Source: Phaeodactylibacter luteus
GTDB lineage: Bacteria; Bacteroidota; Bacteroidia; Chitinophagales; Saprospiraceae
DNA: 64,000 nt
NCBI RefSeq assembly: GCF_007993045.1
Contig: NZ_VOOR01000005.1
Coordinates: 1-64,000, forward strand
Direction: 5' to 3'
Both the position numbers and the translations under genes were made by a program. The notes under the pieces are model-generated. The model made no database searches and was not told the DNA's origin. It saw only the letters and a list, made by a program, of their open reading frames with translations. Positions 1-64,000 of this stretch are shown piece after piece (positions within the stretch are counted from its first letter, which is position 1; each line of letters opens with the position of its first letter).

Positions 1-13
1 CAGGCAGGCTTTC

Positions 14-856
14 TTATAGTTCATCAATTTGATTTTCACTCAATCCTGTCAATTCTGATATCTCAGAGTTCGACATTCCTTTTGCTTTCATTCTTTTAGC
101 TACTTCTTTTATACCTTCTTCGATTCCCTCTTCTCTTGATGTATCTACTACATTTTTCAAATCCCTATAATGTTTTAAACTCTCTTCATAGGCTTCTCTT
201 TCTTCGGGTGTAAATTTGGCTATTTCAGCAGCCTCAAATAATCTCTCGAATATTTTATCTTGTAACCTTTTGGGGCGGTCTTGTAAATCTGATAAATGCT
301 TGAATACATATAGCCATTTGTCAAAATGACTCTCTAATTCTTCTTCACTCTTTTTAAATTTTGGTAATTCTATATAAATGAATTTCAGTTTATCATAAAA
401 CACTTCACATTTCTGGTTTTTTAACTCGACAATATGAAGCAATTCATTATCTGATTTATGATCGTCAAATACAAAGTCTAAAATTCCTACAGTATATACC
501 GGTTCTAATCTATAGTTCCACTCTCCTTTTTTTGCTTGTTCTTGGATCGGAAATGATGAATAATAAATACTCCTGTCTTTAAAGTAATTTTGTTTCGCTT
601 TTTGAATTTCTACTATAAATCGCTCTCCTGACTCGCCTATACAATAAAGGTCAAATACAGCTTTTCGATCCAATTCATTTAATCCCATTTGTTCATTCCG
701 GGAATAGGACAAATCCTTAATCTTATGTCTTTGGGGAAGAATCTGATTCAAGAAATCTATCAATAAGACTTTGTTTGGCTCAGTACCAAATAGCTTCTTG
801 AACCCGAAATCAGTTAAAGGATTTATGTACTTATCTTCTAAAGCACTCATAATCAT
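14..856 (-). CDS. Rpn family recombination-promoting nuclease / PD-(D/E)XK putative transposase
   Basis: The N-terminus carries the family signature (NPLTDFGFKKLFG, residues 12-24). A PD-(D/E)XK-type core follows: Asp69 in AVFDLY, then Glu83-x-Gln85-Lys86 in IVEIQK. The C-terminal third is charged and helical and ends in the usual TGLSENQIDEL-like tail. Length (280 aa) is normal, so the gene looks intact. Family members are Mg2+-dependent DNA endonucleases that raise RecA-independent recombination in E. coli; many are annotated as transposases although no terminal repeats define an element here. The gene is visibly AT-richer than its neighbours and sits beside dispersed repeats, which suggests horizontal acquisition. 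Its biological role in this genome is unknown. Confidence 0.88.
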   Translation of the reverse strand: MIMSALEDKYINPLTDFGFKKLFGTEPNKVLLIDFLNQILPQRHKIKDLSYSRNEQMGLNELDRKAVFDLYCIGESGERFIVEIQKAKQNYFKDRSIYYSSFPIQEQAKKGEWNYRLEPVYTVGILDFVFDDHKSDNELLHIVELKNQKCEVFYDKLKFIYIELPKFKKSEEELESHFDKWLYVFKHLSDLQDRPKRLQDKIFERLFEAAEIAKFTPEEREAYEESLKHYRDLKNVVDTSREEGIEEGIKEVAKRMKAKGMSNSEISELTGLSENQIDEL

Positions 857-886
857 TTATTTAAAAACACATCTAACTATGGTTTT

Positions 887-894
887 CAAATATA
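887..894 (-). promoter_or_regulatory. Candidate -7 box (TATATTTG) for the Rpn nuclease gene
   Basis: Read on the minus strand, TATATTTG matches the Bacteroidota -7 consensus TAnnTTTG exactly and lies about 30 nt before the start codon. No convincing -33 TTTG is visible at the usual 17-19 nt spacing, so this is a weak promoter call. Confidence 0.35.
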
Positions 895-1173
895 GCCAAT
901 TTTGAGTTTTATGTCTACAGTTTTTTGTTGTTTTACTTGCTTGCCTGCAACTCGCTAATACACGCACTTCCCCCCCCAATTTGTCGTTCTTTTTCCCACT
1001 CTGCCTTAGGCTGAGCCTACCTGCTTGCAGCGCCGGTGCGCCATGCTGTAGCTCAGACTATGCTACAATATACAAAAAGGCCACAATGCTGTCTGCTTGC
1101 CAATAGAAAAAAACAGCCTGCCGGTAGGCCAGTGCGGTTGCCCGGTGGGGGGAGTGCCATCTCTTGGCATTGG

Positions 1174-1294
1174 CCTAGCGCTGCGAAGGGGCGGCAGGCC
1201 CGATAGGGCCGAGCGGACAGCGAGCCCCGGAGCATAGCGGCACCTGCCCGCTGGCAGGGGCAGGCCCCCAAAAAAACGATAATCTGGTTTGGGC
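1174..1294 (+). repeat. Family-1 dispersed repeat, copy A (left end missing)
   Basis: It begins with the core GCCTAGCGCTGCGAAGGGG, continues through the GGGCCGAGCGG...AGCGAGCCCCG...AGCATAGCGGC core and a CCTGCC...GGCAGG hairpin, and ends with the right terminal repeat ACGATAATCTGGTTTGGGC. The same modules recur at about 6.5, 7.1, 9.4, 18.0, 35.4 and 45.9 kb, and inverted at 36.2 kb. A left inverted terminus is not recognisable. Confidence 0.8.
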
Positions 1295-1322
1295 TACCTT
1301 CTTTCTATGCTCCCGGCAGTAT

Positions 1323-1492
1323 CTAGTGGTCTGTCAAGTGTTAATTTATGGGTTGAGTGGGAGCGAATTTTGAGGCTAATCAAGGCGGATGTTCCCGCGC
1401 ATAGCAGCGCTACGTAAGGGGTTGTCCAACGAAGAGTAGCCTCAAAAGTCGCCGCAGGCAACCCCTAGTTTTAGCCCTGACAGACCACTAGG
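1323..1492. mobile_element. Family-2 MITE-like element with CTAG ends (divergent member)
   Basis: The 170-bp segment is bounded by perfect 14-bp inverted repeats, CTAGTGGTCTGTCA and TGACAGACCACTAG. Its interior shares blocks with the tandem elements at 36.3-36.6 kb when those are read in reverse (GGCTnATCAAGGCG, AACGAAGAG, CAAAAG/GAAAAG), so it is a diverged relative. It has no coding capacity. CTAG at both ends may be a duplicated target. Confidence 0.65.
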
Positions 1493-1543
1493 GGCTACCC
1501 TGAAATTGGCACAAGCCCAAACTTAGCGGGGGTGCCCATCCTC

Positions 1544-2296
1544 TTATTCAGGTAGGCTGCTGACATCGATCAGTATATCAGAGCCCAAGTAAGCACTGTC
1601 GGCCCGGCTGTACCAGTGCCGCATGCGGGGCAGCTGCATTTGCTGTATGTGGGCAAGCCCGTCGATCTCCAGGTATTCTCCGCCCTCCGCTGCTGCGTAT
1701 CCAAAGCCCCGTAGCTGAAAGGTGGCCTGATCAAAATAGAAGACCCAGTCTTCGCTGATGACAGGGTTGTTGAGCCGTGCGCTGATTTCGTAGCATGGGG
1801 AGCCGGCAAAGGGAAGGGCACGGGTATCGGGGCCGAGTGCGACATCAGGTGTGAACAAAGTCATTGGCAAGCCGGTGAGGAGCTCGTAAAAGCCTTGATA
1901 GCCGAGGGTGCGCTCGCATTGCAGGCGGTATTGGTTGATCAGGGCTGTATCGGTTACCGGTTGCCCGTTTATGAGGCTGTAGCAGCTGTCTTTAGTAAGG
2001 ATACGGGCGACCGGCAGCCCATCGTACTCGCGCAGCAGCTCGAAGCGGCCACGCTGTTGATCGAGCTGCACCCGGCTGACGCGCTCGGCAAAGCCAATGC
2101 GGGGCTCGGCAAGGGTAAGCTTTAGCCGTGCCTGCGGCCATTGTTCGGCAGGGTCGTGGAAAGCCAGGCTTTTCCTCAGCACTTCCTGAGGGGCAGGCAA
2201 GACACGCTCGGCAGCCTGTCCTCCTTCAGGAGCATCGCAGCCGTAGGAGGATATCCACAGCAGAGCGGACAGCAGGAAATAGCCCAGAGGTCTCAT
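1544..2296 (-). CDS. Lipoprotein, probably DUF6503 family
   Basis: A signal peptide of about 19 residues ends in a lipobox-like SSYGC, so Cys20 is the likely lipidated residue and the protein is probably membrane-anchored. The mature part (FHDPAEQW, then alternating strands with LLTGLPMTLF and a C-terminal LEIDGLAHIQQMQLPR stretch) resembles the periplasmic, LolA-like DUF6503 family known from Bacteroidota, whose function is not established. Full length for that family (250 aa). It lies immediately downstream of, and 1 nt from, the methyltransferase gene on the same strand, so the two are probably co-transcribed. The family call is from memory of sequence style, hence moderate certainty. Confidence 0.6.
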   Translation of the reverse strand: MRPLGYFLLSALLWISSYGCDAPEGGQAAERVLPAPQEVLRKSLAFHDPAEQWPQARLKLTLAEPRIGFAERVSRVQLDQQRGRFELLREYDGLPVARILTKDSCYSLINGQPVTDTALINQYRLQCERTLGYQGFYELLTGLPMTLFTPDVALGPDTRALPFAGSPCYEISARLNNPVISEDWVFYFDQATFQLRGFGYAAAEGGEYLEIDGLAHIQQMQLPRMRHWYSRADSAYLGSDILIDVSSLPE

Positions 2297-2297
2297 G

Positions 2298-2852
2298 CTA
2301 TACTTTTTGGCACACCATCACAAAGGCCGGCGGCACGTTGAAAGGGACAAAATTGATGTTCACATTGCCAAATACAGAGGTGTACAGGCTCTTCATGATC
2401 AAGGAGTAATGGACCTGAATGTAGCGCCCGTTCTTGCGCAGGCTATCGTGCGCTTTGCCAACAATCAACTGCCCGACTTCTTTGGGCAGGGAAACGAAAG
2501 GTATAGCGGAGACGATATAGTCTGCAAAGTCAGCGCCTGCTTCCTTGAGGTACCGGGCAATGTACTCTGCGGAGTCCTCGATGACGATGAGGCGGTCGTC
2601 ATTGATTTGGCGCATCTGCTCACAAAACTTGGCATTGACTTCAAAGGCGAGCAATTTTGCGTCCGGGTGCATTCTGGCTAAGATATGCTCGGTAATGACC
2701 CCGTCGCCTGCGCCAAGCTCAACAATGACCCTGGCGGTGCCGAAGTCGATGTGTTTGATCATGCCCTTGCACAACTGCCGTGAGCTTCGGGTGAGTGTGC
2801 CAACAGTCTGCAGATTGCGCAGCCCTTCTCTCAAAAATTCTATTCTTCCCAT
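2298..2852 (-). CDS. Class I SAM-dependent methyltransferase, PmtA/KsgA-like
   Basis: A Rossmann SAM-binding loop is seen at residues 45-51 (ELGAGDG) and a post-motif-II acidic residue in LLAFEVN. The SAIPFVSLP segment (115-123) corresponds to the (S/N)-G/A-[LI]-P-[FW] motif of phospholipid N-methyltransferases and rRNA adenine dimethylases. The length (184 aa) fits the PmtA-like group, which methylates phosphatidylethanolamine at the membrane. The N-terminus (FLREGLRNLQTVGTLTRSS) is the usual amphipathic lead-in of this group. The substrate cannot be read from sequence. It is the first gene of a two-gene unit with the lipoprotein. Confidence 0.75.
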   Translation of the reverse strand: MGRIEFLREGLRNLQTVGTLTRSSRQLCKGMIKHIDFGTARVIVELGAGDGVITEHILARMHPDAKLLAFEVNAKFCEQMRQINDDRLIVIEDSAEYIARYLKEAGADFADYIVSAIPFVSLPKEVGQLIVGKAHDSLRKNGRYIQVHYSLIMKSLYTSVFGNVNINFVPFNVPPAFVMVCQKV

Positions 2853-3228
2853 CAGATTGTGTTAAAAGTCGCAGGCGGAAGGAGCCGGAAAGGCCGGGCT
2901 GATTGTCCGCCGTTGTTATAGTGCCTGTAACCTTAGCTTTTGGCATATCGCACAGGAAAACCGCGCTTTGTTGCTGATTAGGTCAGGTGTTCACAGCTGC
3001 CAAAATACAAGCTTTTTGGCAGACTCTCTAATTTGCTGCTGCCTGCTGCCCGGCAGCTGTAGGCTGTGGGCAGCGTGCTGCTTGGTTTGGCAACAATTGC
3101 CCCCCCCGGCGATTCTTTGGCATGGCAAGCGCTCATTTGTTGGGCGATACAGCATGAAGGCCTTAACTTGCGTGGGTTGGCACAGCCTGTTATTGTTGTA
3201 TTGCATTGTTAACCCAAACACCCTGTTT
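2853..3228. other. Divergent intergenic region before the Omp85-like gene
   Basis: This separates the minus-strand methyltransferase from the plus-strand barrel gene. An open frame runs in phase upstream of the chosen barrel start but gives a low-complexity, Cys/Leu-rich extension crossing a C8 tract (3100-3107), so it is treated as noncoding. No strong TAnnTTTG promoter box was found. Confidence 0.5.
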
Positions 3229-4641
3229 ATGCCATTTCGGCCGGCTATATTGTTGCTCTTTGGGCTGGGGCTCTGTTGTGCGCTCTGGGGGCGCTCAGCC
3301 GAGGGAGGGGTGTTGATCGATGAGATCAGCATCTCTGGCAACAAGCGCACCAAGGCTGCAGTCATCCGGCGCGAGATGCTGATACAGGAAGGGGATACTA
3401 TCCCATTGGGCGAACTGTCGGCCCGCATCAGCCGCTGCGAGGAGGTCATTATGAACACGGGGCTGTTCAACCGGGCGAAAATTACGTACAAGGAATGGGA
3501 AGGCAGTACCAACCGGGTGCACCTGCTCGTCACGGTGGAAGAAGGCTGGTACATCTTCCCGGTGCCTATTTTTGAGCTGGCCGACCGCAATTTCAATGTG
3601 TGGTGGGTAGATCAGGGGCGTGCTTTAGACCGCACGAACTACGGGCTTCATTTTGCCCATATCAATGTCTCGGGCCACCGCGACAAGCTCAAGTCTACGA
3701 TAAAGTATGGCTATACGCGTAAGTATTCTCTATTTTATGAGCGGCCCTACCTCAACCGTTCCAAAACCCTGGGCGCGTGGGTGGATGCTGGCTACTGGGC
3801 CAACCGGGAGGTCAACTATGCTACGCGAGAGGGCAAACAGGTTTTCTTCCGCAAAGAAGATGGCTTCTTGTACCGGCATTTTTCCGGCAGCCTGGGGCTG
3901 GCCTACCGGCCTGATATTTTCGGCACCCACCGTCTGGAGCTCGAGTACCGGGATACCCGGGTCGGGGCAGAGGTAACGGAAGAGCTCAATCCAGACTACC
4001 TCCTGGAGGGGCGGAGCCGCCTGCGGTCTTTCCGTCTAGCCTATCAGTATGTATACGAAAACCGGGATGCAGCCGCGTACCCTTGGTCGGGCAATTTTGC
4101 TTTCGCGGCCGCTGTCAAGGACGGGCTCGGGGTGTTCGGGCAGCGCTCAGGCCTGACGGTTTACGGGGGCTATGGGCATTATTTCCCTATGGGGCAGCGC
4201 TGGAGCTTTGGAGCGGAGGCCCGCGCCAAATATTCGGTTATCCGCAGCCCGCAGCCTTACCGGGAAAACCGCGCGCTGGGCTTTGGCAACTACACCCTAC
4301 ACGGCTGGGAGTACTATATCGTTGACGGGCTGGACCTGGGGCTGCTGAAAACAGCCCTTCGCTTCCGGTTCTGGTCTTTTGATTTCAACTTCGGCAAGCT
4401 GATGCCCATGCAGGCCCTGCGCAGCATGCCGGTGCGCCTACAGCTGGCGCTCAATAACGATCTGGCTTTTGTCAACAGCCCTCACAATCGGGCAGACAAC
4501 CCTTTCAGCAACCGGCTGCTCTGGGGCGGTGGGCTGGGGCTGGAAGCCGTATTTTATTATGATAAAGTGGTGCGGATTGAGTATAGCCTGAACGATTTGC
4601 TCGAAAAAGGGCTATTTTTACATTTTAGCATGAATATTTAA
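3229..4641 (+). CDS. BamA/TamA (Omp85) family outer membrane protein with one POTRA domain
   Basis: The start at MPFRPAILLLFGLGL gives a clean signal peptide; earlier in-frame ATGs would bury it. Residues about 22-100 (VLIDEISISGNKRTKAAVIRREM...YKEWEGSTNRVHLLVTVEE) form one POTRA repeat with the typical GNKRT turn. The rest is a predicted 16-strand barrel rich in alternating aromatic residues, and it ends with the outer-membrane insertion signature LFLHFSMNI (aromatic strand). At 470 aa it is far shorter than BamA, so it is one of the small TamA/Omp85-like accessory proteins of Bacteroidota; its cargo is unknown. NAD kinase follows 12 nt downstream. Confidence 0.85.
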   Translation: MPFRPAILLLFGLGLCCALWGRSAEGGVLIDEISISGNKRTKAAVIRREMLIQEGDTIPLGELSARISRCEEVIMNTGLFNRAKITYKEWEGSTNRVHLLVTVEEGWYIFPVPIFELADRNFNVWWVDQGRALDRTNYGLHFAHINVSGHRDKLKSTIKYGYTRKYSLFYERPYLNRSKTLGAWVDAGYWANREVNYATREGKQVFFRKEDGFLYRHFSGSLGLAYRPDIFGTHRLELEYRDTRVGAEVTEELNPDYLLEGRSRLRSFRLAYQYVYENRDAAAYPWSGNFAFAAAVKDGLGVFGQRSGLTVYGGYGHYFPMGQRWSFGAEARAKYSVIRSPQPYRENRALGFGNYTLHGWEYYIVDGLDLGLLKTALRFRFWSFDFNFGKLMPMQALRSMPVRLQLALNNDLAFVNSPHNRADNPFSNRLLWGGGLGLEAVFYYDKVVRIEYSLNDLLEKGLFLHFSMNI

Positions 4642-4653
4642 TCCGGCACTGAC

Positions 4654-5538
4654 ATGCAGGTAGTCGTTTACAGCAAGGTCTTCAAAGAAAAAGATGCGCG
4701 CCACATTCAGCACCTTTTCGATGCCCTGCACGAAGAAGGGATGACCCCCTTCGTCTATGCCCCTTACTTGGAGCAGCTCAAAGGGGCTATTGTTTTCCCT
4801 GTTGAAGTAGGGGTGTTCGAAGGCTACCTGGACCTGGCCACCCAAAAGTTTGATTTTTTTATTACCCTGGGCGGCGATGGCACAATACTGGCTTCCACCA
4901 CCCACATCCGCGACAGCGGCGTGCCCATTGTGGGGCTCAACTTAGGCCGGCTTGGCTTTCTGGCCAGTATCGAAAAAAAACGCATCACGGAAGCCGTGCG
5001 CCTGCTGAGGCGGGGCATGTACACCATAGAGGAGCGCACCCTGTTGTATCTGGAGTCTAACCTCCCTATATTCGGAGAAATCCGCTTTGCGCTGAATGAC
5101 ATTACCCTGCTCAAGCGGGATACCTCTTCCATGATCACCATTCATACCTTCATCAACGGTGCCTATTTGAATTCTTATTGGGCAGATGGCATCATCGTGG
5201 CTACGCCTACCGGCTCAACGGGGTATTCCTTGAGCTGTGGGGGGCCTATCATATTCCCCAACTCCGGAAATTTTGTCCTTACCCCCGTTGCCCCGCACAA
5301 CCTCAATGTGCGGCCGATCGTCATTGCCGATGATTCTATCATCAGTTTTGAGATTGAAGGGCGGGCCGAGAATTTCCTCTGTACCCTGGACTCCCGCTTT
5401 GAGACCATCACCGCCGCGCATCAGCTGGGCGTGCGGAAAAACGATTTCAGCATCCGGCTAGTACAGTTGCACGATGTAACTTTCATGGATACCATCCGCT
5501 CTAAACTGGCTTGGGGCACCGATAGCCGGAATGTCTAA
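4654..5538 (+). CDS. nadK: NAD kinase
   Basis: This enzyme phosphorylates NAD to NADP using ATP (or polyphosphate in some lineages) in the cytoplasm. Diagnostic motifs are GGDGT at residues 73-77 followed by GLNLGRLGFLA, and TPTGSTGYS at 184-192, which forms the NAD-binding loop. The length of 294 aa is standard. The gene follows the Omp85-like gene by 12 nt and precedes the cyclase gene by about 20 nt, so the three probably share a transcript, although no functional link among them is obvious. Confidence 0.96.
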   Translation: MQVVVYSKVFKEKDARHIQHLFDALHEEGMTPFVYAPYLEQLKGAIVFPVEVGVFEGYLDLATQKFDFFITLGGDGTILASTTHIRDSGVPIVGLNLGRLGFLASIEKKRITEAVRLLRRGMYTIEERTLLYLESNLPIFGEIRFALNDITLLKRDTSSMITIHTFINGAYLNSYWADGIIVATPTGSTGYSLSCGGPIIFPNSGNFVLTPVAPHNLNVRPIVIADDSIISFEIEGRAENFLCTLDSRFETITAAHQLGVRKNDFSIRLVQLHDVTFMDTIRSKLAWGTDSRNV

Positions 5539-5559
5539 CCCAAATTCAACCCTACGCCT

Positions 5560-6318
5560 ATGTATGCCTTACTAGAACTCGGCGGGCAGCCTTACCGAGC
5601 CAACCTTACCGAGCCATTGGATATCGCCATCCCGCTCAAAGCCGGCCTGCAAACGGTCAACTGTTTTTATGCACCGCCCATGGAAGTCAGCCCAGTAGTA
5701 GTGGGCGATTTTGTGGGGGATACCAGCCAAGGCGGGGCCGTCAACTTTAAAAATATCCGCCTCAACCCTCACGGCAATGGCACGCATACCGAGTGCGTGG
5801 GCCACATTTCCCGAGAAGGGCACACCATCAACCAATGCCTCCGGCAGTTCCATTGGCCGGCCCGCTTGCTGAGCCTATTCCCGGCCAAAATAGATGGAGG
5901 AGACCGGGTTGTCCTTCGCAGTCAATTGGAAGGCTTGCTAGAGGGCGAGCCGCTTACTCCGGCACTCGTCCTGCGCACCTTGCCTAATGATGACCTGAAA
6001 ATGTTGACCAACCACTCTGGCGCAAACCCGCCTTACTTCCATCACGAGGCCATCGCCTACCTTGTGGAGAGAGGGGTGGAGCACTTGCTTGTCGACCTCC
6101 CTTCTATCGACCGTGAAGAGGATGGCGGGAAACTGCTTGGTCATCGGGCTTTCTGGCAGTACCCCGAGCAGCCCCGTACAATGTGTACGATATCGGAGCT
6201 GATTTATGTAAATAATGCTATCCGTGACGGGTACTATTTGTTGAACTTGCAGATCGCGAGCTTTGAGGTAGATGCGAGCCCCAGCAAACCTGTACTCTAT
6301 GCCCTTCAGCCCGCCTGA
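5560..6318 (+). CDS. Cyclase family protein (kynurenine formamidase-like metal hydrolase)
   Basis: The HGNGTHTECVGH segment (residues 71-82) is the metal-binding HxxGTHxxxxxH motif of the cyclase/KynB superfamily, with a Glu-Cys replacing the more usual Asp-x-Pro. Other expected residues follow: a HHEAIAYL helix, LLVDLPSIDREEDGGKLLGH, and a C-terminal substrate-cap strand. Members hydrolyse amides such as N-formylkynurenine, or related substrates, using divalent metal. No tryptophan catabolism genes are nearby, so the substrate is open. Length 252 aa fits. It is the last gene of the cluster that includes nadK. Confidence 0.85.
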   Translation: MYALLELGGQPYRANLTEPLDIAIPLKAGLQTVNCFYAPPMEVSPVVVGDFVGDTSQGGAVNFKNIRLNPHGNGTHTECVGHISREGHTINQCLRQFHWPARLLSLFPAKIDGGDRVVLRSQLEGLLEGEPLTPALVLRTLPNDDLKMLTNHSGANPPYFHHEAIAYLVERGVEHLLVDLPSIDREEDGGKLLGHRAFWQYPEQPRTMCTISELIYVNNAIRDGYYLLNLQIASFEVDASPSKPVLYALQPA

Positions 6319-6439
6319 AAAAGGGACACCTCAGTAGGCTGGCCAATCATTTAAGCTTAGGGAGGGCCTGCCTCTTGCAGGGGCGGTATCACAAGCTGTC
6401 ATCCTACTGCCTGTACGGCAGATATCGGAGAAGGGATGG

Positions 6440-6594
6440 AACGTCAGCCGGAATGAGGTTTATGCTGTCACCGGACTAGCGCTGCGCAGGGGTGCAAGCC
6501 CGATAGGGCCGAGCGAGGAGCGAGCCCCGAAGCATAGCGGCCCCTGCCAGAAGGCAGGGGCAGGCCCCAAATGAGTGGCAATATGGCCTGTGGC
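6440..6594 (+). repeat. Family-1 dispersed repeat, copy B (degenerate ends)
   Basis: The core starts at CTAGCGCTGCGCAGGGG and runs through GGGCCGAGCGAGGAGCGAG to CAGGCCCC. The left part is degenerate (ACGTCAGCC, comparable with copy E) and the right part ATGAGTGGCAATATGGCCTG is shared with copy D rather than with the consensus GATAATCTGGTTT end. No target duplication was identified. Confidence 0.7.
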
Positions 6595-7076
6595 TGAGAT
6601 ATATGTTTAAGATGGTGCCATTGGGAGGGCAAGGTTCCTGAAGCAGCAGGGGGCAGAAATGGGGAAAGTACTAGGCGGTGCGCTACAGATTCAGTCGGTG
6701 ATTCGGGGGCAGCAGCAATCTGGGCGCGGCTCGGTTGCTGTTATCTGGCTGGAGGCAATATGCTACAGGGGAGTGGCAGCCCATTGTGCCACGCGTCCCT
6801 GGATCACTATGTCGGTACCAACTACATTTTTTTTAAAAAAAAGCATTAAAATTTGGAAATGTCAGCAGGGGGGGGGTAATTTTAAATCATAGATAGATAG
6901 AAAATCAAATTATATAGCTGTAGTCAGGCTTTTTTCGGATTTGTATGGATCGCAAATCCCTCTGTAGCCCAAGAATTCCGCTTGGTTGAGCTAACGAATA
7001 GGGTGCTGTTTAGAGGTGCTCGTTTGTTCTGTAAAATCAACGCTTTATGCACTTGGTTTCCTCACTAAGTTTTTAT

Positions 7077-7246
7077 GGGCGCAAACCAAAATGTCGCAGG
7101 CGTTTCGGCTCTCCGGCTTTAGGGAGTGGAATTGGACTAGCGCTGCGCAGGGGTGCAAGCCCGATAGGGCCGAGCAAGCCCCGAAGCATAGCGGCCCCTG
7201 CCAGAAGGCAGGGGCCGGCCTAAAAAAGACAATCTGGTTTACGCCC
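7077..7246 (+). mobile_element. Family-1 MITE-like element, copy C: intact with 8-bp target duplication
   Basis: This is the best-preserved copy. Its left end GGGCGCAAACCAAAATGTCG is the imperfect inverted complement of its right end GACAATCTGGTTTACGCCC. It is 170 bp long and noncoding. The octamer GTTTTTAT occurs immediately before (7069-7076) and immediately after it (7247-7254), a perfect direct repeat that supports insertion by transposition. Confidence 0.8.
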
Positions 7247-7444
7247 GTTTTTATCTAGCTCGCTAAACTCAAATTTAGTGGCTTCGGCAGAATCCTACCG
7301 GTCATTCTGGTACAGCAGGTGGTCATAAGTTATTGGTTTTTAATATTGAATCGCTCCAAAGCAAGCTTTTAGACTTCAGGTTAAAGGCATTTGTTAAGCC
7401 AAGATGATGTAAAATTTGATTTTTTCACCTTAAACCATTACGAT

Positions 7445-8155
7445 ATGAAGTACATTCAGTCAGGGGTGCTCTATTTGGCCCTTTCCGCTTTAATTATTTA
7501 TCCCGGATGTCAGGAAGAGTGTTATACAGATGACTCGAGGAATGAAAGAAAGGCTATCACCCTCCAATCGCCTGCATTCCCTACGGGAAATATTAGTACA
7601 TCTGGTTTCACATGCAATATACCTGAAAACCCTGCTCATATAGCCTATGCGACTCCTGGTCCAATTGAGAGTATTGTAAATTGCGATATGTTAAGAGAGT
7701 TAAACTCGGCAGGAGGGCTCGCTGTCACCGGCAGTAAATGGGGCTTCTTGCTAGAGGTAAGTGGTCAATGTGCTGATCAAGCAAGGTACTTGGAGGAATT
7801 TAGGTTTGGAGAGTCTTTAGGGTGTGAAAGTAAAATCCGTGAAATGCCTGTATCAGCTATTGAAATAGGAGGTGATTATGTTTTCGAGATGTGTCCAGAT
7901 CCGCATATCCCATCAAATTATGGAGCAGCTGAATATCGTTTCTCATTGTATGTGAGGTCACCAACGTTCGAAAATACGGATGATTGCAATTGTTCAAATG
8001 ATATTTATGGAATATTCGACGATCGCTATATAGTCAGGGCGGTCTCAAAAATATTGATTGAGGATTTAGACTTGAACTACTATTTTAGCGATGCATGCAT
8101 AAAAGCACCACTAGTCTTTTATGAGCCAATCATGTACACCACCGATTGTTTATAA
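7445..8155 (+). CDS. Hypothetical Cys-rich lipoprotein
   Basis: Not recognised. The start at MKYIQSGVLYLAL yields a short hydrophobic signal ending in IIYPGC, a plausible lipobox, so the product is probably an anchored lipoprotein. The 236-aa product contains an unusually high number of cysteines (for example DDCNCSND and paired Cys around residues 20-24), compatible with disulfides in the periplasm or outside the cell. Codon and base use are clearly AT-richer than flanking genes, as in the following gene 27 nt downstream, and repeat elements lie on both sides; the pair looks like an acquired cargo segment. Confidence 0.65.
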   Translation: MKYIQSGVLYLALSALIIYPGCQEECYTDDSRNERKAITLQSPAFPTGNISTSGFTCNIPENPAHIAYATPGPIESIVNCDMLRELNSAGGLAVTGSKWGFLLEVSGQCADQARYLEEFRFGESLGCESKIREMPVSAIEIGGDYVFEMCPDPHIPSNYGAAEYRFSLYVRSPTFENTDDCNCSNDIYGIFDDRYIVRAVSKILIEDLDLNYYFSDACIKAPLVFYEPIMYTTDCL

Positions 8156-8182
8156 TTTTATCTACAGTTAAAAAAAAGCGAC

Positions 8183-8977
8183 ATGAAAAATATTAATTTT
8201 TTCTTACTCCTTGCCATTTTCTTTTCCTCTTGTGAGGAGATGAAGGAGCTACCTGTGATCGAAAGAGCTACTGAGGATTTAGCGCTGATAGATTTATATT
8301 TCAAACTGACGAATGAGGACATCAAGATATCTGCTACAGTGGCGAACACGCAGGCTAATTTTTTCGCTGATATGTGGGACGAGAATAATCGTGCAAGTGC
8401 TCTGGGCATTTGCTATGAGGGTACGGAGGTAGGCTGTTCTTATGAGGCTGTATCGGTTGGGGAGCATGAATTGCCATTGGGAGTCCCAGGAGGTTTTCGC
8501 AAAAACCGCGCCCCGGAGTACAAATCTTTATTTGGCCGGGAGGTTGAAGTGAAGCTCTTGGCAAAGGGGCAGGAAATAGATGCTAGGGAAAACCCAGTCA
8601 ACAGTACTGTTTACATACCCGATATCCTTGAGGTAGTAGAAATGGGCATCCCTGATTTAGAGGATGGTTTTACGATACAGTGGAATGCAGATGATGACAA
8701 TGAGAATGGCGTCTACCTTATCATTGAATATTCCCCATGGGAAAATCCTAGGCTAGCCGAAGACCACGAGGAAAAGCTGTATGCTTATATCCATGTAGAG
8801 GATAGCGGTAGTTACGCTTTTCAAAAAGCAGATTTCGCAGATATTCCCGGGCTTAATGCGCTTGTACATTTAACTGTGCTTAGAGGTACATTCGAAATTG
8901 CTGACTTGCAAGAGGGCGGTGAGCAATTCCGCTTTTTAGCTTACACCCAAGCATCTGGCTATGCTAGGGTCAAGTGA
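8183..8977 (+). CDS. Hypothetical lipoprotein
   Basis: Not recognised. The signal MKNINFFLLLAIFFSSC has a good lipobox (FFSSC), giving Cys17 as the lipidation site. The 264-aa product is acidic. The segment VEMGIPDLEDGFTIQWN followed by alternating strands resembles a fibronectin-III-like beta domain, but this is only an impression. It is probably co-transcribed with the preceding AT-rich lipoprotein. Its stop codon lies 3 nt from the terminal repeat of an insertion-sequence remnant (8981), so the element inserted exactly at the gene's end or the gene travelled with it. Confidence 0.65.
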   Translation: MKNINFFLLLAIFFSSCEEMKELPVIERATEDLALIDLYFKLTNEDIKISATVANTQANFFADMWDENNRASALGICYEGTEVGCSYEAVSVGEHELPLGVPGGFRKNRAPEYKSLFGREVEVKLLAKGQEIDARENPVNSTVYIPDILEVVEMGIPDLEDGFTIQWNADDDNENGVYLIIEYSPWENPRLAEDHEEKLYAYIHVEDSGSYAFQKADFADIPGLNALVHLTVLRGTFEIADLQEGGEQFRFLAYTQASGYARVK

Positions 8978-8980
8978 TGA

Positions 8981-9000
8981 GGGCGCAAACCAAATTGTCG
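8981..9000 (+). repeat. Terminal inverted repeat of an insertion-sequence remnant
   Basis: The 20-mer GGGCGCAAACCAAATTGTCG lies 1 nt from the stop codon of the transposase remnant and differs at one position from the left end of MITE-like copy C. It is therefore both the IS end and a near-copy of the family-1 terminus. Confidence 0.7.
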
Positions 9001-9001
9001 C

Positions 9002-9330
9002 TCATGCAGTCCATGGATGGTCCATTTGAGCGTTAATAATCCGCCGTATGCCATCCTGTTTTCCGCTCTTGAAGGCTGCCCGCAAATTTAATACAGCAGT
9101 TACACTCTGCGTCCAGCGTTGGCCTACTAATTTACAGCGTTGCTGGACTACCGTGCTGATTGCGGATTCAATTGCGCCACTGTCTATGCAGTAGCCAGCT
9201 TTCCGGTATTCATCGTACTTCATTCGGTAGCCGTTTTTCTGATAATACTGAATGACCGCATCAGCTTTCTCAATAATGGAGCATCGCCTGCCCAAGGCTT
9301 TCGTCCTGATTGCCAGAATAACTTTTTGAA
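9002..9330 (-). pseudogene. Transposase C-terminal remnant (ISKra4-like)
   Basis: The frame can be read back past the first TTG to about 9330, where a family-1 repeat begins, giving roughly 109 residues without a start. The segment YCIDSGAIESAISTVVQQR followed by GQRWT and an AVLNLRAA helix resembles the C-terminal catalytic part of DDE transposases of the ISKra4 type (G-S-G-x-[IV]-E then Q-R-x-K/R...G-x-x-W). The N-terminal two thirds and the other IS end are missing, so it is inactive. Assignment to a specific IS family needs a database search. Confidence 0.7.
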
Positions 9331-9331
9331 C

Positions 9332-9510
9332 GGGAGCAAACCAAAATGTCGCAGGCGTTTCGGCTCTCCGGCTTTAGGGAGTGGAATTGGACTAGCGCTG
9401 CGCAGGGGTGCAAGCCCGATAGGGCCGAGCGAGGAGCGAGCCCCGAAGCATAGCGGCCCCTGCCAGAAGGCAGGGGCAGGCCCCAAATGAGTGGCAATAT
9501 AGCCTGTGGC
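9332..9510 (+). repeat. Family-1 MITE-like repeat, copy D
   Basis: The left end GGGAGCAAACCAAAATGTCG is followed by the same spacer as copy C (GCAGGCGTTTCGGCTCTCC) and the full core. The right end ATATAGCCTGTGGC is the diverged type shared with copies B and G. It truncates the transposase remnant on its 5' side. Minus-strand frames through it recur in every copy and are not genes. Confidence 0.72.
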
Positions 9511-9671
9511 TGTCCGGGTTTACTCCAATGACGGATGCCCAGTTGGGCACATAAACCATGCCGTAGCGTTGAGCTGCTAACCAGTTTGTCGTGTGTCTCG
9601 CCTTAGGCACAGCGAAGGCGAGCAGGGCCAGTCAGGGGCTTGGGCTGCAGTGCAGCCAGTACTTGTCCCCT

Positions 9672-11372
9672 ATGCAAAGGTATAGCGGAGCTTTGCGATT
9701 TTTCCTGTACTTTTGGGCCCGGAAATCAAACGCTATCCAATTGGGTATCAACATCAACCGTTACCGCAAGGCACTTTATTTTTTGGCGCTGGCCCTGCTC
9801 GCGCCTGCACTCCTGATCAATCTGGGCTTGCTTACCCTCATTGACGACGAAGCGCTGCGCGCATGGGTAGCGCTCGAGATGCAGCTCTCTGATAATTATA
9901 TAGCCCCCATGCTGCACGGCGACTTCTACTATAAAAAGCCGCCGGTTTACAATTGGATGCTGCTTGGGGTGTTTAGCCTTACCGGCGAAATGGACGAATG
10001 GTCGATACGCATCCCCACGGTAGCCTTTTTGTTGGTTTACATCAGTACGATTTATTATTTCGCCCGGCAGCACTTCAGCCGCGATCTGGCAGCCCTTTCG
10101 GCCTTGGCGTTCCTGACCTGCGGGCGTATTTTGTTCTATGACTCTTTTCTCGGGCTGATCGATATCAGCTACTCTTGGCTGACCTTCCTGTCCTTCATGT
10201 TGTTTTTCCACCTTTCGGAAAAAGGCAGGTGGGCACAGGCATTTGGGTGGTCGTATGCCCTTGCTGCTGTAGGCTTCCTCATGAAAGGGCTTCCTGCAGT
10301 AGTATTTCAGGGCGCTACAGTGCTAGGCTGGCTGGCTTACCGCCGCGAATGGTACCGGCTGTTCCGTTGGCCGCACCTATTGGGCGGGCTGATTTTCCTG
10401 GCCATTACCGGGGCGTATTATGCAGCCTATGTGCAGTACAACAGTTTGGATGCATTAGCTCAGGTGCTGCTCAATGAGTCAGCAAAGCGCACTGCTGGGC
10501 GCTATCCATTTTGGTTTACAGTTTTGCACCTCCTCACTTACCCATTTGAGCTGCTGGTTTATCACTTTATGCCATGGGGGCTTTTGGCGGTTTTCCTGCT
10601 CAAGCGGGGCGCTTGGGCGAAAATATGGCAGCACCGCTTTACCGCATTTGCCATGCTGGTATTCTTGCTCAACATCATCGTCTACTGGACGGCACCCAAG
10701 GTACACCCCCGGTACGTATTCATGCTCATCCCCTTGCTGTTCATGGTACTGCTGTACCTTTATAACGAATATACAGAGGAAGCCACGTGGCAAAAGCAGG
10801 TGATCGATATGGTGCTGCTGGGCTGCTGTCTGGTATTGCCGCTGGCTGCCTTGGCGCCGCTCTTTTTAAGCCGGCTTTCGGGCACTCCTTGGCTTTGGCC
10901 CAAAACTTTGCTCATCTTTGCACTGCTGTCTGGCTTGGCCTACGGGGCCTGGCGCTTCCGGGAAGCCCGCCTGCTCACTGTAGCGGTTGCGCTCTTGGCC
11001 GTCCGCCTGGCATTCAACTGGTTTGTGCTGCCCGACCGCGACGCCAATGACTTTGGCAACGATGCCCGCCTCGATGCTATACGGGTAGCCCGGGCTTACG
11101 AAGGAAAAGACCTTCGTATGTTTGCGCAAAGCGAATGGCAGCCGATGACGTCCTTTCAGATGACCTTGGAGCGCGGGGCGGTCATCCCCGTAGATTATGG
11201 CCCCATCGATACTTCTGCCTATTATGTCATTGATCCTCAGGCCTATCCCAGCTTGGAATATGAGACTGATGGGACGCTTCAGATGAGGCACGGGAAAAAG
11301 GTATACCGTATTGTACGGTTCAAAGCGCCTATCCCTAAAACAGCTATACCAGAACCTGTCGAATACGATTAA
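9672..11372 (+). CDS. ArnT/PMT-like glycosyltransferase family 39 membrane protein
   Basis: A multi-spanning membrane protein (about 11-12 hydrophobic segments) with the GT39/PMT_2 signature: a first luminal loop LIDDEALRAWVALEM carrying the acidic catalytic pair, then FYYKKPPVYNWML (the K-x-P-P-L/V-x-x-W motif). A C-terminal soluble part follows residue about 460. Such enzymes move a sugar from a polyprenyl-phosphate donor to lipid A or other acceptors on the periplasmic face. The next gene encodes the enzyme type that makes that donor. The start is uncertain: a TTG downstream at about 9739 is possible because a TACTTTTG box lies at 9708. Confidence 0.82.
   Translation: MQRYSGALRFFLYFWARKSNAIQLGININRYRKALYFLALALLAPALLINLGLLTLIDDEALRAWVALEMQLSDNYIAPMLHGDFYYKKPPVYNWMLLGVFSLTGEMDEWSIRIPTVAFLLVYISTIYYFARQHFSRDLAALSALAFLTCGRILFYDSFLGLIDISYSWLTFLSFMLFFHLSEKGRWAQAFGWSYALAAVGFLMKGLPAVVFQGATVLGWLAYRREWYRLFRWPHLLGGLIFLAITGAYYAAYVQYNSLDALAQVLLNESAKRTAGRYPFWFTVLHLLTYPFELLVYHFMPWGLLAVFLLKRGAWAKIWQHRFTAFAMLVFLLNIIVYWTAPKVHPRYVFMLIPLLFMVLLYLYNEYTEEATWQKQVIDMVLLGCCLVLPLAALAPLFLSRLSGTPWLWPKTLLIFALLSGLAYGAWRFREARLLTVAVALLAVRLAFNWFVLPDRDANDFGNDARLDAIRVARAYEGKDLRMFAQSEWQPMTSFQMTLERGAVIPVDYGPIDTSAYYVIDPQAYPSLEYETDGTLQMRHGKKVYRIVRFKAPIPKTAIPEPVEYD
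9708..9715 (+). promoter_or_regulatory. Candidate -7 box TACTTTTG near the GT39 gene start
   Basis: It matches TAnnTTTG exactly. The same arrangement TTGC-N11-TACTTTTG recurs at 14270-14292. The spacing is shorter than the usual 17-19 nt, and if functional the transcript would begin after the annotated ATG, favouring a later start codon. Confidence 0.3.
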
Positions 11373-11409
11373 AGTGCAGCGCGCGCTGGCTTGCATTAGA
11401 ATTTGAATT

Positions 11410-12375
11410 ATGTCGCTAAAATTATCTGCCGTAGTAACGGTTTACAACGAGGAGCTCAACATTCAACCACTGGTGGACCGGCTGACGGCAGCTCTGGAGG
11501 GGATTGATTACGAAATCGTGTACGTGGACGATGGCTCCACCGATGGTACCCTTAAAGCCCTGTACGGCATCAGCCATCCACGGCTCAAGGTTGTGGCGTT
11601 TAGGAAAAACTATGGGCAGAGTGCTGCCCTTATGGCCGGCATTGAAGCCGCGGAAGGCGAGTTCATTGCTACTATGGATGGCGACCTGCAGAACGACCCT
11701 TCTGATATACCGGCCATGCTCAAAATGGCGGAAGAAGGGGACTACGATATGGTGGCTGGAGAGCGCGCCAACCGAAAGGATGGCATGGTACTCCGGAAAA
11801 TCCCCAGCTGGATTGCCAACTATATCATCCGGAATTCTTCTGGCGTGCACCTGCGCGATTACGGCTGCGCGCTCCGGGTATTCAGAGCCGAGCTCGCTAA
11901 AGACCTAGGCATTTATGGGGAGCTGCACCGTTTTATCCCTGTATTGGCCCACCTGGAAGGCGCAAAAATTGTGCAAGTCCCAGTGAAGCATCATGCTCGG
12001 GAGTTTGGGCAATCTAAATATGGGCTGAACCGGACTTTCAAGGTCGTAAGCGATTTATTGCTCATGCTTTTCTTCAAGCAGTACCTGCAGCGCCCTATGC
12101 ACCTGTTCGGCAACACTGGCCTATTGCTGCTGGGCGGAGGCCTGCTGATCAACCTGTACCTGGGCGCTCTAAAGCTATTGGGGCAGGACATCTGGGGCAA
12201 GCCGCTTTTGATCTTGGGCCTGCTGCTGGTCTTGGGGGGCATTCAGTTCATTACCATCGGGCTGGTAGCTGAAATACAAATGCGGACGTACTACGAGTCG
12301 CAGCAAAAACGCCCGTACAAAATCCGCCGCATCACCAAAGGCGGCATCGAACAGCAAAAAACAACGCATGCATAA
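11410..12375 (+). CDS. Polyprenyl-phosphate glycosyltransferase, GT2 (DPM1/GtrB/ArnC-like)
   Basis: A GT-A catalytic domain occupies residues 1-230, with YVDDGSTDGT at about 39-47 (nucleotide-binding DD) and the metal-binding ATMDGDLQNDP at 87-97. Two C-terminal transmembrane helices (about 240-290) are typical of GtrB/ArnC-type enzymes, which transfer a sugar from an NDP-sugar to undecaprenyl phosphate at the inner membrane. Together with the GT39 protein just upstream (37-nt gap) this forms a donor-maker/transferase pair for decorating an envelope glycolipid or glycoprotein. It overlaps the next gene by 8 nt. Confidence 0.9.
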   Translation: MSLKLSAVVTVYNEELNIQPLVDRLTAALEGIDYEIVYVDDGSTDGTLKALYGISHPRLKVVAFRKNYGQSAALMAGIEAAEGEFIATMDGDLQNDPSDIPAMLKMAEEGDYDMVAGERANRKDGMVLRKIPSWIANYIIRNSSGVHLRDYGCALRVFRAELAKDLGIYGELHRFIPVLAHLEGAKIVQVPVKHHAREFGQSKYGLNRTFKVVSDLLLMLFFKQYLQRPMHLFGNTGLLLLGGGLLINLYLGALKLLGQDIWGKPLLILGLLLVLGGIQFITIGLVAEIQMRTYYESQQKRPYKIRRITKGGIEQQKTTHA

Positions 12376-13042
12376 GGAGGAACTAGATATAGGCGGGCTC
12401 GTCTTATACAAGAACAACCAACTGATCGCTTTCAACAAACCGGCGGGGCTGCCTGTCGTTTCCGATAAAACTGGCGATAAGTCTATGGCCGTGTTTGGGC
12501 AAAGCTATTGCAAGAGCAAGCTCGGGCTGATACATCGGCTCGACCGGCCGGCAAGCGGTGCGGTATTGTTCGCCCGTACAGAAGGCGCCCTGGCTGCGCT
12601 GAACGAACAGTTCCGCAACCGGGAAGTAGAGAAGGTATACCTGGCCGCTGTGGCCGTGCGCCCAGAACAAGACGAAGGTAGGCTGATCCATTACCTGCGA
12701 AAGGATGGGCGGAAAAACCAAGCCATGATAGCAGCGGAAAAAGACCGGAACAGCAAAAAGGCAGAGCTGTCTTACCGCTACCTGCAAAGCAGCGAGCACT
12801 ATCACCTGCTGGAAATCCGGCTGCACACCGGCCGGCACCACCAAATCCGTGCACAGCTGGCGGCTATCGGCTCTCCTATCAAAGGGGATGTCAAATATGG
12901 CTTCCGCCGAAACAACCCTGACCGGTCTATTCACTTGCACGCTTGGAAGCTGGCATTCCGCCACCCGGTCTCCGGGCAGCGCGAGCTCATCATTGCACCT
13001 CTGCCTGAAGGAGACCCTGTCTGGTCTGCTTTCCAAATTTAA
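12368..13042 (+). CDS. RluA family RNA pseudouridine synthase
   Basis: HRLDR at residues 56-60 is the catalytic motif, with Asp59 as nucleophile; FNKPAGLPV (22-30) and LHTGRHHQIRAQLA are the other RluA-family signatures. At 224 aa there is no N-terminal S4 domain, as in several short Bacteroidota paralogues. It isomerises uridine in rRNA or tRNA; the site cannot be told. The start overlaps the glycosyltransferase end by 8 nt, indicating translational coupling, and rsmG follows 21 nt downstream, so two RNA-modifying enzymes are adjacent. Confidence 0.92.
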   Translation: MHKEELDIGGLVLYKNNQLIAFNKPAGLPVVSDKTGDKSMAVFGQSYCKSKLGLIHRLDRPASGAVLFARTEGALAALNEQFRNREVEKVYLAAVAVRPEQDEGRLIHYLRKDGRKNQAMIAAEKDRNSKKAELSYRYLQSSEHYHLLEIRLHTGRHHQIRAQLAAIGSPIKGDVKYGFRRNNPDRSIHLHAWKLAFRHPVSGQRELIIAPLPEGDPVWSAFQI

Positions 13043-13063
13043 CCCCAAGACCTTTAAGACCGT

Positions 13064-13690
13064 ATGGAAAAAATACTGGAATACTTCCCTAAGCTGACCG
13101 ACGATCAGCGCGCCAAATTCGAACAGCTCGGCCCGCTGTACGAAGAGTGGAACGACAAAATCAACGTCATCTCTCGCAAGGATATAGAAAACCTCTACCC
13201 TCATCACATCCTCCATTCTCTAGGCATTGCCAAGGTGGTGAAGTTCCGTAGCGGTGCTAACATTTTGGATTTGGGCACCGGTGGCGGGCTGCCAGGCATC
13301 CCGCTTGCTATCCTTTACCCGGAAGTCAACTTTACCCTGATCGATGGCACCCGGAAAAAAATCCTTGTCGTAGAAGAAATAGTGGCTGCCCTGGGCCTCA
13401 AAAACGTGAAGCCGATGCACCTTCGGGCTGAGGAGCTGAAAGGGCGCTTCGACTTTGTCGTCTGCCGGGCAGTAGCCAGCTTGGACAAACTCGTGCCTTG
13501 GAGCGCCCGCTTGCTTAGCCACGAGGAGCGCCACGCCCTGCCCAATGGCCTGCTGACCTTGAAAGGGGGCAACCTCAGAGGGGAGATCAAAGCCCTTGGC
13601 AAAGGCGCCTATGTGGAGCAATTTCCGCTGACGGACTACTTCCCCTTGGAATACTACATGGAGAAGTACGTCATCTATGTACAGCGTTGA
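13064..13690 (+). CDS. rsmG: 16S rRNA (guanine527-N7)-methyltransferase
   Basis: The SAM-binding motif ILDLGTGGGLPGIPLA sits at residues 67-82 and the preceding NVISRKDIENLYPHHILHSL is diagnostic for RsmG (GidB). FVVCRAVASLDKLVPW forms the later catalytic region. Length 208 aa is normal. It methylates G527 of 16S rRNA in the decoding-site 530 loop; loss in other bacteria gives low-level streptomycin resistance. It ends the plus-strand run that starts with the GT39 gene; the next gene has its own promoter-like sequence. Confidence 0.96.
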   Translation: MEKILEYFPKLTDDQRAKFEQLGPLYEEWNDKINVISRKDIENLYPHHILHSLGIAKVVKFRSGANILDLGTGGGLPGIPLAILYPEVNFTLIDGTRKKILVVEEIVAALGLKNVKPMHLRAEELKGRFDFVVCRAVASLDKLVPWSARLLSHEERHALPNGLLTLKGGNLRGEIKALGKGAYVEQFPLTDYFPLEYYMEKYVIYVQR

Positions 13691-13721
13691 GCCTCTCTGC
13701 CCGGCTAATCTTAAGAAAAAC

Positions 13722-13752
13722 TTTTTCAGCCTTTTGCCTTTTTGTACATTTG
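13722..13752 (+). promoter_or_regulatory. Promoter of the DUF3127 gene
   Basis: A -33-like TTTTTC (from 13722) is followed after 19 nt by TACATTTG (13745-13752), an exact TAnnTTTG -7 box. The predicted transcription start is about 20 nt upstream of the ATG. This is one of the best Bacteroidota-type promoters in the window. Confidence 0.55.
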
Positions 13753-13780
13753 GCAATCGCAACAAGAAACCATAGCCACT

Positions 13781-14152
13781 ATGTCATTTGAAGTAGAAGG
13801 AAAGCTCCATAAGAAGTTTGATACAGAGCAAAAAACAGACTCTTTCCAAGCCCGTGAGTTCGTCATTGAGACTGAAGGGAATTATCCGCAGTTTGTAAAA
13901 TTCCAGCTGGTGCAAGACCGCTGCGCGCTCGTTGACCCCTTCGAGGAAGGGCAGATCATCAAGGTTCATTTTGACCTGCGCGGCCGGGAGTGGAACGGCA
14001 AGTACTTTACCAACCTCAATGCTTGGCGTGTTGAGCAGGGTGGAGCCGCTGCGCCCCCATCTGCAACAGGCGGAAGCATGCCTTCTGACGACCCCTTCCC
14101 TAGTGCCGATGATGAGCCGGCTACACAGGCTGACGACGATTTGCCATTTTAA
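13781..14152 (+). CDS. DUF3127 domain protein (small OB-fold-like)
   Basis: The start MSFEVEGKLHKKF was chosen because an upstream in-frame ATG overlaps the predicted promoter. The body (FQAREFVIETEGNYPQFVKF, then IKVHFDLRGREW and YFTNLNAWRVE) is the conserved DUF3127 domain, found across Bacteroidota and thought to have an SSB-like OB fold; function is not established. Residues about 88-123 are a low-complexity tail ending in an acidic, aromatic-capped DDDLPF tip, like the protein-binding C-terminal tip of single-stranded DNA-binding protein (inference from similarity of tips). Length 123 aa is normal. Confidence 0.9.
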   Translation: MSFEVEGKLHKKFDTEQKTDSFQAREFVIETEGNYPQFVKFQLVQDRCALVDPFEEGQIIKVHFDLRGREWNGKYFTNLNAWRVEQGGAAAPPSATGGSMPSDDPFPSADDEPATQADDDLPF

Positions 14153-14527
14153 TCCAACAGCTTGCTGATGAGCACAACAGGCAGAGCAGGGGCATCCCCT
14201 GCTCTGCCTGTGCCGTTTGCCCCCTTACTGTTGCCTTTCGGCCAAATACCTTCCCTCAAATACAGCCGCTTGCTCAAAAAGCTGTACTTTTGTAACTTGA
14301 GTTTGTGTATAAGCCTTGATCACTACCGCTTTACGCATACGCAGCAGTCATAATCTTCACACTTCAGCCAGCCCAATAAGGCTGCGCAGAGCACGCCATT
14401 TATCTGCCCGGAGAGCATTTGCTCCCAGAGCAGGATCAATTACTGCAGGATAAAAAGACGACAGACAGCCATCAGGCCGCACTGCTGCCGTATGCCTGGT
14501 GCAAACGTCAAAAAGAATTATTCGTCA
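14153..14527. other. Intergenic stretch upstream of the T9SS-exported protein
   Basis: No gene seen. A TACTTTTG -7-like box occurs at 14285-14292, preceded by TTGC at 14270; if used it would give a leader of about 200 nt. A GCAGAGCAGGGG...CCCCTGCTCTGC hairpin lies just after the DUF3127 stop (about 14178-14209) and may help end that transcript, though it lacks a T tract. Confidence 0.45.
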
Positions 14528-16801
14528 ATGGCACGCTACGCGGTACCCGCTACTCACCTCATCTTCGCTCTGGCCCTCTCCTTCTTGGGGATGGGGCCCC
14601 ACTTCGTTTTGGCACAGCCCATCGTGCTCGAAGATTGCGCCACGCCTTATGTAGACCCTCAGGACGGTAACAACCAAGCGACCTCGCAAAACAGAGACAC
14701 GCTGGTCTACACCCAATTCTTTGATACCGAAATGCAGGCTTACCGTTATTGGATTGATGTGAATGCCTTTGGCGGGCAGCAAGTAGACCGCGTAAAGGTC
14801 CAAGCCATACTCCCCGACAACTCTACAAAGGACATCAATACGCTGACATTCGGCGCTTGCGCAACGTGTACGGAAGGTTTTGCCCTTAGCCTCAACGACA
14901 GCCTGGCCGTGTCTGGGGTCGCTACCGTTGCTGAGATGGAGCTATGGCTGGAAGCCCTCGGGCAGCCGCCTTTTGCGCTCACAGGCAACCTGCAGACCCT
15001 GTCCGGTGTCGGCAGGCTGTCTGGGGTGGCTCCGTTTTGCGCTATAGGGCTGCGTGTGGAGTACAGCGTATACAGTGACCCCAATAATGCTTCTACAGAG
15101 TTTGCCACCTACATCCACTGCCCGGAGCCGGTATCCGACTGTCAGTTTGAGCCAGTGGCCATAGCTGATTGCGTGGTTGGGCAGATTCAGCTGGGGGCCG
15201 AAATCCCTGAAGGCTGCTTTCAGCCCGGCTTTCAGGTGAGCTGGGCCAATGAGGAGGGGGATACGGTCGCCCTGTCTCCGGATGCCACCTTGCCGCTGCA
15301 GGGGCAGGAAGGCTGGTACTATTTCACGGCTGCTGATGAGTGCTGCCTGCTGCAGGACTCGTTTCTGCTAGACAACCCCCAATTTGCGGAGGCCGGCGAA
15401 GACCTTGTGCGCTGTGCGGATACCCCCTTGCTCCTTGCCGGGGAAGGCGGGCAGGGCCATTTTTGGACCTTGCCCGGGGGCGGGGCCGGCGACTCCCTGC
15501 TGATCATCCCGGTGCTTGAGGCAGCCGATTCTGGGCAGTATATACTGCACGCCTTCAACGAACAAGGCTGTGAGGACACTGATACTTTGCAGCTGGACAT
15601 TCTGACGCCCCCTTCCCCCATAGTGGAGCAAACGGAAGGCTGCCTGGGCGACACCATTTTCCTCCTTACGGAAAATGCGGCAGATTATGAGAGCATTCAG
15701 TGGTTCAGCCCTCAGGAAGCGCCGCTGCCCTTTGCCTTTTTGCCTGGTTTTCAGGCTTTTCAGGCCGGTACTTACCGCGTAGAAGCTACAGATAGCGAGG
15801 GCTGTGTGGCTAAAACCGGGCTCGAAGTGATGGCGAACGCCTTGCCAGAACCGGAACTTTTCCTAGAGGAAACTTGCGACACGGCCTATGCATTCTTTAG
15901 CCCTGAAGCTTATCGGTACAGCTGGCCAGAGGGGGATGGGCTCGTGCTTGCTACCGCTACCGGAGGGGTTTTCCCCATTACGGTTACAGACAGCTTGGGC
16001 TGCACCCTAGCCTGGGAAGTGGCTGTGCCAGAGCCCAATGGCCCAGAAGTGCAGCTGCTGATCGATCAGCCTTACTGCCCGGGCGATAAAGGTGCCCTTG
16101 AAATCGTCTTGCACAGCGAAGAACGTCAAGCTATATTTTCCATCGATGGGGGTGAAACGTATACGCTGGCCGACCGCTTCCGGAACCTGGATTACGGCCC
16201 GTACGAGGTCGTCATAAGAGATGCGTTAGACTGTGTGCAGCGTTTTGAGATAGACATCATACCGCCCGATACCCTTGGCGTAGCGTTGAACTATGCACCT
16301 ATCACGGTCAGGCCCACCACGCCGGTCAGCCTTGTAGCTACCACAGTGGGCGCTGTAGCCCGCTACCAATGGGTGCCTGGAGAAATCGACACCGGCGGGC
16401 CAGCCGTCAGCTTCATCGCTAACCGCAATATGGATATCCGGGTCATTGTCGAAGATGAGCGGGGCTGCCGTGCATCCGCTGCCCTGCCCCTGACCGTAGT
16501 GGTTGGGGAGGTCTATGCCCCCTCTGCTTTTTCACCGGACGGGAACGGCATCAACGACCGGTTCACTCTCTATTCAGACAATGGCTCCGGAGAGCTGATG
16601 GCCTACCTGCGGGTATTTGACCGTTGGGGCGGGCTGATCTTTGAGGCCGAAGGAGTGCCACTGAGCGATGAGCGTTATGGCTGGGACGGCACCCGAAATG
16701 GGGAGCCCCTAAATACAGGAACCTACACCTATCAGGCGCTGGTCCAATACCCGAACGGGTTTGTACGGGAGCTGGCCGGGCTTGTACACTTAAGCCGATG
16801 A
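14528..16801 (+). CDS. Secreted multi-domain protein with type IX sorting (CHU_C) domain
   Basis: A signal peptide (ARYAVPATHLIFALALSF...VLAQ) precedes about 640 residues of Ig/PKD-like beta domains with regularly spaced Cys pairs. The last about 95 residues are the gliding motility-associated CHU_C domain: SAFSPDGNGINDRF, then RVFDRWGGLIFE and GWDGTRNGEPLNTGTY. This is a type B sorting signal for the type IX secretion system, so the protein should be exported to or through the outer membrane. No catalytic domain is recognisable; an adhesin or surface structural role is plausible. An alternative start lies 36 nt upstream. The next gene overlaps its stop by 4 nt (ATGA). Confidence 0.88.
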   Translation: MARYAVPATHLIFALALSFLGMGPHFVLAQPIVLEDCATPYVDPQDGNNQATSQNRDTLVYTQFFDTEMQAYRYWIDVNAFGGQQVDRVKVQAILPDNSTKDINTLTFGACATCTEGFALSLNDSLAVSGVATVAEMELWLEALGQPPFALTGNLQTLSGVGRLSGVAPFCAIGLRVEYSVYSDPNNASTEFATYIHCPEPVSDCQFEPVAIADCVVGQIQLGAEIPEGCFQPGFQVSWANEEGDTVALSPDATLPLQGQEGWYYFTAADECCLLQDSFLLDNPQFAEAGEDLVRCADTPLLLAGEGGQGHFWTLPGGGAGDSLLIIPVLEAADSGQYILHAFNEQGCEDTDTLQLDILTPPSPIVEQTEGCLGDTIFLLTENAADYESIQWFSPQEAPLPFAFLPGFQAFQAGTYRVEATDSEGCVAKTGLEVMANALPEPELFLEETCDTAYAFFSPEAYRYSWPEGDGLVLATATGGVFPITVTDSLGCTLAWEVAVPEPNGPEVQLLIDQPYCPGDKGALEIVLHSEERQAIFSIDGGETYTLADRFRNLDYGPYEVVIRDALDCVQRFEIDIIPPDTLGVALNYAPITVRPTTPVSLVATTVGAVARYQWVPGEIDTGGPAVSFIANRNMDIRVIVEDERGCRASAALPLTVVVGEVYAPSAFSPDGNGINDRFTLYSDNGSGELMAYLRVFDRWGGLIFEAEGVPLSDERYGWDGTRNGEPLNTGTYTYQALVQYPNGFVRELAGLVHLSR

Positions 16802-17841
16802 TTATGAAGGAGGAAACCTTTACCTACTCTTGCCAGAAGTATTGGCGGCCTTGGCTCTTGGCTGTCATTGGTTTGTGCGCCTGTTTTGCCGCCCACGGGC
16901 AGGCCTTTGAATTTGGCATGGAAACGACAGTCGGCAAGTCCAATGCCCGCTTCCGGGGGGAGCTGTCGGAAATGGTCGGCTTCTCAGAGCTTGAGATCAC
17001 GGATGCAGAGGTAGACAGTGCGTTCGCATTTTTTGACCTCGATGCCCCAAGGTGGCTGAAAAACTTGTTCCCGGGGCTGCGCATCGATGTACAGCAGCAG
17101 TTGGAACAGGAAATGCGGCGCAATGTGAATATGGCGCGTTTCTTTGTGCGCTACCGGTTCATTGGCGCAAGCGTTGCTGTCTCCGACCCCCGCTTTATCG
17201 ATAGGCCAGAGAGCAGGAAGCTGGACAATCAGCTCACTTCTATACGGCTGGCGGTGCAGGGCGAAGCCGAAGCCCTGGCAGAGCACTTGGCGCTGATTGC
17301 AGCTGCAGATGCTGGCCGGCCACGGCCTTTTTTCGACAACCGCTATGATGCGGAAGCCTACATACACTTTAAGCAGCTCTTTTTGGGGGATGAGCCCCTG
17401 CTGGCCTTTGGCAAAAGGAAACAAATCACAGTGGATGCAGAGCTCACTGGGGGGATCCGCCTTACTGCCGACCCCTCCCCGATGGTCAATCTGGGCAGTG
17501 TCCTGTTCATCAGCGAGCGGCTGGACAGCCTAATGGAAGGAGGGCTGCTGGCTCCGGTAGAGGACATCACAGATCAGGTGGCGGAAGCCCTGCAAGGCAT
17601 ACTGTTTGGAAAATTCAGCGACCCGCGCACCGTGCCGGCTATAGGCTGGTTTGCGCGTGTAGCAGTGCCGGTCAACTTCGGTGGGGGCTTCTCTATTGTC
17701 GCAGGGGCAGACTTAGCCCGCTCTCGGCATACGATTGTGAAAGGGACAGAGCCTATGCTGCTTTCATACGCTCACTTAGGCATCAGGTGGCGTACAGGCT
17801 TTGGCTGGAGAGACCGGCCGGGCAGCCGGAGAAGAAAATAG
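16798..17841 (+). CDS. Hypothetical envelope protein
   Basis: Not recognised. A signal peptide (WRPWLLAVIGLCACFAAHG) is followed by a mature part that begins FEFGMETTVGKS and ends in alternating beta-strand segments (WFARVAVPVNFGGGFSIVAG, LSYAHLGIRWRTGFGW), which resembles a small outer-membrane barrel. It is translationally coupled through an ATGA overlap to the CHU_C protein, suggesting that the two act together, for example as a surface protein and its outer-membrane partner (inference; T9SS type B substrates often sit beside PorP/SprF-like partners, but the PorP/SprF signature is not evident here). Length 347 aa. Confidence 0.65.
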   Translation: MIMKEETFTYSCQKYWRPWLLAVIGLCACFAAHGQAFEFGMETTVGKSNARFRGELSEMVGFSELEITDAEVDSAFAFFDLDAPRWLKNLFPGLRIDVQQQLEQEMRRNVNMARFFVRYRFIGASVAVSDPRFIDRPESRKLDNQLTSIRLAVQGEAEALAEHLALIAAADAGRPRPFFDNRYDAEAYIHFKQLFLGDEPLLAFGKRKQITVDAELTGGIRLTADPSPMVNLGSVLFISERLDSLMEGGLLAPVEDITDQVAEALQGILFGKFSDPRTVPAIGWFARVAVPVNFGGGFSIVAGADLARSRHTIVKGTEPMLLSYAHLGIRWRTGFGWRDRPGSRRRK

Positions 17842-18189
17842 GCTTGATGCGCCGGGTCAGTGTATTGGGGAGCAAAGCGCTTCTTTAACCTTGCAATGCC
17901 CCCCGGCGCAGGGCGTCAGCCAAAGTGCCGCAGGTGTTGATGCTTTTCGGGCTATAGCCTGGCATTGGCCTAGCGCTGCGAAGGGGTGGCTGAAGGCCAG
18001 ACCCGACGCCTGTAGGGCGAGGGGCCGAGCGGGTAGCGAGCCCCGTAGCATAGCGGCACCTGCCGTTGGGCAGGGGCAGGCCCCCATCCCGCAAAGCAGG
18101 CAGGGTCAGGCCCCAAAAAACGACAATCTGTTTTGCGCCCCTGGCGCTGCAGGATCAATAAATTGCACCGTTCAGACAACTACATACTT
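17842..18189. other. Intergenic region filled by a family-1 repeat
   Basis: Almost the whole gap is repeat copy E. No promoter box or gene is visible; several open frames through it are repeat translations. Confidence 0.6.
17911..18140 (+). mobile_element. Family-1 MITE-like element, copy E
   Basis: The left end GGGCGTCAGCCAAAGTGCCG and right end CGACAATCTGTTTTGCGCCC are imperfect inverted repeats. It is 230 bp, longer than copy C because of an extra GACCCGACGCCTGTAGGGCG module, also present in copy G, and a second GCAGGGTCAGGCCCC block. Flanks CCGGCGCA and CTGGCGCT agree at 6 of 8 positions, compatible with a decayed 8-bp target duplication. Confidence 0.72.
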
Positions 18190-19110
18190 ATGAAGAAAAA
18201 ACTACTACTTAATATCCTTGTACTCGGCTTGGGGCTGGCGCTGCAGGCACAGTCTGGCAACCGGTACATCATCCCCTTGGAAGATGCGCAGCTGGATTTC
18301 GGCATCAAGATGAATGCCGTTTTTGCTATGGACGACCGTGCGCCCCTCTCGGCCAACCCCCATTTTCAAGCCATGTGGAACCTCGTCAAGCTTGGCGCCT
18401 CCCTGGAGGCCCTGCTGCAAGGTATGGACGCTCCAATGAGCGAATTGGAAATGGGCGAAGCGTTTGGCCGCAATGGCTACAACAAAACAGTCGCTGCATT
18501 TTATCTCCGGTACAGCTTTGGCGAGTCTTCCGATCTTGCCCTGCAGCCACAAGTATTGGAGCTGGGCGTAGGGCCCGGCTATTTCAAGGAAGGAGGGAGC
18601 GGGGCTAATGTGTACCTCGACTATCGCTACAGCATATTGCGTACGCCCTATAGCGCAGGTGGCGGCAGCATCGACAGGGCTTTCGATTATGAGGTCTTCC
18701 TCGGGCTGCGTGCAGGGATGGACTGGAGCTTTCAGCGCAATGAAAGCGAAGCCGGCTTCTTCCAGTTCCTGACCAATGAACTAGAGCGCATTGCACTGGA
18801 AAATGAGTTTACCGCTACACAGCTGATTGCACTGCAAGACTTGGCAGAGGACAGCCGGGTGCTGCTGCCGGAAGATGTGGGCGGGAGGAGTTTCCACGTA
18901 GGGCCTACAGCGGGGGTACGGCTTTCGCGCAAGCTCTTCTCCCATGGGAGGGTTTTTGCACAGGGGCAGGTGTTTTATGACCTTATGGACCTTGGCCAGG
19001 GCAGGAGTGGGGAAGAGAACCAAAGGAGCCAGCATCATATCGCCCTACAGCTCGGGCTGGAGTTTGCGATAGGGGGGGAAGGGCAGCGGGCAGGCCCTAG
19101 CTTTTACTAG
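18190..19110 (+). CDS. Hypothetical outer-membrane-like protein
   Basis: Not recognised. The start MKKKLLLNILVLGLGL gives a textbook signal peptide ending LQAQ. The 306-aa product shows beta-strand periodicity with barrel-like segments (TVAAFYLRYSFG, NVYLDYRYSIL, VFLGLRAGMDWSF, HIALQLGLEFAI). It resembles the preceding 347-aa protein in layout: the first lacks close sequence identity but both have a VAAFYLRY/MARFFVRYR strand after a helical lead. Both may be small barrels serving the nearby secreted protein. A repeat element separates the two. Confidence 0.6.
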   Translation: MKKKLLLNILVLGLGLALQAQSGNRYIIPLEDAQLDFGIKMNAVFAMDDRAPLSANPHFQAMWNLVKLGASLEALLQGMDAPMSELEMGEAFGRNGYNKTVAAFYLRYSFGESSDLALQPQVLELGVGPGYFKEGGSGANVYLDYRYSILRTPYSAGGGSIDRAFDYEVFLGLRAGMDWSFQRNESEAGFFQFLTNELERIALENEFTATQLIALQDLAEDSRVLLPEDVGGRSFHVGPTAGVRLSRKLFSHGRVFAQGQVFYDLMDLGQGRSGEENQRSQHHIALQLGLEFAIGGEGQRAGPSFY

Positions 19111-19243
19111 GAGCTTCAGCGGGCGCGCGGCCTAATAATTTTCAAATCTCACCAAAAAAGCGTATTTTCGCTGAAGTTGTATGATGTAATTTTTAATCTG
19201 TTGATGGGTTATTCTGCCCAGACCAAATAAAATCCAAATAAGC

Positions 19244-20434
19244 ATGTTTTTTGAATTGACCGAAGAACAGCTCGCCGTGCAGGAGGCTGCCCGGGAGTTT
19301 GCCCAAAAAGAACTTAAGCCCGGCGTAATTGAGCGCGACAGCAAGCAGGAGTTTCCCAAGGAGCAGATCCGCCGGATGGGAGAGCTTGGCTTCCTGGGCA
19401 TGATGGTCTCCCCGGAATACGGCGGGGGCGGTATGGATACCATGTCTTATGTCTTGGCTATGGAAGAGATATCGAAGGTAGACAACTCTTGCTCTGTCAT
19501 TATGTCTGTCAACAATTCATTGGTCTGCTGGGGCATTGAGACGTTTGGCTCAGAAGCACAGAAGGCAAAATACCTGCCCAAACTGGCTAGCGGCGAGTGG
19601 ATCGGCTCATTCTGCCTTTCGGAGCCGGAGGCTGGCAGCGATGCTACCATGCAGCGTACTACTGCGGTAGATATGGGCGACCACTACCTGCTCAATGGCA
19701 CCAAAAACTGGATCACGAATGGCGGCAGCTCGAGCGTGCACTTGGTCATGGCCCAGACCGACGCTGAGAAAGGGCATAAAGGCATCAATTGCTTGATCGT
19801 AGAAGCAGATTGGCAAGGGGTGACCGTGGGGGCTAAAGAAGATAAGCTGGGCATCCGCTCCTCGGATACCCATACCATTATGTATACGGATGTGAAGGTG
19901 CCCAAAGAAAACCGCATAGGTGAAGACGGCTTTGGTTTTAAATTTGCGATGAAAACCCTTTCTGGCGGCCGTATTGGCATTGCGGCCCAAGCCCTAGGCA
20001 TAGCGGGGGGCGCTTATGAGCTGGCGCTGGCCTACTCCAAAGAGCGGGAAGCTTTTGGCAAGCCCATTAGCAAACATCAGGCTATAGCCTTCAAGTTAGC
20101 GGATATGGCTACCGAAATTGAGGCCGCCAAACTAATGGTCTACCGTTCTGCTTGGCTGAAAGACAATAGTATGGATTATGACATGGCCAGCTCTATGGCC
20201 AAGCTCTACGCTTCTGAGGTGGCCATGAGGCATACGGTTGAGGCGGTGCAGGTACATGGAGGCTATGGCTTTGTCAAAGAGTACCATGTGGAGCGCCTGA
20301 TGCGGGATGCCAAAATCACACAGATCTATGAAGGTACATCGGAGGTGCAGCGGATCGTGATTTCCCGCGGCATCCTAAAAGGGCAGCTGTACTTGCCCAT
20401 CTTCCGCGACAATATGCAGGAGCAGGGCGTTTAA
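19244..20434 (+). CDS. Acyl-CoA dehydrogenase
   Basis: An FAD flavoenzyme of fatty-acid or branched-chain acyl-CoA oxidation. Visible signatures are the N-terminal helical domain (LTEEQLAVQEAAREFA), the beta-domain CLSEPEAGSDA (about 125-135), GTKNWITNGG and GGYGFVKEYHVERLMRDAK. YEGTSEVQR (about 362-370) contains the position of the catalytic Glu of short-chain type enzymes. Length 396 aa is full. No beta-oxidation partners are adjacent, so the chain-length class is not certain. Confidence 0.94.
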   Translation: MFFELTEEQLAVQEAAREFAQKELKPGVIERDSKQEFPKEQIRRMGELGFLGMMVSPEYGGGGMDTMSYVLAMEEISKVDNSCSVIMSVNNSLVCWGIETFGSEAQKAKYLPKLASGEWIGSFCLSEPEAGSDATMQRTTAVDMGDHYLLNGTKNWITNGGSSSVHLVMAQTDAEKGHKGINCLIVEADWQGVTVGAKEDKLGIRSSDTHTIMYTDVKVPKENRIGEDGFGFKFAMKTLSGGRIGIAAQALGIAGGAYELALAYSKEREAFGKPISKHQAIAFKLADMATEIEAAKLMVYRSAWLKDNSMDYDMASSMAKLYASEVAMRHTVEAVQVHGGYGFVKEYHVERLMRDAKITQIYEGTSEVQRIVISRGILKGQLYLPIFRDNMQEQGV

Positions 20435-20596
20435 CCAGCCTGTCCACACCATGTCCTACGCAAAGAGCATCTTCCATAGCGGGAGGTGCTCTTTGTTTAT
20501 CAAAAAAGCCGCTATGCCATTAGCCGGGCACAGCAACTTAACCTGCCCCAACCGCGTTATAAACGGCATGTTGCCCCTACCTACAGCCTCAATAAT

Positions 20597-21727
20597 ATGA
20601 AAGGAGCCCTTCAGATTGCCCGCGTTTTTGGAATTCCGGTACAAGTACACTGGACCTTCCTGCTCATCTTTGTGTGGGTCCTCATCAAAGGGCTCAGCGA
20701 AGCATGGGACTGGGAGGCGATCGGCTGGATGATGGCTTTCGTATTGGCTATTTTTTTCTGTGTGGTGCTGCATGAGTTCGGCCACGCCCTTACCGCGAGG
20801 CGGTATGGAGTGCAAACGCGGGATATCATCCTCTCCCCAATAGGCGGAGTGGCCCGGCTCGACCGGCTTCCTGACGACCCCCGTCATGAGTTTATGGTCG
20901 CCCTCGCCGGCCCTATGGTCAATTTGTTCATCAGCATGCTCTTAGCGGTACAGCCCGTGTTTATATCTGCCAATGGGCGCTCCCAGCTTTACAACTTTTT
21001 CCTAAGCATTTTTTACCCTGCCAGCAATGCCTTCAATATCGGGCTCTCCGGCTGGGATTACTTCGTGTTCGGCCTCATTTTCCTGAATATCATATTGGCC
21101 CTGTTCAATATGATGCCCGCCTTCCCGATGGACGGTGGGCGGGTGCTGCGTGCTTTGCTCTCCATCCGCATGGGGCGGCTGCGGGCCACTCGCCTGGCCA
21201 CATATGTGGGCCAGGCTTTTGCGGTAGCGATCGTTGCACTGGGCCTGTGGCAGTTGAGCATCATCACAGCAGTCGTCGGTATTTTTGTTTTTGTCATGGC
21301 GGCAAATGAATACAAAATGGTCCGCTTTGACCGCTTGCTGTCTACCCACAAAGTGGCCGATGTAGTGCGCCGGGGCTTTACACCGGTTTATGCCTGGCAG
21401 CCTTTGGGCGAAGTATTAGACCGGATGCAACATGGTGCGGAGCGCAGTTTTCTGGTTTTTGACCAATGGCACAACCTCTGTGGTGCACTGAGTGAGCGTA
21501 CACTGGTGAATTTGGCGAAAGCCAAAACAACAGACCGCGGAAAAGCGGTTGGAGAAATAGCGGCTGTTGTCTCAGGGGGGCTGCTGCTGTATGATGCGCT
21601 GGATGAGGTGTACGGCAAGGTCTATGCGAGGCAGGCGGGTGTCCTGCCGGTATACGAAAAGGGCCAGCTTGTAGGCATGGTAGACGAAGACGGGCTGCGC
21701 ACCTTCCTCAAACTCATGGACAAGTAA
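20597..21727 (+). CDS. Site-2 protease (M50) family protein with C-terminal CBS-like domain
   Basis: The start MKGALQIARVFGIPVQVHWTF is the family-typical N-terminus; an upstream ATG adds an implausible extension. The zinc motif HEFGH is at residues 59-63 and the third ligand lies in NMMPAFPMDGGR (171-182), both in membrane helices. Six or so hydrophobic segments are followed by a soluble part (about 255-376) resembling a CBS pair, which in relatives senses nucleotides. Such proteases cut transmembrane substrates, for example anti-sigma factors. The substrate is unknown; no anti-sigma gene is nearby. It converges on proS. Confidence 0.9.
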   Translation: MKGALQIARVFGIPVQVHWTFLLIFVWVLIKGLSEAWDWEAIGWMMAFVLAIFFCVVLHEFGHALTARRYGVQTRDIILSPIGGVARLDRLPDDPRHEFMVALAGPMVNLFISMLLAVQPVFISANGRSQLYNFFLSIFYPASNAFNIGLSGWDYFVFGLIFLNIILALFNMMPAFPMDGGRVLRALLSIRMGRLRATRLATYVGQAFAVAIVALGLWQLSIITAVVGIFVFVMAANEYKMVRFDRLLSTHKVADVVRRGFTPVYAWQPLGEVLDRMQHGAERSFLVFDQWHNLCGALSERTLVNLAKAKTTDRGKAVGEIAAVVSGGLLLYDALDEVYGKVYARQAGVLPVYEKGQLVGMVDEDGLRTFLKLMDK

Positions 21728-21765
21728 AAAAACAGGGCTGGCCGAGCACGCTCAACCAACCCTGT
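21726..21765 (-). terminator. Rho-independent terminator of proS
   Basis: On the minus strand the stem ACAGGG(T)TGG / CC(A)GCCCTGT is followed by a run of seven T. On the plus strand the stem is not followed by T residues, so it mainly serves proS while sitting between convergent genes. Confidence 0.65.
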
Positions 21766-21787
21766 CTGAAGATTCACTAATCGTATC

Positions 21788-23281
21788 TTAGTAGGCCTTC
21801 GCAAAGAGTACCCGCTGATTGGAGGGTTTTCCTGTGAGGATACACCGCCCCTCTTCCTGCTCATTATCGAGCGGGATGCAACGGATAGTCGCCTTGGTCA
21901 GCTCTTTTATCTTGAGCTCGGTCTCAGTAGTGCCATCCCAATGAGCAGAAATAAAGCCGCCACCCCAGGATTCAGTCTGATCAGGGCGTGTTGCGTTGAC
22001 AATAGCCTTGAAGTCATCAAAATGATCAGCCCGGGTGATGTTGTCGTCCCGGAATTTAGTCGCCTTCTGCAGCAGGTTCTGCTGTATGTCGTCTAAAAGC
22101 TGAGCGGCAAAAGCCGCTGCCCCGTCGATAGGGACGAATTGCTTTTCCTTGGTGTCACGGCGGGCGATTTCCACCTGCCCTTTTTCAAGGTCGCGTTTGC
22201 CGATGCCGATCCGTACCGGAATACCTTTGAGCTCGTGCTCTGCAAACTTGAAGCCGGGGCGGTTCTTCTCGTCGTCGTCAAACTTGACCCGGATGCCTTG
22301 TGCGCGCAGGGCTTGCATGAGTTTTTCGGCTACCTCTGCAATCTCAGGCCCGGGCTTTGGGATAGGCACGATGACCACCTGAGTAGGCGCCAGCTTTGGC
22401 GGGATGACGAGCCCGTCGTCGTCAGAGTGGGTCATGATCAGCCCACCGATGAGGCGGGTAGAAACGCCCCAAGAAGTAGCCCAGACATACTCCTGCTGAT
22501 TCTCTTTGTTGAGGAACTTCACATCAAAAGCTTTGGCGAAATTTTGGCCAAGGAAATGTGAAGTGCCGGCCTGCAGCGCTTTGCCATCTTGCATGAGCGA
22601 TTCAATGGTGTAGGTCTCATCGGCACCGGCAAACCGCTCGTTGGCAGTTTTTACGCCTCTGATAACCGGCATAGCCATGTACTGCTCAGCAAAGTCGGCA
22701 TAGACTTGCTGCATGCGCAGAGACTCTTCCATTGCTTCTTCCCGGGTAGCGTGAGCGGTGTGCCCTTCCTGCCAAAGGAACTCTGCAGTGCGCATAAACA
22801 GGCGGGTGCGCATCTCCCAGCGTACCACGTTGGCCCATTGATTGATGAGCAGCGGGAGGTCCCGGTAGGAGTTGATCCAGTCCCGGTAAGTATCCCAGAT
22901 GATGGTTTCTGAAGTAGGCCGTACGATCAGCTCTTCTTCGAGCTTCGCAGAGGGGTCTACAACGACACCCCCTCCGTTGGGGTCGTTCATAAGGCGGTGA
23001 TGGGTTACCACGGCACACTCCTTGGCGAACCCTTCAACATGAGCCGCTTCCCGGCTCAGGAAGCTCTTAGGGATGAACAGCGGGAAGTAAGCGTTGACAT
23101 GGCCAGTCTCTTTGAACATGCGGTCGAGCTGATCTTTCATGTTTTCCCAAACGGCAAAGCCGGTCGGTTTGATAACCATGCAGCCCTTGACCTGTGAGTG
23201 GTCGGCAAGGCCGGCACGCTTTACGATGTCCAGATACCACTGCGAGTAGTTCTCAGTACGCTTGGTGATTGCTTTGGCCAT
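21788..23281 (-). CDS. proS: Prolyl-tRNA synthetase, archaeal/eukaryal type
   Basis: Class II aminoacyl-tRNA synthetase charging tRNA-Pro. Class II motif 2 is visible around [19 protein letters not shown], and FIPKSFL and [16 protein letters not shown] are typical of the ProS type-3 group. There is no YbaK-type editing insertion, and the chain ends in the conserved C-terminal Tyr (KAY), both hallmarks of the archaeal/eukaryal form. Length 497 aa is standard. A convincing minus-strand promoter lies about 150 nt upstream, implying a long leader. Confidence 0.97.
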
Positions 23282-23434
23282 AAGCGGGGTAAATTTATGC
23301 GCCCGGGCTGGGCGGTTGATTGTTCATGATATCCAGGCCATAAAAACCGGCTTTAACAACTGTTAAGGGCCGGAAAGCCTTGGTTTAACAGGCAGAAATC
23401 GCCTTTTAAAGAGTCTTTAACTAAAAATTAGGCA

Positions 23435-23463
23435 CAAAAGTAATAAATTGGATGTTGTGAAAG
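23435..23463 (-). promoter_or_regulatory. Promoter of proS
   Basis: Read on the minus strand, a TTTT (-33-like, 23463-23460) is followed after 17 nt by TACTTTTG (23442-23435), an exact TAnnTTTG box. It would give a leader of nearly 150 nt before the ATG at 23281. Confidence 0.5.
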
Positions 23464-23500
23464 TAAGAGAGTCACGGTTATTACGTCAAAAACAGATTTT

Positions 23501-24820
23501 ATGAAAACCTATCCAAAATCGGCTTTGCTGCTTGCTTTGTTCTTCCTCATTGGGAGTACAGCAGCTGTAGCACAGTACGATGATTTATACTACAACCCCG
23601 ATACGGATGGCGCCTACTATGATTATGGCAACAATTCCTATTCGGGCGACGACTATGTCAACAACCGCTACGCTGACGAATACCGGGAATATGACGATGA
23701 CTATTACGACTATTACTATACGTCCCGGATTCGCCGCTTCCACCGCCCCTACGCGGGGTTTGGCTACTTCGATCCGGTGTATGTGGACAATGCCTACTAC
23801 GACCCCTTCTTCAACCCGGTATCTACGGTACTGATATATGACAGCCCATGGGGCTGGAACCGTTGGAACCGCTGGAACCGTTGGAATTCATGGGGTTGGG
23901 GCCCGCGCGTTTCCGTAAATATTGGCTTTGGCTTTGGCAATCCCTTTTGGAACGACCCCTGGGCATGGGGTGGCAGCCCATGGGGCTGGAACAGCTGGAA
24001 CCGTTGGAACAGCCCTTGGGGCTGGAACAGTTGGAACCGCTGGAACGACCCCTTCTTCTGCGCGCCAACTTGGGGCAATGGCTTTGTCTACAACAACTAC
24101 AACAACGTAACGGTCAATAACAACAACGATAACGGTGGGCGGGGTACTTACTATGGCCCACGGACCAATGGGTCTGTCAACCGGCCAAGCCAAGCCAAGC
24201 GGGATATCCCATTGGCAGACAATAACAACCGCAATGAGCCGGCCAAAGACGTTACCCTGAATAGCCCTAAATCCGGCCGCGACCGCACGGGCAGCACTTC
24301 GTCCCCAGGCTTGGTCAATGACCAAAACCCTAGAGCGGATGTCGCCCGCAGTACGTATACCCGTAGCCGTACTTATGACCGTGCGCCTTCAACTACGGTG
24401 ACGCCCTCGCGCAGCAGTATTACGGCTACGCCAAGGACTGACCGTTCGAGCCGGACGTCCCCGCGCACAGATTACCGTTCACCACGGAGCAGCAGGTCTT
24501 ATGATGACCGGCGCAGCGGCAGTGGTTATACCCCTCGGTCTTACGATAGCAATTCTCGTTCGAGCCGGACTGCACCAAGCCGCTCCTACGATAGCTCAAG
24601 CCGTACCAACCGGACGTACACGCCGCGTAGCACGAGCCCGAGCCGAAGCACGAGCCCGAGCCGCTCCTTTACACCGCGTAGCAGCTCTCCAAGCCGGAGT
24701 TATTCTCCAAGCCGGAGCAGCAGCCCGAGCAGGAGCTATTCCTCTCCTTCACGGAGCAGCTCCCCAAGCCGGAGCAGTGGCAGCAGCCGCTCATCAAGCA
24801 GCCGTAGCCGTGGCAACTAA
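23501..24820 (+). CDS. Secreted low-complexity protein with Trp-Asn-Arg repeats and Ser/Arg tail
   Basis: Not recognised. A signal peptide (SALLLALFFLIGSTAAVAQ) is followed by three compositional zones: an acidic Tyr/Asp-rich zone (about 26-85); a Trp/Asn/Gly zone (about 115-200) made of WNRWNRWN and SPWGWNSWNRWN units; and a Ser/Arg/Thr/Pro-rich tail (about 260-439) built from SPSRS-like units. No enzyme fold is visible. Such proteins may be structural or surface-associated; in isolation the tail also resembles a nucleic-acid-binding RS region, which is unlikely for an exported protein. The 439-aa length is not comparable to any family I know. Confidence 0.6.
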   Translation: MKTYPKSALLLALFFLIGSTAAVAQYDDLYYNPDTDGAYYDYGNNSYSGDDYVNNRYADEYREYDDDYYDYYYTSRIRRFHRPYAGFGYFDPVYVDNAYYDPFFNPVSTVLIYDSPWGWNRWNRWNRWNSWGWGPRVSVNIGFGFGNPFWNDPWAWGGSPWGWNSWNRWNSPWGWNSWNRWNDPFFCAPTWGNGFVYNNYNNVTVNNNNDNGGRGTYYGPRTNGSVNRPSQAKRDIPLADNNNRNEPAKDVTLNSPKSGRDRTGSTSSPGLVNDQNPRADVARSTYTRSRTYDRAPSTTVTPSRSSITATPRTDRSSRTSPRTDYRSPRSSRSYDDRRSGSGYTPRSYDSNSRSSRTAPSRSYDSSSRTNRTYTPRSTSPSRSTSPSRSFTPRSSSPSRSYSPSRSSSPSRSYSSPSRSSSPSRSSGSSRSSSSRSRGN

Positions 24821-24862
24821 GCTAGTGGGCAGCACACCGTCACGTTGGCTTTAGTTTAAGAG

Positions 24863-24903
24863 CGAAACTTGGGGTGTCAGGGGTTTATGGCTGGAGGCAC
24901 TAG
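24863..24903 (-). repeat. Fragment of a family-2 CTAG element
   Basis: This 41-nt segment matches one end of the tandem elements at 36.3-36.6 kb, inverted, with three mismatches, and includes the TGGAGGCACTAG terminus. The other end is lost, so it is a relic. Confidence 0.7.
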
Positions 24904-24947
24904 TTTTCGACTAGAAGACCAAAATCCCAACACGCGCTAACAAATTG

Positions 24948-24985
24948 AAAACAGGGGTGGGGAAGTCATTTTCCACCCCTGTTTT
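24948..24985 (+). terminator. Rho-independent terminator
   Basis: A perfect 13-bp stem AAAACAGGGGTGG / CCACCCCTGTTTT with a 12-nt loop ends in a short T-rich run. It should end the transcript of the Trp/Asn-repeat protein; the A/T base of the stem makes it potentially bidirectional. Confidence 0.8.
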
Positions 24986-25095
24986 ATTCCTGCTCTGCAG
25001 CGTTTTTCAACGCTAGCGTCAACACAACCCTCTTTGAGTACCTTTAACTATTAATAACCTGCATTTCAGTGGCACCGCTGAAAAACCATATATCT

Positions 25096-26622
25096 ATGAT
25101 GTACAGAACCCTTTCTCTGCTTTTGGGCTTATCGCTTGCTGCCGTGGTTCACGGGCAAAACTTTAGCGATGCCTTGCGTTTTTCATCCTTTTCTGTGGGC
25201 GGCACAGCCCGCTCTATAGGTACCGGCGGCGCGTTGGGCGCTTTGGGCTCGGATTTTTCTGTGCTGAGCACCAACCCGGCTGGGCTGGGCTGGTACCGTA
25301 TGTCGGAGTTTGTCATCTCGCCAGGAGTATACCATGCAAACTCCAGCTCGGTCTTGCTCAATGATGACGGCGCGGATGCTTTTGAAGAAAACCGCACCAA
25401 TTTCAACCTGAACACCTTCGGGGTCGTTTTTGCCAATGCCAACCCTAACCGGGACTGGCGTACGATCAATTTTGGCATAGGCGTCAACCGTTTAGCCAAT
25501 TATCATCAAGATTTTTACTACGGCGGTACTTCTGTAGGCTCTATTGTCAACCGGTTTCAGGAGCAGGCCAACAGCGAGGCCGGCATTTCCGATTTTGAAT
25601 CAGGCCTGGCAATTGACGTAGGTGCGCTTTACGAGAGCAATCCGCCTGATGGGCTTTACTACTCTGACTTCGGGCTGGCTCCAGACTCGGCTTTCTTTAA
25701 AAGCCAGGATGTTTTTACCCGAGGGGCTATCAATGAGCTGGTCTTTTCCCTTGCGGGCAACTTCCGTGAGCGCTTGCTGATCGGGGCTACCGTAGGCGTG
25801 CCAATTGTGCGCTATGAGGTGGAAAAGGAGTATCGGGAAATTGACCGTGGGCCAGGCGAGGAGGGCAGCGTGCCATTTTTCAATGCTTTGTCTTACAATG
25901 AGTTTTTATCCACTTCCGGTACAGGGGTGAACCTGAAGCTGGGGGCTATTTTCCGCGCTACGCAAGTCCTTCGCTTGGGGCTGGCTGTCCACACTCCAAC
26001 CTTTATGCGCCTCGATGATGTGTACACTGCCAGCATGGGCTATAACTATACCGAGAACGAAGAAGAGTTTGAGTTTATATCGGAATCGCCCGATGGCAGT
26101 TTCGAATACCGGTTGCGGACACCGTGGCGGCTGATCGGAAGTGCAGGCTTTATCATCAGTGGAGGGGAGCTGAAGCCGGTAGCGCCGGGCAGTGATACAC
26201 AGGTGCGGGTGGTGCGCGGCGGCTTCCTTTCGGCTGAGCTGGAGTACCTGAACTATGGCAACAACCGTTTCCAGTACGACGGCTTTGGCGATGCAGAACG
26301 GGAGGTGAACGCCACTATACAGGATGAGCTGGCTGAGGCTTGGAACTTGCGCCTGGGCGGAGAGTATGGCTTTGATCAGATCCGTTTAAGGGCAGGCTAT
26401 AGCCTGCAGCAGTCTCCGCTCAAAGGAGATGATACCCTGAACAGTGCCATAAGCTTTGGGGCAGGCTTGCGCCAAAAAACGTTCTTTGCAGACCTGGCTT
26501 ACCGCCGGCAAATGAACGAGCGTTTTTATACGCCCTATCAGACCTTTGATGCGCCAGAACAGCTGGTAGAGCAGCAGGTAAACCTGAGCGAGATTGTCCT
26601 GACGATTGGCTTTCGGTTCTAA
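25096..26622 (+). CDS. FadL/OmpP1-like outer membrane transport protein
   Basis: The start MMYRTLSLLLGLSLAAVVHG gives a signal peptide. The mature N-terminus FSDALRFSSFSVGGTARSIG followed by NPAGLGWYR is the Bacteroidota FadL-like hatch (the usual NPAG signature). The rest is a predicted long beta-barrel, ending in the canonical C-terminal strand LTIGFRF. FadL-type porins carry hydrophobic substrates such as fatty acids across the outer membrane. Acyl-CoA ligases and a dehydrogenase are encoded within 6 kb on either side, which fits uptake and activation of fatty acids, but they are not in the same operon. Confidence 0.88.
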   Translation: MMYRTLSLLLGLSLAAVVHGQNFSDALRFSSFSVGGTARSIGTGGALGALGSDFSVLSTNPAGLGWYRMSEFVISPGVYHANSSSVLLNDDGADAFEENRTNFNLNTFGVVFANANPNRDWRTINFGIGVNRLANYHQDFYYGGTSVGSIVNRFQEQANSEAGISDFESGLAIDVGALYESNPPDGLYYSDFGLAPDSAFFKSQDVFTRGAINELVFSLAGNFRERLLIGATVGVPIVRYEVEKEYREIDRGPGEEGSVPFFNALSYNEFLSTSGTGVNLKLGAIFRATQVLRLGLAVHTPTFMRLDDVYTASMGYNYTENEEEFEFISESPDGSFEYRLRTPWRLIGSAGFIISGGELKPVAPGSDTQVRVVRGGFLSAELEYLNYGNNRFQYDGFGDAEREVNATIQDELAEAWNLRLGGEYGFDQIRLRAGYSLQQSPLKGDDTLNSAISFGAGLRQKTFFADLAYRRQMNERFYTPYQTFDAPEQLVEQQVNLSEIVLTIGFRF

Positions 26623-26641
26623 GAAGTCCGTATAAATGCAT

Positions 26642-26690
26642 AAAAAAGCCCGTCGAGCTGGCCCCAAGAGGCTGGCTGACGGGCTTTTTT
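26642..26690. terminator. Bidirectional Rho-independent terminator
   Basis: A 13-bp stem AAAAAAGCCCGTC / GACGGGCTTTTTT encloses a 23-nt loop that itself contains a small CTGGCC/GGCTGG pairing. It lies between the convergent FadL-like and MBL-rhodanese genes and gives a T tract on both strands. Confidence 0.88.
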
Positions 26691-26723
26691 TGGTTTTAAG
26701 CCAAGTTTGAACTGCGGGCCTGA

Positions 26724-28145
26724 TTATCCTACAGCGACTTCGCTTTCCGCAACAACTTCGTTGCCGGCACCTACCCACTCCTCATAGCCGTTGGAGTAGT
26801 TCTTGATGTTTTTGAAACCGTGCTTGGCCAGTACTGAGTAGCCGATTGCAGCCCGGTCGCCGGTCTTGCAGTGAATGACTACTTCCTGTTCTTGGCTCAC
26901 TTTATCCAGGTTTTTCTCAAGGGTGCCCACGAAAACGTTGTCCGCCCCTTTGATGTGGCCTGCTTTGTATTCGGCTGCACCGCGCAGGTCGACTACCTGA
27001 GTGCCTTCCTTTTTCATCAGGTCTTTTACCTCATTGATGGAAATCACGTTGCCCGTCTCCAGTTCGTTGCCCATGTCTTCCCAGACCTTTACATTAGGCA
27101 CATAGCCGGCGATATTGTCCAGGCCAATGCGCATCAGCATACGGACCAGCTCGTCGTGCTGCTCTTCTTCTGCGATGAGCACGAAGGGTTTGTCGTAAGA
27201 CATGAACCAGCCCATCCAGGTTGGGAAAGCGTTGTTGTGCTGAATATTGAGCGTGCCAGGGATGTATCCTTTTGCGAAATCAGCTTTTTGCCGAGTATCT
27301 ACTACATTCAGCCCTTCATTGAGTGCGGCTTTCAGCTCTTCGCCACTGAGCTGCTTCAAAGTAGGTACTTCCGTCAGGAGCGGGCGGTCTACCTTGTTCA
27401 GCTTTTTCATCATAGCGAAGTACTTGGGCGGCTCCGGCTGATCTTCAAGCAGGAAGTTGATGAAGCCTGGGCGGTCGTCTTCGTACTGCAGTGCCCAGTT
27501 TCGGATTTTCTCATAGCCTACGGTTGTGCTAGGCACTGCGCCCAAGGCTTTGCCGCATGCAGAGCCTGCACCGTGGCCCGGCCAGACCTGAATGTGGTCA
27601 GGGAGTTTGCGGAAGCGCTCTACAGAGTTGTACATTTCAATGGCACCTGCTTCTTTGGTCCCAGCGAGCCCGGCTGCTTCCTCGAGCAGATCAGGGCGGC
27701 CAATATCGCCCACGAACACGAAGTCGCCCGTAAAGAACATCACAGGCTCAGGGCTTGCAGGCGTATCGGTCAGCAGGAAGCTGATGCTCTCCGGGGTATG
27801 CCCTGGCGTATGCATCACCTCTATTTTCAGGTTGCCGACCATAAATTCGCTGCCATCCTTAAGGCCAATATGAGGGAATTCGTATTCCCAGCCTTCCCCG
27901 CCTTCATCAGAGAGGTAGAGGTCTGCACCAGTCAGGGCGGCCAGCTCCCGTGCGCCGGAGAGGAAGTCGGCGTGGATGTGCGTTTCTGCAACGTGCGTAA
28001 TTTTGAAGCCGTTAGCTTTGGCAATATCGAGGTAAGTGTCAACATCGCGCTTGGGGTCGATAACGAGCGCAACACCTGCTTTTTGGCAGCCAACTACATA
28101 GCTGGCCTGTGCCAGGGTTTTATCATAAACGTGCTGAAAGAACAT
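26724..28145 (-). CDS. MBL-fold persulfide dioxygenase / rhodanese fusion (CstB-like)
   Basis: The N-terminal metallo-beta-lactamase domain (1-250) has THIHADFLSG (residues 55-64) and HTPGHTPESISF, the iron-binding ligands of ETHE1-type persulfide dioxygenases. Two rhodanese domains follow: the first has no catalytic Cys (FVLIAEEEQHDE), the second has HCKTGDRA with Cys426. This MBL-inactive-active order matches S. aureus CstB, which oxidises persulfides and forms thiosulfate. It probably detoxifies sulfide or persulfide in the cytoplasm. No CstR-like regulator or sulfide:quinone reductase is seen in the window. Length 473 aa. Confidence 0.9.
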   Translation of the reverse strand: MFFQHVYDKTLAQASYVVGCQKAGVALVIDPKRDVDTYLDIAKANGFKITHVAETHIHADFLSGARELAALTGADLYLSDEGGEGWEYEFPHIGLKDGSEFMVGNLKIEVMHTPGHTPESISFLLTDTPASPEPVMFFTGDFVFVGDIGRPDLLEEAAGLAGTKEAGAIEMYNSVERFRKLPDHIQVWPGHGAGSACGKALGAVPSTTVGYEKIRNWALQYEDDRPGFINFLLEDQPEPPKYFAMMKKLNKVDRPLLTEVPTLKQLSGEELKAALNEGLNVVDTRQKADFAKGYIPGTLNIQHNNAFPTWMGWFMSYDKPFVLIAEEEQHDELVRMLMRIGLDNIAGYVPNVKVWEDMGNELETGNVISINEVKDLMKKEGTQVVDLRGAAEYKAGHIKGADNVFVGTLEKNLDKVSQEQEVVIHCKTGDRAAIGYSVLAKHGFKNIKNYSNGYEEWVGAGNEVVAESEVAVG

Positions 28146-28318
28146 GCTGAAATAGTTTAGTAATGGTGGTCAAATCAATTGTTCAGTGCAAAGATGCAGG
28201 GTTTTGAGGAGCGGCACAGTGAGTTAGGTCACAATGCAGGCTGGGCATAAAACGCAAACTGCGGGGCCGGTAAACCCGCCCCGCAGTTGATGCGCACTCT
28301 AAGTCAACTACCGCGCAT

Positions 28319-30148
28319 TCAAGATGCCGAATAGATCGAGGCAATCTGCTCCTGGTACTTGTCCCGGATGACCCGCCGCTTGAGCTTCATAGTAGGCGTG
28401 AGCTCGGCATCGGTCCCATCTGCCCTCACGGGCTCCCAGGTTACGGGCAGCAGGCAGAACTTTTTGACCTGTTCAATTTTGCTGAAGTTGGGGTTGTACT
28501 TATCAATGATAGACTGGTACTTGGCAATGACCTTAGGGTGGTTGATGGCGTCAGCTAGCCCGTTCCAGGGCACTTCGTGCCGGTTGCACCAGTCGTGCAG
28601 GGCCTCCTCTGCTGGAAGGATGATAGCAGAAACGAATTTGCGCTGTTCCCCGACGACCATCACCTGCTCGATGAGGAAATCTTCTTTGAGCTTGTTTTCG
28701 ATAGGGGCAGGTGCAACATATTTGCCGCCAGAAGTTTTTAGCAGTTCCTTTTTGCGGTCTGTGATCTGCAAGAAGAACTCTCCGCCTGGCCCTTTGAGCA
28801 ATCGGCCTACATCTCCGGTCCGGAACCACCGCTCGCCATCTATGTCCTTGAAGACCTCAGCGGTGGCTTCAGGCTTGTTGTAGTACCCCATCATGACGTT
28901 AGGGCCGTGCGCAAGGACTTCCCCTTCGCCTTCCCCATACACGCCATCGCTGCTGTCAATTTTGAGGCGCACGCTGCGGAGCGCAGGGCCCACGGCCCCG
29001 AGCATAGCGCCGCCCGGCGTATAGCGCCCTACGGCCAGCCCGGGCGAGGTCTCTGTCAGGCCATAGCCTTCGCGTATAGGGATGCCCGCTGCCGAGAAGA
29101 CCTTAGCCATTTTGAGGGGGCAGGGCGCTGCGCCAGTAAGGATGCCGCGTACGTTACCGCCCAGAGCTTCCCGCCATTTGCTGAAGATGAGCTTATCGGC
29201 TATGCTCCGTTTCAGCCCAGCCAGCCCGGAGTAAGGCTTGTCGTACTCAAAGTCATTGGTTAGGCTGAGCGCCCAGAAGAACAGGCTCTTTTTGACCCCG
29301 GTAAGTTCCAGCCCTTTGTTGTAAATTTTCTCATAGACCTTCTCCAGCAGCCGTGGCACCGTAGTGAAAAAGTGTGGAGCTACAGCACGGAGGTCTCCGT
29401 CTTCCCCGCCCAAGTTGTCGGTGCCGGTAAAGTGTATCTCCACTCCTAAGTAAGTATAGGCATAGAGGGCCGCCCTTTCGAAGATATGGCAAAGGGGCAG
29501 GAAGCTCAGCACTTTATGCCCGGCATGTACGGGCATCAGCTCCATGACGTCCATGACGTTGGAGACGATATTATGATGCGAAAGCATGACCCCTTTGGGC
29601 TCTCCGGTAGTGCCTGAGGTATAAATGATGGTGGCCAGGTCTTTAGGGCTCACTTGCTCGCTCATGCCCGCAATCTCGGCCACCCCATCTTTGGTAAAGA
29701 GCGTCTCCCAATGCGTAGTGCCGGGCTGCTCCTCAAAGGTGAATATTTGCTCGAGGGAAGCTACATTAGCTTTGGCCTTGTTCACTTTATCATACAAATC
29801 CCCGCTCCCTACGAAACAGAACTTTACAGCAGCATCATTGAAGATGTACTCATAATCGCTAGGGCTGATGGTAGGGTAGACCGGCACGTTGATGGCGCCA
29901 ATCTGTTGGATGGCCAGGTCGGTCACTACCCACTCCGGCCGGTTTTGGTAGACCGCGAGCGCGATTTTATCACCGGGCTTTACCCCCAGCTTGAGCAGGC
30001 CCGCGCTGAGCTCTTCCGCCTGCCGAATGACTTCTGCTGTGCTCAGGTAAGCCCAGTTTCCGTCTTTGCGCCCTCCGTAAGCCCGTTCTAACGGGTGGTG
30101 AGCGAGTTGATAGCGCACAAAATCAAAAAGCCTGGTAGGACGCTCCAT
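28319..30148 (-). CDS. Long-chain fatty-acid-CoA ligase (AMP-forming)
   Basis: An ANL-superfamily adenylating enzyme. The P-loop-like YTSGTTGEPKGVMLSH is intact, as are YGLTETSPG (A5) and WFRTGDVGR (A7) with the C-terminal lid lysine region DRKKELLKTSGGKYVAP. The insert between the domains and 609-aa length fit FadD15-like bacterial long-chain ligases. The start MERPTRLFDFVRYQL was chosen because an upstream in-frame ATG adds an unconserved leader. It lies downstream of a paralogue of the same type, pointing to a tandem duplication with diverged specificity. Confidence 0.93.
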   Translation of the reverse strand: MERPTRLFDFVRYQLAHHPLERAYGGRKDGNWAYLSTAEVIRQAEELSAGLLKLGVKPGDKIALAVYQNRPEWVVTDLAIQQIGAINVPVYPTISPSDYEYIFNDAAVKFCFVGSGDLYDKVNKAKANVASLEQIFTFEEQPGTTHWETLFTKDGVAEIAGMSEQVSPKDLATIIYTSGTTGEPKGVMLSHHNIVSNVMDVMELMPVHAGHKVLSFLPLCHIFERAALYAYTYLGVEIHFTGTDNLGGEDGDLRAVAPHFFTTVPRLLEKVYEKIYNKGLELTGVKKSLFFWALSLTNDFEYDKPYSGLAGLKRSIADKLIFSKWREALGGNVRGILTGAAPCPLKMAKVFSAAGIPIREGYGLTETSPGLAVGRYTPGGAMLGAVGPALRSVRLKIDSSDGVYGEGEGEVLAHGPNVMMGYYNKPEATAEVFKDIDGERWFRTGDVGRLLKGPGGEFFLQITDRKKELLKTSGGKYVAPAPIENKLKEDFLIEQVMVVGEQRKFVSAIILPAEEALHDWCNRHEVPWNGLADAINHPKVIAKYQSIIDKYNPNFSKIEQVKKFCLLPVTWEPVRADGTDAELTPTMKLKRRVIRDKYQEQIASIYSAS

Positions 30149-30277
30149 AGGTTTAGTTGCAATTTGGTTAATCAGGCTTAGGCCTGGAAATGAATACTGT
30201 ATATTGGCAAGAAAGTTTGAGCCAAACAAAATATCAACAATATGGCAGTTCACCAAGAAATCTAACGCATTGAACCG

Positions 30278-32077
30278 TTAACCTCTCAAGTCTGCACCTT
30301 GTTCGTAGATCCGGTCAATATCCTTTTGGTGTTTTTCGGCCAGCCATTCCCGCCTAAGCTTGAGGGTAGGGGTAAGCGTGCCAGAGGCTGCTGTCCAAGG
30401 CTCATACAGCAGGTGGATGTTCCCAACCTGTTTGTAAGCAGGGAGGTGGCGGTTGGCCTCCCGTACCTGCTGCCGCAAAAAATCCATGACCTTAGGATTG
30501 TGCACCATATACTGTGGGGCGGTCCAATGTATTTGCTCTTCCTGTGCCCATTGGTACAGCAATTCGAATTGTGGCAGGAGCAGGGCAGATACGAAAGGGC
30601 GGCGTGCGCCAATGGCCAGGCAGTCTTCAATATAGGGGCAGAGCCGGAGCAGGGCCTCTATCTCTTCTGGGGCAATGTATTTGCCGTTGGAGGTTTTGAA
30701 GAGGTCTTTTTGCCGCCCAGTAATTTGCAAAAATCGTTTGTGGACCATCTGGCCGCGGTCGCCGGTGCGCAGCCATCCGTCTGGGGTAAACGCTTCCTGC
30801 GTGGCTTCTGGCCTTTGGTAGTACCCCAGCATGACACCCGGCCCTTTGACTTGGATTTCCCCTTCCGGCCCTTCTTCATGTTGGCCAATGCGGACTTCTA
30901 CTCCGGGCAGTGGAATGCCCACGGTGCCAAACCTTGCCCCTCCTGGTTCGAAGCGGTTGAAGGAGATGACCGGGGAGGTTTCTGTCATGCCGTATCCTTC
31001 TCGTATCGGTATGCCAGCCGCCGAAAACAACCTGCCCAGCCGTGGCTGCAGTGCAGCTGCGCCCACTAGTACACCCTGTACCCGGCCGCCGAGGAGGCGG
31101 CGCCATCGGCGCAGCACCAAGAGGCGGGCAAGCGCCAGCTGCAGAGCGTAAAAAGCCGGCTGTGCCCCTTTGTCTTTATACTGCTCGCCGGTGCGTACCG
31201 CCCAAAGGCCCAGCCAGCGCATAGGGGCCGGCAGCTGCCCGATGCGCTCCAAAATGCTGTCGTATGCACGCTCCAGCAAGCGGGGCACAGCCGTGAAGAA
31301 GTGAGGCTTTATGCTCCGGAGCAGCAGGCGGGTCTCTTCAGGGTTATGGCTATAATAAATGCTAGCGCCACTGGCAAGGTAGGCATAGTTGGCCATGCGC
31401 TCAAAGATGTGGCTGGGCGGAAGGAAACTGAGCGCCCGCTTTGTCCGGTCTACTGGTACTAAACTGATGACCGCCTTGATGTTGCTGACAATATTGGCGT
31501 GGGAGAGCATGACCCCTTTGGGCTCCCCTGCTGTACCGGAAGTATAGACAATGGTGGCCAGGTCGTCTTCGTGAATGGCGGCTTTCAGCACCTGGAGCTG
31601 CTCTTGCTGAGCCGGGGTAGGCTCCCGCTGCAGGTCTTCCCATCCCGGGTAGTCTGGGAGCTCTTGCAGGCAGTACGCTTCCTCCAGAGCCGGCAGCTGC
31701 GCACGCTCCGCCAAGACCTTTTCCAAGGCTTCCCGGTTGGCGGCAACGGCATAGCGGGCACCGGATTCTTTGAGGATGTACCTCAGCTCTTCGGCCAGGC
31801 AGCTGCTGTGGATAGGGACTGGGATAAAGCCCGCCTGCATAAGGCTGATATCGATCAGGAGCCACCGGGGGCTGGCCCGCTCGGCTAAGATGGCGACACG
31901 GTCCCCTTTTCTGAGGCCTAGGTGTAGCCAGCCGGCACTGAGCCTTTGGGTAAGCCTTATGGCCTCCGCTGTGCTGTAAAATTGCCAAGCGACCCCCTGC
32001 CGGATGGCCAGGGCACGCTTGTTGGGGAAGCAACGCTGCTGATAGGGCAGGATGTCGAATAGCCGTTGAAAATCCAT
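30278..32077 (-). CDS. Long-chain acyl-CoA ligase paralogue (AMP-forming)
   Basis: The same family as the next gene, with motifs YTSGTAGEPKGVMLSH (A at the second Thr position), YGMTETSPV and WLRTGDRGQ, and the lid region GRQKDLFKTSNGKYIAPEE. The N-terminus DILPYQQRCFPNKRALAIR is family-like. At 599 aa it is complete. The tandem arrangement and high motif conservation indicate duplication; different chain-length or substrate preference is likely. It is 83 nt downstream of the RND exporter gene, so exporter and ligases may be co-expressed, for example in lipid handling (inference). Confidence 0.92.
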   Translation of the reverse strand: MDFQRLFDILPYQQRCFPNKRALAIRQGVAWQFYSTAEAIRLTQRLSAGWLHLGLRKGDRVAILAERASPRWLLIDISLMQAGFIPVPIHSSCLAEELRYILKESGARYAVAANREALEKVLAERAQLPALEEAYCLQELPDYPGWEDLQREPTPAQQEQLQVLKAAIHEDDLATIVYTSGTAGEPKGVMLSHANIVSNIKAVISLVPVDRTKRALSFLPPSHIFERMANYAYLASGASIYYSHNPEETRLLLRSIKPHFFTAVPRLLERAYDSILERIGQLPAPMRWLGLWAVRTGEQYKDKGAQPAFYALQLALARLLVLRRWRRLLGGRVQGVLVGAAALQPRLGRLFSAAGIPIREGYGMTETSPVISFNRFEPGGARFGTVGIPLPGVEVRIGQHEEGPEGEIQVKGPGVMLGYYQRPEATQEAFTPDGWLRTGDRGQMVHKRFLQITGRQKDLFKTSNGKYIAPEEIEALLRLCPYIEDCLAIGARRPFVSALLLPQFELLYQWAQEEQIHWTAPQYMVHNPKVMDFLRQQVREANRHLPAYKQVGNIHLLYEPWTAASGTLTPTLKLRREWLAEKHQKDIDRIYEQGADLRG

Positions 32078-32160
32078 TGCATAGGGGGTTCAGTTGGGCA
32101 GTGCCCGTGTGAAAATAAGCAATTGCCTGCAAGAACACCCGCTGCCAGCCGGGAATGTTG

Positions 32161-34407
32161 TTATTCGGCCTTCATCATCCACCTGATCATCAATGGGATA
32201 AGGAGCAAGTCGCTGACCAGTGCGCTAACGAGGGTCAGGCTGATCAGCAGCCCGATGGTCACGCTTGGGGGGTGGATGGAGAAGAGCATGACCAAAAAGC
32301 CGAAGAAAAGGATGACCGAGGTGAGGACAATAGCCTTGCCCGTTTCTGTAAAGGTGATTTTCATAGCTTCTTCCCGGCTGAGCCCCTTACCCTTGGCCAG
32401 CTTGTACTTGCTGAGGAAGTGGATGGTGTCGTCAACTGCAATACCGAAAATGACGGCAAAAACGATAGAGACGCCGGCTTCCAGCTCTATGCCTAGAAAG
32501 CCAAGTAGGGCACCGGCCAAGATGAGCGGGAAAATATTGGGCACCAAAGAGATGAGCAGCATTTTAACGTTGCGGAACAACAGGGCCATCAGGAAACTGA
32601 CAATCACTACGGCCATGCCCAGCCCGTAGAGGAGGTCCCGGCGAACATACTCTGCGTTTTTGTCGATGATCAGGCCAGTCCCCGTGCGCTGAAATGCCAC
32701 TGCACTGGTATCTGTATTGGCCACAATCCATCGGTCCATCCGTTCGCCCATAGCCTTGATGCTGTCTGCTCCGATATCCTGTATGCGGGAGGTGATGCGC
32801 GCTTTGGTGCCATCCTCGCTGAGCAATACATTTACGTTGAGCTTAGGGACCTGCCGGGCCATGCGCTGATAACGCTCATACTGCTGCTCAGACTCCGGCA
32901 TACGGTAGGCTTCCGGGCTGTTGCCTGCCATCATCTGATTGATGCTTTTGTAAACGGCCGTTACAGAGCCTACAGCCTGCACGTAAGGGTATTGCTTGAG
33001 GTAGTTCTCCACTTTTGCAATCTCGCGGATCACTTCCCAATCGGTTGCCTGATGCCCATTTTTGGCAAATACAGCTATCTCCATTGGGCGGAAACCGGTC
33101 AGGTGCTTTTCAAAAAAGCGGAAATCTTCGGTAATCTTTTCTCCCCTCGGCATATTATTGATGATGCCATAGTTGGTGGTGATAAGGGAAATACCCCACA
33201 GGGCGAGGCCAAGGGTGGCTACAGCCCCCAATGCGATACCTGTTGGCCGGCGGAGGGTAAACTGGTAGGCCCAGGACATTGATTTCTCCCAGAAGGCTTG
33301 CCCTCTGCCCATCTTCATGATCTGGTCGGCACGGAACCAGGAAAGGACCGCTGTGGTGAAGAAAATTACGGTGACGTAAGCGACAATCACCCCAATAGCC
33401 GCATTGATGCCGAAGTCGCGTATGGGGCCCACCTTGCTCGTGAGCAGAGAGGCAAACCCAATAGCCGTAGTGATGGATGTCAGCAGCGTGGCCAGCCCAA
33501 TCTCCTTGATGGTCGTCACAATCGCCCGGTCTTGCGGCTCCCCTTTGCGCAGCTCATCTATGTATTTGGACATGATGTGGACTACGTCCGAAGTGCCTAC
33601 TATGATCATCAGTACCGGGTAGAGAGCAGCCATGGCATTAAGCTCCCTGCCGCTCGCGCCCAGCAGGCCCATAAACAGCAGCATGCCCAGCCCGATAGAA
33701 ATGAGGGCCACAAAAATCCCCCAAGGCTTCCGGAAAATGAAGAACATGATGAGGGAGACCAGAATGCCGGATACGATGGCAGAGACCGTAATCTCCCGCT
33801 TTTGCATATCCACCAGCTCCTGTTGAAAAAACGGGCGGCCCAGGTAGTGGTACTCCGCAAACTGGTACTGCTCGTTCACCATTTCCTCCAGCGCAGCCAT
33901 CAGTTCCCGGGCCTCGTCTAACTGTATGCTGGGCTTGGTCTTTAGGAACACGACCAACGTCTCCCCATCGGCAGAAATGAGGTTGTGCACAAAGCGCTCG
34001 TCATTGAGGATGCGCTCTCGGTCTGCTGCGTACCGCTCTGGCTGATCAATGTGGATGGCCGGTATAGTGGTAATGGCAAAAGGGGTGCGCAGCGGGTAGG
34101 AGAACTTCGTCAGTGATTGGCTCTCCGTGACATAAGGCAGGTTGCGGGCATCAAGGGAAAAACCATGAAAGCGCTCGAGGAAGCCTTGTTCGAAAACGCC
34201 CCCCTCCCGCCTTACGGCAACGAGCAGAAAGTTGTCATCCCCTTCAAAATTTTCGATGAAGTCCCGGAAGAACTCCAGGTCTTCATCCCCTTCCGGAAAG
34301 AACTGCTCGAAGTCAAAGGAAAACTTCAGCTGGGTGACATAGTAGCCGCTTGCTGCTGCCAGCAGCAGGAAGGTCACGACAGAGATGATGCGCAAATTGC
34401 TCTTCAT
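32161..34407 (-). CDS. RND superfamily (MMPL/SSD-type) exporter
   Basis: A twelve-helix transporter with the duplicated RND plan: helix 1, a large periplasmic loop (about 30-215), a five-helix block with GTSDVVHIMSKY (acidic residue on TM4), then helix 7, a second loop, and a matching block with GIAVDDTIHFLSKY (two Asp on TM10). Length 748 aa is that of the hydrophobe exporter (HpnN/MMPL-like) group, which moves lipids or sterol-like molecules rather than AcrB-type drugs, and no membrane-fusion or TolC gene is adjacent. Its genomic place ahead of two acyl-CoA ligases supports a lipid-related cargo (inference). Confidence 0.9.
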   Translation of the reverse strand: MKSNLRIISVVTFLLLAAASGYYVTQLKFSFDFEQFFPEGDEDLEFFRDFIENFEGDDNFLLVAVRREGGVFEQGFLERFHGFSLDARNLPYVTESQSLTKFSYPLRTPFAITTIPAIHIDQPERYAADRERILNDERFVHNLISADGETLVVFLKTKPSIQLDEARELMAALEEMVNEQYQFAEYHYLGRPFFQQELVDMQKREITVSAIVSGILVSLIMFFIFRKPWGIFVALISIGLGMLLFMGLLGASGRELNAMAALYPVLMIIVGTSDVVHIMSKYIDELRKGEPQDRAIVTTIKEIGLATLLTSITTAIGFASLLTSKVGPIRDFGINAAIGVIVAYVTVIFFTTAVLSWFRADQIMKMGRGQAFWEKSMSWAYQFTLRRPTGIALGAVATLGLALWGISLITTNYGIINNMPRGEKITEDFRFFEKHLTGFRPMEIAVFAKNGHQATDWEVIREIAKVENYLKQYPYVQAVGSVTAVYKSINQMMAGNSPEAYRMPESEQQYERYQRMARQVPKLNVNVLLSEDGTKARITSRIQDIGADSIKAMGERMDRWIVANTDTSAVAFQRTGTGLIIDKNAEYVRRDLLYGLGMAVVIVSFLMALLFRNVKMLLISLVPNIFPLILAGALLGFLGIELEAGVSIVFAVIFGIAVDDTIHFLSKYKLAKGKGLSREEAMKITFTETGKAIVLTSVILFFGFLVMLFSIHPPSVTIGLLISLTLVSALVSDLLLIPLMIRWMMKAE

Positions 34408-34532
34408 GTTTGGGTTTGCTCGTCAGGTTATGATATTGGGGCGCAAAGGTACGCCAAGCGGACGAGGGTATAACCCAAAGGCTCTTCTTTGGTTTGTTGG
34501 GGGAGCGTAAAAATTGCCCCACGCCAAGGCGG

Positions 34533-35159
34533 CTAAAGGAGCTGTAGCCGCCCGAACGAGGAGGGGACATGAAAATCGGGCTTTTCTGTCTGGGGGTCTA
34601 CCCAAGGGTACCATTGAAATACGGCCTCGCTCCCATCTAGGCGGGTGCAGTGCCCACGGTAGAGCCCAGCCTCCAGCCATTGCCCATCCCGCAGCAGGCC
34701 CAGTGCCAGCAGGGAGGCTTTGCTGATGCGCCCGGAAAGGGTATAGCCCTCAGCATGTACCTGAGGCCAGAGCGATAAGTGCCCTTCTGGCCATCCCCAG
34801 CTGGGGTCCGATTGCCGGTAATAGCTGGATTGATAATCGTATACCCTTCCTTCGGGGTCCATCTCCAGCCCAAAATAGCGCTTGAGCCCGGGGTCCTGCC
34901 GGAAAAAAATCTCTACCCGCTCTGAGCGCAGCACATCAAATTTGGTGCCTTCGCCCCGGTAAATGTACAGAGGGGAAGACTTGACTTCAAACCTGAAGAA
35001 AAAATCGGTAGGGCTGTGCAGAGCCTGGAAAACGGTAGCAGGGTCTGCTCCCTCAACCCATGGGGAGCAAAAATCGGCCAATACAGGTGCATCTCTCCAT
35101 TCGGCTTGTGGTATGTCGGCCCCTTTCGTAGGGGGCACAGTGTAGATAGGTAGCGCCAT
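34533..35159 (-). CDS. Carbohydrate-binding family 9-like protein
   Basis: The core (residues about 65-170: FFFRFEVKSSPLYIY, SERVEIFFRQ, YFGLEMDPEGRVYDY) is the beta-sandwich found in CBM9/DOMON-like proteins attached to xylanases or standing alone in Bacteroidota. There is no signal peptide at the chosen start, so it may be cytoplasmic or have an undetected start. No aromatic-stacking residues can be assigned. Length 208 aa. It is divergent from its upstream neighbour and unrelated in context to the exporter. Confidence 0.65.
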   Translation of the reverse strand: MALPIYTVPPTKGADIPQAEWRDAPVLADFCSPWVEGADPATVFQALHSPTDFFFRFEVKSSPLYIYRGEGTKFDVLRSERVEIFFRQDPGLKRYFGLEMDPEGRVYDYQSSYYRQSDPSWGWPEGHLSLWPQVHAEGYTLSGRISKASLLALGLLRDGQWLEAGLYRGHCTRLDGSEAVFQWYPWVDPQTEKPDFHVPSSFGRLQLL

Positions 35160-35563
35160 CTTTTTTCAGAAAGGTACGGTTTCCCGCACAAGGCTCAGGC
35201 ACAATGGGTACAGGTTTTGTAAGGCTTAGGCAATATTCCATAGGCCTGCAGGAGTTTAGTACCTATGAAAAGGGCGTAAACCAAATTCAAGCAGGCGTTT
35301 ATGTTTTCCGGGCTTCAGCCTGGCCTTGGCCTAGCGCTGCGAAGGGGGGTACGCCCGGTAGGGCCGAGCGGGCAGCGAGCCCCGGAGCATAGCGGCACCT
35401 GCCTGCTGGCAGGGGCAGGCCCCTATCCTTGCGGAGGGGGCAGGCCCATCACGCGAAGCAAGCTGTGCAGGCTAAAAAAACGATAATCTGTTTTGCGCCC
35501 ACACAAGAGCCCCTTGGAGCCAACTGCATATCACGCTTTCCATCAACTTTTAAACCCAAGCCC
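35160..35563. other. Intergenic region with family-1 repeat
   Basis: It is mostly copy F (35272-35500). A short spacer before DUF1287 contains no recognisable promoter box. An in-frame ATG at 35429 lies within the repeat and is not used as a start. Confidence 0.6.
35272..35500 (+). mobile_element. Family-1 MITE-like element, copy F
   Basis: The termini GGGCGTAAACCAAATT and AATCTGTTTTGCGCCC are inverted repeats (about 14 of 16 positions). The 229-bp copy has two successive GGGGGCAGGCCC blocks before the right end, like copies E and G. The flanking octamers do not match, so the target duplication has decayed or was lost. Confidence 0.72.
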
Positions 35564-36160
35564 ATGATGCCCCAAGCCTTCCTCTTCCTTTTGCTGTCAT
35601 CCGTTTTTCCGGGCCGCCATCAAACTGCGCCGCCTACAGCTGTATCTTTCTTCGACGAACTGGCAGACGCAGCACTGGGCCTCACGGCCCAGCAAGTACA
35701 GTATGACCCAGCTTACTTCTCCATCGATTACCCCATGGGGGATGTCCCTGCGCACAAAGGGGTATGCACAGATGTAGTCGTCCGTGCTTACCGCAAGGTA
35801 GGGATTGACTTGCAGCAGCTTGTGCACGAAGATATGCGGCGCAATTTCAGCCAGTACCCACAAAAGTGGGGCCTTAACCGTCCAGATCCTAATATTGACC
35901 ACCGGCGGGTGCCCAACCTGATGACATACTTCAAACGGCAAGGGGCCAGCCTCTCCACTTCACAATCTGCTGCAGACTATCAGCCTGGAGATGTCGTATG
36001 CTGGCAGCTTTCAGGCGGGCTCACCCATATCGGCATCGTCGGCCCGAATGTGAGCCATGCCGGGCGGCCGCTGATCATCCATAATATCGGAGGCGGGCAA
36101 AACGAGGACGATGTGCTGTTCGAATTCCCCATCATCGGGCACTACCGGTTTGGCGGCTGA
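35564..36160 (+). CDS. DUF1287 domain protein (NlpC/P60-like, secreted)
   Basis: The signal-like start MMPQAFLFLLLSSVF precedes a DUF1287 domain with YPMGDVPAHKGVCTDVVVRAYR (Cys68), NIDHRRVPNL (111-120) and GGLTHIGIVG (His155). The Cys/His pair is placed as in NlpC/P60-type papain-fold hydrolases, which cut peptidoglycan peptides. The function of DUF1287 proteins is not established in general. The start lies downstream of the repeat element; earlier ATGs lie in the repeat. Length 198 aa is normal. Confidence 0.85.
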   Translation: MMPQAFLFLLLSSVFPGRHQTAPPTAVSFFDELADAALGLTAQQVQYDPAYFSIDYPMGDVPAHKGVCTDVVVRAYRKVGIDLQQLVHEDMRRNFSQYPQKWGLNRPDPNIDHRRVPNLMTYFKRQGASLSTSQSAADYQPGDVVCWQLSGGLTHIGIVGPNVSHAGRPLIIHNIGGGQNEDDVLFEFPIIGHYRFGG

Positions 36161-36193
36161 CCCCTCCTTTAGCACTGCAAGGGCTGATTTTTA

Positions 36194-36284
36194 GGGGCCT
36201 CTCCCGCCTGAGGGCGGGGCCGCTACGCTGCGGGGCTCGCTATCCGCTCGGCCCTGCGGGCTTGCCACCCCTCCGCATCGCTAG
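36194..36284 (-). repeat. Family-1 repeat core, inverted copy H
   Basis: In reverse orientation it reads CTAGCGATGCGGAGGGG, GGGCCGAGCGGATAGCGAG, then the CCTGCC-like hairpin region. Its CTAG is the first CTAG of the family-2 elements, suggesting that those inserted there. The terminal repeats of family 1 are missing. Confidence 0.65.
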
Positions 36285-36449
36285 TGCCTCAAGCCATAAA
36301 CCCTTGCCACCCCAAGTTTCGTTCTTTTCCGCCTGCTCTTCGTTAAAGAACCGCTCCTTTAGCTCGGGCTAAAGTCGCGAACCTTCGCCTTGATTAGCCG
36401 GAAAATAACTTCAACTTAAGTATCAGAAGCATATGACTTGAGGCACTAG
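36281..36449. mobile_element. Family-2 MITE-like element, tandem copy 1
   Basis: The element starts at CTAGTGCCTCAAGCCATA and ends at TATGACTTGAGGCACTAG (one mismatch to a perfect 18-bp inverted repeat). It has no coding capacity. It shares one CTAG with copy 2; the period is exactly 165 bp. An interior GCTCCTTTAGCTCGGGCTAA region can form a stem. Confidence 0.8.
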
Positions 36450-36614
36450 TGCCTCAAGCCATAAACCCTTGCCACCCCAAGTTTCGTTCTTTTCCGCCTG
36501 CTCTTCGTTAAAGAACCGCTCCTTTAGCTCGGGCTAAAGTCGCGAACCTTCGCCTTGATAAGCCGGAAAATAACTTCAACTTAAGTATCAGAAGTATATG
36601 GCTTGAGGCACTAG
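36446..36614. mobile_element. Family-2 MITE-like element, tandem copy 2
   Basis: Nearly identical to copy 1; the differences seen are TTGATA/TTGATT, GAAGTATATG/GAAGCATATG and GGCTTG/GACTTG. Its terminal inverted repeats are a perfect 18 bp (CTAGTGCCTCAAGCCATA / TATGGCTTGAGGCACTAG). CTAG-TGCC...GGCA-CTAG-TGCC...GGCA-CTAG is what insertion of one copy at the CTAG edge of another would give. Confidence 0.82.
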
Positions 36615-36668
36615 TCCTTTTTTCCATTAAGGACAATTGCCTGACCAATTTGGCAGACAACGCCCCCC

Positions 36669-37880
36669 TTAAGTCGTATACACAGAGTTGAACATCACAT
36701 AATCAGTGGTCAAGTCGGCGCCCCAGCCCCGGCCCTGGCCTTCGCCTTCGTTCATGTCCAATTTCACCCTAAGGTTAGACTCCCGCAGCAGCCTTTTTAC
36801 CCGGTTGCGGTCAAATGCGACCGGCTGCCCTTTGTCCAGCACTTGCACCATCTTCTCATTATCGCCCAAGAAGAGGTCTACATGGGTATAATCAAATGGC
36901 ACACCGGCATTGCCGGCAGCACAGATGATGCGCCCCCAGTTGGGGTCGCGCCCAAACATAGCGGCTTTGACGAGGGTGGAGTCCGAAATGGCACGCACGA
37001 GCTGCCGTGCGGTTTTATCGCTTGGCGCTCCTGCTACCTCGTACTCTACAAACTTTGAGGCCCCTTCTCCATCGGAAATAATAAGCTTGGCCAGGTGGAT
37101 CATCATATCTTCCAGCTTTTGCCGGAAGAGCTTGTACCCCTTGTCTTTTTCGGAAGCTATAGTTGTGTTGCCTGCCAGCCCATTGCAAAGCACGGCAACC
37201 ATGTCATTGGTAGAAGTATCCCCGTCTACCGTAATCATGTTGAAAGAGAGGTCCACACATGCTTTCACGGCTTTGTCGAGCAAAGCCGGCTCGATGGCTA
37301 CATCGGATACGATAAAGCCGAGCATAGTGCCCATATTGGGGTGTATCATGCCAGACCCCTTAGCAATGCCAGCTATATTGATGGCCTTCCCATCGAGCTC
37401 AAAATCCATAAACCCTTCTTTGGCAAAGGTGTCTGTAGTCAGGATAGCATTGGCTGCAAAAGAGCCGGCTTTGGCATCGCCGGAGATTTTGTCCATATTC
37501 TCTTTGATGCCGCGGACGACATCCTCCGTAGGGAAAGGCTCCCCGATCAGTCCGGTAGAGGCCACGAGGACATCTTCCTTGGCAATGCCCAGCTTCTCCG
37601 CAGCAGCCTGAGCCATCGCCTCGGCCCCTTTCCTGCCCTGATCGCCAGTACAAGCGTTGGCATTTCCCGCATTGCAAATGATGACCTGCGCTTTGCCGTC
37701 CCTGATATGCTCCCGGGATACTTTGATCGGCTCAGCGACCACCCGGTTGCGGGTAAACGTGCAAGCTGCGCTTGCCGGTACTTCAGAATGGATTATGGCC
37801 AGGTCGCGCCGCATGGATTTGATGCCAATGTGTGCGCCCCAGCATTTGATGCCACGTACGGTGGTTAAGTTTCTAATCAT
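36669..37880 (-). CDS. argJ: Glutamate N-acetyltransferase / ornithine acetyltransferase
   Basis: ArgJ recycles the acetyl group from N-acetylornithine to glutamate; bifunctional forms also use acetyl-CoA. NAGNANACTG (70-79), the NAILTTDTF region (144-152) and KGSGMIHPNMGTMLGF (174-189) identify it. In the last, Thr185 is the expected autocleavage nucleophile (M-G-T here, M-A-T in many homologues). Length 403 aa is full. It is the last gene of the seven-gene operon; together with ArgB, ArgC and ArgD it completes ornithine synthesis. Confidence 0.96.
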   Translation of the reverse strand: MIRNLTTVRGIKCWGAHIGIKSMRRDLAIIHSEVPASAACTFTRNRVVAEPIKVSREHIRDGKAQVIICNAGNANACTGDQGRKGAEAMAQAAAEKLGIAKEDVLVASTGLIGEPFPTEDVVRGIKENMDKISGDAKAGSFAANAILTTDTFAKEGFMDFELDGKAINIAGIAKGSGMIHPNMGTMLGFIVSDVAIEPALLDKAVKACVDLSFNMITVDGDTSTNDMVAVLCNGLAGNTTIASEKDKGYKLFRQKLEDMMIHLAKLIISDGEGASKFVEYEVAGAPSDKTARQLVRAISDSTLVKAAMFGRDPNWGRIICAAGNAGVPFDYTHVDLFLGDNEKMVQVLDKGQPVAFDRNRVKRLLRESNLRVKLDMNEGEGQGRGWGADLTTDYVMFNSVYTT

Positions 37881-37970
37881 GGTGTATGCTTGGTAATTGT
37901 TGGTCTGGTTTTAGCGTTTATCTGGAGTGTTTTTGTTTTGAAAATCAAAAGTTAGCGATTTAGGCCTGCC

Positions 37971-39002
37971 TCAAGGGTTGAGCGGGAGAGAGACAAAGCC
38001 TCTGTCTTGGGGGAGCCCAAATTGCAGGTTCATGTTTTGCATAGCCTGCCCCGCTGCCCCTTTGACGAGGTTGTCGATAGCAGACAGCGTAATGATGCGG
38101 CCCGTGCGCTCGTCGAAAGTGATGAAGATGTCGCAGAAGTTGGTGCCGCGCACGTCCTTCAGGGTAGGAGGAGTTTTGCGCAAGCGCACAAAAGGAGCAT
38201 GCCTGTAGAAGTCGGCGTACAGGCCCTTTAATTGTTTTTCCGACACGGGTTTGATGGGAGCAGCGTATATGGTAGACAATATGCCCCGGTCGACAGGCAG
38301 GAGATGAGGCGTGAACTGCACCGTGAGCTCCGAATGGTGCAGCCAGCCGAGCTGTTCCTGTATCTCTATGGTATGTCGGTGCGACTTCAGCCCATAGGCT
38401 TTAAAATTATCGTTCACATTGGAATAGTGAGTTGTGGGCTTAGCTTTGATGCCCGCACCAGTGATGCCCGATTTGGCGTCGATGATGATACTGGCAGGGT
38501 CGATCAGGCCGGCATGGGCCAAGGGGGCCAGCCCGAGTATAGCGCTTGTAGGGTAGCAGCCGGGGTTGGCGACAAGCGATGCTTTTGAAATCGCATTGGC
38601 ATGCAGCTCAGGCAGCCCGTACACTGCCCCTTGAAACCCAGATGGGAAGGTATGTGGCTTTTGGTACCAAGATTCGTATACCTGAGGCCCGGAGAGGCGG
38701 AAGTCGCCGGACAGGTCCACTATATTGAAAGCAGCTTGCTCGTATTGCTTTACATATTCCATGGACACCCCGTGGGGCAAGGCCAGGAAGACCATATCGA
38801 GTTCTTCTTCGAGCACAGCATCCGCGCCCTGCAAGGTGATATCCACTAGCCCTTCGAAGTGGGGGTGGACCGCCGAGAAGGGCTCCCCTTTCCTGCTCTC
38901 AGAAGTGATCATGTTCAGGGAGACATCCGGGTGGTTGTACAGAAGGCGCACCAGCTCAGACCCGGTATAGCCGGTGGCGCCAACAATCGCTGTTTTTATC
39001 AT
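37971..39002 (-). CDS. argC: N-acetyl-gamma-glutamyl-phosphate reductase
   Basis: ArgC reduces N-acetylglutamyl phosphate to the semialdehyde with NADPH. The Rossmann motif GATGYTGSELVRLL (8-21) and the active-site NPGCYPTSAILGL (Cys149) are diagnostic. Length 343 aa is normal for the bacterial type 1 enzyme. It lies between argD (upstream in transcription, 134-nt gap with a small CATTTTA/TAAAATG hairpin) and argJ. Confidence 0.97.
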   Translation of the reverse strand: MIKTAIVGATGYTGSELVRLLYNHPDVSLNMITSESRKGEPFSAVHPHFEGLVDITLQGADAVLEEELDMVFLALPHGVSMEYVKQYEQAAFNIVDLSGDFRLSGPQVYESWYQKPHTFPSGFQGAVYGLPELHANAISKASLVANPGCYPTSAILGLAPLAHAGLIDPASIIIDAKSGITGAGIKAKPTTHYSNVNDNFKAYGLKSHRHTIEIQEQLGWLHHSELTVQFTPHLLPVDRGILSTIYAAPIKPVSEKQLKGLYADFYRHAPFVRLRKTPPTLKDVRGTNFCDIFITFDERTGRIITLSAIDNLVKGAAGQAMQNMNLQFGLPQDRGFVSLPLNP

Positions 39003-39136
39003 TGCGTTCAGCTGTTGATTGGTAATAGACTTGATGCGCCGGGGGTCATTTTAGGGTTAAAATGGCTCTTTCCTTCCCGCTGCACAGGCCCGGTGTATCA
39101 AGTTTAATGTTTTGAGGATGGGCATGAGCAGGGGGG

Positions 39137-40354
39137 TTACAGCTCGCCCCTTTCTTCCATCAGCCCGATGCACTTGACGATCGTATCTGCCAGGTGTTCG
39201 AGCTCCTCGTAAGTAATCACGAGGGGCGGCACCATGCGCAGCACATGATCAGCTGTGGCATTGGCGATAACGCCGTGTTTGATCATTTCGAGGACCAGCG
39301 GCTTGGTGGGGAAGTCGAACTCTACCCCGATCATAAGGCCCAGGCCCCGGATGGCTTTCAGCTTAGGGTGGCCCCCGAGGCGGTCCTGCAGCATATTTTT
39401 CAGCCAGAAGCCTTTGCGCGAAGTCTGGCGCAAGAGGTCTTCTTCTTCTATGGCATTAAGTGTGGCCAGCCCGGCCGCGCAAGCCATAGGGTTGCCGCCA
39501 AATGTGGTGCCATGGTCGCCAAATTCTATGGCGCTGCTCACTTTTTCATTGCTTAGGATCGCCCCGACGGGCAGGCCGCTGCCCAAGCCTTTGGCCAAGG
39601 TCATGATATCGGGCTGTACCTCGTAGTGGTCTTTGGCAAACAGCTCTCCGGTGCGGCCTATGCCACATTGTATTTCATCAAAAATGAGCACAATATCTTC
39701 TTGGTCACAGAGCTCTCTCAGTGCGCGCAGGTAGCAAGGCTTTGCAACGTTGATGCCGCCTTCCCCTTGCACCGGCTCCAGGATAATGGCGGCCACATCG
39801 TGGCTGGCCAGGGCACGGACAGCCTCTATGTCATTGAACGGCACCTTATGGAAGCCCGCTGGCATAGGGCCGAAGCCCCGCTGCATTTTCTCCTTGCCAG
39901 TAGCGATGGTGGCCAGCGTACGGCCGTGGAAAGAGCCCTGCATACTGATGATGTGCCCGCCCCGCCCTTTGGTGAAAGCATACTTCCGTGCAATTTTGAT
40001 TGCCCCTTCAACGGATTCCGCCCCGCTATTGGAGAAGAATACGCGGTCCAGGCCAGAGCTTTGGACGAGCTTTTCCGAAAGGGCAACCTGCGGCTCGCTG
40101 ACGAAGAAGTTAGAAATGTGCATCAGCTGAGCGGCTTGCTCTTGTACCGCTTTGACCACCTTGGGGTGGCAGTGGCCGAGGTTGCAGACGGCAATCCCGG
40201 CAAGGGCATCGAGGTATTCCTTGCCTTCGACATCCCACATCCTGGCCCCCTGCGCCCGTTTGAACGCCAAGGGGATGCGGTTGAAGGTGGGCAGATAATA
40301 TTGGCGGTCGGCCTGGTACAAGGCCTGGTTGGTGGTTTTTTCTTCTACAAGCAT
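39137..40354 (-). CDS. argD: Acetylornithine aminotransferase
   Basis: A class III PLP aminotransferase. Features are FSNSGAESVEGAIKIARK (about 107-124), the cofactor aspartate in LIFDEIQCGIGRTG (about 223-236) and the Schiff-base lysine in TLAKGLGSGLPVGA (Lys255). Length 405 aa fits ArgD, and the arg context supports that over ornithine or 4-aminobutyrate aminotransferase. It overlaps the end of argB by 10 nt, indicating coupling. The next genes in the operon are argC and argJ. Confidence 0.95.
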   Translation of the reverse strand: MLVEEKTTNQALYQADRQYYLPTFNRIPLAFKRAQGARMWDVEGKEYLDALAGIAVCNLGHCHPKVVKAVQEQAAQLMHISNFFVSEPQVALSEKLVQSSGLDRVFFSNSGAESVEGAIKIARKYAFTKGRGGHIISMQGSFHGRTLATIATGKEKMQRGFGPMPAGFHKVPFNDIEAVRALASHDVAAIILEPVQGEGGINVAKPCYLRALRELCDQEDIVLIFDEIQCGIGRTGELFAKDHYEVQPDIMTLAKGLGSGLPVGAILSNEKVSSAIEFGDHGTTFGGNPMACAAGLATLNAIEEEDLLRQTSRKGFWLKNMLQDRLGGHPKLKAIRGLGLMIGVEFDFPTKPLVLEMIKHGVIANATADHVLRMVPPLVITYEELEHLADTIVKCIGLMEERGEL

Positions 40355-41178
40355 ATTTCTGTTCCGGTTGAATGAGAGGAAAGGACGGCCTTGGCTATGG
40401 TGTCCGGTTGAGTGCCATTGACGATGCGGGCCCGGCGGGCACCGCCCCGGAGCGCAGCCTCACAAGACTCCAATTTGGGGATCATGCCCCCTTTAATGAC
40501 GGTCCCCATCAGGCTGGGCAGTTCCGAAAGCGGCAACTCCCGTATGATAGAGGCTGGGTCGTTGAGGTCTCGTAGCAAGCCGTCTACATCAGTAAGCACA
40601 AGATAATCATCTGCAGCGAGAGCGCCGGCTAATGCGCCGGCAAACATATCTGCGTTGATATTGTAATCGTTCCCCTTTTTATCAGAGGCGATGCAGGTGA
40701 TGACGGGCAGGAAGCCGTGTTGCAGGAGGGTACGGGGCAGGGTGGTATCTATAGATTCGACATCGCCCACCTGGCCCAGGTCGTGCTTTACATCCTGTCC
40801 GTTTTCTTGGGCAAGGTGGTAGCGCTTCCGGGCTATGGCCATAGCGCCGTCCTTGCCGGATAGCCCAACGGCTTTCAGCCCAGATGCGTTAAGGAGGTTG
40901 ACCAAGCTGCTGTTTACTTCCCCTTTGAGGGCCATTTCTATATACTTCAGCGCTTCGGGCGTGGTCTTTCGGTGCCCGCCTATGAATTCAGAGGCGATGC
41001 CGGCCATATCGAGCGCCCGTTTGATGAATGGGCCGCCTCCGTGCACAAGTACGGTTTGCACCCCTCTTTCGGTCAGCTGCTTGATATTGTTGACGACAGC
41101 CTGCTTGAGGCCCTCGTTGAGCATAGCATTGCCGCCGTACTTGATGAGTGCCAGCGGTTTGTTTTCGGTTGCGTTCAT
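40345..41178 (-). CDS. argB: Acetylglutamate kinase
   Basis: ArgB phosphorylates N-acetylglutamate. Motifs: ALIKYGGNAM (8-18), VHGGGPFIKRAL and LVLTDVDGLL, of the amino-acid-kinase fold. The start MNATENKPLALIKYGG was chosen because an upstream ATG adds an unconserved leader overlapping the intercistronic hairpin. At 277 aa it is the short, arginine-insensitive-looking form lacking the N-terminal helix of feedback-inhibited ArgB, so allosteric arginine inhibition is less likely (family knowledge). Confidence 0.96.
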   Translation of the reverse strand: MNATENKPLALIKYGGNAMLNEGLKQAVVNNIKQLTERGVQTVLVHGGGPFIKRALDMAGIASEFIGGHRKTTPEALKYIEMALKGEVNSSLVNLLNASGLKAVGLSGKDGAMAIARKRYHLAQENGQDVKHDLGQVGDVESIDTTLPRTLLQHGFLPVITCIASDKKGNDYNINADMFAGALAGALAADDYLVLTDVDGLLRDLNDPASIIRELPLSELPSLMGTVIKGGMIPKLESCEAALRGGARRARIVNGTQPDTIAKAVLSSHSTGTEICL

Positions 41179-41200
41179 TGCGTTTTGTGTGAATGAATAA

Positions 41201-41236
41201 TTGTGCTGCAGCCCCATAGGCGGCGCTGCAGCACAA
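41201..41236. promoter_or_regulatory. Intercistronic hairpin between alr-like and argB genes
   Basis: A perfect 12-bp stem TTGTGCTGCAGC / GCTGCAGCACAA with a 10-nt loop. There is no T tract, so it is not a standard terminator; it could set mRNA stability or differential expression within the operon. Confidence 0.5.
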
Positions 41237-41243
41237 CGTAAGT

Positions 41244-42476
41244 TTACTTTACGATTTTTCTTGGGATGGCAGCCGGCAGGCGGCTGAGCATCTCGTTGTT
41301 CAGCAGCTGTACATAGTTGGTAAAAGAGCTGACATTGATCGTGTTGTTCTTTTGTTTGCCGAGCAGGACCACCTCCTCCCCGGGCTGTACGCCAGGTATA
41401 TCACTGACATCGGCCATGAAGAGGTTCATGTTGATGAGGCCCGTGATGGGGGCTTTCCTCCCTTTGATCAGTACATGCCCCCGGTTGGACTGCCCTCTTG
41501 GGTAGCCGTTGCAGTACCCGACCGGCACTACAGCCACGGTCATATTTCGGGTGGCCTGAAAAGAAGTGCCGTAGCCTATGAAGTCCCCTTTGGGCACATG
41601 CTTGATATCCATGACGTCCGTTTTCCAGCTGATGATGCGGCTCATAGGAGTGTCCTTCAGCTTCCCGGCCTGCTGAAGGTGCTGGTAATACACATCTGGG
41701 CTGGGCCAAAAGCCATAGGTAGCGACGCCCACCCGTACCAAATCGTAACGCGTCTCTGGCATCACAAGTGCGCTGGCAGAGCAGGCGATATGCCGGTAAA
41801 TGGGCATGAATTTCCGCTTGCGGCATTCCGAAAGGTATCCTTCATAGCGTTTTTTCTGCTGCTCGGTCCTAAAGTTGCTGCTGATAGACTCTGCGCCGGC
41901 TAAATGCGTACACAGCCCCTGAAAGGTAATGTACTCCTTATTGCGCTTCAGGAAGGTCAAGGCTTTTTTAAAGTAAGGCTCAGTCATGCCCGTCCGGTTG
42001 GTTCCGGTCTCTACCTCAACATGCACCCTGGCTTTCTTGGCCAGCTTCTTGCACTTTTCCAGCACCAGGGGCAGGCGGTCATAGTTGAAGACATAGAACT
42101 CGATATCATGGGCTATGGCCCACTCGATGTCCCGGTCGTACAGTATGCCCATAATCATGATATCGGTGCCTGCGCTGCGGTATTCCAGCACCTCTTCTGC
42201 TTCGTAGGCAGAGGCAACAGAGATGTGGTTCACCCCCATCCGGCAAAGCATGGTCACCATCTGTGGGATGCCGTGGCCGTAAGCATTGGCTTTGACCACG
42301 CAAGATAGGCGGGCCTCTGGCCCAATTTTCCTGCGCAGGAAGTTGATGTTCTTTTTCAGTGAAGACTGGCTGAGCTCTATCCGTGAAGTATGCCGGACAT
42401 TGCGCAAGAAAGGTTCGAAGTGGTGGGCCTGTTTTTTGGTCATTGGATTCAACGTTGTATTTGTAGCTATAGCCAT
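41244..42476 (-). CDS. alr: Alanine-racemase-like PLP enzyme (fold type III)
   Basis: The PLP lysine is Lys62 in CVVKANAYGHG and the second catalytic residue is Tyr302 in FIGYGTSFQ, so both racemase bases are present. Other family positions include VETGTNRTGM, ACSASAL and RVGVATYG. Two conserved loops are changed: the usual GYADGYPR reads GYCNGYPR and the usual CMDQ reads NMNL. Length 410 aa is normal. It overlaps the papain-like gene by 10 nt. D-Ala synthesis is the default inference, but the operon and the changed loops make another amino acid (for example ornithine) possible. Confidence 0.85.
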   Translation of the reverse strand: MAIATNTTLNPMTKKQAHHFEPFLRNVRHTSRIELSQSSLKKNINFLRRKIGPEARLSCVVKANAYGHGIPQMVTMLCRMGVNHISVASAYEAEEVLEYRSAGTDIMIMGILYDRDIEWAIAHDIEFYVFNYDRLPLVLEKCKKLAKKARVHVEVETGTNRTGMTEPYFKKALTFLKRNKEYITFQGLCTHLAGAESISSNFRTEQQKKRYEGYLSECRKRKFMPIYRHIACSASALVMPETRYDLVRVGVATYGFWPSPDVYYQHLQQAGKLKDTPMSRIISWKTDVMDIKHVPKGDFIGYGTSFQATRNMTVAVVPVGYCNGYPRGQSNRGHVLIKGRKAPITGLINMNLFMADVSDIPGVQPGEEVVLLGKQKNNTINVSSFTNYVQLLNNEMLSRLPAAIPRKIVK

Positions 42477-44428
42477 TGGTATTTCCGCCCCCAGCTTTCC
42501 TTAGCGAGCTGAGTAATGTGTGCAACGGTAGCTGTGGGCACCTTGCCGGGCTTGTCGCCCAGCCGGAGCTGATTGAAATGGTAGGCGTACACCCGAGCTG
42601 CAAATTGGGCGGCGGGCAGGGAAGATTCCCCATGCCGTTCTCCATGCCCGGAGACCGTAGGTGTGATGCGCTGCCCCCAGTCTTGTTTGCCCTGGCTGTT
42701 GGGGTTGAAAAAGTAAGCCCGCCACTCTCCGTCGGGAGCCTGTTCTATACGCAGTAGCGAAATGGCATGAAAGCCCAGCATATTGGCGCCAGAATCGGTG
42801 ATGAAAATACCCGCCGGCACCGGATAGATCAAGTGGTGCCCACCGTTGTATTCCGGGTGGAATGCAGCATAAAAGATACGGATAAACTCCTCGTAGTTCT
42901 CAATGCCGTAGAGCAGCGGGTTGTAAACGGACTTGAAGCCCGTTTGTATCCAGTGGCCGTAAAAGGCCGGGTTGACCGAGGCGTGTGGGTCTTTTCCGGG
43001 GTGTTTTAGGCTTGCCCGTTTCATCATCTCATTGTATACCTTATCGAGGTGGGGCACCAAGACGATGCTTACGGGGTCCAGTTTGAAGTCGAAGGCAGTT
43101 GTCAGCCCTTCTTGCACGCCAGCGGACTCTATCAGTTCGCCCTCGTAGCGGAAAACGGCATTATTGGTTGTGGCGGTATCGATCAATAGGTTGATCAGCT
43201 TGCCCGGCGCATGCCGGCTCCACATGCTGATGCCCCGGGCCGATTGGCAAGTGGGGTTGTTCCCTTGCCTTACCCCGAGCGGCTGCCCCAGCACACATAG
43301 GGTGCCGCCAATCAGGGCCTGCTCTGCTGTGAGCGCAAAGGGGCTAAGGTTGCCTTCCTCCAAACGCTCCCGGATGACCGGGTGCAGCCTAGCTTTGACC
43401 AAACGGCTGAAGGCGTGCCATACCGTCTTTTGGGAAAACAGATTGCGCTGCAGGGTACGGGCGAGCCCATAGACGCCCTGCTTGTTGCCTGGCACCAAAA
43501 AGCTGAGGATAAGCTGGTGCACAAACGCTTGGTGCCGCTCGTAGTCTGCCCTGCCGTGCGCATTGAGCGCTAAGGCAATAGGGACAAGCGCTGTGCGCTC
43601 TCTAGCGGCATATTGCAGGAATGCCAGCTGAAAAGTAGATACGAGGCCGGTATCCAACATTTGTTGGCTTAGGGCTTGTGCTTCCTGTTCTAGCGCCGCA
43701 TCCGGGAGGTGGGGGAGCTGCTCCGCATAATAATGAGCTGTGCCAGCCTTCTGTGCCAGCGGGGTTGGGGCGAACAATGCTTCTACATAAGCACGCAGTG
43801 GGCCGTCCAACAGGTCGGGCGGCAGGTGCTGCAGCTGTTCCAGGATACGCTTGATGCGTGTGACCACCACCGGCCGGTGTGCTATGATGGTTTCGATCTC
43901 TTCCTTCAAGTAGGGCAGGAGAGAGGGGAGCGGCAGGTGCTGTTTCAGCAAGTCAAAAAGCAGGCTTACCTTGCGGACTTCTGTACGGGTGTAACGTTCG
44001 TTTTCTGAGAGCTCCTCTGTACTGAAAGCATATTCGAAACCGTAAACGAGCACTTGCCGCAGGAAATGCCGGGCGGCCTCCGGAGGGCACCCGGGCAATG
44101 CGAGCCGCCCTTCGGCTACTGCTAGCATCCTCAGCTCGCTCAACATTTCTAAAGTGCTCCCCGCCGGGCCAGAGAGCAGGGTGCCGGCTACAAGGCCTGG
44201 CACAAGGCGGGAAGGGTCTTCCCAAGGGGTGCCAGCGAACAGCCCAGAACGGTGTATTGCGGCAATGTTTTCATACAGGTGTGCCATGCCTGCTGCGTCT
44301 TGTGCCAGAAGATCGGCTTGGCTGAGGAGGCGCTTGCGCTTCTCCTCCCGTGCGAATAAAGGCGCATGCTCGAAGGCCGCAAGGCTTTCGTACAATCGTG
44401 CTTCCCGTTCGCTCAAGGTTAATGCCAT
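42467..44428 (-). CDS. Unrecognised protein with papain-like Gln/Cys/His/Asn arrangement
   Basis: Not recognised from any named family. The N-terminal 370 residues look helical. The C-terminal part has VRQGNNPTCQSARG (Gln388, Cys394; spacing of 6 as in papain Gln19/Cys25), NMLGFHAISLLRIE (His554) and AYFFNPNSQGKQDWG (Asn575 or 577). The HAIxxL and aromatic-N-x-N strands imitate the His and Asn strands of papain-like hydrolases and transglutaminases. Predicted: a cysteine hydrolase/acyltransferase of unknown substrate, cytoplasmic (no signal). It is translationally coupled to the racemase-like gene by a 10-nt overlap and follows the ATP-grasp gene by 72 nt. Annotated function: unknown. Confidence 0.7.
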   Translation of the reverse strand: MALTLSEREARLYESLAAFEHAPLFAREEKRKRLLSQADLLAQDAAGMAHLYENIAAIHRSGLFAGTPWEDPSRLVPGLVAGTLLSGPAGSTLEMLSELRMLAVAEGRLALPGCPPEAARHFLRQVLVYGFEYAFSTEELSENERYTRTEVRKVSLLFDLLKQHLPLPSLLPYLKEEIETIIAHRPVVVTRIKRILEQLQHLPPDLLDGPLRAYVEALFAPTPLAQKAGTAHYYAEQLPHLPDAALEQEAQALSQQMLDTGLVSTFQLAFLQYAARERTALVPIALALNAHGRADYERHQAFVHQLILSFLVPGNKQGVYGLARTLQRNLFSQKTVWHAFSRLVKARLHPVIRERLEEGNLSPFALTAEQALIGGTLCVLGQPLGVRQGNNPTCQSARGISMWSRHAPGKLINLLIDTATTNNAVFRYEGELIESAGVQEGLTTAFDFKLDPVSIVLVPHLDKVYNEMMKRASLKHPGKDPHASVNPAFYGHWIQTGFKSVYNPLLYGIENYEEFIRIFYAAFHPEYNGGHHLIYPVPAGIFITDSGANMLGFHAISLLRIEQAPDGEWRAYFFNPNSQGKQDWGQRITPTVSGHGERHGESSLPAAQFAARVYAYHFNQLRLGDKPGKVPTATVAHITQLAKESWGRKYQWL

Positions 44429-44462
44429 AGGCGGTACTGTTCGTTTTGGTGCGTTTGTGCTT

Positions 44463-44490
44463 CCAAAGCTGCTAGCAGCAGCAGCTTTGG
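44463..44490. promoter_or_regulatory. Intercistronic hairpin between ATP-grasp and papain-like genes
   Basis: A perfect 11-bp stem CCAAAGCTGCT / AGCAGCTTTGG with a 6-nt loop lies after the ATP-grasp stop. No T tract; it may modulate how much downstream mRNA is made or retained. Confidence 0.5.
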
Positions 44491-44500
44491 GGCATTAGGG

Positions 44501-45724
44501 TTATACATAAAAAGGGACGTCTTCGTAATGCTTGAGCAGTTCGCGTATCCTTGCGGGATCTTCCCCTGCAAAGTTTACCGTGCCAAAGTGGTTGCCGAAG
44601 CCTTCCCGGGCATTGATTTTCTGAGGCCCAAGGGGCTGGGTGAGATTGTTGTCGAGGTAGTACGGCTCTTCCAGCAGCTCTTCAGGGATTTCCAGGCGGC
44701 TGATCTGCGCAGCTTTAGGGAAAACCATGACATTGCCAAAATGCTTAGGGGGCATGTAGCCGCGGGGCGGGAAGTAGCGGTCTAGCTCCTCTTCCGTCAT
44801 ATTGGGGTCGTGGCTGACCACGAAAGCCAGCAGGGCGTCAAAACCGTAGGCCTGCCCGCAAAGCTCGAGGATATGGCCGCCAGGGATGCGGCAGGCCACT
44901 TCACCGAAGTTGATCTGTTTGCCATCCTCGCTCACAAACCACTCGGGGTGGATCATGCCGTATTCGATGCCAAAGATGTCTACCAGCTTTTGGACCTCAT
45001 TGTGGATCAGCTCGCGCTTGGCCTCCAGCTCGGGCCCGGCGGGGATGAAGTTGGAATAGCCCAGCTTAACATACTCCGTGATATTCAGAAAGCGGATTTT
45101 CCCTTTATGGATAAAAGCCTCGCAAGAGAATTCCTGCCCTTGCAGGTGGCTTTCTACTAAGCAAGGGAAATCCTTGATGCTCATCTTGCGGTCAATATCT
45201 TCCCGCGACTTGATGAAGTGGTGCCCGACGGTGCCTGCTGCTGCAAAAGGCTTGGCGTGGAACCAGGCATCGTCTTCGCCTTCGAGTTGCAGCTCCGCTT
45301 CATTGAGCCGGTCTAAGAATTTATGCACCTGTTCCAAGCTGTGCACTTCCTCGAACAGGCCGACCCTCAGCCCGCCGAGCAGCGCCTTGCGCTTCATCAT
45401 CGCTTTATTCCGGAACAGGAAAGCCCGGTTGAGCACGCGGGGGTCATTGCGGTAGATGGAGTTGAGGGCCCCTGCCCACTCTACCGTCTCTTCGTAAAGG
45501 GGGACGGCTACATCCACATCAAAAGGGCGGAGTAGCTCTGCCAAGCCAACGGAGTTGGAGTGGGAGCCGAATTCGTCAAGGTGGTACCCTACAAAGGGTA
45601 TTTCATGGGTTTTAGCGTAGCTTTCAAAGTCGGGGAAGGAGACGACGACATAGGGGAGCCCGGCTTTCTGCATGCTTTCGATGACAGGCAAGCTCCAGCC
45701 AATAAGGGCAAATCGGTTAGCCAT
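44501..45724 (-). CDS. ATP-grasp carboxylate-amine ligase
   Basis: A free-standing ATP-grasp protein of 407 aa. The central domain runs from RNKAMMKRKAL (about 108) through AWFHAKPFAAAGTVGHHF (ATP-binding Lys and flexible Gly loop) to CLVESHLQGQEFSCEAF. The metal- and acceptor-binding end is INFGEVACRIPGGHILEL. The N-terminal 100 residues have the carbamoyl-phosphate-synthase-like layout of amino-acid ligases. It should activate a carboxylate as acyl phosphate and join it to an amine or thiol; the substrates are unknown. It is the first gene of the ornithine operon, so one substrate may be an ornithine-pathway product (inference). Confidence 0.85.
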   Translation of the reverse strand: MANRFALIGWSLPVIESMQKAGLPYVVVSFPDFESYAKTHEIPFVGYHLDEFGSHSNSVGLAELLRPFDVDVAVPLYEETVEWAGALNSIYRNDPRVLNRAFLFRNKAMMKRKALLGGLRVGLFEEVHSLEQVHKFLDRLNEAELQLEGEDDAWFHAKPFAAAGTVGHHFIKSREDIDRKMSIKDFPCLVESHLQGQEFSCEAFIHKGKIRFLNITEYVKLGYSNFIPAGPELEAKRELIHNEVQKLVDIFGIEYGMIHPEWFVSEDGKQINFGEVACRIPGGHILELCGQAYGFDALLAFVVSHDPNMTEEELDRYFPPRGYMPPKHFGNVMVFPKAAQISRLEIPEELLEEPYYLDNNLTQPLGPQKINAREGFGNHFGTVNFAGEDPARIRELLKHYEDVPFYV

Positions 45725-46255
45725 AAGGTGTCGGATCAGTTTTTATTTGAGTAATTCAATGTAAAATTTTATGTCAGGGGCCAATCGGGCGTAAACCAAA
45801 ATGCCGCAGGGGGTTATGCTTTTAGGCTGGAATCGGACTAGCGCTGCGAAGGGGTGGCTGAAGGCCAGACCCGACGCCTGTAGGGCGAGGGGCCGAGCGG
45901 GCAGCGAGCCCCGCAGCATAGCGACCCCTGCTGTTAGGCAGGGGTAGGCCCCACCGCATTGTGCAGGGGCAGGCCCAAAAGAAACGAATAGCCTGCGCCC
46001 GGGTGGATCAGCGGCTTGGTACCGTGTTCAGCTCGGCACCGAGGGTATAGTTGCCTCTAAAATAAATCACGAAAATACGGAGTTGTTGCTGTTTTATGGC
46101 ACGTTTGCAAGTAAAATGTGATTTAAAAGAACAATACTTTAAGCAAAACAAAGGTTTTGGCGCATTTGTGCGCACTGGCTGACTATTTTTTAATCAAACG
46201 CAGCTGAAGGTGTATTCCTTTCGGAGTTGTGCCAATAGGCGGTATATTTATGCTT
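45725..46255. other. Divergent intergenic region with family-1 repeat
   Basis: Copy G fills the left half (45787-45999). The right half is AT-rich and probably holds promoters for the IMPase-like gene; no exact TAnnTTTG box is seen. The minus strand ahead of the ATP-grasp gene contains only a weak TACATTGA-like box. Confidence 0.55.
45787..45999 (+). mobile_element. Family-1 MITE-like element, copy G
   Basis: The left end GGGCGTAAACCAAAATGCCG is typical; the right end GAATAGCCTGCGCCC resembles that of copy D. It contains the extra GACCCGACGCCTGTAGGGCG module of copy E. It lies just upstream of the seven-gene operon, so it could influence that promoter. The flanking octamers agree only partially. 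Confidence 0.72.
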
Positions 46256-47068
46256 ATGAACAAAGAGCGCATTTTGACTTACATGAAACAGAGCGCCCGG
46301 AAAGCAGGGGCATTGATGATGGCCAACTTGAGCGGGGGGTATCAGGTGTACACGAAACCGGACCGTTCCCGGGTGACGGATGTTGATCTGGCGATCTCCG
46401 ATATGCTGCAACAGACCCTTCCCAAAGCGCTGCCCGGGGTGGCCCTTTACAGCGAGGAATCCCCTAAGCGGACGATCGACCGGGGCAAGGCTTACCTGAT
46501 CGCAGATGAGCTGGACGGGACGAGCTATTTTATCGATTACCAGAAGGGGTTCTCGCATCAGGCCGCCTTTTACGACCCTTCTGAAGGCTTGGTGGCGGGG
46601 CTGGTCTACCACCCGGATATAGAAGTGATGCTGTATGCTGTAAAAGGAGGGGGCGCGTACTGGGAGAGGGGGGGCAGTGGGGCAGAGCGCATCCCTGCTC
46701 CTGTTGTGAAAGCCCGTCATGACCTGTGCTTTGCCCACCCTATGCGCTACCGGGGCGATAAGTACAGAGGCCTGTACTTGGCCCTTGGTGGCAGGGAGGA
46801 GAACATACTGCGTACGGATGCCCGGCGCACCCTGCTCATGGCCGAGGGCAAACTCGATGTAAACATTTTCCTTTCGCCCCGTATCCCTTATTGGGATTTG
46901 TTGGGGGAAAAAGTCATTGTGGAGGAGCTGGGGTACAGCCACAGCTATCTGGATGGCAGCCCGGTACAATTTGGCATTGACCCGCCTGCGGGCAACAAAG
47001 GCTACCTCATCTGCCCGGCTACATACAAGGGGGCACTCATTAAAGAAACTCACGCTCACATTTCATGA
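46256..47068 (+). CDS. Inositol monophosphatase family protein
   Basis: The IMPase/CysQ fold is shown by the metal-binding sequence SEESP (about 68-72), ADELDGTSYF (about 84-93, for the usual DPLDGT) and the C-terminal PYWDLLGEKVIVEELG (W-D-x-x-x-x motif). Dispensing with DP gives a DE variant. Such enzymes dephosphorylate inositol phosphates, PAP, or sugar phosphates using Mg2+. The start MNKERILTYMKQ was preferred over two earlier ATGs for lack of conservation. The stop overlaps the GHMP kinase start by 4 nt (ATGA), implying a linked role in phosphorylation chemistry. Confidence 0.85.
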   Translation: MNKERILTYMKQSARKAGALMMANLSGGYQVYTKPDRSRVTDVDLAISDMLQQTLPKALPGVALYSEESPKRTIDRGKAYLIADELDGTSYFIDYQKGFSHQAAFYDPSEGLVAGLVYHPDIEVMLYAVKGGGAYWERGGSGAERIPAPVVKARHDLCFAHPMRYRGDKYRGLYLALGGREENILRTDARRTLLMAEGKLDVNIFLSPRIPYWDLLGEKVIVEELGYSHSYLDGSPVQFGIDPPAGNKGYLICPATYKGALIKETHAHIS

Positions 47069-47961
47069 ACAGACCTTCTTCATCCACGCCCGGTAAGCTG
47101 CTGCTGTTCGGCGAGCACGTCATCTTGAAAGGGAGCCAAGCGCTGGCTACGCCACTGGACCGCTTCTATGGCCTCTGGTCTGCTGAGGGGTCAGCAGAGC
47201 CAGCTTATCAGCTGATGCCTTTTGCAGCGCACCTGCATCATTTGAGCAAGACGAGCGGCCTGCTGGCCAACTTAGACACCAGCCGGTTTTGCGAGGAGGC
47301 GGCCTCTGGTCTGTCTTTCGAATCCAACATCCCAGTAGGTTACGGGGCTGGCAGTTCAGGGGCGCTATGTGCAGCCGTGCTGAAGCGCTATGGTGCGGCA
47401 AGCGGCATAAAGGCCCGCGGGCTGGGGCCGCTGCGGGCGATGTTGGCGCAGATGGAAAGCTTTTTCCATGGGGAGAGCTCAGGCACGGACCCGCTGATTT
47501 GTTACCTAGAGCAGACGGTGCTGCTTGAAGGTGCAGCAGTGGCAGTGGTAGCCCCCCCTAAACGGGAGAGCGGCTTGTTTTTTCTGATAGATACGGGCAT
47601 CAGCCGCAGCACAGCCCCTTGGGTGCGCCTGTTTTTGGAGCGCTGTGGGCAGGCAGCATTTGCTGCGATGGCTAAAGAGGAGCTTATCCCGGCGACACGG
47701 GCAGCTATAGCTGCTTACCTGTCAAAGGACACAGCTGGGCTCTTGGAGAGCATAGGCCAGATTTCAGCTCTTCAATGGTTGTATTTTCGGGATTTCATCC
47801 CGGAGGCATTTCAAGGCTTGTGGGAGCAGGGGCTGTCAGCTCAAGCCGGCTATCGGCTGAAGCTATGCGGCGCAGGCGGCGGCGGGTTCATATTGGGCTA
47901 TGCTACAGGCCCAGATGCAGTGCCCGTCAGAGAAGGGGTGGCCCTGCTGCCAAAAATTTAG
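47065..47961 (+). CDS. GHMP kinase family protein
   Basis: GHMP-type small-molecule kinase with the N-terminal GKLLLFGEHVILKG (11-24), the phosphate-binding SNIPVGYGAGSSGAL (about 92-106, P-x-G-x-G-S-S variant) and LCGAGGGGFILGY near the C-terminus. The arrangement resembles mevalonate or galactokinase-like kinases but 298 aa and lineage suggest a Bacteroidota-specific mevalonate-kinase-like enzyme; the substrate is not certain. It is coupled to the IMPase-like gene and both are plus-strand, ending at a hairpin. Confidence 0.85.
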   Translation: MNRPSSSTPGKLLLFGEHVILKGSQALATPLDRFYGLWSAEGSAEPAYQLMPFAAHLHHLSKTSGLLANLDTSRFCEEAASGLSFESNIPVGYGAGSSGALCAAVLKRYGAASGIKARGLGPLRAMLAQMESFFHGESSGTDPLICYLEQTVLLEGAAVAVVAPPKRESGLFFLIDTGISRSTAPWVRLFLERCGQAAFAAMAKEELIPATRAAIAAYLSKDTAGLLESIGQISALQWLYFRDFIPEAFQGLWEQGLSAQAGYRLKLCGAGGGGFILGYATGPDAVPVREGVALLPKI

Positions 47962-47990
47962 GGGCTGCACCTCTGCGGCACAGCCCCCGT
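47961..47990 (+). terminator. Probable terminator after the IMPase/GHMP kinase pair
   Basis: Stem GGGGCTG / CAGCCCC with a 13-nt loop begins at the stop codon, followed by a loose T-rich TTGTTTTC. Weak but well placed. Confidence 0.5.
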
Positions 47991-48471
47991 TGTTTTCATA
48001 CTAACCCAGTGTGATGACGTAGGCAAACCTAATTTGAATAGAAGTTTTTTCATGTAGCCGCGAAAAAATGGCAGGCTTCTTTTCAGAAAGCGCCGGTACA
48101 GAATTATGCGGCAGTTGCACAAAGATAGGAATTTTCTTTTTGAGCTCAAGCGGTATGGGTTGGCATTTGTTGTGCAAAACCAGCCAATGCGGGGAAGCTG
48201 CCCCGCAGTTGCACATCGGAGCGGGCAACTGCCCCACTGGGTAAAACTAAGATTTCTCCTAAGTTAACCGTATATTAGCAACGCCCAAGCCATTGAATCA
48301 CACCTGATTATAAGAGGCGCATCTGCCTCTCCATGTCCTTTAGGGCCAGATGTGCAGGCTCAGAAAAAAGTGCTGGCCTAGCCCCGTTGGGGCCGTTACG
48401 CACTTGCGCACTGCACCCTGGCCGGCCTGTCCTGTTATTTAGCTCTTTTCGAATCTTTAAAGCGACAGCCT
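47962..48471. other. Gene-free stretch before the fused E1 gene
   Basis: Apart from the terminator at its start, nothing gene-like was seen. No strong TAnnTTTG box was found; the imperfect AACTAAGA/TCCTAAGTT palindrome at about 48246-48265 is the only structured part. Confidence 0.45.
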
Positions 48472-50859
48472 TTGAAAGCAACAGCAAACTCCCCCGGATC
48501 AGCTACGGCCCCTACAGCGCAGGAGGCCCTTCACGATTACTATATCTGCTGCCTGAGCAGGCAGGTAAGCATAGCCATCCGCCGAGAGGTCCTCACGGGC
48601 AAGGCCAAGTTTGGGGTATCTGACGACGGGAAGGAGCTTTTTCAGGTCGCCATGGCCAAAACTTTCCGCAAAGGGGATTTTCGCTCAGACTACTACCGCG
48701 GGCACACCCTATTGCTGGCCCTAGGCCTCTGCACACCGGAAGACCTGTTCGCTCAGCTGTATGCCGATGCGGATAATGACCCTTTCTCTGGCGGCCGTCA
48801 GATGAACAACCACCATGCTACCCCTCTTATCGATGGGAAAGGCGGCTGGCTCGACCATACCATACGCTACAATCTGAGCTCTGATATTTCAACCACCGGC
48901 GGGCAGATGGCCAGGGGGATAGGCCTGGCTATGGCTTCCAAAAAGTACCGGGAAATGGAAGGCGTCAACCCTTCCGGGTTTTCCGAAGGCGGGCAGGAGG
49001 TGGTGTTCTGCAGCATTGGGGATGCCTCCACTTCGGAGGGCGCTTTTTGGGAGACGGTCAACGCCGCCGGCGTTCAGCAGGTGCCGCTCATCATCACTGT
49101 TGCCGACGACGGGTACGGCATATCTGTCCCCAAATCATACCAAACGACCAAAGGCAGCGTGAGCAAAGTGCTTTCCGGTTTCGAAGCGGAGCCGGCTACC
49201 AATGGCATCGGCATTTTCCATGTCCCTGGCTGGGACTACCCAAGGCTTTGTGCTGCCTATGCGGAAAGCGTGGCGGCGGCACGTGCCGCCCACCGCCCTG
49301 CCCTTGTGCATGTAGATGAGCTCACACAGCCCCAAGGGCACTCCACTTCAGGCTCCCATGAGCGGTATAAATCAAAAGAACGCCTAGCCTGGGAGGCGGA
49401 GTACGACTGCAACGTGCAGTTTCGGAAATACCTGCTTGAAGAAGGGTTGGCTGATGCCAAATCCCTGCAAGAGCTGGAGGAGCAGGCGCAGGAAGTGGTA
49501 AAGAAAGCCCGGAGCAAAGCTTGGAAGCGCTACAATCAGCCCCTACAGCAGGTGTGGAAGGCTATGAAAGCAACATTCGCCTCTTTAGCCGAAGAGGCGG
49601 GCAGCAGCCGTGCCCAGGCGATCTCGGAGGAGCTGAACGCCCTCATCAACCCCGTGCGCGCGGACATCGTGAGCCTGATCCGGCGCATGCTTTTTGCTAC
49701 GCGCAAGCTACAGTCTGCCTACCGGGCCGAGCTGATGGATTTTCTGGGCGAAGTGGAGCAAACGATGCATGGCCGTTACCACACCCACCTTTATAGCGAG
49801 ACGAGCCGATCAGCGTTGCGGGTGCCTGTGGTGCCGCCTGTTTATGATGAAAGTTCCCCTACCCTGAACGGGTACGAAGTGCTGAACCGCTTTTTTGACC
49901 AGGCGATGAGCCGGCATTCCCAGCTCCTTGCCTTTGGAGAAGACGTAGGGCAGATAGGCGATGTCAATCAGGGTTTTGCCAACTTGCAGGGGAAGCACGG
50001 CGAGCCCAGGATTTTTGACACGGGCATACGGGAATGGACCATCATGGGCTACGCGATTGGGATGGCAATGCGGGGGCTGCGCCCTATTGCGGAGATTCAG
50101 TACCTGGATTATCTCATCTACGGGCTTTCCCCCTTGTCTGATGACCTCGCCACCTTGCGCTACCGGAGCAACAACCAACAGGCGGCACCGGCCATTATCC
50201 GTACACGTGGGCACCGGCTTGAGGGCATCTGGCACTCCGGCTCACCGATGAGCATACTCTTGGGGGCTCTGCGCGGGATGTACGTGCTAGTGCCCCGCAA
50301 TATGGTGCAAGCTGTAGGCTTTTATAATACCTTGCTGCAATCAGATGATCCCGGGCTCATCATAGAATGTCTGAACGGCTACCGCCTGAAAGAAAAGCTG
50401 CCATCCAACCTCTCCTCTTTCACCGTCCCTGTGGGCGTGCCTGAGGTCCTGCAAGAAGGGGCAGACGTTACCCTGCTGACCTACGGCTCCTGTGTTCGTA
50501 TTGCAGAACGGGCTTGCGCTATGCTGGCTGAAGACGGGATAAGTGTAGAGCTGATCGACGCACAGAGCCTGTTGCCTTTTGATTTGGAGCACCGCACGGT
50601 AGATTCTTTAAAGAAAACGAACCGGCTGGCGGTGTTGGACGAAGATGTGCCCGGTGGGGCATCGGCCTACCTATTGCAAAAAGTGTTAGAGGAGCAGGGC
50701 GGTTACCGATGGCTCGACAGCCCGCCGGTTACCATCACTGCGAAAGCGCACCGCCCACCTTACGGTACAGACGGGGATTACTTCAGCAAGCCCAACCCGG
50801 AGGACGTCTATGAGGTTATCTTCGGGCTGCTGCAAGAGGCAGAGCCCGGGCGGTTCTGA
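48472..50859 (+). CDS. Fused 2-oxoacid dehydrogenase E1 (alpha-beta)
   Basis: The N-terminal half is an E1-alpha-type thiamine diphosphate domain with GRQMNNHHATPL, and CSIGDASTSEGAFWE followed by DDGYGISVP (the GDG-N ThDP motif, here GDA...). From about residue 470 an E1-beta-type domain follows (LLAFGEDVGQIGDVNQGFA, then a transketolase C-terminal domain). Fused alpha-beta E1s are common in Bacteroidota and serve branched-chain 2-oxoacid or related complexes. E2/E3 genes are not in the window. The start is TTG at 48472; 795 aa. GC-rich and typical. Confidence 0.88.
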   Translation: MKATANSPGSATAPTAQEALHDYYICCLSRQVSIAIRREVLTGKAKFGVSDDGKELFQVAMAKTFRKGDFRSDYYRGHTLLLALGLCTPEDLFAQLYADADNDPFSGGRQMNNHHATPLIDGKGGWLDHTIRYNLSSDISTTGGQMARGIGLAMASKKYREMEGVNPSGFSEGGQEVVFCSIGDASTSEGAFWETVNAAGVQQVPLIITVADDGYGISVPKSYQTTKGSVSKVLSGFEAEPATNGIGIFHVPGWDYPRLCAAYAESVAAARAAHRPALVHVDELTQPQGHSTSGSHERYKSKERLAWEAEYDCNVQFRKYLLEEGLADAKSLQELEEQAQEVVKKARSKAWKRYNQPLQQVWKAMKATFASLAEEAGSSRAQAISEELNALINPVRADIVSLIRRMLFATRKLQSAYRAELMDFLGEVEQTMHGRYHTHLYSETSRSALRVPVVPPVYDESSPTLNGYEVLNRFFDQAMSRHSQLLAFGEDVGQIGDVNQGFANLQGKHGEPRIFDTGIREWTIMGYAIGMAMRGLRPIAEIQYLDYLIYGLSPLSDDLATLRYRSNNQQAAPAIIRTRGHRLEGIWHSGSPMSILLGALRGMYVLVPRNMVQAVGFYNTLLQSDDPGLIIECLNGYRLKEKLPSNLSSFTVPVGVPEVLQEGADVTLLTYGSCVRIAERACAMLAEDGISVELIDAQSLLPFDLEHRTVDSLKKTNRLAVLDEDVPGGASAYLLQKVLEEQGGYRWLDSPPVTITAKAHRPPYGTDGDYFSKPNPEDVYEVIFGLLQEAEPGRF

Positions 50860-50890
50860 ATAATAATAGGCTAGGCGTTCCTGGCCTGCC

Positions 50891-51241
50891 CTAAGCAGGG
50901 AGGAGGTTGCCATCTACAGGGAAGACGACCTTGGGCTGAAAAGCTCTTGCTTCGGCTTCTTCCATCCAAGCATAAGCGATGATGATCACGGTGTCGCCAA
51001 CTTGCGCCCGCCGAGCGGCTGCCCCATTGAGGCAAATGACGCCTGAGCCCCGCTCGCCGGTGATGACATAGGTCTCTAGACGCTCGCCGTTGTTGTTGTT
51101 CACCACTTGCACCTTCTCGCCGTCGATTAGGCCTGCGGCCTCCATCAGGTCTTCATCAATGGTGATGCTGCCTACATAGTTGAGGTCGGCCTGGGTGATG
51201 GTCGCGCGGTGAATTTTAGATTTGAACCTTTGGATCAGCAT
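50891..51241 (-). CDS. panD: Aspartate 1-decarboxylase
   Basis: PanD makes beta-alanine for pantothenate. The self-processing site Gly24-Ser25 (in [10 protein letters not shown]) yields the pyruvoyl cofactor; [11 protein letters not shown] and the [17 protein letters not shown] segment are invariant family regions. Length 116 aa is normal. It is downstream of panC on the same strand (204-nt gap), so both last steps toward pantothenate are encoded together. Confidence 0.97.
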
Positions 51242-51444
51242 AGGTTATTGATGATATGGGAGCGGCTTTTAGCTGAGCCCTTTCTCCGGCATAAAATTTG
51301 GAAATAAGGCCGCTGCTTTGGAAGTGCCAGTGGAGGGGCCCGAAAAACAACCACAAGAACAATACAAAATTACGTAAGGTTCTGAAAGGCGGAGTGGAGG
51401 GGAGTGTTTTTTTCTTCCTGCCAGGGTAAAAGAAAGGGGGGCGC

Positions 51445-52299
51445 TCATACTGTAAAAAGCATGTTGTCAATGAGGCGGACCGGCCCGGCCCAAGCCGCTA
51501 TGCAAGCCACGGCTTCGTTGCCAGGCACAAAGCCCGAAAGCGGCTGTAGGGTATCAGGAGCTGCGATCTCAACGTACTCCGGCCGCAGGCCGGCATTGGA
51601 TAGTGCGGCCAGTGCTTTTTGCTGGGCCTCAGCCACAGTAAGACCATTGGCTGCCCATTGCGGGAGCTGCTGAAGCACGCCATATATTGCGAGGGCGCTC
51701 TGCCGCTGTCCTTTGCTGAGCCGCAGGTTGCGGGAGCTCATGGCCAGCCCATCTGCTTCCCTCACCGTGGGCGCGCCCACTACTTCTACAGGCAGTTGGA
51801 GCTGTTTGACCATGGATTTAACGATTTGTAGCTGTTGGTAATCTTTCTGCCCTAAGAAAAGCAGGTCGGGCTGCACCAAGCTCAACAAGCGGTTGACCAC
51901 CTGAGCTACCCCGGCAAAATGCCCGGGGCGGAACTCCCCCTCCATGACGGCAGCCAAGTGGCCAAAGTCGATATCTGGCACGGGCACTTCCTCTTCAGCA
52001 GGGTACACCTCTTCTACTTCGGGCATAAAGACCGCTTGGCAGCCGCTGTTGTGCAGCAGCTCGAGGTCCTGCTCTGGCAGCCGGGGGTACTGCTGCAGGT
52101 CGCTGGCTTCGTTAAATTGGGTAGGGTTGACGAAAATGCTGCATACCGTGCATTGTGCGGCTTGTGCTGCCGCTGCTATCAGCGACAAATGGCCTTGGTG
52201 TAGCGCGCCCATGGTAGGCACAAATGCAACAGTGCGGTTGCGGGACCGGTAGGGCTGCAGGTACGTTTGTAAATCGCTTGCCTTTTTGAATAAGTACAT
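51445..52299 (-). CDS. panC: Pantothenate synthetase
   Basis: PanC condenses pantoate with beta-alanine using ATP. The nucleotidyl-transferase HxGH motif is in PTMGALHQGHLSLI and the (K)MSSRN-like motif in GLAMSSRNLRLS. LFLGQKDYQQL is the pantoate-binding region. The start MYLFKKASDLQTYL was chosen over an upstream ATG whose extra residues are Cys/Trp-rich. It is 284 aa, standard, and divergent from the glycogen-synthase-like gene. Confidence 0.97.
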   Translation of the reverse strand: MYLFKKASDLQTYLQPYRSRNRTVAFVPTMGALHQGHLSLIAAAAQAAQCTVCSIFVNPTQFNEASDLQQYPRLPEQDLELLHNSGCQAVFMPEVEEVYPAEEEVPVPDIDFGHLAAVMEGEFRPGHFAGVAQVVNRLLSLVQPDLLFLGQKDYQQLQIVKSMVKQLQLPVEVVGAPTVREADGLAMSSRNLRLSKGQRQSALAIYGVLQQLPQWAANGLTVAEAQQKALAALSNAGLRPEYVEIAAPDTLQPLSGFVPGNEAVACIAAWAGPVRLIDNMLFTV

Positions 52300-52467
52300 A
52301 AGGTAGTGAGCTGCCGGTTTGAAAGGCCAAAGCAGGGCCCAACAACAGCTGGGCAAGCTGGCTGGGCGGCTTTAGAGCCTGAGTGTCAACCAAAGCGCTA
52401 ATATATACGTTTTTGTTAACAGCGCATTAAGCACCGGGCGAATTCAGTAAAATCGGCATTTTTTTGT

Positions 52468-52475
52468 TAAATTTG
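52468..52475 (+). promoter_or_regulatory. Candidate -7 box (TAAATTTG) of the glycogen-synthase-like gene
   Basis: It matches TAnnTTTG exactly, 57 nt before the start codon. The -33 position is not obvious. Confidence 0.4.
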
Positions 52476-52532
52476 CAAACTTGTTCATTGAACCCTCGGT
52501 GACATCGTGTTTTTTCTAAATATTTATCGCAT

Positions 52533-53357
52533 ATGAGTAAGAAGAAGGTGCTGATTGTTACGCAGGAGATGCATCCTTATACGGCACTCACGGAAGTGTC
52601 TCAGATAGCCAGAAAACTCCCCCAATATATTCAGGAAAATGGCATGGAAATCCGGGTGCTGATGCCCCGGTTCGGTACCATCAACGAGCGTAGGCACCGT
52701 CTGCACGAAGTCGTGCGCCTTTCTGGCATGAATATCATAGTGGATGATGATGACTATCCGCTGATCATCAAAGTGGCTTCCCTGCCCGAAGCCCGCATGC
52801 AGGTCTATTTCCTGGACAATGAAGACTTCTTCAAGCGCAAGCATATCTTTACGGACGAGGACGGCAAGCCGTTCGAGGACAATCCCGACCGGATGGTCTT
52901 TTTCTGCAAAGGGGTAATTGAAACGGTCAAGAAATTTGGATGGGCGCCTGATGTGGTGCACTGCCATGGCTGGATGACAAGCCTTGTGCCGCTGTACTTG
53001 AAAACCGCATACAAGAATGAGCCGCTCTTCCAAAACGCCAAGGTGGTCTACTCTGCCTATGCAGGCTCTCCGGAAGCGGCTTTTTCCGATGCGTTTGCAG
53101 CAAAAGCGTCCATTAATAACCTGACAGAAGACGATCTGCAGGCTTATGTCAGCGATGGCAAAGTGCGCTTGCACGAAGGTGCTATTGCTTTTGCTGACGG
53201 GGTAGTGCTTGGCAGCGAAGCCGCCGACGAAGGGGTGGCCGATGCGGTAAGCAGCGCAGACAAGCCCGTCCTTGAATACCAAGGGGAGGAGGGCTTTGGC
53301 TCTGCTTATATGGAGTTTTACGAAAACCTCACAGAAGAGGAGGTCGAAGGCAAATAA
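52533..53357 (+). CDS. Glycogen/starch-synthase N-terminal domain protein (GT5-like, single domain)
   Basis: The first part (VLIVTQEMHPYTALTEVSQIARKLP, then DVVHCHGWMTSLVPLYL) is the N-terminal Rossmann domain of GT5 glycogen synthases, but there is no C-terminal catalytic domain: 274 aa against about 470-500. The KxGGL motif that binds ADP-glucose in GT5 is replaced by ALTEVSQ. It therefore probably does not elongate glucan; a scaffold or sensor role is likely. In Bacteroidota this gene type commonly lies between panC and DUF4270, as it does here. The C-terminus is acidic. Confidence 0.85.
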   Translation: MSKKKVLIVTQEMHPYTALTEVSQIARKLPQYIQENGMEIRVLMPRFGTINERRHRLHEVVRLSGMNIIVDDDDYPLIIKVASLPEARMQVYFLDNEDFFKRKHIFTDEDGKPFEDNPDRMVFFCKGVIETVKKFGWAPDVVHCHGWMTSLVPLYLKTAYKNEPLFQNAKVVYSAYAGSPEAAFSDAFAAKASINNLTEDDLQAYVSDGKVRLHEGAIAFADGVVLGSEAADEGVADAVSSADKPVLEYQGEEGFGSAYMEFYENLTEEEVEGK

Positions 53358-53781
53358 TGCCCCGGCTAGGGCTTTCCTGGGCGCTCCCTTTTGTCTTTGA
53401 AGTGCTTGGCTCGTTTGCGCCCGCCTGTTTTTGACAGCCGGGCGCAGCTGGTTTCAGCATAATAAAACTGGCAACAGAGCCAACGTTATGGCTAAGGCAG
53501 CGCTCTTTAATCTATATTGAGGATTCGCTTTTGGCGCGAAGGTGCCCCAATTCCGTTCTGAACCAAGTGCGGTATATTCAAGAAGAAGGTGAAAGATGCC
53601 CGTTCTTGAATCACATAGCCTAAGCTTAGTAGCTGGCCTGGCCGCCTCACAAGGCTTTGGCAGGCGGGAGAGCGACGAAGTGCAGGATGGGATTTGGCCA
53701 ATGTGCCCCAAAGGGTGAGGCCCCGATATTAGTCTTAGTGCAACATGGATACTTACTCACCAATCCACTACGGAAAATCTT
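53358..53781. other. Intergenic region with hairpin
   Basis: It holds one stable hairpin (53417-53445) and no gene. No repeat element was found. Confidence 0.45.
53417..53445. promoter_or_regulatory. Hairpin downstream of the glycogen-synthase-like gene
   Basis: GCGCCCG / CGGGCGC stem continued after a C-C mismatch by CTGT / ACAG around a TTTTG loop. There is no T tract; it may be a termination or stability element. Confidence 0.4.
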
Positions 53782-55158
53782 ATGAACCTTAAGTCTGTCT
53801 TTGGCCTTTCGGCCCTTACCATAGCCCTTCTTTATGCTGCCTGTTCAGACCCCACTATCGTTGGGGCCGGCCTGCTCGACGAAGACCGTGCAGATATTGG
53901 CTTTACGGATACATTTACCCTCAGGGCAGATACAGAGCTGAGCGAGCCATTGCTCACCTACTCCCCTTTTGCCAGCCTTCAGCTCGACCGCTTTCTGTTT
54001 GGGAAAATGAACGACCCGGTCTTCGGCCGCTCGGCTGCTGCCATCAATATGCAGTTCCTGCCTAGCGGCACGCCGGTATTCGAAGACCTGAACAGCATCG
54101 ACTCTGTCGTGCTAGTGCTCCCTTATACGCTTTCTGCCTTTTATGGCAAAACAGAAGGAGAGCCCTTCTCCATGGGGGTCTTCAACCTGCAGGAGCTATT
54201 GGACGAGGACGCAGAATATGAGTCTGGGCGCAAAGCGGCTTTCGACCCCATGCCTTTGACAGACTATGCCTTTACGGCAACGCAAGATAGCCTGGAGTAT
54301 GTTGACTACCTAGGCACAGAGCCGGATACAACAAGCTTCCCGCACCTCAGAGTGCCTTTGCCCCTTTCTTTTGCCGACTCCTTGGTGAGCCACTTCTTCG
54401 CCGACTCTATGGCTTACACGGATACGGATATATTCTTGAGCGCTTTCCCGGGCTTCCACCTGGAAAGCACTTCAGAGAACGAGGGCATGCTGGGCATCAC
54501 CCTGTTGTCTGTCAGGGCGGGCATACATTTGTATTATAGGGACTCCTCGGATACGCCCCGCCGGCAGCTTTATAATTTCAACTCCCCTGATGTGGTGCAG
54601 TATGCAGAATTTGAGCACGACTTCACGGGCACCCCTGTGGCAGATGCTGTAGCCAATGGTGTGGCTGACGACGAAGTGTTTTATGTGCAGGGGATGGCCG
54701 GAGCCCGTGGCAAGATGAAGCTGCCGGACCTGAGCTCGCTTTCTGATGTGGCCATCAATCAGGCAGAGCTCGATGTTTACGTAGCCGATCTGGAAGAAGG
54801 GGACACTACATTCGAGCATGCTATGCAGCTGGTGCTCCTGACTACGGATAGTGATGGGGAAGAGGTCTTTATTGACGATGTCATCGTAGCAGATAGTAGA
54901 AACCTTCAGCTGGCCGAGTTTTTCGGCGGTGTGCCGGAAACCAATGAGGAGGGGGTGCTCCACTACCGCATGTCTATTTCAAATTATGTACAGATGGTCA
55001 TCGAAGGAGAAGCGTCGGACGAGTTCTACTTCATCCCTATTTTCAATAATGACGTTTCAGAAGTCAAGCGGGCTGAAACCGCCGAGCGGGCTACTCTCTG
55101 CGGAGGCAGCCACCCGGAGTATCCGGCTACCCTCCGGGTGACCTTTACCCGGCTGTAG
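53782..55158 (+). CDS. DUF4270 lipoprotein
   Basis: The signal ends ALLYAACSD, a good lipobox, so it is an anchored lipoprotein. The mature chain (DPTIVGAGLLDEDR...LNSIDSVVLVLPYT...) is the DUF4270 family, conserved in Bacteroidota next to glmS and the glycogen-synthase-like gene; function is not established. Aromatic/Thr-rich strands follow, suggesting a beta-rich fold. Length 458 aa is full. Likely surface-exposed or in the outer-membrane inner leaflet (inference). Confidence 0.88.
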   Translation: MNLKSVFGLSALTIALLYAACSDPTIVGAGLLDEDRADIGFTDTFTLRADTELSEPLLTYSPFASLQLDRFLFGKMNDPVFGRSAAAINMQFLPSGTPVFEDLNSIDSVVLVLPYTLSAFYGKTEGEPFSMGVFNLQELLDEDAEYESGRKAAFDPMPLTDYAFTATQDSLEYVDYLGTEPDTTSFPHLRVPLPLSFADSLVSHFFADSMAYTDTDIFLSAFPGFHLESTSENEGMLGITLLSVRAGIHLYYRDSSDTPRRQLYNFNSPDVVQYAEFEHDFTGTPVADAVANGVADDEVFYVQGMAGARGKMKLPDLSSLSDVAINQAELDVYVADLEEGDTTFEHAMQLVLLTTDSDGEEVFIDDVIVADSRNLQLAEFFGGVPETNEEGVLHYRMSISNYVQMVIEGEASDEFYFIPIFNNDVSEVKRAETAERATLCGGSHPEYPATLRVTFTRL

Positions 55159-55545
55159 CGCGGTGGGCCAGACATTCCTGACGTCCAAAAGGATAAAGAA
55201 AGCCAAAACTTCTCTGGCCTGCTTAAAGTTTGTACCTTGTGGCAACCTTATGCAGGCTGGGCTCGTTGAAGCCAGGTACGGCGGAAAGCCCGTCAAGCTC
55301 CGATACAGTATGGCGCTGAGCTCAACGTCTTGGCCGAGCCACTGAAAAAGCCTCAACTACTTACCTGATTGAAAAACCTCCGCGCGCATTACTGGCTTGC
55401 CAGTACACAAAGGCTGAAGGCAGCCTGTGCGGTATTAGCAGTACAAAACAAGCACGACGAACACAACTGAGATTTACGTGGCTGTACTTGCCCTTTCGGG
55501 CATTGCCCGAGCAAACCCATTTTCAATAGACGAAACTGAAAACAA
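55159..55545. other. glmS upstream region
   Basis: Nothing coding. It contains the mutually exclusive hairpin pair near 55490-55509. No glmS ribozyme-like core was recognised. No TAnnTTTG box is convincing. Confidence 0.5.
55490..55509 (+). promoter_or_regulatory. Two overlapping hairpins in the glmS leader
   Basis: GCCCTTTCGGGC (55490-55501) and CGGGCATTGCCCG (55497-55509) share CGGGC, so only one can form at a time. They end 36 nt before the start codon of glmS, a place suited to an RNA switch, but no ligand evidence exists. Confidence 0.35.
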
Positions 55546-57384
55546 ATGTGTGGAATTGTTGCTTATATCGGACCCCGTCAGGCTTGTCCTATCCTTATCA
55601 ATGGGCTTAAATTGCTGGAGTACCGTGGATATGATAGCGCGGGCATCGCACTGATGAACGGAGAGCTGAGCGTCTACAAGCGCAAGGGGAAAGTGTCTGA
55701 GCTGGAAGGCTTTATTGAAGGGCAGAAGCAGGAGAGCACCGTGGGCATAGGCCATACCCGATGGGCGACCCACGGAGAGCCAGACGATATCAATGCTCAC
55801 CCCCACCGTTCAGGCAACGGGCGGCTCGTGATGGTCCATAATGGGATAATCGAGAACTACAGCCCGCTCAAGAGTGCCTTGGAAAAAGAAGGGCACATTT
55901 TCCACAGCCAAACAGACACGGAGGTGCTCGTTCATCTGATCGAAGAGATTCAGCAGCAGGGCGACCTGCCGTTGGAAGAGGCGGTCCGCATCGCTCTTGG
56001 AAGGGTAGTCGGTGCGTATGCTATAGTGCTGATGGACAAAAACGACCCCGATAAGCTTGTTGCTGCCCGAAAAGCCAGCCCTTTGGTGATTGGCGTAGGC
56101 GAAGATGAGTACTTCCTGGCTTCAGATGCCACGCCCCTCGCTGGGCATACCAAGCGGGTCATTTACATGAATGACGAAGAGATCGCTGTGGTGCACCGCA
56201 ATGGCGACCTGCAGATCAAGACGATCAGCAACCGGGTGCAGACCCCCTTTGTGCAGGAGCTCGATATGAAAATCGAGGAGCTGGAAAAAAGCGGATATGA
56301 GCATTTCATGCTCAAAGAGATACACCAACAGCCCGAGACGGTCGCAGACTGTATGCGGGGCCGCCTCAGCCACGAGTCGCCTTATATCCGCTTGGGCGGT
56401 GTAGAGGAGTACGATAAAACCATAACCAATGCCCGCCGCTTTATCATCGCGGCCTGCGGCACATCTTGGCACGCAGGGCTCATAGGCGAATACCTATTTG
56501 AAGACTTGGCGCGTATACCTGTAGAGGTGGAGTACGCTTCGGAGCTGCGCTACCGCAACCCTATCATACAGGAAGGCGATGTGGTGATTGCCCTTTCCCA
56601 ATCTGGCGAAACCGCAGATACGCTAGCTGCGCTGGAAATGGCCAAAGCCAAAGGCGCAATGATTTATGGCGTGGTCAATGTAGTCGGCTCTTCTATATCG
56701 CGCCTCACAGATGCAGGGTCCTATATACATGCAGGGCCCGAAATCGGCGTCGCTTCCACCAAAGCTTTTACCGGGCAGGTGGTACTGTTGACTATGATGG
56801 CGATCAGCCTGGGGTACAAGCGGGGGCGCATCCCCAACTCCTATTTCCACAAGCTGATTACCGAATTGCAGAACATTCCCGGCAAAATTGAGAAAGTTCT
56901 TCAGCACGAAGAGCAAATTAAGTATATTGCCAATGAAATTAAGGACCGCCATAATGCCCTTTACCTAGGGCGCGGTTTCAACTTCCCTGTAGCGCTAGAG
57001 GGCGCCCTGAAGCTCAAGGAAATTTCCTATATTCATGCAGAAGGCTACCCTGCAGCTGAAATGAAGCATGGGCCTATCGCGCTGATCGATGAGGAAATGC
57101 CCGTCATCGTGATCGCAACGAACAAGAGCGCCTACGAAAAAATCGTTAGCAACATTCAGGAAGTAAAAGCCCGGAAGGGCATGGTCATCGCGGTCGTTAC
57201 CGAAGGCGATGAAGCCATCAGCAAGATGGCGGATTACACCATAGAAATCCCTGATACGGAGGAGCCGCTCACGCCGCTGCTCTCCGTCATCCCCTTGCAG
57301 CTGCTTTCTTACCACATAGCGGTAATGAGGGGCTGCAACGTAGACCAGCCTAGAAATTTGGCTAAGTCTGTAACTGTCGAATAA
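55546..57384 (+). CDS. glmS: Glutamine-fructose-6-phosphate aminotransferase (isomerising)
   Basis: GlmS makes glucosamine-6-phosphate, the entry to peptidoglycan and LPS. MCGIVAYIGPR places the N-terminal catalytic Cys, and HNGIIENY, SQSGETADTL and the C-terminal NLAKSVTVE complete the glutaminase and two SIS domains. Length 612 aa is standard. Next to DUF4290 and murA, it makes a peptidoglycan-precursor cluster, separated from DUF4290 by a hairpin. Confidence 0.98.
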   Translation: MCGIVAYIGPRQACPILINGLKLLEYRGYDSAGIALMNGELSVYKRKGKVSELEGFIEGQKQESTVGIGHTRWATHGEPDDINAHPHRSGNGRLVMVHNGIIENYSPLKSALEKEGHIFHSQTDTEVLVHLIEEIQQQGDLPLEEAVRIALGRVVGAYAIVLMDKNDPDKLVAARKASPLVIGVGEDEYFLASDATPLAGHTKRVIYMNDEEIAVVHRNGDLQIKTISNRVQTPFVQELDMKIEELEKSGYEHFMLKEIHQQPETVADCMRGRLSHESPYIRLGGVEEYDKTITNARRFIIAACGTSWHAGLIGEYLFEDLARIPVEVEYASELRYRNPIIQEGDVVIALSQSGETADTLAALEMAKAKGAMIYGVVNVVGSSISRLTDAGSYIHAGPEIGVASTKAFTGQVVLLTMMAISLGYKRGRIPNSYFHKLITELQNIPGKIEKVLQHEEQIKYIANEIKDRHNALYLGRGFNFPVALEGALKLKEISYIHAEGYPAAEMKHGPIALIDEEMPVIVIATNKSAYEKIVSNIQEVKARKGMVIAVVTEGDEAISKMADYTIEIPDTEEPLTPLLSVIPLQLLSYHIAVMRGCNVDQPRNLAKSVTVE

Positions 57385-57390
57385 AAAAAA

Positions 57391-57410
57391 GCGCTCTGTT
57401 AAAAGAGCGC
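57391..57410. terminator. Hairpin after glmS with A tract on the plus side
   Basis: GCGCTCT / AGAGCGC stem with a 6-nt loop is preceded by eight A and followed by GTTCAC. It would be an intrinsic terminator only on the minus strand, where no gene is present; on the plus strand it could be an attenuator or stability element. Confidence 0.4.
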
Positions 57411-57432
57411 GTTCACTTAAGCTAGATAACAT

Positions 57433-58143
57433 ATGAACGATCCTGTCCACATTGGGATGGAGTATAACTCGAACCGTGAGAACCTCATCATACCGGAATA
57501 TGGCCGCAACGTGCAGAAGATGATTGCTTACGCAAAAGAGCTGGAAAGCCGCGAGATGCGCCAAGCTGTCATTGAGAAAATCATCGATATGATGCAGATG
57601 ATGCACCCGCAGAGCCGCAGTATTGAAGACTACCGGGAGCGCCTCTGGAAACACGTATTCCGCATTGCAGACTATGACCTTGATGTAGACTACCCCTACG
57701 GCGACCCTCCCACCGAGGATGAAAAACGCAAAAAGCCGGATCAGGTACCCTATCCCGTGATGGAAGCCCGCTATCGCCACTATGGCCACAATGTACAGGT
57801 GCTGATCAAAAAAGCCCGTGAAATGGAAGAAGGGCCAAAACGGGAAGGCTTTGTTTCTACTATTGGCTCTTACATGAAGCTGGCTTACCGTACTTGGAAT
57901 AAAGAGCACTACGTGAGCGACGAGGTCATCAAAGGCGACTTAGAATCCCTTTCTGGTGGCGAGCTGAGCATGTCAGAGAATGAGTCTATCGAGAACCTGA
58001 CCAACAACAACACTCAGGGCGGTAGCCATCACCACAGCAACAATAACAATAACAACCGCCGCCGGGCTACTGGCAAGCGCGGGAGCAGCAACAACAGCCG
58101 TCAGCGTGGCGGCGGGCGAGGCAGCTACCGCCGCAAACGATAA
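57433..58143 (+). CDS. DUF4290 protein with basic tail
   Basis: The conserved DUF4290 core (residues about 1-170) begins NDPVHIGMEYNSNRENLIIPEYGRN and is helical. It is found in Bacteroidota beside murA. The last about 60 residues are low-complexity: HHHSNNNNNNRRRATGKRG then RQRGGGRGSYRRKR, a basic, RGG-like tail suited to RNA or anionic-surface binding. Function is unknown. Total 236 aa. glmS lies 48 nt upstream; murA follows with its own promoter-like box. Confidence 0.88.
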   Translation: MNDPVHIGMEYNSNRENLIIPEYGRNVQKMIAYAKELESREMRQAVIEKIIDMMQMMHPQSRSIEDYRERLWKHVFRIADYDLDVDYPYGDPPTEDEKRKKPDQVPYPVMEARYRHYGHNVQVLIKKAREMEEGPKREGFVSTIGSYMKLAYRTWNKEHYVSDEVIKGDLESLSGGELSMSENESIENLTNNNTQGGSHHHSNNNNNNRRRATGKRGSSNNSRQRGGGRGSYRRKR

Positions 58144-58226
58144 CCCTTGCACCGCCCTGACGGCCCCCCTACGAAGCCCTGCCCGCCTCCTTATCGGGCA
58201 GGGCTTCATAATTTCTGCCCTGTTCT

Positions 58227-58257
58227 TTTCGCAGGCGCTACAGCCACCTTACCTTTG
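58227..58257 (+). promoter_or_regulatory. Promoter of murA
   Basis: TTTC (58227-58230, -33-like) and TACCTTTG (58250-58257, exact -7 consensus) are 19 nt apart. The predicted start of transcription is about 13 nt before the ATG. Confidence 0.55.
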
Positions 58258-58276
58258 CGGCAACAAAACCCAAGCT

Positions 58277-59593
58277 ATGTCCCTAGACGCTTTTGAAGTG
58301 ATTGGCGGAAAGCCATTGAGCGGCGCTGTCGTACCGCAAGGTGCTAAGAACGAGGCGCTGCAGGTGCTGTGTGCGACCCTGCTGACAGAAGAGCCGGTAA
58401 CCATTTCCAACCTGCCCGATATTTTAGACGTCAACCGCCTCCTTGAGCTTTTAGCGGGCCTGGGGGTAAGCGTTGAGCGGCTCGCTCCCGGCACCTACCG
58501 TTTCGAAGCCAAGTCTGTTGACCTTAGCTTTTTCCAAACGGAAGCTTTCCGGAGGGATGCCAGCCGCATCCGGGGCTCTGTTATGCTCATTGCGCCCTTG
58601 TTGGCTCGCTTTGGGCAGGCTTTCCTGCCTCAGCCCGGAGGGGATAAGATCGGCCGCCGCCGCCTCGATACACACTTCACCGGGCTGCAAGCCCTGGGCG
58701 CTGTGTTCAATTATGAGCCGGAACAGCGGCAGTACGCGGTAAAGGCCAGCCGGCTGAAGGGGGCCTACCTCCTGATGGATGAAATTTCCGTGACGGGCAC
58801 AGCCAACGTCCTTATGGCTGCCGTGCTGGCAGAAGGGGTTACCCAAATCTATAACGCCGCATGTGAGCCTTATGTACAGCAGTTGTGCCGTATGCTGGTA
58901 AGCATGGGGGCGAAGATTTCTGGCATAGGCTCCAACCTGCTGACCATAGAAGGGGTGAGCCGGCTGGGAGGGGCAACCCACCGGCTGCTGCCCGATATGA
59001 TTGAAATTGGCTCTTTTATCGGCCTGGCAGCAATGACACAATCAGAACTGACCATCAAGGACGCCCGTATTGATCAGCTGGGGATCATCCCCCGTATGTT
59101 CGAACGCATGGGCGTAAAGCTGGAGTTCAGCGGGGATGATATCCGTATCCCGGCACAGGAAGAATACGAGATACAGACTTTCATCGATGGCTCTATCATG
59201 ACCATATACGATGCGCCCTGGCCAGGCTTCACCCCTGACCTGATGAGCATCATGCTGGTACTGGCGACTCAGGCCAAAGGCAGTGTGCTCATCCACCAAA
59301 AGATGTTCGAAAGCCGGCTTTTCTTCGTAGACAAGCTCATCGATATGGGCGCACAGATCATCCTTTGCGACCCTCACCGGGCTACCGTGATCGGCTTAGG
59401 GCGCAAACATCAGCTGCGGGGCATTTCCATGTCTTCCCCCGATATCCGCGCCGGCGTCTCCCTCCTGATTGCGGCCTTATCGGCCAATGGGCGGAGCGTT
59501 ATCCACAATATCCACCAAATTGACCGTGGCTACGAGAACATCGATGGCCGCTTGCGGTCGCTAGGGGCTGAAATCCGCCGTATTGAGGGGTGA
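58277..59593 (+). CDS. murA: UDP-N-acetylglucosamine 1-carboxyvinyltransferase
   Basis: MurA transfers enolpyruvate to UDP-GlcNAc, the first committed step of peptidoglycan synthesis. PQGAKNEALQVL (19-30), the SRIRGSVMLIAPLLA segment and DIRAGVSLLIAAL are diagnostic. The catalytic-loop residue is Asp123 (GGDKIGRR), where E. coli has Cys115; the Cys-to-Asp form is active but not alkylated by fosfomycin. The start MSLDAFEVIGG excludes an upstream extension that reads through the promoter. Length 438 aa. The next gene overlaps in frame only if its early ATG were used. Confidence 0.97.
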   Translation: MSLDAFEVIGGKPLSGAVVPQGAKNEALQVLCATLLTEEPVTISNLPDILDVNRLLELLAGLGVSVERLAPGTYRFEAKSVDLSFFQTEAFRRDASRIRGSVMLIAPLLARFGQAFLPQPGGDKIGRRRLDTHFTGLQALGAVFNYEPEQRQYAVKASRLKGAYLLMDEISVTGTANVLMAAVLAEGVTQIYNAACEPYVQQLCRMLVSMGAKISGIGSNLLTIEGVSRLGGATHRLLPDMIEIGSFIGLAAMTQSELTIKDARIDQLGIIPRMFERMGVKLEFSGDDIRIPAQEEYEIQTFIDGSIMTIYDAPWPGFTPDLMSIMLVLATQAKGSVLIHQKMFESRLFFVDKLIDMGAQIILCDPHRATVIGLGRKHQLRGISMSSPDIRAGVSLLIAALSANGRSVIHNIHQIDRGYENIDGRLRSLGAEIRRIEG

Positions 59594-59622
59594 GCGCTCC
59601 ACAGCATAAATCAAAAGATAAT

Positions 59623-59931
59623 ATGAGCAAGATCGTATACAACGTTACCATAAAGGTAGAGCATGAAATCCATCAGGACTGGCTGCGTTGGATGAAGCGT
59701 GTGCACGTGCCTGCTGTAATGGACACAGGGATGTTCATTGAGCATAAAATGTGCCGCCTGCTTGGTGTAGATGAAGAAGACGGCATCACTTATGCCGTTC
59801 AGTACATTTCCCCCAATATGGCCACCTTCCAGTTGTACCAGGAGAAGCACGCCTACCACCTGCAAAAAGATGTGGCCGACCGCTACAAGGGCAAGTACGT
59901 GGCCTTCCGGACGCTCATGGAGGTCGTTTAA
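59623..59931 (+). CDS. DUF4286 family protein
   Basis: MSKIVYNVTIKVEHEIHQDWLRWMKRVHVPAVMDTG is the family's conserved start; the rest (HKMCRLL, YAVQY, YVAFRTLMEVV) fits the 100-residue domain, probably a ferredoxin-like dimeric alpha-beta barrel fold. Function unknown. The later ATG was used since the first would overlap murA and lacks conservation. It lies just downstream of murA (29 nt) and is likely co-transcribed. Confidence 0.9.
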   Translation: MSKIVYNVTIKVEHEIHQDWLRWMKRVHVPAVMDTGMFIEHKMCRLLGVDEEDGITYAVQYISPNMATFQLYQEKHAYHLQKDVADRYKGKYVAFRTLMEVV

Positions 59932-59976
59932 AGCAGGCTTAACCTGGCTTTAACGGCCCTGCTGGCAAAGGGGGTG

Positions 59977-60004
59977 TATCTTTGTAGGCAGGGGCTTATC
60001 TTTG
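59977..60004 (+). promoter_or_regulatory. Two tandem -7-like boxes upstream of lptC
   Basis: TATCTTTG occurs twice, at 59977-59984 and 59997-60004, 20 nt apart; both match TAnnTTTG. Either could drive lptC, giving starts about 50 and 30 nt before the ATG. Confidence 0.45.
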
Positions 60005-60043
60005 TTGCAGCTTTCTCCCTAGAGAGGGGCAAGACCTAAGTGT

Positions 60044-60619
60044 ATGTTTAGAGGTATGGTAGAAAAAATAGGGTTTGTTGGGTGTATCGCATTGCTGCTC
60101 GTCAGCTGCAAAAACAACATGGCTGAAATTGAGGCGATGAGCGATCAGTTCAGCACACAGGTAGAAGCTGCCCACAACGTAGAAATCTTGTACAGCGATT
60201 CTGCACAGGTCAGGGTCAGGGTCACTGGCCCAACGATGCTTTACCACCTGGACCGGGCCGAGCCACAGCAAGAGTTCCCAGATGGGGTGAATGTAGATTT
60301 TTTTGATGCTGATGGGGCAATCACTTCCCAACTGACCGCCCTCTACGGGCTTCGCCTGGAGAATAAGGCAGAAGTTGTTGTACGTGACAGTGTAGTCTGG
60401 AAGAGTGTAGAAGGGGATACCTTGGAGACAGAAGAATTGTTTTGGGACGAGCGCCGCGGCAAGATATATTCGAAGAAGTTTGTAGTCATTACCCGCCCAG
60501 ATGAAGTCATCTATGGGCACGGATTTGAAGCTGACCAGGATTTTTCCTACTCCCGCATCAATGCGATTGAGGGGCGGATAAAAGTAGACCAACCTGGGGC
60601 AGGGCGGACAGAGGAATAG
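60044..60619 (+). CDS. lptC: LPS export ABC transporter periplasmic protein LptC
   Basis: LptC takes LPS from LptB2FG to LptA. A signal with lipobox LLLVSC makes it a lipoprotein form, as in Bacteroidota. The mature strands (SDQFST..., VRVTGPTMLYHL, FPDGVNVDFFDADGAITSQLTALYG, DSVVWKSVEGDTLETEELFWD) form the beta-jellyroll. YSKKFVVITRP fits the family. Length 191 aa. A start at the following ATG (60056) is also possible. A HlyC/CorC-type gene is 35 nt downstream. Confidence 0.92.
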   Translation: MFRGMVEKIGFVGCIALLLVSCKNNMAEIEAMSDQFSTQVEAAHNVEILYSDSAQVRVRVTGPTMLYHLDRAEPQQEFPDGVNVDFFDADGAITSQLTALYGLRLENKAEVVVRDSVVWKSVEGDTLETEELFWDERRGKIYSKKFVVITRPDEVIYGHGFEADQDFSYSRINAIEGRIKVDQPGAGRTEE

Positions 60620-60654
60620 CGTTTTACCTCTGGCTGCCGCCAAATGAGAAAGTT

Positions 60655-61920
60655 ATGTTGATTGGGCTCATCATACTGTTCCTGCTTTTTTCTGCCTTGT
60701 TTTCGGGGACAGAGATTGCCTTCGTTTCTGCCAATAAGCTCCGGGTAGAGCTCAAAAAAAAGAAAAGCGCCCGCCGTGGAGGGATCATCTCTGGGTTTTA
60801 TGAAGACCCGGCCGGTTTCTTGGGGACGATGCTCGTGGGCAACAACATCGCTCTTGTTGTCTTTACTACCCTCATGACCAAGCTCATTGAGCCGACTTTG
60901 CTGCTTTGGCCCCCTTTTGCCGAGAACCCCCTCTTGCTATTGCTTGTCGAAACTCTCATCATCACCGTGGTCGTGCTTATTTTTGGAGAATTCCTCCCCA
61001 AAACGCTGTTCCGCCTATTTGCAGACGAAGTCCTCTACTTTATGGCTGTGCCCCTGCAAGGCCTCAAGTGGCTGCTCATGCCCCCTTCCTGGCTCATGAC
61101 CCGCCTTTCCAATCAGCTCCTCCGCCTATTGCGCACCCCTGTCGAGGAAGTAGACAATGCCTTTACCCGCCACGACTTGGAAAACTTTATCCTCAATACC
61201 CAAACCGACGAAGAGGAAGACATTGACAAAGAGCTGTTTGGCAAAGCCCTGAACCTTAGGGATGTCAGAGCGAGAGAGTGCATGATCCCCCGCCCGGAAA
61301 TTGAGCACATCGATGTCAATGCATCTGTTGAAGAGCTGGAGCAACGCTTCCGGGAGACTAAGCTGAGCCGCATCATCATCGTGAAGGAAGATATCGACAA
61401 TGTCTTGGGGTATGCTCACCACCAACAGCTGTTCAAACGGCCCCGGTCCATCAATCAGCTGATCCTCGACCTTCCCTACGTGCCGGAAGCCATGAGGGTC
61501 ACGGACCTCCTCAACCGCTTTATCCGCGACCGGGTCAATATCGCGATGGTAGTCGACGAATTTGGCGGCATCTCAGGCCTCATCACTATGGAAGACATAC
61601 TGGAGGAGATTTTTGGCGAGATCGAAGACGAGCACGATCAGGAGGAGTATGTAGAAGTGGTAGTGGAGGAGGGCCAGGAGTATATCTTCTCTGGCCGGCT
61701 CGAGATTGACTACCTCAATGAAAAATATGGGCTTGGGCTGCCCGATGGCGATTACCACACCTTGTCGGGCTGTATTGTCACCACCACAGGCACCATCCCT
61801 GAGCACGGGGAGCAAATCCGCTTCTCTGCTTACGATGTGACGATTGAAATGGTAAGTGACACCAAAATTGAAACCGTAAGGCTGGTGAAAAGGGTTGATA
61901 ATCAGGAGGATGAGCCTTAG
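60655..61920 (+). CDS. HlyC/CorC family membrane protein (DUF21 + CBS pair)
   Basis: The N-terminal DUF21/CNNM membrane domain (about 1-190; LIILFLLFSALFSGTEIAFVSAN, then three to four helices) is followed by two CBS domains (about 205-320, REKARECMIPRPEIE... and RVTDLLNRFIRDRVN) and a C-terminal CorC_HlyC domain (SGRLEIDYLNEKYGLGLP). Relatives are tied to Mg2+/Co2+ efflux; hemolysin naming is historical. Length 421 aa is usual. Probably co-transcribed with lptC. Confidence 0.93.
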   Translation: MLIGLIILFLLFSALFSGTEIAFVSANKLRVELKKKKSARRGGIISGFYEDPAGFLGTMLVGNNIALVVFTTLMTKLIEPTLLLWPPFAENPLLLLLVETLIITVVVLIFGEFLPKTLFRLFADEVLYFMAVPLQGLKWLLMPPSWLMTRLSNQLLRLLRTPVEEVDNAFTRHDLENFILNTQTDEEEDIDKELFGKALNLRDVRARECMIPRPEIEHIDVNASVEELEQRFRETKLSRIIIVKEDIDNVLGYAHHQQLFKRPRSINQLILDLPYVPEAMRVTDLLNRFIRDRVNIAMVVDEFGGISGLITMEDILEEIFGEIEDEHDQEEYVEVVVEEGQEYIFSGRLEIDYLNEKYGLGLPDGDYHTLSGCIVTTTGTIPEHGEQIRFSAYDVTIEMVSDTKIETVRLVKRVDNQEDEP

Positions 61921-62054
61921 TCTTCTCGTTTTTTTATATTTTAGCTCCAATTGTCTTAGCAAGCTCTGACCGGAGGCGGAGCAATGCACTGCCTTGTGCG
62001 CTATATTCAGCCAAGCTGCTGACGGGCTGCTCCTTCCATTTACTAATTCAAAAT

Positions 62055-62855
62055 ATGTATAAACACATCTGCATACTGCTGCTTGTATGGTGCGTGCAGC
62101 ACTCAGCCGCTGCACAGGTGGTGAACACAGAGAAGCAAAGGCCCGCAAATGCCGAAGGCTTATTGGCCGAGGCTGGTTTTGATTTTGGGCTCACTCGCAA
62201 CGGTGCCGGACAGACCTTGCGCCTTGGCGCACGCCTGCGCCTACAGTATCAGCAGGGCCGCAACCGCTTCCTGGCCCTTGGCGCCCATAATTTCTCACAG
62301 TTCGATGACCTTGAAGACGACGGGCCCCCGCGCCAGCTCGCCAATAATACCTTTGCACATATCCGCTACAACAGGGTGCTTTCGCCATTCCTGACTTGGG
62401 AGGTATTTGGGCAGATGCAGCTCGACGATGTGCAACAGATCACCCGCCGTTTGCTTTCTGGTACAGGGCCTCGCTTACGCTTATTGGAATCGGACACTGC
62501 CGCCCTCTTCTTTGGCGCACTTTATATGTACGAGCACGAGCAGTCGGTAAATATCTTCCGGGGCGCAGAGCCGGAGCGGGTGCCGGCCAGTTTGTTTGAC
62601 AACCGGCTGAGCACCTACCTGTCGGGGCATTTTGAAGCCGGAGAAGCCTTCGCCCTGACACATGTGACTTACCTGCAGCCCAATTTTGAGAACTGGAGCG
62701 ACTTTAGGGTCTCCTCGGAGACCAGCCTTTCCTTTCGGGTAACGAAGTACCTGTCTTTCCGGGCCTACTTTCAGCTGGTATACGATGCTAAGCCGCCGGT
62801 GCCCGTCGCGAACACCGTACTCAATTTCAAGAACGGATTTACTTTTTCACTTTAA
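62055..62855 (+). CDS. DUF481 outer-membrane barrel protein
   Basis: A signal peptide (CILLLVWCVQHSAAAQ) is followed by a barrel of about 12 strands with NTFAHIRYNRVLSPFLTWEVFGQMQLD, the DUF481 core, and a YLSFRAYFQLVYD terminal strand ending in FKNGFTFSL. DUF481 proteins are small porin-like barrels induced by salt stress in some proteobacteria; the function here is unknown. Length 266 aa. A small lipoprotein follows 13 nt downstream. Confidence 0.82.
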   Translation: MYKHICILLLVWCVQHSAAAQVVNTEKQRPANAEGLLAEAGFDFGLTRNGAGQTLRLGARLRLQYQQGRNRFLALGAHNFSQFDDLEDDGPPRQLANNTFAHIRYNRVLSPFLTWEVFGQMQLDDVQQITRRLLSGTGPRLRLLESDTAALFFGALYMYEHEQSVNIFRGAEPERVPASLFDNRLSTYLSGHFEAGEAFALTHVTYLQPNFENWSDFRVSSETSLSFRVTKYLSFRAYFQLVYDAKPPVPVANTVLNFKNGFTFSL

Positions 62856-62868
62856 AACCTAATATCAC

Positions 62869-63216
62869 ATGTTGACCTCAAAAACCAAGTTCCCGCTAAT
62901 CGCTTTACTGTTGTCTTTTGGCCTGTTCTCTGCCTGTGGCGGGAGCGATGACGATGCCCCCGGCCCCAACGGGCCTTGTGGTGACAACTATGATTTTTCT
63001 GTAGAGCTGGCTGATGAGCTACAAGCCATCAGCGAGACAGTCAATGCTTATGCCAACGATCCTACCACAGCCAATTGTGAGGCTTACCGGCAGGCATTGC
63101 TGAATTACGTAGATGCATTGGAAGATGCAGAACCCTGCATTTTGCCCGGGCAGCGAGACGCTTATGATGCTGCGCTCGATCAGTCCCGACAGGATATTAT
63201 GGACATTTCTTGCTAA
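62869..63216 (+). CDS. Small hypothetical lipoprotein
   Basis: Not recognised. The signal ends in LLSFGLFSACGGSDDD: lipobox FSAC with Cys23, followed by an acidic linker. The mature 92 residues are helical, with four Cys (about 35, 65, 82 and 115) that could form disulfides. It probably forms a unit with the DUF481 barrel gene directly upstream (13-nt gap). Confidence 0.7.
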   Translation: MLTSKTKFPLIALLLSFGLFSACGGSDDDAPGPNGPCGDNYDFSVELADELQAISETVNAYANDPTTANCEAYRQALLNYVDALEDAEPCILPGQRDAYDAALDQSRQDIMDISC

Positions 63217-63383
63217 TTGGCAAGAAAACCTGGCTTGCGGCTTACCGCTGCACAAAAGCCCTCCGTGTTTCTCCGTGTCTTGTTGCTGTTGTGCCTGTGT
63301 GGCCACGGGGGCAGTGAGCACGCGGAGGCCCACAGAGCGCTATCGCAGCTCGCTGCACAGATGCCTACGGCGAGGCAGTCTGC

Positions 63384-63806
63384 TCAAGGGTGCGCGGCCA
63401 CCCATACCTCTCCATCTTCAAAAACCTCCTTTTTCCAGATGGGGACGGTCTGTTTGAGGGTATCGATCGCATACTCACAAGCTTCGAACGACGCCTTCCG
63501 GTGAGGCGTTGCCACGGCAATGACCACGGCAACCTCTCCAATTTGGAGGGTACCGGTGCGATGGTGAAAGGAAACCTTCAGCGCTGGCCAGCGCTGCCCG
63601 ATTGCTTCAGCGATTTTCCTCATTTCTGCAATGGCCATAGGTTCATAAGCCTCAAACTCCAGCCGGATTACCGGTTTGCCCTGAGTCTGGCGGCGTACAG
63701 TCCCTACAAATACATTGATTGCCCCGGCCTCATCATTAGCCACGAAGCCGGTACAGCGGGCCACGTCCAGGGGAGTATCTAGCAGCTGTATATCAATTTC
63801 CATCAT
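63384..63806 (-). CDS. moaE: Molybdopterin synthase catalytic subunit
   Basis: MoaE makes molybdopterin from precursor Z using sulfur on MoaD. GAINVFVGTVRRQTQGKPV (28-46), LEFEAYEPMA and HHRTGTLQIGEVAVVIAVATPHRKASFEACEYAID are the family pattern; PIWKKEVFEDG holds the active-site Lys. Length 140 aa is normal. No moaD, moaA or moaC is in the window; they may lie beyond the right edge or elsewhere. It is not near any operon partner here. Confidence 0.95.
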   Translation of the reverse strand: MMEIDIQLLDTPLDVARCTGFVANDEAGAINVFVGTVRRQTQGKPVIRLEFEAYEPMAIAEMRKIAEAIGQRWPALKVSFHHRTGTLQIGEVAVVIAVATPHRKASFEACEYAIDTLKQTVPIWKKEVFEDGEVWVAAHP

Positions 63807-63873
63807 TGCAAGTTTTTGTTTTTTAGGATTGCCCCAAAGGCTTTCGGGGGAGCAGAAATAACGGTTTCCTTTC

Positions 63874-63903
63874 TTTTGGGATATCTAAAGTTACTTAACT
63901 TTG
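63874..63903 (+). promoter_or_regulatory. Promoter facing out of the right edge
   Basis: TTTTG at 63874-63878 and TAACTTTG at 63896-63903 are 17 nt apart, a good Bacteroidota -33/-7 pair on the plus strand. The gene it would drive lies beyond the window. Confidence 0.5.
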
Positions 63904-64000
63904 TATTTCTGTCAAGCAGGAGCATCCTGTTTATCAGCGCTTTTCTCACCTTGATTTCCCATTACCGGTACACGGCAGCATAGACTACGTTTCGAGCCTG

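Follow-up and report, generated by a model that had tools for sequence, protein, structure and literature searches.

The pairing of an ATP-grasp enzyme with a papain-like cysteine amidase that acts on an amine conjugate is known, and in butirosin synthesis BtrJ, an ATP-grasp enzyme, loads the carrier of BtrH. Papain-type enzymes carry Gln, Cys, His, and Asn in that order, with the Gln six residues before the Cys. Glutathionylspermidine synthetase is described as having a papain-like CHAP part (PMC10318531), and BtrH as a papain-like acyltransferase (PMC10318531, PMC2922099), its fold serving acyl transfer and not proteolysis in the account cited (PMC10318531). L-amino acid ligases of the RizA type are described as acting via an acyl phosphate, with RizA specific for Arg-X dipeptides (PMC9321006). 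We describe an operon of Phaeodactylibacter luteus that can be compared with each of these systems, located in a window of 64,000 nt (the whole stretch of DNA that was analysed). It also contains the four enzymes of ArgJ-type ornithine synthesis (argBDCJ), here sharing an operon with a ligase module and present besides a separate arginine operon.

All seven minus-strand reading frames delimited by an initial annotation of this DNA were recovered. In transcription order, they encode an ATP-grasp ligase of 407 aa (44501..45724), a 653-aa protein that we call P653 (42467..44428), an Alr-like PLP racemase (41244..42476), ArgB (acetylglutamate kinase; 40345..41217), ArgD (acetylornithine aminotransferase; 39137..40354), ArgC (acetylglutamyl-phosphate reductase; 37971..39002), and ArgJ (ornithine acetyltransferase, the step that frees ornithine; 36669..37880), with gaps of 72, -10, 26, -10, 134, and 90 nt. 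The arg assignments hold, since each protein exceeded its NCBIfam cut-off (ArgB, TIGR00761, 217 vs 151 bits; ArgD, TIGR00707, 488 vs 410; ArgC, TIGR01850, 432 vs 234; ArgJ, TIGR00120, 438 vs 298), as did the racemase. Of two 10-nt overlaps claimed earlier, that of argB with argD stands and recurs in two related loci (L015 and L016); that of P653 with the racemase gene depends on an ATG 11 codons upstream of the start in L013 and L015, and with the relatives' start a short gap is left. Since the gene order recurs in relatives, it is not due to chance. A mobile element was provisionally set aside as an explanation, the order being stable in relatives; a siderophore or NRPS product and transporters were also provisionally set aside, with a minority of the surrounding ORFs assigned to families. 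No Rfam family reached its gathering score in the window, and the Bacteroidota promoter pattern matched there four times, each time outside the operon region (1.5 expected). A sigma-70-like site lies upstream of the ligase gene (45795-45766), with such sites no more numerous than in shuffled sequences.

One role for argBDCJ would be ordinary arginine synthesis with the other three genes as passengers, an alternative that the initial annotation had kept. We found that the window's operon lacks a carbamoyltransferase, argG, and argH, in agreement with the absence of argF, argG, and argH noted earlier, and that these functions reside on another contig, in an arginine operon with its own argB and argC that proceeds via N-acetylornithine carbamoyltransferase (304 vs 288 bits). 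In that operon argH, argB, and argC exceeded their cut-offs, and argG and an ArgE-like protein fell below theirs. Its route passes without free ornithine, and it has no copy of argJ. Because no argD was seen with the separate operon in the stretches read from the window's genus, the window's argD may serve both routes. Moreover, nine genomes with P653 have argBDCJ, whereas their matches to argG and argH do not rise beyond a weak background; a tenth candidate (G002, 83% complete, no argG or argH) was not placed among the nine because its genus mates have the arginine operon. Lack of argG is not specific to carriers, as 13 of 25 family genomes without P653 have no full-length argG. One genome (G025) has argH and no argG. 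Thus, given the separate arginine operon and the nine carriers without argG and argH, the window's operon is poorly explained by arginine synthesis alone. By the same token, argBDCJ need not mean arginine synthesis, and automated pathway calls could be misled in the nine genomes.

The ligase just passes the Pfam threshold for ATP-grasp_4 (PF13535; 28.1 vs 27 bits), its sole Pfam match. A profile search of the PDB returned only RizA and BL00235 at E values up to 0.01, and these two also led the fold search with Foldseek (RizA first, E 6.7e-23), at 17-20% identity over the fold match; since 533 chains reached E 0.001 in that search, the match gives the class of the enzyme and not its substrate. 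Residues K107, K158, E261, E275, and R279 are present in 39 of 39 aligned ligases (partial genes were left out here, as from the 30 racemases below), and K107, K158, E275, and R279 are what we take to be the conserved ATP/Mg residues of the ATP-grasp motif. The window's ligase therefore resembles RizA and BL00235 in profile, fold, and key ATP-grasp residues, and differs from them as the companion of P653. We consider amide ligation its likely reaction.

P653 consists of an N-terminal helical part and a C-terminal domain with papain-like residues. Searches of Pfam (E up to 0.1) and of NCBIfam (E up to 0.01) found no family for the window's protein, and 17 members of the family gave only eight unrelated weak Pfam matches (best E 0.0012), none of them to BtrH_N. 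The description "papain-like," at first a guess by eye, holds at residue level: Q388, six residues before C394, is followed by H554 and N575 in papain order. Q388 and C394 are found in 54 of 54 copies and H554 and N575 in 53 of 54; the exception is the lone copy of a genome without a ligase match (G863). The lone P653 of G842 keeps the triad though that genome, too, has no ligase match, and Cys, His, and Asn are kept in every tested copy from ligase-carrying genomes. (The tree and the residue counts comprise copies longer than 550 aa, which excludes the G018 and G746 copies, both split, and a partial copy of G862.) In the structure model, the Cys opens a helix, the His lies in a strand, and the Asn follows the next strand. 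Proteins of the papain fold (calpains, staphopains, papain-like toxins) made up most of the top entries in a fold search, all weak with Z at most 7.4, and Foldseek matches were likewise weak (E 0.055 at best). Judged from its sequence, P653 points to a cysteine enzyme family, conserved and without a Pfam or NCBIfam match. Profile matches to designed pentatricopeptide repeats were rejected as repeat artefacts, each repeat of the two chains shown contributing 0.7-2.9 bits. There was also a weak match to RtxA (E 0.77) and a single match in PHROGs (E 0.05); the viral contigs searched held no relative of P653. A defence library gave no match for the ligase, P653, or the racemase, and a defence role is still compatible with the data.

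The ligase and P653 could form a pair that makes and breaks one compound, the ligase producing an ornithine amide and P653 acting mainly as its amidase, so that the amide is a reversible store, as with glutathionylspermidine synthetase/amidase. An ATP-grasp ligase is common to both systems, the pairing has precedent, and the conservation of Cys, His, and Asn in all copies tested from ligase carriers fits this reading; however, ATP-grasp_4 is the sole Pfam match of the ligase, P653 has none, and neither matched the Pfam domains of the known system. Furthermore, each of the 10 ligase-carrying Bacillota genomes has two P653 matches, which goes beyond a single-amidase account, and the racemase would be left without a role. 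A papain-like domain is a further common trait (as described in PMC10318531), but glutathionylspermidine synthetase/amidase is one fused chain, whereas here there are two genes, with the racemase and arg genes in addition. We consider this reading unlikely. P653 might instead be an acyltransferase with a carrier-like partner loaded by the ligase, for which BtrH, a papain-like acyltransferase, and the loading role of BtrJ are precedents. Yet among ORFs of at least 80 aa we saw by eye no recurring one of carrier size, and none of the 17 members matched BtrH_N; we regard this possibility as very improbable. BtrH also differs from P653 in working with a carrier protein and having an aminoglycoside as substrate, and P653 has no Pfam match to it.

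The racemase has both the N and C domains of Alr (TIGR00492, 265 vs 168 bits) and retains the catalytic Lys62 and Tyr302, features in common with alanine and serine racemases. In contrast, it has N323 and N349-M350-N351 at the positions taken by D and C/T-M-D in five aligned Alr/serine racemase structures. The M-D and A-D-G motifs of those five structures were absent, with N-M-N and N-G in 30 of 30 racemases, in place of C/T-M-D and D-G. Broad-specificity and lysine racemases also matched the protein; the motif comparison concerns the five Alr/serine structures. D-ornithine as the outcome of this enzyme is plausible, at somewhat below even chances.

The order ligase-P653-racemase was kept in all 33 Bacteroidota genomes with P653, nine of these loci being cut or split by contig ends. 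The initial annotation had proposed co-occurrence of this triplet with neighboring arg genes as a check, and named a triplet lying mostly apart from arg genes as grounds for refutation. On adjacency the proposal would fail, as the triplet has arg genes next to it in no more than 11 of the 33 genomes (some of the 22 others have it on short contigs), but presence in the same genome was borne out: in 20 of those 22, argJ occurs at another place, accompanied by two or three of argB, argC, and argD. All four lie away from the triplet in 16 carriers, including G160 and G727 (argJ cut by contig end), and argJ with two of the other three in G266, G711, G746, and G747. In family f43 (e.g., G266), the single arg set seen probably serves arginine too, because OTC, argG, and argH are grouped at a different place. 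In Marivirga (G760), the triplet is present without a true argJ, the genome having only a 264-aa argJ-like match at 26% identity, and one P653 carrier (G745, 74% complete) has no argJ match.

These distributions bear on the idea that argBDCJ is a redundant ornithine supply for arginine, proline, and polyamines, with an unrelated triplet kept nearby for regulation. The separation of triplet and arg cassette in two-thirds of the genomes (22/33, some on short contigs) fits that idea, as do the Marivirga triplet and the frequency of argJ without P653 in the rest of the phylum (argJ match in 155 of 395 sampled genomes, P653 in 4 of 395). However, in the window's own family argJ is found in 18 of 18 genomes with P653 and in 1 of 25 others (Fisher 3e-11, kinship uncorrected), or, counted by genus, in 8 of 8 compared to 1 of 25 (Fisher 6e-7, kinship uncorrected); a genome of the window's genus with no P653 match (G003, 61% complete) was left out of this comparison. 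Furthermore, G035, which has argJ and no P653, carries just before argB the first 38 codons of the ligase gene (89% identical), together with 19 residues from the end of the racemase, and as these remnants read it is a gutted copy of a window-type operon. With this joint remnant, the Bacillota cassette described below, and the nine genomes with argBDCJ and no argG or argH against it, a redundant supply seems quite improbable. The constant triplet order and the co-presence of argJ in relatives uphold the earlier proposal that the three upstream genes form one unit that goes with ornithine synthesis.

Ten Bacillota genomes have a ligase-P653 pair, and in 5 of them arg genes neighbor a P653 gene (argJ alone in G921); in some Neobacillus-type genomes they lie between two P653 genes. 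The argJ of these cassettes shares 54-57% identity with the main Bacillus argJ, compared to 41-45% with Bacteroidota argJ, and argC behaves likewise; identities of the cassette argD do not clearly separate Bacillus (44-46%) from Bacteroidota (39-44%). The closeness of argJ and argC to Bacillus suggests that the arg genes beside P653 were separately recruited in Bacillota. A plasmid collection contained one Halomonas record with a ligase-P653 pair, a record that lists no genes there. The pair has no neighboring racemase gene in either Bacillota or Halomonas.

Because of the separate arginine operon, the co-presence of argJ, the remnant in G035, and the apparently separate recruitment of arg genes in Bacillota, the system most likely consumes ornithine, and we hold with high confidence that ornithine is its feed. 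A dedicated operon leading from ornithine to a product is the best explanation of the locus, and one that we consider moderately probable; the ligase, racemase, and cysteine enzyme probably turn ornithine into a small molecule. ArgB, ArgC, ArgD, and ArgJ, whose identities are secure, would make free L-ornithine beside the arginine pathway. The ligase, as its fold class implies, would activate a carboxylate as an acyl phosphate and couple it with an amine, one of the two partners being ornithine, to yield a dipeptide-like amide. P653 could then form a thioester on Cys394 and transfer the acyl group onto water or a second amine, a step that would elongate, exchange, or break down the conjugate. 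The racemase would act on an amino acid, most simply ornithine, placing one D residue in the product.

We tentatively propose, at rather less than even odds, a so far undescribed system of Bacteroidota, Bacillota, and one Halomonas replicon that converts ornithine, often from its own ArgB/C/D/J, into a new amide, one containing a D-amino acid in genomes that have the racemase, with P653 as the founder of a new papain-like family that transfers acyl groups and does not cut proteins. Literature searches turned up no ornithine-derived product of this gene set; the ligase-P653 pair may have been listed earlier among ATP-grasp amidoligases (Iyer et al. 2009). The locus points to an ornithine-derived small molecule from bacteria of unrelated phyla, and the gene set is compact and can be directly expressed and tested. 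In the weakest step of the scheme, the product would be used inside the cell, for example as a storage compound or osmolyte, a use that suits the ligase, P653, and the racemase, in which inspection by eye revealed no signal peptide; such an intracellular solute is a doubtful assignment. Some host names hint at saline habitats, an observation that touches on the osmolyte idea.

All seven genes of the minus-strand operon were found at 36669-45724, and the functions assigned to them in the initial annotation were confirmed by Pfam or NCBIfam matches, except for the 653-aa protein (P653), which has no match to a family in either collection. The ATP-grasp protein narrowly exceeded the Pfam ATP-grasp_4 threshold, while the five genes other than those for ATP-grasp and P653 scored above NCBIfam cut-offs. 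The argB/argD overlap was seen again at loci L015 and L016. The reported P653/alr overlap holds with the start codon used in the window, but rests on that codon, which is absent from L013 and L015. We also noted a DUF1287 protein at 35429-36160 (240 bits), convergent with argJ, and inositol-phosphatase-like and GHMP-kinase-like genes at 46229-47961, divergent from the operon, which by eye also adjoin it in L013, L015 and L016.

We examined the enzymes of the upstream triplet (ATP-grasp ligase, P653 and Alr-like racemase) by profile and structure comparison. The L-amino acid ligases RizA and BL00235 were the only PDB matches to the ATP-grasp protein at E up to 0.01 in a profile search, and they ranked first in a fold search (533 chains at E 0.001), followed by phosphoribosylglycinamide synthetase and the ligase YwfE/BacD. 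An AlphaFold2 model of P653, built from 17 sequences (mean pLDDT 86), shows a helical N-terminal region followed by a C-terminal domain, whose top structural matches are mostly papain-fold proteins at Z scores of at most 7.4, below the decisive level. Gln388 and Cys394 are invariant in 54/54 aligned rows, and His554 and Asn575 are retained in 53/54. The racemase has the Alr domains and retains the catalytic Lys and Tyr. Since N-M-N and N-G motifs occur in 30/30 of its rows, where five aligned structures have D, its sequence marks a distinct subfamily, the substrate of which may be other than alanine.

Counting the window's own genome each time, we found P653 in 11/59 relatives, 17/298 genomes of the same family and 4/395 genomes sampled across the phylum; it also occurs in 9/92 genomes of a second Bacteroidota family (f43) and 13/193 of the Neobacillus family. 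Ten loci came from a scan of genomes with names, among them Mongoliibacter, Aquiflexum, Marivirga, Lunatibacter and two Neobacillus; of the named isolates, Phaeodactylibacter xiamenensis has the nearest P653. In total, carriers comprise 33 Bacteroidota genomes (29 with handles between G000 and G747, four of them matched to L013 to L016, plus L017 to L020), together with 13 genomes of Bacillota and one of Halomonas. In the last, a 1.8-Mb plasmid record of Halomonas sp. PA16-9, ligase and P653 are adjacent (L070, 10732-14070), and the flanks that were read showed no racemase and no arg genes. The record annotates no gene at this pair.

In the Bacteroidota carriers the triplet mostly lies away from arg genes on the stretches seen: ATP-grasp, P653 and Alr-like follow one another in 33/33 genomes as far as contigs reach, but arg genes adjoin them in only 11. 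The triplet is complete in 24/33, and contig ends truncate or split it in nine (G002, G018, G533, G574, G690, G727, G737, G745, G746). The cassette argB-D-C-J lies downstream in G000, G001, G002, G004 (only argB before the contig end), G005, G025, G542, G615 and G477, and upstream in G012 and G282. In the remaining 22 genomes, the stretch that could be seen, short in several cases, shows no arg genes next to the triplet; 20 of them have argJ elsewhere with two or three of argB, argC and argD. Reading the neighbours of these 20 cassettes by eye, we noticed no argG, argH or carbamoyltransferase gene.

ArgJ scored above its curated cut-off in 31/35 P653 genomes tested; the match is cut by a contig end in G160 and G727, short and only 26% identical in Marivirga G760, and absent from G745 (74% complete). 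Among 25 genomes of the same family without P653, taken from the relatives set with G003 left out, one (G035) has argJ, against 18/18 with P653 in that family (Fisher test, 3e-11 for genomes and 6e-7 for genera, uncorrected for kinship). Immediately ahead of argB, G035 still carries ligase codons 1-38 and 19 residues from the end of the racemase (L090, 5830-6175); since what lay between them is missing, G035 most likely once had the full operon and later lost that part. As an adverse control, argJ matched 155/395 genomes across the phylum, and the matches listed, own genome apart, were all labelled as the same phylum. Thus, argJ is common in distant lineages, where its presence alone proves nothing.

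Nine P653 genomes have argBDCJ (G012, G013, G018, G034, G533, G609, G657, G690, G047) and nothing above weak background matches for argG or argH; seven are at least 90% complete, and argJ of G013 is cut by a contig end. Their carbamoyltransferase matches are split fragments, which we take to be aspartate carbamoyltransferase, except in G533 (none) and G609 (full-length). Full-length argG is also missing from 13/25 family genomes without P653; its absence is common in the family, and carriers are distinguished by keeping argJ. Ordinary arginine synthesis with unrelated passengers, the alternative raised in the initial annotation, is now the weaker reading. On another contig, the window's own genome carries six consecutive genes: argH, one for an ArgE-like deacylase, argB, one for N-acetylornithine carbamoyltransferase, argC and argG. 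Four of these exceed their cut-offs (argH, argB, argC and the carbamoyltransferase), and argG (255 vs 268 bits) and the deacylase fall below theirs. N-acetylornithine is carbamoylated by AOTCase (PMC4581275), and the route of this operon via N-acetylornithine bypasses free ornithine. The stretch carrying it showed no argD, and the copy in the window may therefore act for both operons.

Our firmest inference is that the arg cassette would supply ornithine to the ligase-P653 pair. Because of its class, the ligase would join ornithine into an amide, on which P653 might act by transfer, exchange or hydrolysis; racemisation of ornithine itself is another candidate step. Combined-term literature searches turned up no paper describing these genes together; an earlier mention in a 2009 survey of ATP-grasp amidoligases is possible.

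In 10/13 Bacillota genomes, the ligase has an adjacent P653 (P653a) and there is a second copy (P653b); a tree of 54 rows separates Bacteroidota, P653a and P653b, with the long Halomonas and P653b branches unsure. Arg genes adjoin a P653 gene in five of these ten: argC-J-B-D (G871) or argC-J-B (G763) between P653a and P653b, argC-J-B running up to a contig end (G916), argC-J-B-D beside P653b, where P653a ends a different contig (G913), and argJ alone, without argC, argB or argD, between two P653 genes (G921; L168, 9387-10616). The cassette argJ is 54-57% identical to the main Bacillus argJ vs 41-45% to Bacteroidota argJ, and argC 49-57% vs 41-46%; argD is less clear-cut (44-46% vs 39-44%), and for argB no main Bacillus copy was found for comparison. 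Since argJ and argC are nearer the main Bacillus genes, these pairwise identities suggest separate recruitment, with ornithine genes having become linked to the ligase-P653 pair on two or more occasions. The other three Bacillota genomes have one P653 match each and no ligase match; the triad His and Asn are lost in G863 (L175, 8538-10379) and retained in G842, and the G862 copy is partial. A GNAT-family gene is divergent from the ligase at L022 (7944-8507) and eight further Neobacillus-type loci; its enzyme may modify the product by acetylation or have no connection with it.
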